Source: Dictyostelium firmibasis (lineage: Eukaryota > Evosea > Eumycetozoa > Dictyosteliales > Dictyosteliaceae). Taken from it: a stretch of 64,000 nucleotides of DNA. The translations under genes and the position numbers were made by a program. Location of the stretch: contig CM069769.1 in assembly GCA_036169595.1 (NCBI GenBank), positions 1,158,501 through 1,222,500 on the forward strand, in the 5' to 3' direction. Each line of letters opens with the position of its first letter. The first letter of the stretch is position 1. Below, piece by piece: positions 1 to 64,000 of this stretch. Below the pieces are notes generated by a model, which was not told the origin of the DNA, ran no database searches, and saw only the letters and a program-made list of their open reading frames with translations.

Positions 1-1598
1 TAAATGATTTAATAATATCCTTGACATTTCGAGGTTATTTTCTTGGAAAACAGTTTTTAACAATGGTGAATCAGTATCGGGGAATAATACTCTATCATTG
101 TAGTTTTTGAGAATATGTTGAACGATTTGGAAATTATTATTTGAAACTGCAGATATAAATATGGGTTGAAAATCTGTATTTGGATTACTTTGCATAATAG
201 CATTATCAACTTCTACTTCACTGAGAATGATTGACATGCATCTAATTGCCTTTTGTGAAAATATCGATGGGTAGAGTTCGTTTTTAACTCTTGGAATTTC
301 TATCGATTGTTTTATTTGATCCAATTCTTTGAAAAATAAATCGACCCTTTTTATATTTAAAAAGTAGGATAAACAATGGTCAACTAAATGTTTACTAAAA
401 ACAACTGAAAAAGGACTTATTGGTAATTTCAATTCATTATATTTTAATAGAGAAGATTTTAGTAAAACTAAAATCTCATCGAATGATGAATTACATAATG
501 TAGATAGAGTGATGTTCAAATTTTTTAAAGTTCTCAATATGTAAGGATATTCTCCTGTTCCTGTTACAATTGACGTTAAGAATGCTATATATCTATTATC
601 AACGATTGATAAATGTCTAAACAATGTTATAAACATTGATTCTTTTGTTTCCCTTAATAAAAGTTGAGCTTCAATATCAAACTGATTCTCTTTAAATAAA
701 CTGTGAACTTTCAAAAGTTGTTCCTTTGTCATATCTTTCATTGATATCAACATTTTATAAAGTTCGCATAATACAAAAGTAAAGAATTGTTTTTGCTTTT
801 CTCTTTGCTTTTCTATTTGGTACTTTTGTTTTTGCTTGATAATTTCATTTAACCAAAAGTTAATTGCTCCCACAATGTCACCAATACTTTGATTTGTTGA
901 TAGATATTCAATATCAAAATCCATATTATAGATTTTGGAATGGAAATTATCATTACATATTTTATTTCTATCACATTCAGTTATATCGAAATCACTGTAT
1001 AAAATCCAATTCAATGCCCATACATTTAATTGACTAATTGAATGATACAATAATTTAATTGTGGCCGTTTCAAACATTGAAAATTTAAAACCAATTCTAT
1101 CCAAACAATCATAATCTGGCTTTATAATTGTTATCTCTTTTAATAAATAATATAAAGCTACTTGAATTTCTGACTCATTTAAATTAATAGTGTTGTTATT
1201 GTTATTATTATTATTATTATTATTTTTTTTATTACAATTGTAAAAATTATAGATCATTGTAATAATTTCATTTAATGTTTGATACTGAAGAGATGGTATT
1301 TTAAACGTTTGAGGGTCACCATAAAAATGTGAAATGAGTAAAAAGTAATTTTCTAACACTTTAGAATTAACATTTATAACTGATGAAATAAATAATCTTT
1401 TCATTCTTAGTCTATCAGACTCTGATAATGGTATCAATTGATCAAGAGCATACTTTGCCATTTGAATTGATTTAAATTTTAAATGACCATCTTTTAATAC
1501 AGAGTATAAGTTTGATTTGATAATACATAAACTATTTTTACTATTTTTAATTGTATTTGAAAGCCAATCAATTGATTGTTCATTTAATATCATTGGTC

Positions 1599-1637
<39 letters not shown>

Positions 1638-2952
1638 CATTATTATTTCTATTTTGTAAGTTATTTTCGTTTTTAATTACGAATAGGAATGGTAAGACAG
1701 GATGGAATTCAAGTGGGAGTTGTAAAATTTGCATTTCGTTTTTTGGTATTACGAGGATTAGTTTATTATATAGAGTGGAGGCATTATTATTATGTAATAT
1801 AGAACGAATGATTTCAATGAAATCAAAAGGTGGAAAATTTGGTTCTGATCCAACTGAATAATATAATCTAATAAATTCTATCACCTGTTCTGGGTTTTTA
1901 TAAACATAGTCTATTGGTGCTATAATTTTAAATCCATCTCTACCGTTACTATTATTGGTGTTGGTGTTGGTGTTGTTATTGTTGTATTTAACACTATTAC
2001 TAAATGAATAAATATCATGTTGTTTCTTTCTTTTATCTTGGGTTTGTGATTGAAAATAATTATTTCGAATTAAAAATTTTAAAGCATTTATACTGTATTT
2101 TTTAATTGAATACTTATAAACTAAACCAAATTCATGATTTAAACCCTCAATTGGTTCATCATATTTTTCTAAATAATGGTCGTAAAAAAAAATGAATTCT
2201 TTTTTATTTCTATCATCACTATTATTATTATTATTATTATTATTATTGCTATCATCATTATTATTATTACTATTATTATTATCATTAAGACCTAAAAGAA
2301 TGAATTTTTTTAAATCTTTTAACCATATATCTACATCACTTTCATAGTTGTTATAAAAATTATAACCATCCAATTGGCTCTCTTGTATTTGCTGTTTGGT
2401 TTGTTGTTTTAATAATGATTTTTTAATTTCAATTGAAAATGCATCATCGAATAAAATATATCTGAGTTGTCTTGGTGAAAATGACAATTGATAATTATTC
2501 TTTTTACACAAAAATAGCTCAATGGCATATGGATTACTGGTTTCAATTGATGTTTCTATTAAATCTTTTATTTCAAATTCATCTCTTCTATAATCCATTA
2601 ATAATTTTAATAGCTTTTTAAATATTTTAATTTGATTTTCTTTTTTAATTTCTTCCTCGATCGTTGTTGTTTTCATCATTGTCTTTGTTGAAGCCATTAA
2701 GAAAAATTTTGTTATTGAAGACTTTTCAAAATGAATAATATCATTAAACTTTATTTTGTTTTCTATTAATGAATACAAGTTTTGTTGTAACATCCAATCG
2801 AATGAATAAATATTCTTTAATTTGATTCTATTTAAAACATGATACTTTTTATAATCTGTATAATGTATTTCAGTGATTTCAATTTGTTCTAATATCTTTC
2901 TAAATAGATATACATTTCTAATAACTTTCCAAAATAACAATTCAGTAGCCAT
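1..2952 (-). CDS. Large ankyrin-like protein, Dictyostelium-specific family (3' end outside window)
   Basis: A single frame is open from the ATG at 2952 down to base 1, giving 984 codons with no stop, so the C-terminus lies beyond the window. It begins MATELLFWKVIRNVYLFRKI, which resembles the N-terminus shared by a large amoebal family of long helical, often ankyrin-containing proteins. The body is Leu/Ile/Lys-rich and helical. It has three Asn tracts, from ATT triplets near 1201-1225, 1600-1640 and 2220-2285. The last visible part, encoded at about 1-180, reads like degenerate ankyrin repeats (PIFISAVSNNNFQIVQHIL, then PLLKTVFQENNLEMSRILL). No signal peptide or membrane helix is apparent. 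Function is unknown; a scaffold role is only a family-level guess. Confidence 0.8.
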
Positions 2953-3167
2953 TTTTGGTTTTATTCATCTTAACAAAAAAAAAAAAAAAAAAAAAAAAAT
3001 TTAATAAAAAAAAAAAAAAAAAAATTTAGTAAATTTTTAAGAAAAGATAAAAATGAAATTTCTCAAAAAAATTTAATTTAAAATTTTTTTAAATAGGTAT
3101 AATTTGTTTCGTTTATATGTTTTTATTTTATTTTATTTTTATTTTCAAAATTTAAATATCAATTTTA

Positions 3168-3207
<40 letters not shown>

Positions 3208-3539
3208 CACATATCATTTTTTAATTTAAAATAAAAAAGTAAAAAAATGAAAAAAAATAAAAAACATTTGGCCCAAACTGTTCAAAATTTTAATTTTTTT
3301 AAAAAAAGTTTATCAGTTTCCACAAAAAAAATAAAAAAAAATAAAATAAAATAAAATTAAAATAAAGTAAAAAAATAAATAAAAAAAAATAATAATAAAC
3401 TTTTAAAAAGAGGAATGCATTCATTATAACATAATACCCAACATAATTAAAAAAAATATAAAAAAAACAAACAAATAAATAATAATAATAATAGTAATAA
3501 AAAAAAAAAAAAAAAAAAAAGTAATAATAGTAAATAAAA
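2953..3539. other. Intergenic region between divergent genes
   Basis: A/T-only style spacer with long A and T runs (for example 2975-3025 and 3173-3202). It must hold both promoters for the flanking divergent genes. No gene, RNA or distinct motif is visible. Confidence 0.6.
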
Positions 3540-6212
<2,673 letters not shown>

Positions 6213-6431
6213 AATAAATAAATAAAATTTAAGATAGAAAAAACTAAATAGTAAAAAAAATAAAAATAAAAATAAATAATAAAATGAAAATTATCTCTCG
6301 TTTTTGCAATTTTTTTCACTTTTTTTTTTTTATTTTTTTTTTATATTTTTTTTTTTTCGAAATTTTTTTTTATTTTTTTTCATTTTCACCTTTCATTATC
6401 AGCGTTGATCAATCATCATATAAAATTTCTG

Positions 6432-6462
<31 letters not shown>

Positions 6463-6537
6463 TAGAACTATTGTACATATTAATAATAAATAGATTATTA
6501 AAAAAAAAAAGAACAGTAATATATTAGGAGCACAAAA
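6213..6537. other. Intergenic region
   Basis: T-rich spacer between two co-directional genes. It ends in the A-rich leader immediately before the ATG at 6538. Nothing else is visible. Confidence 0.6.
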
Positions 6538-8732
<2,195 letters not shown>

Positions 8733-9091
8733 ATTTAAAATAGTTTTTGGAAAAAAAAAAAAAAAAAAAAAAAAATATATATTAAAAAAAAAAGTAATAA
8801 AAAAAAAAAAAATTAAAAAATAAAATAAGAAAAATAATTTAGTAATATATTTTTTTTTTTTTTTTCATTGCAAACGATTGGTTGCATTTTTGGCCAATTT
8901 TATTTTTTTTTTCATTTTTTTTCATTTTATTAATTTCATTTTATTTTTTCATTAATTTTTTTTTTTTTATTTTTTTTTATTTTTTTTTATGTTCACACAC
9001 GAAAGGAAAAGATAGAAATAAAGAAAGAGATAGAAAGAAAGAAGAGAGGGAGAGATATAGGTGAAATAATAAATAATAATAAATTTAAAAA
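8733..9091. other. Intergenic region
   Basis: Poly-A and poly-T rich spacer. A purine-rich GAAAG/GAGAGG stretch at 9003-9060 probably forms the 5' leader of the next gene. No other feature is seen. Confidence 0.55.
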
Positions 9092-9851
9092 ATGTCGGCA
9101 GTACAAGCAATTATAACAACAGAAAAAGTATTACAAGCATTTATAGCATTTTCTACCAATTTATCAGTTATACCGGTTGTATATCATTGTTTAAAGAGAG
9201 GAAGTGCCTATGAAGGTATTGTTGGTATTTCATGCGCATTAGCATCGATGATGTATCACGTTGGTGAAGTGTTTGAAAATACATGGTGGTTTAAATTATC
9301 AGGTATGACATCAGGTCAATGGCATAGATTGGATAATGTTTTCACTATCTTAACATTCCAAGCATTATGTTTCTTTTTAATGGATATTCAAAGTCAGCAA
9401 ACCATTGAACTATTACGTTGGTCATTTTTGGTTATTACATTGTATTGTCAAGAACGTGCACCATGGCAAATTGAATTCACAATTATCCCAATTGTTTCAA
9501 CATTGATCCTTTTAATCATTCGTCATTCTATACGTAGAAAAATTCCAGATTGGATAAAAACAAAATTTTTCTTATATGGTTTTGGTTTCTTTGGTGTTGC
9601 TGCTTTCTTTTTCGCTCGTGGTTTAGATGATAATAACGATTATCTTCGTATCAATCATGGAGTTTGGCATTTCTTTATTGGTATTTCATTTTATTTCATT
9701 TTCCTTTCAAAAGAAAAATTAAATGAGAAAAACCTTTTACATGTAAGTTTTATTTTTTGTTTTTGCTTCATCACAATAGTAATTATAAAAAAAAAAAAGA
9801 AAAAAATTAATAACATTTTATTTTTATTATTTTTTTTAGAAAAACTTTTAA
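9092..9851 (+). CDS. TMEM8/CREST-superfamily seven-helix membrane protein
   Basis: Exon 1 is 9092-9742 and a tiny exon 2 is 9840-9851 (KNF-stop), giving 220 residues and ending just after the last helix. Seven hydrophobic segments fill the protein. The CREST hydrolase signature is complete: S52-x3-H56 (SMMYH), D81 (WHRLDNVFT) and H189-x3-H193 (NHGVWHFF). The superfamily includes alkaline ceramidases, PAQR receptors, Per1/PGAP3 and TMEM8/PGAP6, and these residues bind a metal for lipid or amide hydrolysis. Overall pattern and length are closest to the TMEM8/myomaker-type (DUF3522) members. It lacks the large extracellular part of TMEM8A. A membrane lipid hydrolase is the likely activity; the substrate is unknown. 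Confidence 0.8.
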
Positions 9852-10812
9852 AAATACAAAAAAACAAAATAAATAGGAATTAAAAAAAGAATAAAAATAA
9901 TAAAAATTGTAAAAATAATATTTAAAAAATTAGATTTTTTTATTTATTTAGATTAATTTTAAAAAACAAATAATTCGCCCTGAATAAGAGAATATAAAAT
10001 TTGTTTCTGGTTGTATGTGAAAAAACTTATGCAATTTTAAAAAAAAAAAAAAAATTAGTATTGATAAAAAAAGAATTAATAATTTACCATAATTATTACT
10101 GCTTTAAGCAACTTTTTTCTGTGGGATATTTTTATGAAAACTTTTTTTCTATTATTTAATATTAGGTTTTGGGATTATCAAGTTTTTTTAAAATTTTGCG
10201 AAAAAAAGAAAAAATAAAAAATGCATTTGGGAAAAGGGGTTTTCACATAAAAAAAAAGATAACGAACAAAAATAAAAAAAAATAAAAAAATAAAATTTTT
10301 TTTTTAAAACAAATAATTCAAAAATATATTAAAAATAAACAAAAAACAAATAAATAAATTAAAAATAATATAAAATATGGTAAATAAATAAAAAAAAATA
10401 AGAAATTTAGTTTTGGTATCAAATCTTTTTCGCATTAAATTTTGCAAAAAAAAAAAAAACAGTTGAAAAAAAAAATAAAAAAAAATAAAAAAATAAAAAA
10501 ATCATTTTCTTTCTCATCCAAATCAGAAATCACAACTTTTATACAGTTTTGTTATTATTTTATTTTTATATATTTTTTTTTAAAAAAACAAAAAAAAAAA
10601 AAAAAACAGCCACAAAACACATTAGCACTTTTCTTTTTTTTCATTTTTTTATTTTTTTATTCAAACACATTGGTATCTTAATTTTATTTTATAAATTTAT
10701 TTAATAAATTTATTTATTAATTTATTTTATATATTTATATTTATATATATATATATATATATATATTTTATTTAATTTAATTAAAAAGATAAATATTTAA
10801 TATTTTAAAAAA
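9852..10812. other. Intergenic region
   Basis: A long spacer of A/T runs with a few less biased patches (9975-10015, 10105-10175, 10218-10250). A (TA)n stretch at about 10740-10765 lies just upstream of the lipase start. No gene is recognisable. Confidence 0.55.
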
Positions 10813-11778
10813 ATGAATAGTAGTAATAATAAAATGATCAAATCAATAATTTCGTGTATAATAATTTCATTTTTAATGGCAAATCTATGTAATGGTATTA
10901 ATATAAAAGGTGACGAACAAAAACAAGTGAATGTAATGAATTCACTACCAACGTTCCCTTATGATCAAGAGATAGCCGAAAGCTTTGTTCAATATGCATA
11001 TGCTGCATATTGTTATGGACCAGATATTCAAAATTGGAATTGCACAACTTGTAAAAACATACCTGGCTTTAATATAATATCAGCAATTTTTAATATTACA
11101 ACCAACACTCAAGCTTACGTTGGTTACACAAATAATCAAGTAATTGTCTCTTTTCGTGGTTCTATGGATGTTGGTTAGTATTAAATTTATTCAGTTTATT
11201 TTAAATCACCCAAATAGTTATTAACCAATAATCAATGAATAAATGAATTAATGAATAAATCAATCAATGAATTAATTAATGAATTGACCAATTAATCAAT
11301 CAATTATTTAATTGAAAAAAATAAACAATGAAATAAATAGATTCTTGGATTACAAATTTCAAATTTTTAGAAACTATATACCCACCTTATCCACAAGCTA
11401 AAGTTCATGATGGTTTTTATAAGGGTTGGGCTGTAAGTATTAATAGTTTAATTGGAGAAAAGGAAATAAAAAAAAAAGAAAAAAAGAAAAAGAAAAAAAT
11501 TAACTTAACCTAAATAAACAATTTTAAAATTATAGTCAGTTAGTAGTCAAGTTAAATCATCAATAGATATGGCATTGGCAAAATGTGGATCAAATTGTCA
11601 ACAAATCTGGGTTGTTGGTCATAGTTTAGGTGCAGCATTGGCAACATTATGTGTCGCAGAAGTTCAAGGATGGTATACATTACCAGCATATTCCTATACA
11701 TATGGTTCACCTCGTGTTGGTGATTCAAATTTCGTTGAATATTTCAATCAAATTCATAAGAATAATTATCGTGTTGGT

Positions 11779-11810
<32 letters not shown>

Positions 11811-12075
11811 CTCTCAAAAGAAATTACAATTGGGAAGAAGTCATACTAATAAAAGTAATGATTCATTAGTTAATCAACATGATTTGGTTCCACATGTACC
11901 AATGGAAGGCTTATTAGATTATCATCATGTTCCAACAGAAGTATATTATCCCACCAATACCACATACATCGTTTGTAATGATAGTGGTGAGGACCCAATA
12001 TGTTCAGATTCCGTTATAGGTTTAAGTATTTATGACCATCTCCATTACTTTGGAATTCCTTGTTGTTGTAAATAA
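10813..12075 (+). CDS. Secreted class 3 (fungal-type) lipase
   Basis: Four exons, 10813-11173, 11341-11432, 11536-11776 and 11870-12075, give 299 residues. A signal peptide is visible (IKSIISCIIISFLMANLCNG). The lipase_3 alpha/beta-hydrolase core follows: FRGS oxyanion strand, WITNFKFLET, HDGFYKGW, then the nucleophile elbow VVGHSLGAAL with catalytic Ser181. Asp236 (NQHDLVPHVP) and His288 (DHLHYFG) complete the triad. Several Cys residues and N-glycosylation sites suit secretion or a lysosomal location, where it would cleave triacylglycerol or phospholipid esters. Intron 1 uses a GTTAGT donor. Intron 3 (11777-11869) is 93 nt, in frame and stop-free; splicing it out restores the family pattern YRVVNQHD, so I treat it as an intron. 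Confidence 0.87.
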
Positions 12076-12606
12076 AACTCCTATAAGTGAAATAATATTC
12101 ATTTTATAGAAACCTATCAAATTGATAACGTTTTTTTAAATAGAGTGCTCTATCAATTTCACACTTTTTTTTTTTTTTTTTCAAAATTTATTCACAATTC
12201 AAATTTACAAAATTGGACTTTGTAATGGTGATGGATGTAAATTATTTAAACATAACCATCATTATAACAATAATATTGATGTTTATTTTTCAAACTTTGA
12301 TGTTTTAAGTTAGAAAAAAAAAAAAAATACCAATTTCGTGTGTGAATTACATTTAAAAAAAAATATAAAAAAGAAAAATTAATACCATATTTTAATTTTT
12401 TTATAATAATTTTTATTTATTGTAAACACAGATTTGGTAAAAAAAAAAAAATGTTTATTTGTAGTCTACATTTTTATAAAAAAAAAAAAAAAAAAAAAAA
12501 AATATATTCACACCCCCAGACTACAAACAAATATATTTTTTTATGTCATTCTTTTTATTATTTTCTTCATTTTTTTCTTTGTATTTCAAATTATATAATT
12601 TAAAGA
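12076..12606. other. Spacer with a decayed psi-gene fragment and promoter of the first psi gene
   Basis: Around 12209-12300 a stretch with GTAATGGTGATGGAT followed by ACAATAATATTGAT and TTTTTCAA matches the exon 6/intron 6 junction of the psi genes downstream, so it looks like a dead psi piece. A CACACCCCCAGACTACAAAC box lies at 12509-12528. An inverted partner reading TATTTGTAGTCTACA is at about 12457-12471. Confidence 0.45.
12508..12528 (-). promoter_or_regulatory. CA-rich/G-box-like element upstream of first psi gene
   Basis: TCACACCCCCAGACTACA, about 80 bp before the ATG at 12607. It is the inverse of the TTTGTAGTCTGTGGGTG element found at a similar distance before the other two psi genes. 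The core resembles the CACACCCAC-type sites bound by G-box binding factor (GBF), the regulator of post-aggregative Dictyostelium genes. Confidence 0.45.
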
Positions 12607-14840
12607 ATGAATCTACATATTAAATTCTCACTGTTTTTTATATTTTTAAATCTCTTTACAAAAATTGGTAAATATTGCAAGTATTGTAAAAGATAAGCTT
12701 TTTTTACTAATAATACATTTTTTTATAAAAAAAAGTCTTTTCAGCTAGACTCTATTATTATGACACAAATGAAATTAGAAACCCAGATTTTGATATGGTA
12801 ACCTTTTTTTTTTTGCGTAAAAAAATAATAAAAAAAAAATTAATATTAAATATTTTTTTTATAAAAAAAGGATTTAGTTCCAGATAATACATACAATTCC
12901 GATGTTGTACCTACGATTTCTTATGTGAGCCCAGCATTAGGTTATGGTCTTAAATATCCTTATGGTGATAACCCAACATATGATGGGACTGATACATATT
13001 TATTGGTAAATTTTTATTTATTATTGCAAGAAGAAAATAAGATTAAACTATTTCTTTTTTTAAAGATTTTAAACTAAAATCAATACTATTTTATTTTAAA
13101 ATAGATTAACAACCAAACAACATTTAATAAATGGAGTTTTGATGATGATCCACAATATAATTCTGTAGGGGAAGGTAGTTTTTATATTGAAAAAAAGTTT
13201 TACAGTGACCATTTTTTCCCAGGTAATTATAATTTTTTTTGATCAAAAAAAAAAAAAAAATACCAAACAAACAAAAAATATTAAATAGTTCTTTGACTAA
13301 AAAAAATTAAAACAGTTGATGATTTAGGATTTGGTAATGAAGGGGCCGATCATAATTATAAATGGTGCGTTGGCATTGAACTATTTACTAGATTCTATAA
13401 ACTAGAGGCACCATTTAAGGTGCGTGTGTCTCATTCTGATGATTTATTCTTTTACGCTAATGGAAAGTTATTATATTCATACGTTGGAATAACAGAAAGG
13501 GAAAGTGTTACATTTAATTATAATGATTTTTATTTTCCAGGAGGAGAAATACAAACAGTGATTTTTAACTGTAATAGAAAATTTAGACCTGGATATCATC
13601 TCTTTGAGTAAGTGTTTTAATAACCTCTTGGCCATTAAATAAACAGATAATAGAATACTAATTAATTTAATAACAAAATAAATAGGATAGATGCTGATTA
13701 TAGAATTGATTGCCAATTTTTTGATATATGTGGTACTTGTAATGGTAATGGTTCAAGTATGTAATTTTTTATTAAAAATATATATAAATATAACTATAAT
13801 TAATATCAATAATATTCATGTTTTTACTTATTTTATTAAAAAAAGCATGTATATGTAATTCCAATTGGTGTAGCAATGATGAATACCTTTGTTTAAAGAG
13901 AGATTGTATTGATCAATTTAATTGTAGGGAGTCGGATTTGAATTGTACTGAAGAATACCCAGACAACAAATGTATTGCTCAATCGTGTCAGTTGTTTGGT
14001 GGTTGTACTTCTATTTCATGTGATGATCATCATCCTTGTACAATAGATTCTTGTGTTCCGGCTATAGGTTGTATCCATGTATTGATTCCAAACTGTATTC
14101 CATGTGATGATGTTGGATGTGTGACTACAGATCTATGTGAGCCACAAGAATGTGACCCACTAGTAATGGGTGCATGTGTTACCAAACCAATCAATTGCAC
14201 TCATATCAATCCATGTATTATAGGTACATGTAATTCGACAGATGGTCAATGTACTTATGTTGAAATTATTGATTGTGGCTCATCAAGTTCCATTGAATCT
14301 AGTGAAGAGACAACTACAACAACTTCAACCACCGCTTCAACCGCTTCGACAACCGCTTCAACCACCGCTTCAACAACCGCTTCAACAACCGCTTCGACAA
14401 CTGCTTCAACAACTGCTTCGACAACTGCTTCAACAACTGCTTCAACAACCGCTTCAACATCCGAAACAACCGGTTTGACAACTTCAGTTAGTACAACTTC
14501 AACTTTAGGAACAACATTATCTTCAACTTTAGGAACAACGTTATCTTCAACTTTAGGAACATTATCTTCAACACTATCATCTACATCAACTTCAACATCA
14601 TCAACATCAGGCCTTACAACATCATTACCACATGACCCATGTGCAAACAGAAAATGTGGAAAAGGTGAACGTTGTTATAATGTTAAAGAAAGGGCAATAT
14701 GTGTTAAAACAAACTGTTTATCATGTGAAGATTTAAACTGCCAATCACAAGGTTTAAAATGTATCTCATTCAAACTTGATAAACTTCCAAATGATTTATG
14801 TAATGATTGTTGTGAATATGGTGCTACATGTTCCCATTAA
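12607..14840 (+). CDS. psi-family secreted PA14 protein, copy 1
   Basis: Seven exons: 12607-12667, 12745-12797, 12871-13005, 13105-13222, 13316-13607, 13686-13756 and 13846-14840 (574 residues). The exon 2 acceptor could instead be nine bases upstream in frame. It has a signal peptide (LFFIFLNLFTKIG), then a PA14-type lectin/adhesion domain over exons 2-5 ending FNCNRKFRPGYHLFE. Next is a Cys-rich region of repeated CxxxxC units (CDDHHPCTIDSC, CTHINPC) typical of dictyostelid psi and prestalk proteins. A Thr/Ala/Ser linker built from 12-bp repeats (TTAS) and a C-terminal Cys module (KCGKGERCYN...CCEYGATCSH) follow. psiA is known as a secreted prespore-inducing factor; this copy's role is inferred from family. 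I cannot tell which psi letter it carries. Confidence 0.85.
14328..14464 (+). repeat. Coding minisatellite for Thr-Thr-Ala-Ser
   Basis: About ten degenerate 12-bp units (ACAACCGCTTCA) in the last exon of psi copy 1. The other two copies have a different Ser/Thr linker, so the array arose or was lost after duplication. Confidence 0.85.
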
Positions 14841-14870
14841 AATTAAATAAGTTAAAAATAATCTAAAAAA

Positions 14871-14982
14871 ACATTTCAATATTCAAAAATTAAAAGTTTT
14901 CTATTAAAAATATTTCAAAAAAGAATTAATTTGTGTACATAAATGATAAATGTAAATTAAAATTCATTATTATTTATTTTAG

Positions 14983-14985
<3 letters not shown>
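14871..14985 (+). repeat. psi 3'-flank repeat, copy a
   Basis: Starts ACATTTCAATATTCAAAAAT and runs to AAATTCATTATTATTTA. It recurs almost exactly at 15411-15515, and its first 60-70 bases follow psi copies 2 and 3 at about 18710 and 22298. Confidence 0.85.
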
Positions 14986-15014
<29 letters not shown>

Positions 15015-15410
15015 GTATTATTGTTACTATTACCTATTATTATTATTACTATTATTATTATTAGTATTGCTATTATTAATATTATTGTTATTATTAGTAT
15101 TGCTATTGTTATTAATACTGCTTCTTTTTACTTTGTTTTTATATTGTCTACATTTTAAATTATCTAAAAAAAAGTAAAAAAAAAATGAAAAAAAAAAAAG
15201 TGAAAAAAAAAAAGTGAAAAAAAAAAAATAATAGAATAATAAATAAAATAAATTAAAATAAAATAAAAATGAATTTTACATAAATAATATTAAATTTATA
15301 TAGTTAATTTTAAAAAGGGAAAAAAAAAATCACTAACATGTGTAGTGAAATTTTTTTTTTTTTTTCACTAAGAGCTGTAGTGTATTTTTTCATATAATAC
15401 CCTACAACAC

Positions 15411-15515
15411 ATTTCAATATTCAAAAATTAAAAGTTTTCTATTAAAAATATTTCAAAAAAGAATTAATTGTGTACATAAATGATAAATGTAAATTAAAAT
15501 TCATTATTATTTATA
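15411..15515 (+). repeat. psi 3'-flank repeat, copy b (no gene attached)
   Basis: Direct repeat of 14871-14985 with only a base or two different, but no psi coding sequence precedes it. This suggests a psi unit was deleted here or the flank alone was duplicated. Confidence 0.85.
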
Positions 15516-15657
15516 TTAAATTTAAAATTTAAAATTTAATAATAATTTTAATTTAATTTTGGTTTTTTAATTTTTTTTAATTTAAAATTTTTTTAAATTT
15601 TAAATGTTTATTAACCTCAGCTTATATAAGATATATTTTTTTTTTTTTTTTTTATTT

Positions 15658-15980
15658 TTTGTTTTTCACATTGACATTTATAAATATTTAAAACATTATA
15701 AAATAAATTATCTAACAAATAACAATAATAAAAATAAATAAATAAATAAAAATAAGGACGAAAATAATGTAAACAATCATAATTACAGAGACTAAAAAAT
15801 CATTATTAAGAAAACTATTCCATTATTAATATATAAGGTGATGAAAATGAAATAAAAAACATCGATCCATCAAATAATATAAAGGTGGTAATCAAAAACC
15901 AATGTTTCAATTTTAATATGGGGTATGTTTTTTTCGTTTATTTTTTTAATTTTGAAAATATGGAATATATGCTGTGGGTA
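15658..15980 (+). repeat. psi upstream module, copy a
   Basis: A block of about 320 bp running from GTTTTTCACATTGACATTTA through AAGGACGAAAATAATGTAAA to ATATGCTGTGGGTA. It matches 19266-19621 except for small indels, and its first part matches 22892-23008. It lies 400-700 bp upstream of each psi ATG and includes a TGTGGGTA box. No open frame is conserved, so it is more likely regulatory or a duplicated relic than coding. Confidence 0.75.
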
Positions 15981-16253
15981 TGAGTTAATAGTTTTTTTAT
16001 TTTTTATTTTTGTGATATTAATTTTTTTTAATTTAATTAAAATCATTCATCCAAATGTTTAAAAAAAATTGGGGTTACATTTTTTTTTTTACCCACAACA
16101 AAAGTGTGTTTGTAAATTAAAAAAATTATGTAAAAAATTAAAAAAAAAGTAAATAATAAAAAATTTTATAATATCAATTTTTTTTTATCATGTTGATGTG
16201 AATATAACTTTTATTTCCATTGTCTTTTTACTTAATAAATTATGGCTGGAAAA

Positions 16254-16271
16254 TTTGTAGTCTGTGGGTGA
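16254..16271 (+). promoter_or_regulatory. G-box-like element upstream of psi copy 2
   Basis: TTTGTAGTCTGTGGGTGA, about 115 bp before the ATG at 16387. It is conserved in copy 3 and inverted in copy 1, and resembles GBF-type TG-rich sites. Confidence 0.45.
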
Positions 16272-16386
16272 ATAAATAATTTTTTTTTTTTTTCGATACA
16301 TTTTTTTTTTTTTTTCTGATACATTTTTTTTTTTCATTATTACATTTTTTTTTTTTCATTTAATTATAACTGCTCTTTAAAGTAAA

Positions 16387-18679
16387 ATGTATCCTAATAA
16401 AAAATTCCCACTGTTTTTTCTGTTATTAAATCTCTTAATAAAATTTGGTAAATAAATAAAAAATTATTACAAAAATAAGGTATTTTTACTTAAATATATT
16501 TTTTTTCTTATATATATAGTCTTTTCAGGTGAATTATATTATTATGATACTACTACAGCAAAAAATCCGGATTTTGATTTAGTAACTTTTTATTATTATT
16601 ATTATTATTTTTATAAAAAATATTTAATGTTAATTTGTGTTTTTTTTTTTTTATTAAAATAGGATCAGGTTCCAGAGGATACATATGTATATAGTTTTAA
16701 TCCCAATATAGGTTGGGGAGGAAAAGGTGCTGGTCTAGAATATCCCTCCGGTAATAATCCAACATTTGATGAATCAAATACATATATATTAGTAAATTAT
16801 AATTATTTTTTAAAGAAAAAAAAAAAAATTAAACTAAAATTTTTTTTTTTTTATTAAAAAAATAAATATTAATATTAATATTTTTAAAATAGGTTCATAA
16901 TCAAACAACTTTTGATCACTGGACATTATTAGAAGATTTTGAATATAATTCTTTTGGACAAGAATATTATAATTATGTTCAATATTTTTACACTGACCGA
17001 TTTTTTCCAGGTAAATATCATTTTTAACAATATTAAAAAAAAACCATTTAATAGTGTTAAAAATCTCTAACTATTATAAAAAATAATAAAATAGTTGATG
17101 GCAAAGGTTTTGGTGACGATGGACTAGATCATAATTATAAATGGTGTATTCGTATTGATCTAAAAACTGAGTTCCCAGATCCAATGATACCATTTCAAGT
17201 GAAGGTGACTCATTCTGATGATTTATTCTTTTTTGTCAATGGTGTATTACAATATTCACTACTTGGAGTAACTGATATTTCAGAATTTACATTAGACTAT
17301 AATTTATTTTATCAACCAAAAATGCCCGTCTTAACTCAAATTTTTAACTGTAATAGAAAATATAGAGCTGGATATCATCACTTTGGGTAAGGATTTTAAA
17401 ATTATATAAAGTAGTATATAGAAAAAAGCAGAAATTATTAATTTAAATTAAACTATAGACTAATTTCTGATTATCCACTTGATTGTAATCATTTTGATCA
17501 ATGTGGTGAATGTAATGGTGATGGATCGTGTATGTATTCTTTTTTTTTAAAAAATATAGCAATAATTAATAATAATATTGATATTTTATTTTTCAACTTT
17601 TTAAAACAGCATGTCTATGCAATACCAATTATTGCTACAATGATGAATACCTTTGTAAAAAGAGACAGTGTATTGATCCAATTACTTGTTTTGATTTTCC
17701 ATTCAATTGTACTGAAGAATACCCAGGTGATCTTTGTATTTCTCAAACGTGTCAGTTATATGTCGGTTGTGAATCTACTGCTATATCATGTGATGATTCT
17801 AATCCATGTACAATAGATTCATGTGATTCAGCTATAGGTTGTATAAATGATTTGATTCCCAACTGTATTCCATGTGATAGCTCTCAATGTTTGACTACAG
17901 ATCTTTGTGAACCACAAGAATGTGATCCACTATTAATGGGCATATGTGTTTCTAAACCATTGAACTGTACTCATATCAATCCTTGTATTTTAGGTGAATG
18001 TGATTCATCAACTGGTCAATGTATTTATGTTGAGATTGTTGGTTGTGGTGGTTCGTCAGGCTCCATTGAAGATTCTAGTCAAGAGTCAACAACAACCGCA
18101 TCAACAATAGGTTCAACAACCTCATCGACAGTGAGTTCAACATCATCCACCTCCACAACCATCTTTTTCTCTACAACTGATTTTTTAGGTTCAACAATTT
18201 CACATGTAACAACAGGTTTACCAACATCAACATCTGGAACAACAGGTTTACCAACAACAACATCCGTTAGTACAACCTCAGAAACTGGTGGTGGAACTAC
18301 ATCACCAACTTCAACAACATCTGTTACCATCACAACCACATTTTCCTCTACAACCACATCATTGGGCTCAACTATTTCATCTACAACAGAAACAGTATCA
18401 TCAACAGGTGGTGTTTCAACAACCAGTTCAACTCTATCGTCTACATCGGGTGTTACAACATCATTACCACATGATCCATGTGTAAGCAGAAAATGTGGAA
18501 AAGGTGAACGTTGTTATAATGTTAAAGAAAGGGCAATATGTGTTAAAACAAACTGTTTATCATGTGAAGATTTAAACTGCCAATCACAAGGTTTAAAATG
18601 TATCTCATTCAAACTTGATAAACTTCCAAATGATTTATGTAATGATTGTTGTGAATATAGTGCTACATGTTCCAATTAA
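16387..18679 (+). CDS. psi-family secreted PA14 protein, copy 2
   Basis: Seven exons: 16387-16447, 16520-16581, 16663-16791, 16893-17010, 17095-17386, 17459-17529 and 17610-18679 (600 residues). Exons 1, 4, 5 and 6 have exactly the same lengths (61, 118, 292, 71) as in copies 1 and 3. It has a signal peptide (PLFFLLLNLLIKFG), a PA14 domain ending FNCNRKYRAGYHHFG, and Cys-rich repeats (CNTNYCYNDEYLC, CDDSNPCTIDSC, CEPQECDP). A long Ser/Thr linker and the same C-terminal Cys module as copy 1 follow. Its DNA is very close to copy 3, including introns and flanks, so this pair is a recent tandem duplication. Expected to be an extracellular factor acting in prespore/prestalk patterning, by family only. 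Confidence 0.87.
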
Positions 18680-19265
18680 AATTAAATAAGTTAAAAATAA
18701 TCTAAAAAAACATTTCAATATTCAAAAAATTAAAAGTTTTCTATTAAAAATATTTCAAAAAAAGAATAAATTCTCTCTATATTTTTTTTGTAATTTTATT
18801 AATTTTTTTTGGCTTTTTTTAATCGGTTGGGTTGATGTTTTTTATTTCTTATTTTTTTTTTTAGTAATAGTTTTTTCATTTTTATTATAATTATTTTTTT
18901 TAAAAATATATAATAATAAAAATACTTTATAGATCTATGCTTTTGATGTTATTCACTTTTTTATATTGTATTATAGAAATAGATTTTTGTTTTCTTTTTC
19001 TTTAACAGATATCTCTTATATTTTTTGTGATTATTATAATAAATTAACTACATATATTGTTTTTTTTTTTTTTTTTTTTTACTAAATGTTTTATGTGTAC
19101 ATAAATGAGAAATGTTAATTAAAATACATTATTATTTATTTTAAAATTAATTAATAAATTTAATAATAATTTTAATTTAATTTTGATTTTTTTTACATGA
19201 AAAAAATTTTTAATTTTAAAAATTTTATTAACCTCAATAGAAACAAAATATTTTTTTTTTTTTTT

Positions 19266-19621
19266 TTTGTTTTTCACATTATAAATATTTAAACATTATA
19301 AAATATATTATCTATCAAATAACAACAATAAAAATAAATAAATAAATAAAAATAAGGACGAAAATAATGTAAACAATCATAATTATAGAGACTAAAAAAA
19401 TCACCTCCATCTACTATTTTTTTTATTTCAATAATAATCATTATTAAGAAAACTATTCCATTATTAATATATAAGGTGATGAAAATGAAATTAACAAAAC
19501 ATCGATCCATCAAATAATATAAAGGTGGTAATCAAAAACCAATGTTTCAATTTAAATATGGGGTATGTTTTTTTCGTTTATTTTTTAAAATTTTGAAAAT
19601 ATGGAATATATGCTGTGGGTA
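19266..19621 (+). repeat. psi upstream module, copy b
   Basis: Second copy of the block at 15658-15980, with an extra insert of about 35 bp (CACCTCCATCTACTATTTTT) near 19404. It ends in the same ATATGCTGTGGGTAAGAG box. Confidence 0.75.
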
Positions 19622-19841
19622 AGAGTTAATAATTTTTTTTTCACTATTTTTGTGCTATTAATTTTTTTTTTCAATTAAAATTGTAACATTTTTTTTTTTT
19701 TTTTAACCCACTACATAATCGTGTTTGTAAATTAAAAAATTATGTAAAAATATTAAAAAAAATAAAAACAAAAGTAAATTATAATATCAATTATTTTTCA
19801 TGTTGATGTGAATATTACTTTTATTACCATTGTTTTTTTTA

Positions 19842-19860
19842 CTTTGTAGTCTGTGGGGTG
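19842..19860 (+). promoter_or_regulatory. G-box-like element upstream of psi copy 3
   Basis: CTTTGTAGTCTGTGGGGTG, about 100 bp before the ATG at 19963. It is the same element as before copy 2, with one extra G. Confidence 0.45.
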
Positions 19861-19962
19861 AATAAATAATTTTTTTCATTTTTTTATTTTTTTTTAATAC
19901 TTTTTTTTTTTCATTGTCACTATTATTTTTTTCATTTAATTATAACTGTTCTTTAAAGTAAA

Positions 19963-22264
19963 ATGTATCCCAATAAAAAATTCCCACTGTTTTTTCTGTT
20001 ATTAAATCTCTTAATAAAATTTGGTAATTAAATAAAAACCATTCCAAAAATAAGGTATTTTTACTTATATATATATTTTTTTTCTTATAAATAAAGTCTT
20101 TTCAGGAGAATTATATTATTATGATACTACTGCAGCAAAAAATCCGGATTTTGATTTAGTAACTTTTTTTTATTATTTTTATTTTTAAAAATATTTAATG
20201 TTAATTTGTGTTTTTTTTTATTAAAATAGGATAACGTTCCAGAGAATACATATGTATATAGTTTTAATCCCACAATAGGTTGGGGAACAAAAGGTGCTGG
20301 TCTCGAATATCCTTCCGGTAATAATCCAACATTTGATGAATCAAATACATATATATTAGTAAATTATAATTATTTATAAAAGAAAAAAATACAACTAAAT
20401 TTATTTTTTTTAAAAAAAATAAATATTAATAATATTTTTAAAATAGGTTCATAATCAAACAACTTTTGATCACTGGACATTATTAGAAGATTTTGAATAT
20501 AATTCTTTTGGACAACAATATTATAATTATGATCAATTTTTTTACACTGACCAATTTTTTCCAGGTAAATATCATTTTTAACAATATTAAAAAAAAAACC
20601 ATCAAATTGTTGAAAATCTAACTATTGTAAAAAAACAATAAAATAGTTGATGGTTTAGGTTTTGGTGACGATGGACTAGATCATAATTATAAATGGTGTA
20701 TTCGTATTGATCTAAAAACTGAATTCCAAGATCCCATTGTACCATTTCAAGTGGAGGTGTCTCATTCTGATGATTTATTCTTTTTTGTCAATGGTGTATT
20801 ATATTATTCACTACTTGGAGCAACTGATATTTCACGATTTTCATTGGACTATAATTTATTTTATCAACCAAAAATGCCCGTCTTAACTCAAATTTTTAAC
20901 TGTAATAGAAAATATAGAGCTGGATATCATCACTTTGGGTAAGGATTTTAATATTATATAAAGTAGTATATAGAAAAAAGCAGAAATTATTAATTAAAAT
21001 TAAACTATAGACTAGTTTCTGATTATCCACTTGATTGTCATTTTTTTGATCAATGTGGTGTTTGTAATGGTGATGGATCGTGTATGTATTCTTTTTTTTA
21101 AAAAAAAATATAGCAATAATTAATAATAATATTGATATTTTATATTTCAACTTTAAAAAAGCATGTCTATGTACTACAAATTATTGCTACAGTGATGAAT
21201 ACCTTTGTATAAAGAGAGAGTGTATTGATCCAATTACTTGTTTTGATTCTGCATTCAATTGTACTGAAGTATACCCAGGTGATCTTTGTATTTCTCAATC
21301 GTGTCAGTTGTATGCCGGTTGTGCTTCTACTGCTATATCATGTGATGATTCTAATCCTTGTACAATAGATTCATGTGATCCAGCTATAGGTTGTATAAAT
21401 GATTTGATTCCCAACTGTATTCCATGTGATAACTCTCCATGTTTGACTACAGATCTTTGTGAACCTCAAGAATGTGATCCACTATTAATGGGCATATGTG
21501 TTTCTAAACCATTGAACTGTACTCATATCAATCCTTGTATTTTAGGTGAATGTGATTCATCAACTGGTCAATGTATTTATGTTGAGATTGTTGGTTGTGG
21601 TGGTTCATCAAGCTCCATTGAAGATTCTAGTCAAGAGTCAACAACAACAGCATCGACAGTGGGTTCAACAACCTCATCGACAGTGAGTTCAACATCATCC
21701 ACCTCCACAACCATCTTTTTCACTACAACAGATTTTTTAGGTTCAACAATTTCACATGTAACAACAGGTTTACCAACATCAACATCTGGAACAACAGGTT
21801 TACCAACAACAACATCAGTTAGTACAACCTCAGAAACTGGTGGCGGAACTACATCACCTACTTTAACGGCATCTACAATTTCATCAACAGTGAGCTCAAC
21901 AACATCTGTTACCATCACAACCACCTTTTCCTCTACAACCGCATCATTGGGCTCAACTATTTCATCTACAACGGAAACAGTATCATCAACAGGTGGTGTT
22001 TCAACAGCCAGTTCAACTCTATCGTCTACATCGGGTGTTACAACATCATTGCCACATGATCCTTGTGCAAACAGAAAATGTGGAAAAGGTGAACGTTGTT
22101 ATAATGTTAAAGAAAGGGCAATATGTGTTAAAACAAACTGTTTATCATGTGAAGATTTAAACTGCCAATCACAAGGTTTAAAATGTATCTCATTCAAACT
22201 TGATAAACTTCCAAATGATTTATGTAATGATTGTTGTGAATATAGTGCTACATGTTCCAATTAA
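19963..22264 (+). CDS. psi-family secreted PA14 protein, copy 3
   Basis: Seven exons: 19963-20023, 20097-20158, 20230-20358, 20447-20564, 20647-20938, 21011-21081 and 21162-22264 (611 residues). The domain order is as in copy 2: signal peptide, PA14 domain, Cys-rich repeats (CTTNYCYSDEYLC, CISQSCQLYAGC), Ser/Thr linker, then the terminal module CGKGERCYNVKERAICVKTN onward, identical to copies 1 and 2. The linker is slightly longer than in copy 2, with TASTISSTVSS-type units added. The start lies in AGTAAAATG, shared with copy 2. It is the best-preserved unit of the array and is followed by the broken remains of another. Confidence 0.87.
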
Positions 22265-22891
22265 AATTAAATAAGTTAAAAATAATCTAAAAAAAACATT
22301 TCAATATTCAAAAATTAAAAGTTTTCTATTAAAAATATTTCAAAAAAAGAATAAATTCTCTCTATATTTTTTTTGTAATTCTATTAATTTTTTATGGCTT
22401 TTTTTAATCGGTTGGGTTGATGTTTTTTATTTCTTATTTTTTTTTTTATAATAGTTTTTTCATTTTTATTATAATTATTTTTTTTAAAAATATATAATAA
22501 TAAAAATACTTTATAGATCTATGCTTTTGATGTTATTCACTTTTTTATATTGTATTTTAGGAAATAGATTTTTGTTTACTTTTTCTTTTATAGATATCTC
22601 TTATATTTTTTGTGATTATTATAATAAATTAACTACATATATTGTTTCTTTTTTTTTTTTTTTTTTTTACTAAATGTTTTATGTGTAGACATCTTTATTT
22701 TGTGTACATAAATGAGAAATGATAATTAAAATACATTATTATTTATTTTAAAATTAATTAATAAATTTAATAATAATGTTAATTTAATTTTAATTTTTTA
22801 ATTTTTTTTGAATGAAAAAAATTTTTAATTTAAAAAGTTTTATTAATATTAACCTCAATAGAAACAAGAAATTTTTATATTTTTTTTTTTT

Positions 22892-23008
22892 GTTTTTCAC
22901 ATTGACTTTTATAAATATTTAAACATTATAAAATAAATTATCATTCAAATAACAACAATAAAAAAAAATAAAAAAAAAAAGGACGAAAATAATGTAAACA
23001 ATCATAAA
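22892..23008 (+). repeat. psi upstream module, copy c (truncated)
   Basis: Matches the first third of the modules at 15658 and 19266 as far as GGACGAAAATAATGTAAACA, then stops exactly where the palindrome begins. This marks the position of a lost fourth psi unit. Confidence 0.7.
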
Positions 23009-23187
23009 TTATTTTAAATGAAAAATGTTATTTTATTTTAACTATATTAATTATTTAATTTTAATGGGAACATGTAGCACTATATTAATTATTTAATTTT
23101 AATGGGAATATAGTGCTTCATGTTCCTATTAAAATTAAATAATTAATATAGTTAAAATAAAATAACATTTTCATTTAAAATAATTTA
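23005..23187. repeat. Palindrome made from a psi 3' end
   Basis: The two arms (23005-23086 and 23107-23187) are inverted copies with only a few differences, around a spacer of about 20 bp. Each arm contains GTGCT[AT]CATGTTCC followed by ATTAAAATTAAATAA. These are the last codons (SATCS), stop and 3' UTR start of the psi genes, in opposite orientations. The CCCATT version is that of psi copy 1. Confidence 0.85.
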
Positions 23188-23238
23188 TTTTTTCAAAATT
23201 TATTTATTATTATTATTAAATATTATTAGGATGAACTA

Positions 23239-24076
23239 TTAATTTTGGTACTTCATAATAATACCCAATGAACCAATTACAAATAGGAGACCAATCAAAG
23301 CACCAAAACTTAGTAGTGTTCCTCTTAGCACTCCGCCAGGGTATTTTTCAATTCCTCTAGGCTTTTCAATATGTTCCCAATTATATAGTAATCCTTTCAT
23401 ATTAATTGCTGAACATTCATCCGATGTTCCTTGGTCAATACAATTTTGAAGTGAAGGTATAATTGAAATTTCTCCACCATTGATTTTATATGTAAAATTA
23501 TTTGAACAATTTATAATTGGCTCACATATTTGATTACAAGGTGGATTGACTTTTTTGGTTGAAATAAAACATTTTAATTTACATTCCATTTTAAAATTTT
23601 AAAAAAAATATTAAAAAAAAAAAACTTACCTCCACTTTTTATAAATGTATAACTACACATATAAGTTGCAAGATATGTTGCACAATCAATTTTAGAGTGT
23701 TTTTCATATTGGTAAGAGTTGGTACCATAAATGGTTGCATAAATAAATTCATCCAAAAAAAAACCATCTTTTTTTGCAAATGGTGAAACTTGGAAATATC
23801 CAGCAGTTTCATTAGGAATTAAATACTTTTTTGGATGATTTTCATTTTCAAATCTAAAATAGTGTCCTTGAAAATCAACATTATATATACCCTTTAAAAA
23901 ACAAAGCTTAGTGTCTCCTATATCAACCTTTATAGGATAAATAACCCCTTTAACAACACCTAAATTTTTAAAAATTTAATTATTACTATTGAAATATTTA
24001 TTTATATATATATATATTAAAAAAACATACCTATTAATAAAATTAATAATAAAAAATTTATAAAATTAAGAGACAT
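23239..24076 (-). CDS. Small type I membrane glycoprotein, paralogue 1
   Basis: Exons on the minus strand are 24076-24031, 23959-23630 and 23549-23239 (228 residues). It has a signal peptide (NFINFLLLILLIG), then a Cys-containing extracellular domain (TKLCFLKGIYNVDFQG, DEFIYATIYG, CATYLATYMCSYTF, NPPCNQICEP, CSAINMKGL). It ends in one membrane helix (LLSFGALIGLLFVIGSLGII) and a short MKYQN tail. The third-exon acceptor was chosen by matching paralogue 2, which puts a GTC Val codon across the junction. The two paralogues share splice phases, Cys spacing and a 311-nt last exon. The family is not recognised; probably a dictyostelid cell-surface or vesicular protein. Confidence 0.78.
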
Positions 24077-26216
<2,140 letters not shown>

Positions 26217-26925
26217 TTTTTTTTTTTTTTTTTTCTTTCTTTTTCTTTTTCTTTTTATTTTTATTTTTATTTTTTGTTTATTTATTTATTTTTTTTTTAA
26301 CTTTTAAATAAATAAATTTCTATGTGATTGATAGTATTATTACAATTCAAAAAAAAAAAAAGGTTGCAAATTTTTTAAAAATAAAAAAAAAAAAAATCGC
26401 AAAAACCAAAAAAAATTTTAAAAAAAAAAAAAAATAAATAAATTAATTTAAAATATTTACACACACCAAACGGACCAAACGAATAAATTTTTTAAAAATA
26501 AAAAAAAAAAAAGATTTTTTTAGTTTTAAAAAAAATCTTTGTTTATAGGTTCATTAAATACAAAGTAACCTTTTTCTTAATGAATCATTCTATTTTTATT
26601 ATTTTTTTTTTTTTTTAAAAAAATTTAAATATTCTTTTATTCATTTTTTTTTTTTTTTTTTTTTTTTTCTTGATTTCTATTTAAAAAAAAAACAATTAAT
26701 ATCAATAGTTAAACTATTAAAATCCAACTAAATTGGATTGTATTGAACATTAATTAGACGAAGGGAAAACTCGCAAAAATTCGCTATCAATCACCACATG
26801 ATCATAGACGGATTTTTTTTTTTTGATTTTTTTTTTTTTTTTTTTTTAATTTTTTTTTTCAATTTAACAATTTCATTTTTAGTTTTTCATTTTTTTTATA
26901 TTTTCTCCAAGGCAATCCAATAGAA
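26217..26925. other. Intergenic region between divergent genes
   Basis: T/A homopolymer-rich spacer. Less biased bits lie at 26455-26485 (ACACACCAAACGGACCAAAC) and 26755-26810 just upstream of the sterol cyclase gene. Either could hold promoter sites; none is recognised. Confidence 0.5.
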
Positions 26926-27566
26926 ATGACAACTACAAATTGGAGTTTAAAAGTAGATAGAGGTAGACAAACTTGGGAACACTCTCAAGAGAAAAAAGAA
27001 GCAACAGATGTTGATATTCATTTATTAAGATTAAAAGAACCAGTATGTTAAGATTATATTATATTTAGTTTTTAAAAAATAAAAAAGGAAAGATACCTAA
27101 TTTCTTTTTCTTTTTTTTTTTTTCTTTCTTTCTTTTTTTTTTTTTAAAAAAAAAATAAATAAATAAAGGGAACACATTGCCCAGAAGGATGTGATTTAAA
27201 TAAAGCAAAAACACCACAACAAGCAATTAAAAAAGCATTCCAATATTTCTCAAAAGTCCAAACTGAGGATGGTCATTGGGCAGGTGACTATGGTGGTCCA
27301 ATGTTTTTATTACCAGGTTTAGTCATTACATGTTATATAACAGGTTATCAATTACCAGAACCAACTCAAAGAGAAATCATCAGATATTTATTCAATAGAC
27401 AAAATCCAGTTGACGGTGGTTGGGGTCTGTAAGTAATTATGTTTTTTTAATTATTTTTTATATTTTTTTTTATTATTATTTAAATTCTATTTTTTTTTTT
27501 AAAAAAATTATTATACCCTCTCACTCTTGATCATATATTATATTGATATTAATAAATTAAAATCTC

Positions 27567-27606
<40 letters not shown>

Positions 27607-29431
27607 CATCAGCCACATTGAAGCACATTCAGATATTTTTGGAACAACATTACAATATGTTTCATTAAGATTATTGGGTGTACCAGCAGATCATCCATCA
27701 GCAGTAAAAGCAAGAACATTTTTATTACAAAATGGTGGAGCAACAGGTATTCCATCATGGGGTAAATTTTGGTTAGCAACATTAAATGCTTATGATTGGA
27801 ATGGTTTAAACCCAATTCCAATTGAATTTTGGTTACTTCCATACAATTTACCAATTGCACCAGGTAGATGGTGGTGTCATTGTCGTATGGTTTATTTACC
27901 AATGTCTTATATTTTTGCAAAAAAAACAACTGGTCCATTGACTGATTTAGTTAAAGATTTAAGAAGAGTATGAAATTAATTACATTTATAACTATTATTG
28001 TTATTTTTAATATAATTAATATTAATTACCATTATTTTAATTTTTTAAAAGGAAATTTATTGTCAAGAATACGAAAAGATTAATTGGTCAGAACAAAGAA
28101 ATAATATCTCCAAATTAGATATGTATTATGAACATACATCATTATTGAATGTTATCAATGGATCATTGAATGTTTATGAAAAAGTTCACTCAAAATGGTT
28201 GAGAGATAAAGCTATCGATTATACATTCGATCATATTAGATATGAGGATGAACAAACCAAATACATCGATATTGGACCAGTCAATAAGACCGTTAATATG
28301 TTATGTGTATGGGATCGTGAAGGTAAATCACCAGCATTCTACAAGCATGCAGATCGTTTAAAAGATTATCTTTGGTTAAGTTTTGATGGTATGAAAATGC
28401 AAGGTTACAATGGTAGCCAACTTTGGGATACAGCATTCACAATTCAAGCATTCATGGAAAGTGGTATAGCCAATCAATTCCCAGACTGTATGAAATTGGC
28501 CAATCATTATCTCGATATAACCCAAGTACCAGATGATGCAAGAGATATGAACCATTATCATCGTCATTACAGTAAAGGTGCATGGCCATTCTCAACAGTT
28601 GATCATGGTTGGCCAATCTCTGATTGCACAGCCGAGGGTATTAAATCAGCATTGGCACTCCGTTCACTCTCCTTCATCGATCCAATAGGATTGGAACGTG
28701 TAGCAGATGGTATTAATGTTCTATTAACACTACAAAATAGTGATGGTGGTTGGGCATCCTATGAGAATACTCGTGGTCCAAGATGGTTAGAGAAATTTAA
28801 TCCATCTGAAGTATTCCAAAATATTATGATCGATTATTCCTATGTCGAATGTAGTGCAGCCTGTATTCAAGCCATGAGTTCATTCCGTAAACATGCTCCA
28901 ACTCATCCACGTATCAAAGAGATCAATCGTTCCATTAATCGTGGTATTAAATTCATTAAATCCATTCAAAGAGAAGATGGTAGTTGGTTAGGTAGTTGGG
29001 GTATTTGTTTCACCTATGGAACTTGGTTCGGTATCGAAGGTTTGGTTGCCTCTGGTGAACCATTGACTTCACCTTCCATTGTAAAAGCTTGTAAATTCCT
29101 TGCTTCAAAACAAAGAGCAGATGGTGGTTGGGGTGAATCTTTCAAATCAAATGTCACTAAAGAGTACGTTCAACATGAAACATCTCAAGTCGTTAACACT
29201 GGTTGGGCATTACTCTCCCTCATGTCCGCTAAATATCCAGATAGAGAATGCATTGAAAGAGGTATCAAATTCCTTATTCAAAGACAATATCCAAATGGTG
29301 ATTTCCCACAAGAATCTATCATTGGTGTTTTCAATTTCAATTGTATGATCAGTTATTCAAACTATAAAAATATTTTCCCATTATGGGCTTTATCTAGATA
29401 TAATCAATTATATTTAAAATCTAAAATTTAA
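26926..29431 (+). CDS. cas1: Cycloartenol synthase
   Basis: Exons 26926-27042, 27169-27428, 27613-27967 and 28052-29431 give 703 residues, the usual length of an oxidosqualene cyclase. The enzyme cyclises 2,3-oxidosqualene to cycloartenol, the first ring-forming step of amoebal sterol synthesis, on ER or lipid-droplet membranes. Visible landmarks are several QW repeats ([52 protein letters not shown]) and the catalytic acid motif DCTAE with Asp435. Product-determining residues are of the cycloartenol type: Tyr363 (MQGYNGSQ), His429 and Ile433 ([10 protein letters not shown]), where lanosterol synthases have Thr, Cys/Gln and Val. Expected to be constitutive. Confidence 0.96.
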
Positions 29432-29579
29432 AATCTAAAAAAAAAAATAATATAAAACTATTATAAAATTTTTTTTTAAATTAAATTAAAAAAAATGATA
29501 TATATATTTTAAAAAAATTAATAGTAATAATAAAAAACCATAAATAGAAAATAGTAATATAAATAGAAAAACGAATAAA

Positions 29580-29732
<153 letters not shown>

Positions 29733-30069
29733 AGTCGATTATAAAATAGTAATAATAATAGCAATAATAGTAATAGTAATAGTAATAATAATTTTTAGGT
29801 AAAGTTTGTTCATTTATATGGTGTTTAATAAAAACATTGTATCGACAGGTGCAACTAATTTTTTTATTATTATTGTTATTGTTATTTTTATTGCTAAATT
29901 TATCTTATATGTAATTCAATAAACTCATTATCATTTTATTAAAATATTCACTATCACACACATAAAAGTGGTTTGCGTGTGTCATTTTATACTTTTCTTT
30001 TTCCCTTGTTTTGGCATTTATTTTTATATATTTATCTTAATTTTAGCTTATTTTTTATTTTTATTTTAA

Positions 30070-30142
30070 TTTTTATTTTTATTTTTATTTTTATTTTTAT
30101 TTTTATTTTTATTTTTATTTTTATTTTTATTTTTATTTTTAT
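30070..30142. repeat. (TTTTTA)n hexamer array
   Basis: About a dozen TTTTTA units. This is a different simple repeat from the triplets elsewhere in the window. Confidence 0.85.
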
Positions 30143-31564
30143 ATATTATTTTTTATTTTAAAATAAAATTTAATAATTTACATAGAATGGTAAAGAGTAA
30201 CAATTAATAATCAATTTATTTTTATAATAAACAATAAACAATAATCAATACAAATAATAGATTAATTTATGTGTGTTTTTTTGATTTTTTTTTAAAATAA
30301 TTTAATTTTTATATTTAAAATTGTGTGTGTGTGTGTGTGGTTTTTCTTTTTGTCATTGTGTTTCACACTATTGTTAACCATATATATAAATCTTTTAGCC
30401 TTCAATTCACCCTCACCCATTGGATGGTAGACTATTATCCAAACACATATATTTAAAATAACACGAATCTTACTTATCTTTTTGTGAGAGTGTGTGTGGG
30501 AATGGATTATTCAAGATGTGGGGTAAATAAGTGAATGGGTAATTTTTGTGTTTTATAAATAAATAAATAAATAAACATATATATATATGTACAATTGTTG
30601 CTATTGTGTGTGTGATATTGATAGTAATTATTATTATTATTGTTTTTTTCAATTTTTATTATTATTTTTTTTATTTTTTTTATTTTTTTTCAAATTTTAT
30701 TTTAAATATTTAAATTCTTAATTATTCATTCTTTCAAACAATTAAAAAAAATCAAAAAACAATCGAGTATTTTTTTTTAATTAATATTTTATTTATAAAT
30801 AAACTCATACACACACACACACATTTATTTATATATTTTTTTTTTTACACATTTAATAAAAATAAATAGACAAAATACAACAATACAAATAAAAGCATCC
30901 AAAACAACCTAATATTTTGTTTTTTTTATTATTTTCTTTTTTTTTTTATTATAATATTCTTTTAATTTAATTATTTTCAAAGTATATTTAATTTTTTGTG
31001 TTTTTTTTTTTTTTATTATTATTCAAAATTTTTTTTTTTTTTTTAATATCCATAGTTATTTCAATAAAACCTTTACCTCTCGCCCATCATATAAATTAAT
31101 ATTCTCATTGTTATTTATTTATTTATTTATTTATTTATTATTATTTATTTAAAAAATTTGTTAATAATTTTTATTCTCTACTCATACCAAAAAAAAAAAA
31201 ACAAAAAAAAAAACAAAAATAAAAAAACAAAAAAATAATTTGATCATTTATCAATCCAATCAATCCAATCAATTGTAAATTAAAAAATAAAATTTATTTT
31301 TTTAAAAAATAATTTACACAAAATCACTCATAAATATACAGACATCATATAAATTGTTTTTTTTTACCTCATTAATTTAATATACTTTTTAGATTAATTA
31401 ATTTTTTACAAATTTTATAAAACTGTGTTTATTGTATTTTTTATAAAAAAAGATATTTATTAAACTACTATAGAATTTTTTAAATAATTAAAAAAAATAA
31501 TTTATTTGTATTTGTAAAATATAAAAATAAAATAAAATAAAATAAAAATTATATAAAATATAAA

Positions 31565-33087
31565 ATGACCGTTACATTTAAATCAATATTAATTGTATCG
31601 ACTGTGTTAATTAGTGTAGCATCTGCTGATTGTAAGTAGAAACAAAAAAAAGAAAAAAAAAAAAAAAAAAAAAATCTAAATAATTTTTATAATAAATTAA
31701 TAAAAAATCCTTTTTAAAAAAATTAGTCTCATCATTTATTACACCAGTTACAATGTCAAGATATAATTTTAAAAGAGAAAAAGTTGATACAGAATTTAAT
31801 TTAGATGATAAAGATTATAAACAATCATTGGTTGTATTGAGTTTTCCTGGATTATTATTAAGTATTTTTTTAATGTTATTGGGTGTAATTGCATTATTCT
31901 TAAGAAATTGTATAACATGTGGTAGAAGAAATAAAAGTGAATTCGAAGAGGATGAAACACCGGGTGCCGATTATGATACTGGCTCAATAATATCGGAATA
32001 TCAACCATCAAAGGATGGACCAACTTCAATTCTATTGAAAATTGTTAAATTCTTTGTATTTCTTATCATTGTAACTACAGTTGTAGGAGCCATTTTAGGT
32101 TTGGCATCAAATGCCAAAGCAGGTAAAGATTTAGATAATTTCTTTAAAAATATGAATATTATGGCAAACAATGCTAGAAAGACATCAAATAATTTAGTAC
32201 ATGCATTTGCAGGTAAAACTGATATCACCAAAACCATCCTTTCAAGTTTATTACCATTAACAACTGAAATGAATAATATGACACAAACTACTCATCGTGT
32301 TTTAGTTGAAGAGACCAATTTAAATCATTTACGTGAGTCTATAACAATCATGGGTTATATTATTGCAATTATTACATGTGCTGGGGGTATTTTCGGTGTT
32401 GCCAATGGAAAATCATGGTCATTCATGTTTTTATCTTATTTATCGTTATTAACAATTTCAATCATTTTATTGGCCATGGCAATGCACATTCCATTATCTG
32501 CTGCTTCATCTGACTTCTGTAATTCATTGGATCAATATGTTGATAATGATGTTAAACCATCTTGGATGAAAAAATGGATCAATTGTGAGACTGATGTTTC
32601 AATTTCTGATGCCGTTGAATTTAGTCAAGGTGAAATCGATAAATTATTAAAAATGATCAACCTTTTCTCTTCTGCATACACAAATAAAACCTATACAACA
32701 TCAAATCTCTTAACTTTGAAATTGGACGAACTTAGAGCTGTAATTCCAATTGATCAAGTATCTTTATTCGATTCTAAATTTGATGCCAAAACAATTCCAG
32801 TCATCCTCTCTGTCCCAAGATTACAAAATATGGCAAAATGTCAATTCGTTAAAGATTATTTCAATTATACTAGAAATAATTATTGTGGTGAAGTTATTGA
32901 AAATGTAAATCGTATGGTTATCTCTGAAATTTTAATTGCTGTAATTTGGATTCCAGGTTTTATCTTTGCTGTAATTTATTCAAAAGATAAAAGAATAATT
33001 AATAATGAAAATAATAATAATTCAAATAATAATTCAAATAATAATAATAATAATGATGATGATTCACAAGCTCATAGATCATCTTAA
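31565..33087 (+). CDS. Five-helix membrane protein with tweety/prominin-like topology
   Basis: Exon 1 is 31565-31631 (signal peptide FKSILIVSTVLISVASA) and exon 2 is 31727-33087; 475 residues. Membrane helices lie near residues 58-81, 127-147, 227-247, 256-280 and 417-438. This gives two large extracellular loops of about 80 and 136 residues; the second loop carries Cys residues (DFCNSLDQ, WINCETDV, KCQFVKDYFNYTRNNYC) and N-glycosylation sites. The order signal, two helices, loop, two helices, loop, one helix matches tweety (TTYH) and prominin families. Individual motifs are too diverged for me to assign one. The cytoplasmic loop after helix 1 has Cys and acidic residues (RNCITCGRRNKSEFEED), and the tail is Asn-rich. 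The role is unknown; shaping plasma-membrane protrusions is a family-based possibility. Confidence 0.72.
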
Positions 33088-33217
33088 AATTATATTTTAA
33101 AAAATCTGTTAAATTTTTTTTTATTAAGTATAAAAAAAAAAATAAAAAAAAAATAAAAATAAAAATAAAAACAAAATATATCTGAATATATAATAAAATA
33201 AAATTACATATTTATTA

Positions 33218-34495
33218 TTATGATGAAGGTGATTTTCTTTTATAAACATTAATTATATGCTCGATTAATAAAGTATAAAAATCATCTACACCACTAAAAG
33301 TTGGAAAGTAGTTAATATCCACAACAGCTAATTTCTTTGTTTCACAATCTACAATAACATCAAAACCAAATAAAGAAATATCTAAATTCTTTTGAATATC
33401 CTTTGAAATAACGGATAAAATAGATTTACTTGGTATTTCTATCTTTAATTCTTGACCATCTGTTGGTAATAAACTGGCTGGGAATGGTTTTTGACTATCA
33501 AATTTAATTAATTCATTTTCTTTTTTTTTTTTTTTTTTATAATAATTAAAATAATGATATATGTGTTAGTGTTTTGAATAATAGTAATGAAACTAATATT
33601 TAGTTTCAATAAAATATAGATGTTGTTACCATTTTCATTCATATTTCTAATTGATTTTCTATGTACTACATGAATATAGTCACCTATAGCAAATACTTTA
33701 TAGATAATAGCATTGTGATTAATAAATTCTTGAATTAACATTGGCGATTTAAATTGATGTAAATCCTTTTCATTGAAAACAACTCCCATATAATGTGATT
33801 CTTCTGAGCCACATGCTTTAATTGTTTTACAAACAACAGGGAATTTAATGTTTGCATCCTTCAATAGTTGAGTATAATCCTTATTATTATCATAATCCTC
33901 TGGAACCAAAACAAATTTTGGATTCTTTATATTCAATTCTGGTGAAACATCATTTAATTTATCTAAAAGTTTTGTTAATGTATCTCTACTTAATACTGGT
34001 TTTTGTGATTCTAATGGATCAACTTCAACTATTGATGGAAATTTATCGATTAAACTCTGAAAAAAAAATATTGCTTTTAGAAGGGTGAACTATCTTTCAA
34101 CCATCTTTATTTCTCACTTTTTTTCAATGTTTATAATTTCATTACTTACTTGAATATAATCAACTTTTTGTTTATTTGATGGATTATCAAGGTCACCTAA
34201 CTCATCAGTTAATTTATCGATTATAACATGATAAGGTCTTGTATTGATTGTGTTAATGTCCTTATTGATATCAATTGGTACTACATTAATATTATATCTT
34301 TCTCTAATTTTATATGTATTAGATTGCAAAAAAAAAAAAATGGTGTTAGTACACAACCAAAAATAATAAATAAATAAATAAAACATACTTGCACATATCT
34401 ACAAATAAATTCCATTTTAATCTATTTATTTTAGAATTAGATAAATAGTAACCAATTGTAAAATCATTTGGTAATGAATTATTATTATCACTCAT
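33218..34495 (-). CDS. itpk1: Inositol-tetrakisphosphate 1-kinase / inositol 1,3,4-trisphosphate 5/6-kinase
   Basis: Exons on the minus strand are 34495-34389, 34303-34150, 34056-33630 and 33519-33218 (329 residues). The ATP-grasp fold of ITPK is clear: an N-terminal IGYYLSNSKINRLKWN and INVVPID, then FPVVCKTIKACGSEESHYMG, the hinge MLIQEFINHNAIIYKVFAIG and RKSI. The metal-binding end is SLFGFDVIVD with VVDINYFPTFSGV; the DxN pair coordinates Mg. It phosphorylates inositol tris- and tetrakisphosphates, feeding InsP6 synthesis, which is very abundant in Dictyostelium. The gene converges on the five-helix protein gene with only about 130 bp between stops. Intron 1 and 3 boundaries were fixed by phase and family pattern. 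Confidence 0.9.
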
Positions 34496-34703
34496 TGTTT
34501 TTTATATTTATTTTTACAGATAATTGAAGTGTTGTGTTGGGGAAAAAAAAAAAAAAAAAAAAAAAAAAAATGCAAATTAATATCTTTTTTTTTTTATTTT
34601 TTTATAGTTTTTTTTTTTTTTTTTAATTTTTTATTTTTTTATTTTTTTATTTTTTTATTTTTTCATTTGAATTAAAACCACATCTACTATAAGAAGTACG
34701 ACG

Positions 34704-34943
34704 ATGGTAGAATATTTATTAGTACAATGTTACTCATGTACAATGTTTCAAGTTAGTCAAAAGAAAAAGAAAAAAGATTTTCAATGTAAAATATGTAATG
34801 AAAAACAATCTATTCGAAAAGTTTATGGAGTCAGTTTTATGGCAAAAGATTTGACAACGTTAGTAAAAAAGTATAATATGGAAAAAAAATCAAATCCTCC
34901 AAAACCTATAAAACATAATGAATTCGAAGAAGAAAGTGATGAA

Positions 34944-34974
<31 letters not shown>

Positions 34975-35818
34975 GGAATGATGGGAATGATAATTATGAT
35001 TTTAATGAAAATAACAATGGCGATAATAAAAGTGTCAAGCAACCACAACCTAATAAATGGAGCGCATTCTTGGATGATAAAAATAATGATGAAAATCAAG
35101 AAACTGATCAAATCGATGATTTTTATGGTGTAGGTGAAGATTTAGATGATAGTAGTTTTGTTACCACTTCAGAATTAAGTAAGAAAAGAAGGTATAGTAA
35201 CAATAATAGAAAATCAAATAGTGCAGGTAGTAGTAGTGTTGACAGTAGTAATAATAACATTGGTAAACTAGTTGCAAATAAAAGGTATAAAAATGATGGT
35301 TCCATTAGTAATATTTCAAATTATCAAAGCAAATATTCAAAGCTTTCTCCATATCAAACTAAACCATCAACTTCCTCTCAGTATCAAGCCATCTCACAAC
35401 AAACAACAGCGACAGTACCAACAACAAAAACAGCAACAACAACAACAACAACAAATTCATTTTCATCGACATCACAATATCAAAACAATCCAATTACATC
35501 CCCTTCTTCACAAACTATATCAACTCAGCGTATAACAACGGCGATACCAAAACCATCACTCCCACCCTACAAACCCCTACCAAGTTTACTACAACAAAAG
35601 TCACAACAACAACAACAAAAACAAATAATTTCAAACTCAACACAACCTACAACCATAAGACCAACTTTACCATCCAAACCCTCATTTCAAAGTATTTCAA
35701 CCATTATCAAACAACCTGTAAATAATATAAACAATAACATCACAAACTCAACCGACAATGATAAATATTTCGATCTCATAAGAAAATCCCAAACCAATAT
35801 TGAAGATACAAACAAGTC

Positions 35819-35874
<56 letters not shown>

Positions 35875-36098
35875 GCAATAATAATACAAATACCAACCAA
35901 TTTTATAATAAACCCATCATTAATAATAATACCAATAATGGTTGGGGAAAATTTCAAGCAGACGACGATGATTCTGATGATTCTGCAGATGATTTTTATG
36001 GTATTAGTAATCACCAATCAAAAAATGATCAAATTATTTTAACAGACTCATCATATAATAAATATAGTGTATATAAAGATGATGACAATGATGAATAA
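34704..36098 (+). CDS. MRNIP-like zinc-finger protein (MRN complex-interacting family)
   Basis: Single exon, 464 residues. The N-terminal 60 residues match the MRNIP (UPF0544) domain: VQCYSCTMFQVSQKKKKKDF, then CKICNEKQSIRKVYG. Two CxxC pairs (CYSC, CKIC) can bind zinc. The rest is disordered: an acidic Asp run at residues about 80-95, then Lys/Arg- and Ser-rich parts, Gln/Thr/Pro stretches and an Asn run near 375-390. Two matching short units stand out: KWSAFLDD...DDFYGVG near residues 115-145 and GWGKFQADDD...DDFYGIS near 413-435. In animals MRNIP helps the MRE11-RAD50-NBS1 complex in the DNA damage response; that role here is inferred from the N-terminal domain. Confidence 0.83.
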
Positions 36099-36259
36099 AA
36101 CAATATAAAATTATTTTTTTTAATTATTTAAACTGATCGAGTTATTTTATTTTGTTTTTTTTTTTATTTTTTTTTATTGTTTATTTTTTGTTTCTAAGTT
36201 TGAATAATATTTGATAATTAAATTGTACTAGAATTTATTATTTAAATGGATACATTGAC

Positions 36260-38223
<1,964 letters not shown>

Positions 38224-38389
38224 TTTTTTTTTTTTTTCTTTTTTTAAAAAATGAATTTAAATATTTTAAGAAAAAAATTAAAAAAAAAAAAAAAGAATAT
38301 ATGTATAAATATTTATATTGCTGTCTTTTCAAAAAATGAATTTTTTTTTTTTTTTTTTTTATTATTTGAGTTTTTGAGTTTTTATAAAA

Positions 38390-38422
<33 letters not shown>

Positions 38423-38626
38423 TTGATATTTTTTAGAATTATTTTTTTTGAATTTATTAATCACCCTATATTGCGTCACAACGCGGGAAGAATAATTAAT
38501 TATCCCAAAATAATTTGAAATTTTTTATTATTACTACCTAGCCACATCAAATACAGAACTATGAATACACACATATACAACAATTAAAAAAAAAAAATAA
38601 TAAAATTAAAAAAAAAAAAAATAATA

Positions 38627-38678
<52 letters not shown>

Positions 38679-38812
38679 TTCACCATAATTTTTTAGCACT
38701 AAATATAGAAATTATTTTTTTTTATTTTTTTTTTATTTTTTTTATTACAAGAATCCCAATATTTTTGAATAAATTAATGTTGTTTTTTTTATTTTATTAT
38801 ATTGTTTTTTAT
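38224..38812. other. Intergenic region
   Basis: Poly-A/poly-T rich. A more balanced patch (38460-38575, with GCGTCACAACGCGGGAAG and CCTAGCCACATC) might hold promoter sites for cdsA. A run of about 40 A's lies at 38633-38674. No gene is seen. Confidence 0.5.
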
Positions 38813-40063
38813 TTAAAATGATTGAATAATTAATAAAGAAGAGATAATGATAAAAGACAAAAAGAAAGATGGTAAAAGTGTTGAAGAGGAACCAGTTGGC
38901 ATCCAACCATCTTTTGGATCAAACTTTGGTCTCTGAGTTGGTAATTCTACGTATTCAACCATTGCTTCAACATTGAGACCACCTACTACTAATCTAATTG
39001 GATAATGACTTGCACCTGGTACTGCAGGATAAGAGATTTCAACTAATGATTCTTGATATTTGATAATATCACATGGAACACCATTAATATGTACAGTTAC
39101 TAATTTTGCATCTACATCAGCGAATTGACCTTTGAATTTTTGAACACCACCAACAGTATGTAATTGAATTCCATCGACCTCAATCTCTAATTTATCATAA
39201 TAAGTGAAAGTTTTCTCTGTGGTTTGACCACCGACTACAACGGTTACAGTGAATTGTTGTTTTTCAATAAGACCATTATCCAAAACCACATCAATTGGTA
39301 ATAAGATATCACCATATGTTGAACCAACAATAGCACTTGGACCATCATAAGTTGTAGTTTTACCAACACCTTTAATTGTAACTGAATTGATTCCAGTATA
39401 ATCGAAACCATCACCACTGATAACAAAGAATTCACCAGTGGGTGTCTTTGAGAATGAGTATGCGTGAATTACAGGTTCTTCATAACTAAAGGTGAATTCA
39501 TTATCAAGTTTAAATCCATCACCAAAACCAGCAACATATTTAATATTTGTACCAACACCTTTTGGAATTACAAGTTCTAATTTTTTATTTGGAATAAGAA
39601 TATTAATTGAAGCACTACCAGATTTTGTTTGATAACCCCAACCGAAATCTTGACCAAATACAGTTATCTTTGAACTACCATCAGTTTTTGCAATCTTTGA
39701 ATGATTTTTGAAAACTTCAAATGATTCACAAGTTGTTGGTGCTGAACCATCAATGAAACCATCGGAATAATCATTTGGGAATAAAAATTTAGTGGCATCA
39801 TTTGAACCACCAACACAACTAAAACATGATGGTACACTACCTGTTAATTTATTACCTCCAACCTTTAATACTCCAGCTTTCATTTGACAATACTCATTTG
39901 GAATTGATCCAGTGAAACTATTACCCAAACTAAAATAATTTAAAGATGGATAATCAATCTTTGAATTTGGTAAATTTTGAACAATATTATTACCAATAAT
40001 TGTAACAGATTTAGCACCTGTAAAATCAATCTTTGAAAGTGTAAAATTACATTTATTAATGTA

Positions 40064-40097
<34 letters not shown>

Positions 40098-41236
40098 TTA
40101 ATATTAATTTTTAAAAAAATAAATAAATAATAAAACTTACAAAGTAGAATCAGTTGGTAATTTTAAACATGGCTCTTGACCACATTGTAAAAATTCATCA
40201 CAACTATCATCAATTGTGATTGATGCACCTGGGGCAATTTTTGAAAGATCTAAATCTCTTGTCATTCTCATACCTCTATTTCTGATAATCAAAGTTTTCA
40301 AAGCTTTATTAGTAGAGAGTGCATAATCAAAAGTGAAAACTTGAGCAGTGAAACGACTGTTTTGGAATTCATAGGCTAACTCTTTAAGATATTTTAAATT
40401 TGAAAGAACTGGTAATCTAAAATCTTTATAGTTTGTAACTGAATAATCATTAATAACCTTAAGTCTTATAGTTTCACAGAATTGTAATGCATAACTTGGA
40501 TATGGGAAGAAATTTGAAAAATATGTATATACACCAATAAAGGTTTTTAATTTCTTTGGTTCTGGATGTCTTGCTGGATAAATGTTAACACCATTATTAG
40601 AAATTGCATCAATTTGTAAGAACTCTAAATCACTTGTAATATTAAACATATTTGGCACCATTGGGACTGAAATTCTTTCAAATGTAACTTTCCATAACTT
40701 TCTTGGCATTGTAATACCTTCTGGAATTTTTTCATTTTGATCACCAATATATCTATTTTAAAAAAAAAAAAAAAAAAATTATTAATTAAATAATTATTAT
40801 TATTACTATTTATTATTTATAATACATACAATTCTAAACCATCTTTATATTCAATAAGGAATTTTTCCCAAATACCTTTAAAAGTGACTTCTTTGGCAAT
40901 TGATAATTTAGTTAGACGATTAAATTTTCTAAATTGTTCTGTGTCCAATGTAATTTCTGGTTTTGGCTTCCAACCATAAAATTCTACTAAATTGATTGTA
41001 TCTATAACATATCTTTCTATTGTACTATCGACATCTAATTTACATGTAAAAATTTGAATATCATCGTACTTATCAGCGCAAGGATCTTCACAATCACTAC
41101 CAATTAAATCTTTACAAAGTCTCATTGCAGCTTCCCTTTGAGTATCTTCCATTGGTGTTCTACTTTCAGATAAACCAATTACATAAACTAAACATATTAT
41201 AAAAATAATAAAAAAAGAATTATTTCTTTTTATCAT
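38813..41236 (-). CDS. GPI-anchored surface protein with LRR-like and IPT/TIG domains
   Basis: Exons on the minus strand are 41236-40830, 40752-40141 and 40064-38813 (756 residues). It has a signal peptide (SFFIIFIICLVYVIGLSES), a short Cys motif (CKDLIGSDCEDPC), then irregular leucine-rich repeats (RLTKLSIAKEVTF, LKYLKELAYEF, LKTLIIRNRGM, SLNYFSLGNSFTGSIPNEYC). After the LRR cap come several IPT/TIG (E-set) modules, for example PVIHAYSFSKTPTGEFFVIS with GDGFDYTGINSVTI. The end is a GPI signal: TGSSSTLLPSFFLS and a hydrophobic tail without a cytoplasmic part. LRR plus IPT/TIG with lipid anchorage is a known dictyostelid cell-adhesion layout. A role in cell contact or allorecognition-like sensing is inference only. 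Confidence 0.83.
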
Positions 41237-41247
41237 TTTTATATTAT

Positions 41248-41282
<35 letters not shown>

Positions 41283-41937
41283 CTCTTTATTATTAATTAT
41301 TTTTTAATTTCAGAGGAAAAAAAAAAAATTATTATTATTTATTATTTATTATTATTATTTATTATTTATTATTATTATTTATTTTATTTTTTATTTTTTA
41401 TTTTTTAATTTTATTTTTATTTTTTTATTTTTATTTCTTTATTTATTATTATTACAATAGTCTTGGCTGTGTAAAATTTTATGTATTTTTTTAAAATTTT
41501 TTTTTTCATAATCCATTTTTTTCTCTTGTTTGTTTTAAAAATTTTTACTCTTCCTGGTAATATTTTGATTGATTTTGTCACTATTTAAACAGGTTAACAA
41601 ATTTTGTTTTTTTTTTTTTTTTATTTTTTTTTTCAGTTTATTTTTTTACGCATATTTGTTCAAAAAAGATTTTTTTTGTTTAATTCCACTGGTAAATTTT
41701 TTTTTTTTTGTTTTTTTTTGTTTTTTTTTTTTTTTTTCAAATTATTTTGGGAAGAATTAAATTTTTGATAACATAATAGTTCGAAAAAAATATAAAAAAA
41801 AATAAAAAAAAGAGAGCATAATAAAAATATAAAAAAATTGATATACTTACCTCCCTCCTCTTTTAAAACAAAGAGATAAAGATGAAAATTATAAAAAAAA
41901 AAAAAAAAAAAATCTCTTTTCACCCTTTTTTTTCACT

Positions 41938-41974
<37 letters not shown>

Positions 41975-42036
41975 TAATTTTTTATTTTAATTTTTTTATT
42001 TTTTATTTTTTTTATATTTTTCATTCATAAACGACT
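41237..42036. other. Intergenic region between divergent genes
   Basis: Very T/A-rich with ATT, TTTATT and homopolymer repeats. No gene or motif could be supported, and frames here are runs of Phe/Lys. Confidence 0.55.
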
Positions 42037-42344
42037 ATGACAGAACAAACTGTAACACTTCAAACCACAGTTGGTGATATTACATTAGAATTATATTATA
42101 ATCATGCACCAAAAGCATGTAAAAACTTTTATGAATTATCAAAAAGAGGATATTATGATAATACAATTTTTCACAGACTAATTAAAGTATGAAGTGATAT
42201 TTTTATCCTTATTCTCTCATTATTGTTTTTAATATTTAAAATTTTTTTTTATTTTTTTATTTTTTTTTTTATTTTTTTATAATATTATAAAAAATTGAAT
42301 GATGGATGATAATGATGATGATTAACACTTTTAATAAAATTATA

Positions 42345-42379
<35 letters not shown>

Positions 42380-42927
42380 TTTATGATTCAAGGGGGTGAC
42401 CCATTAGGAAATGGCCGTGGAGGGGAAAGTATATATGGGTAAATTTCAAATATATGATTTAATTTTATAGTAAATAATAAAAATTGAGTAATCTACTTAC
42501 TTGAAATTATTTTAACTAAATTAATAGAAAAAAATTTGAAGATGAAATTACAAAAGAATTAAAACATACAGGTGCAGGAATATTATCAATGGCAAATAGT
42601 GGTGTCAATTCAAATGGATCTCAATTTTTGTAAGTATTTTCAATTAAATACTATAATTATTATTATAATATAATATACACCTATCTCCTAAAACATTTCT
42701 TTTTTTTTTTTTTATTAATACAAATATTTTCTTTTGGTTGTTTGAAAAAAAAAAAAAAAAAAAAAAAAAGTATTACATTTGGACCAACACCTTGGTTAGA
42801 TGGAAAACATACAATCTTTGGTAGAGTAAAATCTGGAATGAAAGTTGTACAAAAAATGAATGCAATGCAAACAATTAATGATAGACCAATTGATGAAGTC
42901 AGAATAATTAAAGCAACTGCAAATTAA
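42037..42927 (+). CDS. Cyclophilin-type peptidyl-prolyl isomerase, PPIL1-like
   Basis: Exons 42037-42186, 42377-42438, 42528-42629 and 42771-42927 give 156 residues. It is a single cyclophilin domain with the active-site landmarks in order: [16 protein letters not shown] (catalytic Arg), [27 protein letters not shown] and [13 protein letters not shown]. The short length, the [12 protein letters not shown]-like start and the [18 protein letters not shown] stretch point to the PPIL1 group, a spliceosome component bound to SKIP/SNW1 in other eukaryotes. It catalyses proline cis-trans isomerisation; nuclear location is inferred from the subgroup. All introns are under 200 nt and homopolymer-rich. 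Confidence 0.92.
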
Positions 42928-43026
42928 AATTAAAATTAAAATAAAAATAAAATAAAAACTAACAATTTTGTAAATATAAATTATATTACTAACTTGTTAA
43001 TTAATATAGTTAACGTATTGTTTTTA

Positions 43027-48192
<5,166 letters not shown>

Positions 48193-48517
48193 ATTATGAA
48201 AAAAAACATAAAAAAAAAAAAAAAACAAATGGTTAACCAAATTGGTGCTTTCAAAAAAAAAAAAAAAAAACAAAAAGAAAAAAATTAAAAAAATAAAAAT
48301 AAAATACCCACCATAACTCGATTTTTCAAAAAAAAAAAAAAAAAAAATATATGAAGAAAAAAATTACTAATCAGATTTATTTTTTAATAGTTAAAAAAAA
48401 TCCACATATTTTATAAATTAATTGTTTTTCATTTTTATTTTTATTTTTTTTTTTTTTATTTTAATAATATTATTATATAAATTATTTTATATTATTATTT
48501 TTTATTAATAAATAATT
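48193..48517. other. Intergenic region
   Basis: A/T homopolymer spacer between two minus-strand genes. It contains the 3' end of the desaturase transcript and the promoter of the beta-helix gene. Nothing specific is seen. Confidence 0.55.
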
Positions 48518-49860
<1,343 letters not shown>

Positions 49861-50761
49861 ATTTATTTTATTTTTTATTTTTTATTTTTTTATATATGTA
49901 TTTATTTTATTTTATTTTATTTAAACTATTATTTTTCTATTTTACAATTGGTATAACCTTTAAAAAAATGAAATAAAAAAAAAAATAAAAAATTTTTTTA
50001 AAAAATTTTATTTAGTCGTCTGAATAAAAATTAAATAAAAAAAAAAAAAAATGTGGTGTGGGAGGGTGAATAAATATACAACTAGTTGTTAAAAATGAAA
50101 TTTAAATGATAATCTATAGATATTTTATGTTAATAAATCTATAAACTAAATAATAATTGATTACTAGCAGTATTTGGTATTATCAAAAAAAAAAAAAACC
50201 AAAAAAAAGAAAAAAAAAAAAAAAATTTATTTAAAAAAAATAAAAAAAAACCAAAAATCAAAAAAAAAAAAAATTAAAAAAAATTAAAAAAAATCAAATT
50301 CTAACTGTTAGACGAATTGGTTTAGGTCAGCACAACCAACCCCCAAAATTTAATAAAAAATAATTGAAATTAAAAAAAAAAAAAAAAAACGAAAAAAGTA
50401 ATTTTTTTTTTAAAATTTTTTTTTTATTTTAAAATGACAACAGTTATTGAAATCATTGCGAATGGTGAATTTTTTTTTGATTTTTTTTTATGAATTAAAA
50501 ACTTCATGTTATCTAATAAGGTTTTTTTACACGAAATTTCTACTGGCATTAATGAAGAAAAAAAAAATAAAATAAAATAAAATTAAAAAAATTAAAAAAA
50601 AATTAAAAAAAAATTAAAGACAAAAAAAAAAAAAAAAAAAAAAAATTTATTCTAGAAGATATCTACTCCAAAATAGTTTAATTCAATCTTAATCTTTATA
50701 TTGGCTTTTTTATTACTAAAATTTTTTTTTTTTTCAAAGGAGGAAAACAAAATTTTTTTTT

Positions 50762-50797
<36 letters not shown>

Positions 50798-50832
50798 CAA
50801 AATATATTCAAATTCCAAGCAAATTGCATGGT
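49861..50832. other. Intergenic region between divergent genes
   Basis: Mostly A/T runs. Two better-balanced spots occur: 50052-50070 (TGTGGTGTGGGAGGGTG), a TG-rich possible regulatory box, and 50302-50350 (GACGAATTGGTTTAGGTCAG, then CACAACCAACCCCC). A well-placed but tiny frame starts at 50434 (MTTVIEIIANGE). I could not splice it to the downstream gene in phase. Confidence 0.5.
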
Positions 50833-52981
50833 ATGGATACAAATGATTTGATTTTAAATGTCATTGGTAGTCTATATGAAATTGTTAAAAGTTGTTATGG
50901 GTTGAACGCACAATACCAAATGTTGGTCAACGATGGCGACAACCAAAATGATGATATTAATGGTTATGATAATGAAGCTCAAACCATTATACTTTCCAAA
51001 AAAGCATCTGAAATATTAAAGGTTTGTATTAAATTGGTTTTACTTTTTTATTTTTTTATTTTTTTATTTTTTTTTTCATGATAGATTTTTATAATGCTTT
51101 TAAATTCTAGTTAATATATGATTTTTAATAGCAATTATGCTTAATTATTGAACTTTTTTTTTTTTTTTTTTTTTTTAATTTTTTTTAATTTATTGTTAAC
51201 CCAATTAATAGTGTATAAAAGTTGAGCATGTTTTTTCAAATATTGTTAAGAAGTCAGTTCAAATGTTAGAATCAATATGCTATGATGGAACAAATACATT
51301 AGTAATTTTAATTTATTCACTCTTTAGGGAATGTGTCATTGTAATGGATAAAGGAATTCATCCAATTTCTTTAATCTATTCATTACAAAAAAGTTTTACA
51401 ACAATAATCGAACCGACATTAAAATCATCAAGAATACCATTGATAACAGTTTTAAAATCACCATCAAAAAACAACAATAATAGTAATGATATATCTTTAA
51501 CAAATGAAGAAATTTTAAATTTAAAATTAAAGGATATCGATTTAGATTTATTATACAACACAATTTATTCAACTATTAATACAAAATTGGATAATAATAA
51601 TAACTCAGTGACATCAAACATAAGCAATCTTTGTTTAGAATCCCTAAAGTCACTATATATTGAAAGAAGTGATAAAGAGTTAACAGTATTGGATATTATG
51701 AATAATAGAATTTCATTCCAAGATCAGATCATAATTTATCCAAGACTTATATTATTAAATAATGGTAACAATACATTTGGTAATGATTCGATTTTACATC
51801 AAAATAGCTTAATTATTGATAACAACAACAATAACAACAACTACAATAATAGTGAAATTGAAAATAGTAGTATAATATTTATAAATGAAATATTAAAGTT
51901 GAAATCAAATTTTGAAAAAGAAGGTATTACAATGGCTAATAATAATAAAGAAAATGAAAAAGATAAAACAAAATTAATATTTCACTCTGCACAAGAAAGA
52001 ACAGAGTTATTAGAGTATGAAAAATTAATTTTAAAGAATAAAATAATAAAGCTATGTAAATATTTAGAAAGAATAACAACTTCAACTTCAAATTCAACCC
52101 AAACCCAAACTCCAACCCACAACACTGAAAGAAAAGACGATATTACGAATAATAACAATAGCAATAATAACATTATATTGATATTTAAATCAATTGACGA
52201 ATATTCAAAATCATTAATTTATAATTTAAATTCAAATAATACCAATTATTTAATATTTGATAATATTCAAGAACAACATATTAAAATTATAACAAGATCA
52301 TTTGGGATTGGTGTAATTAATTCAATCGATTCAACGATAAAAGATGGAATAAATGATGATTTGTTTTTAAAAAATTTCGTTGGAAGGTGTGGTAAAATAA
52401 CTTTTTATGAGAATGATAAAAAGATTAAGCTTGAAAATCTAATGACAAAGTCACCATTACTATCAGTTGAGATCTATGGTTCATCCAATCATATATTACG
52501 TCAAAGAGTTGGTAGTTATGTAACTGGAATGGGTATTGGGAAGTGTTGTCTTGAGGATTTATTCATTTTACCCTCTGCTTGTTCCCCTGAATTTTCAATC
52601 ATTCGCTCTTTATTATTAAATTCAAAGCAACAATCAGGAACCACTCAACAATCGCATCAAAATATTTCCTCTTCAACCACATACATTGATAAAGAAACCT
52701 ATCAAGCTTTAATTAAATCCATTGAAACTATTCCAATAACATTATTAAGTAATCAAAATAACAAACCAATTTTGAAGATATTGGATTCGTTCTATTGTAA
52801 TTTTAAAGATGACAACGATAAAATTGTTGGTATTAATTTATCATCTAAAAGTGAAAATGACTTTTTTTTAAATCCAATTAATGATGGTATTTTTGAAACC
52901 TACAGAAGTAAATTGCAAACATTTAGATTTGCAATTGATATAGTTTGTTTATTATTAAAAATAGATCAAATAATTCAACCA

Positions 52982-53050
<69 letters not shown>

Positions 53051-53251
53051 ATATTATCACAGTCAACCACAAATAAAAAAGAATATATCGAATTTAAACC
53101 AGTGGAAATATCAACTGATGCAATAGAAAAAGAAAAGATTGAAACCACGAAAAAACAAAATGAAATATTTTATTCAAAGCAACAGGTGGAAAAAAGAGAA
53201 AGGATTGATAGAAATTTCAATACCAACCCATTCCTTCAAACACAAAAATAG
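50833..53251 (+). CDS. Divergent group II chaperonin-like protein (MKKS/BBS type)
   Basis: Exons 50833-51021 and 51212-53251 (donor GTTTGT) give 742 residues; the true start could be upstream, since the ATG context is weak. The N-terminal equatorial-domain pattern of CCT chaperonins is recognisable: LNVIGSLYEIVKSCYGLNAQ, then MLVND, and after the splice EHVFSNIV, CYDGTNTLVILIYSLFRE and MDKGIHPISLIYSLQ. The CCT ATP motif GDGTT is altered to YDGTN. SCYG is shared with MKKS/BBS6 and BBS10. The apical part is expanded with Asn and Thr stretches, and a poly-Gln run lies near residues 650-675. A VGSYVTGMGIGKCCLEDL segment late in the protein resembles the intermediate/equatorial return. ATP use is doubtful. 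Confidence 0.7.
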
Positions 53252-53748
53252 ATTTCAAATCTTTTTTTTTTTTTCTTTCAATAAACCAGTGTTCATCACC
53301 TAATTTATTATTTAATTTATTTTCTTTTTTTTCTTTTCCTTTATTTAGATTTTTTTTTAGATTTTTTTTTTTTGTACATTTAAAACACAAAAATTAATAT
53401 TGTCTTTCATAACACACAACAAATAAAATAAAAAAATAAATAAAAATAGAGAAAAAAAAAAAAAAAAAAAAAAAAATAAATAAAAAATTAAATGATAACA
53501 TTCTTTTTATTATGAAATACTTGTTCTTTGATGAGTATTTTTTTTCTTTTTGTTTTTTGTTTTTTGTTTTTGTTTTTTTGTTTTTTTTTTTTTTGTTAAA
53601 ATAGGTAAAATAAAAAAAATAAATATGTGGAAAAAAAGATCAAAAATAAAAAAAAAATAAAAAAATAAAAAAAAAAAAAGATCTTGAGTGTATGTAGTTG
53701 GATTGACAAAATAATTTAAATAAGAAAGCTATAAAACAATAATGTTTG
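53252..53748. other. Intergenic region between convergent genes
   Basis: T-rich then A-rich runs consistent with two facing 3' UTRs. It includes (TTTTTTG)-like repeats at about 53545-53595. No gene is seen. Confidence 0.55.
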
Positions 53749-54563
53749 TTACTCTTGTTCATCCATACAAAACTAAAATATAAAATTATAGTTAGTCAAT
53801 AAACAAAGGAAAAAAGAAAGAAAGTGGCCAAAAAAAAAAAAAAAAAAAAGATATCTTACACTAAATACACCACTTTCAGATCTTTCTGAATTTTTTAATT
53901 CTTCAGGATCACCAAATTGAAGTGAATAAATATTTGATAATTTTGAACTATAATAATTTAAAACTGAAATTTTTGCTTGGAAATGTGAATAAATCATATT
54001 TTTAAAATATTCATGACCAATTGTAATTGTAAATTTTTTATCAAATTTCTTTAAAATCTTTCTAAATCCATCAAGATTTAATTGAACAAAACTTTGTAAC
54101 TCTTCAACCTCTTTAATGCATGAAATAATTAATTGAGCATCCTTGGACTAATGAAATTAAAAAAAATGAAAAAATTAATATGTAGACAAATTTAGAGATA
54201 TATATATATCTATATATATATATATATATTTCAACACAAACATACACTTTCCATATAATTTGATTTTGATGATAAATCCTTTTCATTATCTTGAATGAAA
54301 CGATCAACTTTTTGAAATTGATTCCAAACTGATAATAAGAATTTTGAGTTTCTGTCAGAAACTTGTTGGGAAGCTTGAAATTGAAGTATATAGTTTTTAT
54401 TATTGTTATTGTTGTTATTTCCATGTGGTTTGGCTTGTTTACTTTTTCGTTCTTCTTCAACTGCACCTAAATCCATTAACAACTTTTTTAAACCCTTATA
54501 ATCAATATAAATTTCCTCATATCTTGAAATCATATTATTTCTTAAATATTTTCCAAATTTCAT
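53749..54563 (-). CDS. SPX-domain protein
   Basis: Exons on the minus strand are 54563-54246, 54147-53860 and a 24-nt final exon 53772-53749 (FCMDEQE-stop); 209 residues. It starts MKFGKYLRNNMISRYEEIYI and DYKGLKKLL, the first helix pair of an SPX domain, whose Lys residues bind inositol pyrophosphates. It continues with SVWNQFQKVDRFIQDNEKDL, NLDGFRKILKKFDK and the final FQAKISVLNYYSSKL helix. Nothing follows the SPX domain, so it is an SPX-only protein, like the phosphate-sensing adaptors of plants. An insert of Asn codons sits in the loop. The link to phosphate and polyphosphate control is a family inference; its neighbours give no further clue. Confidence 0.82.
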
Positions 54564-55096
54564 TTTTTTATTATTTTTTTTATTTTTTTTATTTTTTTTT
54601 TTATGTAATATTGTGTGAATGAAAATTAAAGTGTAAATGTAAAACTTTTAAAAAAAAAAAAAACTTTTTTTTAATTTAAAAAAAAAAAAAAAATATAATT
54701 AAAATACAAAATTGAAATAAAAAAAGAAAAAGAAAAAGAAAAAAAAGAAAATGGATAGAGGGGAAATTTGATTATTTAGAGTGAAGTGTAAAAGTGTAGT
54801 GTGTTTTCTGGTAATATTAATACTGTGTAAACCGAGTCTTAATTAAAAATTAAAATAAATAAAAAAAAAAAAAAAAAAAAGTTTTTTTTAAAAAAAAAAA
54901 AAAATTAAAATTAAAAAAAAATATTAAACCGAATCACTTTCTCGAGATTTTTTCCAAAAAGATTTGCAAAAATCAATATATTTTTGTTTTTTTTTTTTTT
55001 TTTGTTTTTTTGTTACTTTGTTACTTTTAAAATTAAAAGATATGTTTTTTTTTTTTTTTAAATTTTTAATTTAATATTTTTACTTTTTTTATTATT
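54564..55096. other. Intergenic region
   Basis: A/T-rich spacer between two minus-strand genes, with a slightly more balanced part at 54750-54840 (GGATAGAGGGGAAATTTG, GTGTAGTGTGTTTTCTGG). This could be the SPX gene promoter. No gene is seen. Confidence 0.5.
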
Positions 55097-57587
<2,491 letters not shown>

Positions 57588-58345
57588 TTCTATTTTTTTA
57601 AGGTTATTTACCCTTTTTTTTTTTTTTTTTTTTTTTTTTAACTTTTTTTTAAAAACTTTTTTAAAAAAAATAGTTTTAACTTTTTCTTTTTTTCCTAAAT
57701 TAAACTATTTCAAATAATAGATTAAAACTATAATGTACTGTTGTAATATTAGTATATTATTTCTTAATATTTATTATTGCTATAATTATTATAATGGTAA
57801 TAATATATTATCACTATTTTTATAAGCTTTGGAATAATAATAATTTTACAGAAAAAAAAAAAAAAAATAAAAAAAAAAATAAAAAAAAAAAAAAAAAATT
57901 TAATTAAAAAAAAATAATTTAAAAAAAAAAAAATTAAAAATTAAAAAAAAAAAAAGAAAAAAATAAAAAAAAATATCAACGATCAAATGAGAATTTTTTT
58001 GTTTTTTTTTTTTTCAAAAAAAAATTTAATAAGATAATAATAAATAGGATCATTTATTTTTCAAAGGTTTTTGTATGATTCAATTAGTTTGACAATATAT
58101 TACTTAAAAAGAATGTACTGTGACATTATTTAATCTGTTTAGAACTTTATTTCTATTATAAAGATATGGAGTATCAATTTAGAGGTTTTATAAAAATGGA
58201 TTATATTTTTTCAAAATCGGACTTGGTGTAAAATAACTACCAACTGGTATTTCCATTTTGAAAAAAAAAAATTCAATATCGAAATCAATAAGTTATTTCT
58301 ATTTCATTACATTCAATTGTTTTTTTTTATTTCGATATTATTTTT
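57588..58345. other. Intergenic region
   Basis: Poly-A/T rich to about 58010. It is then a less repetitive A/T stretch (58040-58260) that is probably the 3' end of the J/chromodomain gene transcript. No coding sequence is evident. Confidence 0.5.
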
Positions 58346-60320
58346 TTAATTCGTTTTTGATCTCTTGATTCTACCATTTGCTGAGGAGGTAGTTGTGGGA
58401 GCTACAATTCTTGAAGATCTTGATGATGGTAAAGATGGGGTTACTCTTTTAGATGATCTTGTATATTTTGGAATCTCATCTACAGAGAATTCTTCAGGTT
58501 CGTCTGGTTCTGATTGGACAACTTCCTCTTCAAATGATACCTCGTGAGTTCTTTTTTTATCTCTACTCGAAGATTTTGGTGGCGGCACAGGTTCATCATA
58601 ATCACTACCACTTTGAGGAGAAACTAATTTTTCATCATCAGATAAGGAGTTGTTATTGTCCATTTCATCGTCAGACTCTTCAGAGGTAGCTTCGACGACT
58701 AGTGGAGGCAACTTAGAGGATCTATGAGCAGAGCTTGTCATTGATCTAGTGCTTGTGGCTGGTGTTGCTTTTTTGGCGGTTGGTGAAATGAATTTTTGTT
58801 TCTCCTCTCTTTCCCTACGGTCTTTGGCTTCTTTTGCTTTTCTCTTGGCCTCTAGTCTTTCTCTTTCAATACGTTCTTGTTCTCTTTCTCTTTCTTCCTT
58901 CTCTTTTTGTATTTCTCTCAATTCTTTTTCCTCTCTTTCTCTTTGTTTTTTTTCCTTTTGTTTCTTTTCTTCTGCGTCTCTCTTTTCTTTATCTTTTTTA
59001 ACTTTTTCAGCTTTTTCCTTTCTGTCTCTTTCCATTCTTTCCTTTCTTTCTCTATCTTTGATGAGTCTTTCCTTTCTTTCTCTCTCTCCTTTTTCCTTTT
59101 TCTCCCTTTCAGCTGCTTCTCTTTCTTCTTTTTCTCTCCCTTCTTTCTCCTTCTTTTTGGTGTTTGATTGTTGTTTTTTTTTTAAATTTCTTTCAAACTC
59201 TTCAATCAAATCTGAACAGAAACAATCCTTAACATCCACTAATTCATTGTAACGACTACTGTAGTTTTTCCATTTTACGACATAATACAAATGTCCATCA
59301 ATTTCTAGCTTGTCGACAATTTTTTCAACCTCATACTCTGGATCCTCATCAGAGGATTCCTCTTTTTGGGCTCTAGATTTAGAAGAGGAAGGGGTTGAAC
59401 GAGATTTAGTCACTGATGGAGAACTTGATTTTCTAGTTACAGGGATAGATGTTCGTCTTGTTGGTCTTTCTTGATCAGATCTTTCAGATCCTTCATCTTT
59501 ATCGTCTTTATATTTTTCTTTTTCATCTTCCTCACGATCTACTTCATCATCTTTATCATCCTTTTCGTTGATGTGTTTGGTTGATTGTCTTGAATATGGC
59601 TTTGATGGAGTGGATCTAGATGTTGGAGGTTTGGGTTTATTGGTTCGTAACGGTTTGGTTGGGCTCAGTGGTGCCTTTGATGATTTATATTTTTTGTCCT
59701 CCACTGGTGATGAAGGAATATCATCGTCTGAGAAATCCATTTTTTCTGTTCTATAAGAAGTTGAAGCTGATGTTGTTGTTGTTGTTGTTGTTGCTGTTGT
59801 TGATGCTGCTGATGACGATGATGCAGATGATTTTTTGGCTAATATTGATGGTTTTGGTGGTGCTGGTGGTGCTGGTGGTGCTGTTGATTTTTTAGTGAAA
59901 AAAATCTCTGGTAAAACCACAGATGGCTCGCTCTCTCCCTTTGATGCTGCTTCTGATGTCGCAGTTGAACTTGATCTTAATGATGGAACCGACGTTTTTT
60001 TAGTTGGTGAAGAAACCTCTGGATTGGATGTTTCTTTATTGATTGTTGGGATATTTGATGATGCTGAGGAAAAAAATGATGACGATATCGTTGTCGTTGT
60101 AGTTGAAGTGGTGGTTGACGATGGTTGTGGTGGTACTGTAGTTTGTTTAAATGGTGGGACAAATTTCTTTGACGGTGTCGTTGGTGCTGGTACTTTTATT
60201 ACTGGTGGTACTTTTATTACTGGTGGTACTTTTATTACTGGTGGTACTTTTATTACTGGTGGTGGTACTTTTATTACTGGTGCTGTCGGTGATTTTGGAG
60301 CTGATGGTACAGTTGTTGCC

Positions 60321-60351
<31 letters not shown>

Positions 60352-60951
60352 TCGTTGTGGTTTCCCTTGATTCGGTAATATTCCTTTCTCTTTTCAATTG
60401 TAAGTCGTATCTTTTTCTTGTAGACTCGTCTTTTAAAGTTTGCTATAAATTTGATTATTGTTTTTTAAAAAATTTAGGAAATTTTTTAAAAAATAAATTG
60501 AAATATAAAAAAGGTAAAAAATAAAAATAGAAATGATGTTGAGATGTATATTTATAAAATTGTTTGGAAAAAATAAATTTTGGTTAATTTTGGAAAATTT
60601 GAAAAAAAAAAAAAAAAAAAAAAAAGCAATGTTCAAAAATATTTTTAGCGGTTGAAAGTTTGTGAAATAAAAAATAATAAAAAAATAAAGTTTAAAAAAT
60701 TTGAAAAAAAAAATTTGAAAAAAAAAAATCGCAATGATATTTTTACTTACATATGCCTCATTCACACTTGGAAATAACCTATGAGATTCAGGATCATTAT
60801 TCTTATCAGGATGAACATACCTTGATAGTGTAAAAAAAGCTTTCTTAATATCCCCGCTTGATGCATTTTCTTTTACATTTAATAGTGCATAATAATTTAT
60901 TTTCTCATCAACTCTTTTTGCAATTGTTTCTAATGTTTCAATTTCTTCCAT
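58346..60951 (-). CDS. J-domain plus chromodomain protein
   Basis: Two exons on the minus strand, 60951-60751 and 60442-58346, in phase 0; 765 residues. Exon 1 plus the first 20 residues of exon 2 make a complete J domain: INYYALLNVKENASSGDIKK, AFFTLSRYVHPDKNN with an intact HPD, and after the splice NEAYQTLKDESTRKRYDL. Then come low-complexity parts: Thr run, repeated PPVIKV units, Ser/Thr/Pro linker, acidic and SR-like stretches. A chromodomain at about residues 434-485 reads YEVEKIVDKLEIDGHLYYVV, KWKNYSSRYNEL, CSDLIEEFE. Its aromatic-cage Tyr, Trp and Tyr are kept, but the usual TWEP is missing. A long Lys/Glu/Arg coiled-coil segment (486-590) and a Ser/acidic tail with RSSK/KRSK basic motifs follow. 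A nuclear chromatin-bound Hsp70 co-chaperone is the natural inference. Confidence 0.88.
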
Positions 60952-61221
60952 ATTATATCTATTTTTTTTCTTTTTATTCCTCTTTTTTATAAATGTTTTT
61001 GGTTATTACTATTTCCGTTTTATTATAACAATTTATTCTTTATTTTTTATTTATTTATTTTTCAATATATTTTCAAAAAAAAAAAAAAAAAAAAAAAAAA
61101 AGAAATAGTAAACAAATAAAATTGAAGAGGAAATAAAAGAAAGGTTTTATTCTATGTATTTTGAATTAATCCAAAATTTTTTTAAAATGTTTATGTTTAT
61201 TTCTGTTTTTTCTTTTTTCTT

Positions 61222-61267
<46 letters not shown>

Positions 61268-61300
61268 AATTTTAACTTAATTATTAGTTTTGTTGTAAAT

Positions 61301-61336
<36 letters not shown>

Positions 61337-61920
61337 ATTATTTCTTTATTTTATTGCGTAGAAATCATTATCTCTTTATGTGTTTTAATGAAAAAAAGAA
61401 TTTGAAAAAAAAAAAAAATTATAAAAAAATTAAAAATGAAAATTTTAAAAAAATCAAAAAAATTTTATAAAAAAAGAAAGCGGGAAAAAAAAATAGTTCA
61501 ATGGAGTAAATCATTTCCAATTATTATTTTTAATGATACACCAATTTTACATTATTTTTTTTTTATTTTTTTTATTCCAAGACTTGAACTCCACAAAATA
61601 ACAAACTTCAACAAATTATGTTTTTTGATGCTTTTATAGGCATCTTCATATCTCTAGTGATCACTTCCGATTGTTCAATGTGAAATTTTGTTAATGATTT
61701 TTCAAAATGAATAAAAGAGACTATCATCGTCTATCTTTTTTTTTTCTTTTATAATTTTTTCTTTTTTTTGATAATTTATATGTTTTCAAAAAACATCCTT
61801 TTCGGTGGAAATGCATGTTTTTTTTTTAAATTTTTTTTTTTTTGCCACATGAAAACATGCATTCCCACCGAAAAGGATGTTTTTTGAAAAGTTGGCTATG
61901 GATATATATTAAAAAAATGT
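60952..61920. other. Intergenic region with a strong hairpin
   Basis: A/T runs to about 61560, then a patch of mixed composition (61575-61720) with no recognised feature. A 39-bp-arm inverted repeat at 61783-61890 abuts the pseudogene that follows. Confidence 0.55.
61783..61890. repeat. Near-perfect inverted repeat (hairpin)
   Basis: The arms 61783-61821 and 61852-61890 are reverse complements over 39 bases with one mismatch; the arm core reads AACATCCTTTTCGGTGG. A T-rich loop of about 30 bases separates them. The arms contain more G/C than anything nearby. Confidence 0.92.
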
Positions 61921-62445
61921 TTATTAAATGCAAAGTTGTTTTACTTTAAACTTTTACAATTGGAAGAAGAAAATCAAAATCAATTAAACATTTCATTCAT
62001 TTGCCAACCAATTAAAAAAGAGAAATATCAATTTTTAAAATCTAAACTATTAAAACCAAATGGAAATTAAATTGATATTAGTGAAATTGAAACAAACTAT
62101 TCTATTCTTTCAGAACTTTCAACAATTTCTTCTGATTTAACAGTTTTTTGCTTTTGTTTTAATTTTAAAAAAAATGGTTTATTAAACCAAGATTATGAAC
62201 TTTACAAAGCATTAAACAATTCATTAATCACCCAATTTAATCATTTATCAGAACCAAATGAAAAAGAACTAATATTAACCAATACAATATTCTTTGAAGG
62301 TCATGGTCCAAAATTTATTTCAAATATTATTACATCAATTGGGTTGAAAATCGACCCAAATCACCAAAAAGATTTAAGTTTTCCATTTTTAAGAGCTACA
62401 ATAATGAATCCATTTTTAAATGATACAAAAAATGGTTCATACTAA
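61921..62445 (+). pseudogene. Broken coding fragment, possibly the C-terminal part of a PLP-dependent decarboxylase
   Basis: A 175-codon frame with normal amoebal coding composition has no start codon and one internal TAA at 62068-62070. It ends in TAA at 62443. Readable stretches are LLQLEEENQNQLNISFICQP, IDISEIETNYSILSELS, NYELYKAL-like DYELYKALNNSLITQFNHL and FFEGHGPKFISNIITSIGLK, then PFLRATIMNPFLND. The last motif resembles the LR[TA]xxMNP end of group II pyridoxal-dependent decarboxylases, but I hold that assignment loosely. No frameshift is needed, so decay is limited to truncation and one stop. Confidence 0.55.
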
Positions 62446-62847
<402 letters not shown>

Positions 62848-64000
62848 TTAAATTGCAGCTAAATTAGCAAAATTTTGTAATTGATTTTCTTTTTCAATTC
62901 TTGCGGCGTCGACAGCTTTAAAGAATTCAGGACCTGAGCAAGCTTTATTCAAGAAAGGATGATGTAATAAAGAGGAGGAGGAAGCACGTTTTTCAGTGTC
63001 TTTTTCGAGACAGAGAGCGAGGAAATCATTAAATTCCTTTGACCATTTGTGAGCGTCTCTAATTGGAGGTAAACCTTGGGTAGTTAAAAGGAACAAAGCT
63101 CTGAGTGGAGGGAATTCGAGGTAGGGTGGTTCACCTTCAGCCATTTCTCTAGTCATGATACCAAGTGACCAAACATCAACTTTAAAGTCATAGTTGTTAC
63201 CTCTGATCAACTCTGGAGCCATCCAATAGGGAGTACCAACCACTGAATTTCTCTCTTGGCGAATTTGGGTCAATTGAGCGGCATAACCGAAATCGGCCAA
63301 TTTAATCTCACCATTGGCACCAATGAGGATATTGTCACTCTTGATATCACGATGAATACGATTGAATTTGTGAATATACTCTAGACCTCTGAGAACCTCT
63401 TGACAGACGAAAGCGATTTGACCTTCGTTCAATTGGATGTCACGATATTGATCGAGTACTTCAGTCAAGCAACCACCACTCATAAATTCCATTGCTACCC
63501 AAAGTTCATCGGCAACGATATAACTATCGATGTATTGTACGATGTTGTCATGGTTTGAATTCTTCATCATACCAATTTCATTGATTACAGTCTTTAAGTT
63601 TTGTGCCTTTAATTTCATTTTCTTAATGGCAATAGTTTGATTGGTACGAGAGTTAATAGCCTCGAATACTTCACCAGCACCACCTTCACCAATTTTATTG
63701 ATATTATAATAGATCTTCTTTGGATCGTCCAAACTAATGAGATCATTTAATGTTACTGGTGGTTCATCTGTAAGTGGTATAGATGGTGCATGCATTGCTG
63801 GTGCTGATGCTAATCCTTGATATTGAGCATGGAATTTAACTACATCCAAAACTTCTTCGGGATGTTGCATAACCTCTGGCTCTTGGAAATTGGATTTAAT
63901 CAAAACCTCCCATTCCTTTGGTAAACCTTCAAAGCCTGTATCAGCATTGAAATTTACATGAACATCATGTTTCACATTAAATGGTGTACCTACACGTGGT
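62848..64000 (-). CDS. pakA: p21-activated protein kinase (PAK), C-terminal part
   Basis: The frame is open from base 64000 to the stop at 62848, so the N-terminus lies outside. The visible 383 residues begin with a CRIB/PBD motif (PRVGTPFNVKHDVHVNF, then GFEGLPKEW) that binds GTP-loaded Rac/Cdc42. After a linker comes a full STE20-group kinase domain: glycine loop GEGGAGEVF, Lys in IAIKKMK, hinge AMEFMSGGCL, HRDIKSDN, DFGYAAQL and the PAK activation loop NSVVGTPYWMAPE. The domain closes with KRASSSSLLHHPFL and a 30-residue tail. Dictyostelium PAKs control myosin II assembly, chemotaxis and cytokinesis. I choose pakA over pakB-D from remembered linkage to cdsA and cas1, so the symbol is less sure than the family. 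Confidence 0.85.
   Translation of the reverse strand, partial: PRVGTPFNVKHDVHVNFNADTGFEGLPKEWEVLIKSNFQEPEVMQHPEEVLDVVKFHAQYQGLASAPAMHAPSIPLTDEPPVTLNDLISLDDPKKIYYNINKIGEGGAGEVFEAINSRTNQTIAIKKMKLKAQNLKTVINEIGMMKNSNHDNIVQYIDSYIVADELWVAMEFMSGGCLTEVLDQYRDIQLNEGQIAFVCQEVLRGLEYIHKFNRIHRDIKSDNILIGANGEIKLADFGYAAQLTQIRQERNSVVGTPYWMAPELIRGNNYDFKVDVWSLGIMTREMAEGEPPYLEFPPLRALFLLTTQGLPPIRDAHKWSKEFNDFLALCLEKDTEKRASSSSLLHHPFLNKACSGPEFFKAVDAARIEKENQLQNFANLAAI

Follow-up and report, generated by a model that had tools for sequence, protein, structure and literature searches.

J proteins give Hsp70 its addresses, and one locus in Dictyostelium firmibasis raises the question of whether such an address might be a histone mark. 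An earlier note on the window, that is, the whole stretch of 64,000 nucleotides that was analysed, had pointed to a gene carrying both a J domain and a chromodomain. Are the two domains parts of one protein, are they in a state to do what their relatives do, and what might a protein built in this way be for? The gene and its two domains are laid out as follows.

58346..60951, minus strand: whole gene, two exons, 765-residue product, Dictyostelium firmibasis
60751..60951, minus strand: exon 1, start codon and residues 1-67, first part of the J domain including HPD (60805-60813); DnaJ 54.1 bits for exon 1 alone, profile positions 1-50
60443..60750, minus strand: intron, 308 nt, GT-AG (GTAAGT...ATAG), phase 0, 14% G+C, best among 181 candidate joins
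58346..60442, minus strand: exon 2, residues 68-765 plus stop, a single open frame of 698 codons
60404..60442, minus strand: end of the J domain inside exon 2, QTLKDESTRKRYD, residues 68-80; about 20 bits gained, DnaJ profile complete to 63/63
59189..59335, minus strand: chromodomain, residues 437-485, from Pfam, profile and fold comparisons
59333-59335, 59270-59272 and 59261-59263, minus strand: cage aromatics Y437, W458 and Y461, from sequence alignments

The J domain had been described as carrying HPD and being split by a phase-0 intron, and both points are borne out. Pfam DnaJ scores 70.6 bits in the whole 765-residue protein (cut-off 27.8) and 74.5 bits in spliced residues 1-98, where the match runs over positions 1-63 of 63, with HPD at residues 47-49. 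When 181 GT-AG joins were scored with a J profile derived from 12 proteins of the database, the join given above reached 70.9 bits, compared with 53.3 for the next best and 44.9 for the unspliced sequence. In-frame stops lie upstream of the ATG. The earlier note had allowed that the exons might turn out to belong to different genes; the sequence itself answers this, since exon 2 is one open frame that takes in both the last part of the J domain and the chromodomain. Two genes wrongly joined can therefore be ruled out, the join also being the best of 181, and the presence of a J domain and a chromodomain in one reading frame is real.

The chromodomain is detected when it is looked at in isolation: Pfam Chromo gives 33.9 bits for a piece of 78 residues and 35.4 bits for one of 52 (cut-off 25.1), and a six-frame search of the genome recovers it at 33.8 bits. 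Scans of the whole protein and of the whole of exon 2 return no Chromo match, and the strongly biased composition is probably the cause of this silence in the whole-protein scan. When five other chromodomains of the same genome were turned into a profile (aligned together with the query, whose row was then left out), it scored 59.6 bits for the isolated piece and 52.8 bits for the whole protein; the best of 1000 shuffled pieces reaches 10.5 bits, and the best of 200 locally shuffled exon-2 products 2.8, so that a chance chromodomain in a low-complexity protein can be discarded. The earlier claim of a chromodomain with its cage aromatics thus stands on the Pfam scores and the profile match, with its borders redrawn: Pfam places it at residues 437-485 rather than 434-485. 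Neither the whole protein nor any piece of it has a chromoshadow domain that passes the Pfam cut-off; Chromo_shadow scores 12.9 bits in the whole protein (cut-off 22.4), and what it matches best is the chromodomain.

What kind of chromodomain is this? Y437, W458 and Y461 align with the Y, W and F of CBX5, a correspondence at the level of sequence, not of cage geometry. The TWEP segment is changed, reading NELVDVKDCF in place of NTWEPEKNLD in CBX5, and the clasp places are changed too; both the TWEP segment and the clasp residues have peptide-contact roles, and the W of the TWEP segment is kept in 5/5 other chromodomains of the genome that were aligned. Among sequences of solved structures, 14 are matched at E <=0.001, and these are CBX5, CBX1, CBX3, HP1, Clr4 and one 'putative uncharacterized protein'. 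Structure prediction points the same way. Single-sequence models of 77 residues (mean pLDDT 73.5; five models, 54.6-73.5) and of 213 residues (pLDDT 84.4, the beta part at about 68-88) match structures of CBX1, CBX3, CBX5 and HP1 with an rmsd of 1.0-1.4 and TMt of 0.83-0.90 in the top ten rows, the NMR models 2rvl and 1ap0 being exceptions at TMt 0.53-0.64. The chromodomain structures matched are mostly those with methylated H3 peptides, and among 50 of the chains ranked by Foldseek, VIA-align gives 8.1-9.1 for Rhino, 8.9 for SUV39H1 and 8.0-8.1 for MPP8; a family's absence from these 50 does not count against it. The predicted fold, then, resembles that of HP1 chromodomains.

In a six-row alignment, identity to other chromodomains of the genome is 35% for a repeated transposon-type ORF, 34% for an HP1-like gene, 32% for the cellular gene at C5:2863135, and 28 and 26% for two Ty3/gypsy-type ORFs. 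An origin of the chromodomain in a mobile element was considered, and the alignment favours no one donor. The run DCFC is common only to the C5:2863135 chromodomain among the sequences of the genome that were compared; that strong chromodomain (C5:2863135-2863281, 61 bits) ends an ORF of 1191 residues in which two further pieces were scanned with no other Pfam match. By score and frame length, 35/45 chromodomain matches in the genome are of transposon type, gathered in clusters that lie towards one end of C2-C6, on C7 and, in C1, at 4.5-4.8 Mb. The one copy that was opened, at C5:4218453-4219942, has a 251-residue chromodomain ORF directly before a 224-residue ORF of a DDE_Tnp_4 transposase (40.6 bits), and its neighbours resemble DIRS-1 ORFs (one was scanned, with no Pfam match). 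The arrangement suggests a DNA transposon that carries a chromodomain and sits in clusters rich in DIRS.

The state of the J domain is mixed. Its fold signature and C-terminal RKRYD are intact along with HPD. Helix II reads IKKAFFTLSRYVHPD, and the usual basic pair of this helix is replaced by F and T (FFT), at two places that we take to be numbers 26-27 of E. coli DnaJ; K36 and K37, also in helix II, are basic. The basic patch of helix II contacts Hsp70, and its importance is known from work on E. coli DnaJ. For comparison, 20 of the 33 J matches in the genome were fetched, of which 16 were readable with HPD and four gave no reading: the first place is basic in 14/16 and the second in 13/16, and a domain lacking both was found in 0/16. 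At least one basic residue of the pair is likewise kept in 12/12 database relatives. No Pfam family for the C-terminal substrate domains of classes A and B appears at E <=1 in the whole protein or in four pieces that span residues 68-436 and 477-765, and because no such DnaJ-type domains were found we place the protein in class C.

The remainder of the protein is mostly of low complexity. Its features are these.

59363..60394, minus strand: linker, low complexity, residues 84-427, 49% P/S/T, no Pfam match over cut-off
60191..60280, minus strand: five tandem PVIKV copies, residues 122-151, loosely PxVxL-like; as a tandem array the copies are not independent
59912..59926, minus strand: PSVVL, one exact PxVxL string, residues 240-244, a weak match
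58790..59215, minus strand: modelled single helix, residues 477-618, in which the C-terminal helix of the chromodomain would run into an E/R/K-rich helix; single-sequence model
58349..58789, minus strand: tail, low complexity, residues 619-765, basic clusters RDKKR and RIKRSK, no Pfam match

The four pieces from residues 68-436 and 477-765 contain no other domain over a Pfam cut-off, the matches below it being PEHE (14.3 bits), Dicty_REP (12.1) and MUCL1 (11). PxVxL is the motif bound by chromoshadow domains. At least one exact copy turns up in 4% of 5000 shuffles of the linker, and the loose form occurs 6 times against 0.56 expected from shuffles, with 5/6 coming from the one tandem repeat. 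The basic clusters of the tail could serve as nuclear import signals.

The earlier note had read the charged tract as a coiled coil, which its sequence does not bear out. Of residues 489-618, 78% carry a charge and 12% are hydrophobic; even in the best register only 3/37 heptad core places are hydrophobic, and there is no 3.5 period (the power at 3.5 is reached by 1538/2000 shuffles, that at 3.6 by 221). Charges are instead spaced as in a single alpha helix: opposite charges stand at i/i+4 in 65 cases against about 38 expected, a number reached in 0/2000 shuffles, while like-charge pairs at that distance number 12 against 39 expected. The pattern departs from a perfect ER/K arrangement in that opposite i/i+3 pairs are few (27 against about 38) and i/i+1 pairs raised (62 against about 39). 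From this spacing and the model, the tract looks like a single charged alpha helix, of the i/i+4 type only. The modelled helix would measure about 21 nm at 0.15 nm per residue, with pLDDT mostly at or above 90; note that single-sequence models may favour helices for charged tracts, so that the model is support rather than proof. ER/K single alpha helices occur in myosin VI and X, and the tract is like them in its high charge, its opposite i/i+4 spacing and its missing heptad core; it is unlike them in that the helix is continuous with that of the chromodomain in the model.

How widespread is the pairing? The genome searched comprises 31,455,843 bases in 12 contigs, and no second gene with both domains was seen: starting from 45 chromodomain and 33 J matches, a search that could miss domains cut by introns, the only pair closer than 74 kb is the gene described here. 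Database searches with the J region (87 candidates, 12 at E <=0.001, including three diatom proteins and one beetle DNAJC10) and with the chromodomain region (15 candidates, 0 at E <=0.01) returned no protein with both domains and no relative named as dictyostelid, and the Pfam domains listed for the 12 J-region relatives include no chromodomain. These misses do not show that orthologs are absent, nor do they bear out the earlier idea of a layout perhaps private to dictyostelids, because the D. firmibasis protein itself was also unreturned, although at least one protein encoded on its contig is in the database. As a control, a neighbouring Tweety-like ORF, with 7992 candidates scored, drew at least 8 matches at E <=1e-5, 7 of them named dictyostelids and one a D. 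firmibasis protein that is 100% identical; the database includes proteins of D. firmibasis, D. citrinum, D. discoideum, D. purpureum, Polysphondylium violaceum and Heterostelium album. The J-chromodomain protein is either missing from the database or modelled outside 421-1338 residues. Among the titles and abstract openings that came up in the open-access literature, none names a protein with this pair, and where passages of PMC9998398 mention DnaJ and a chromodomain these are different proteins. The pairing looks unusual.

Several known systems come close in one respect or another. HP1, CBX1, CBX3 and CBX5 share the class of chromodomain and the cage aromatics, and CBX5 also has a serine-acidic run before the domain (SSDEDPEY here, SSEDEEEY in CBX5); unlike them, our protein has no chromoshadow domain over the cut-off, adds a J domain and a charged helix, and has a changed TWEP segment. 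Chromo and chromoshadow domains do occur together in another gene of the genome, an HP1-like one, whose chromoshadow domain (C5:380751-380909) is the one match of this kind in the genome search. DNAJC2/zuotin (ZRF1), which pairs a J domain with SANT domains, differs in that here the chromatin module is a chromodomain and SANT/Myb gives no match at E <=1 in the whole protein or the four pieces; a genome search with RAC_head, the zuotin domain, found no match, but neither did its control, so that it says nothing on zuotin. In two further cases reader and J protein are separate molecules. SUVH1 and SUVH3 are readers of DNA methylation. In Arabidopsis, according to PMC11139477, SUVH1 and SUVH3 recruit DNAJ1 and DNAJ2, so that a methyl reader brings J proteins to chromatin; reader and J protein are separate there. 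In S. pombe, passages of PMC5985592 have the Hsp40 Mas5 required for RNAi heterochromatin and for the level of Tas3, and give a chromodomain to Chp1, which is also in RITS with Tas3. An Hsp40 and an H3K9me chromodomain reader thus act in one silencing pathway, with Mas5, a nucleocytoplasmic type-I Hsp40, being separate from the reader.

Recruitment of Hsp70 to chromatin is the simplest reading of the domain pair. The interpretation we lean towards, at a little short of an even chance, is that of a class C J protein which is anchored to methylated chromatin through an HP1-class chromodomain and there offers its J domain to Hsp70. Imagine the chromodomain anchoring the protein at H3K9-methylated regions, a mark that centromeric sequences carry in D. 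discoideum (in passages of PMC5633606). The J domain would offer Hsp70 a contact at these places, and Hsp70 might then act on chromatin-bound complexes, for example in silencing or remodelling; with about 340 residues of linker in between, the J domain would be able to explore the surroundings of the anchored chromodomain, and the charged helix might be a spacer or strut. We infer expression, a nuclear location, methyl-lysine binding, H3K9me as the mark, stimulation of Hsp70 and clients. That J proteins and readers work together as separate molecules in S. pombe and Arabidopsis makes a fused form plausible. Neither binding step should be taken for granted, because the TWEP segment and the basic pair of helix II are missing. 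A more ambitious version, which we regard as rather unlikely, sees a self-contained, histone-mark-directed loader of Hsp70, with a rigid helix, about 21 nm long, bracing neighbouring nucleosomes like a strut, the J domain on a long flexible arm and a possible gathering of HP1 through the PxVxL-like repeats.

There are rival readings. The chromodomain might target chromatin while the J domain acts on Hsp70 weakly or no longer at all, leaving a protein that is mainly a scaffold with the J domain as a contact surface. The loss of both helix-II basic residues, which none of the 16 readable J domains of the genome shares, speaks for this; against it, HPD, fold signature and RKRYD are intact, K36 and K37 are there, and the DnaJ scores are 70.6-74.5 bits. 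We give this reading limited credence. Alternatively, the chromodomain may bind nucleic acid or another protein instead of a methylated H3 tail and bring Hsp70 to an RNA-protein complex or some other methylated protein. The changed TWEP segment and clasp places and the strongly charged flank speak for this, and nucleic-acid binding has been reported for the Chp1 chromodomain (by a title cited in PMC5985592). However, 3/3 cage aromatics are kept and the nearest relatives in sequence and fold are mostly H3K9me readers. We regard this reading as unlikely.

It might also be that the gene is young or silent, without a settled function in this species. The protein was not returned from a database with at least one protein of its contig, and the published annotation of D. 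firmibasis drew on transcripts of three stages and on D. discoideum homology (passages of PMC11193728). A gene model outside 421-1338 residues would explain the database miss equally well, though, and 765 codons without a stop, with both domains intact, count against this reading. Codon usage leans weakly the same way: the index of 0.649 falls inside the span of 0.644-0.790 given by the four neighbours on which the scale is based, keeping in mind that A+T-biased random choice would give 0.631. We consider this reading quite improbable.

Other sequences of the window deserve mention in their own right. An Rfam scan of positions 57500-64000 gave 0 matches. At 61783-61890 lies an inverted repeat of two 39-nt arms, 97% complementary and 30 nt apart, which has no Rfam match and resembles sequence found in the genome at three further places; it may be what is left of a hairpin-type mobile element, or else a small-RNA hairpin. 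An open stretch of 124 codons at 62071-62445 looks like a gene fragment: three longer ORFs (626-723 residues) elsewhere in the genome match it in part, with 33-36% identity. An ORF at 34704-36098 has an MRN-interacting protein (MRNIP) domain, which scores 99.6 bits, and low-complexity sequence after it.

What would a protein of this kind mean for Dictyostelium? Should the gene be silent, or its domains degenerate, domain shuffling has produced a curiosity here. J proteins at silent or methylated chromatin are known, with reader and J protein as separate molecules in the S. pombe and Arabidopsis cases. A covalent pair would make a role of Hsp70 at methylated chromatin testable with two point changes, in HPD and in the cage, in one gene of tractable amoebae. 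And if the protein is indeed a self-contained loader, protein remodelling by Hsp70 would be part of heterochromatin itself.
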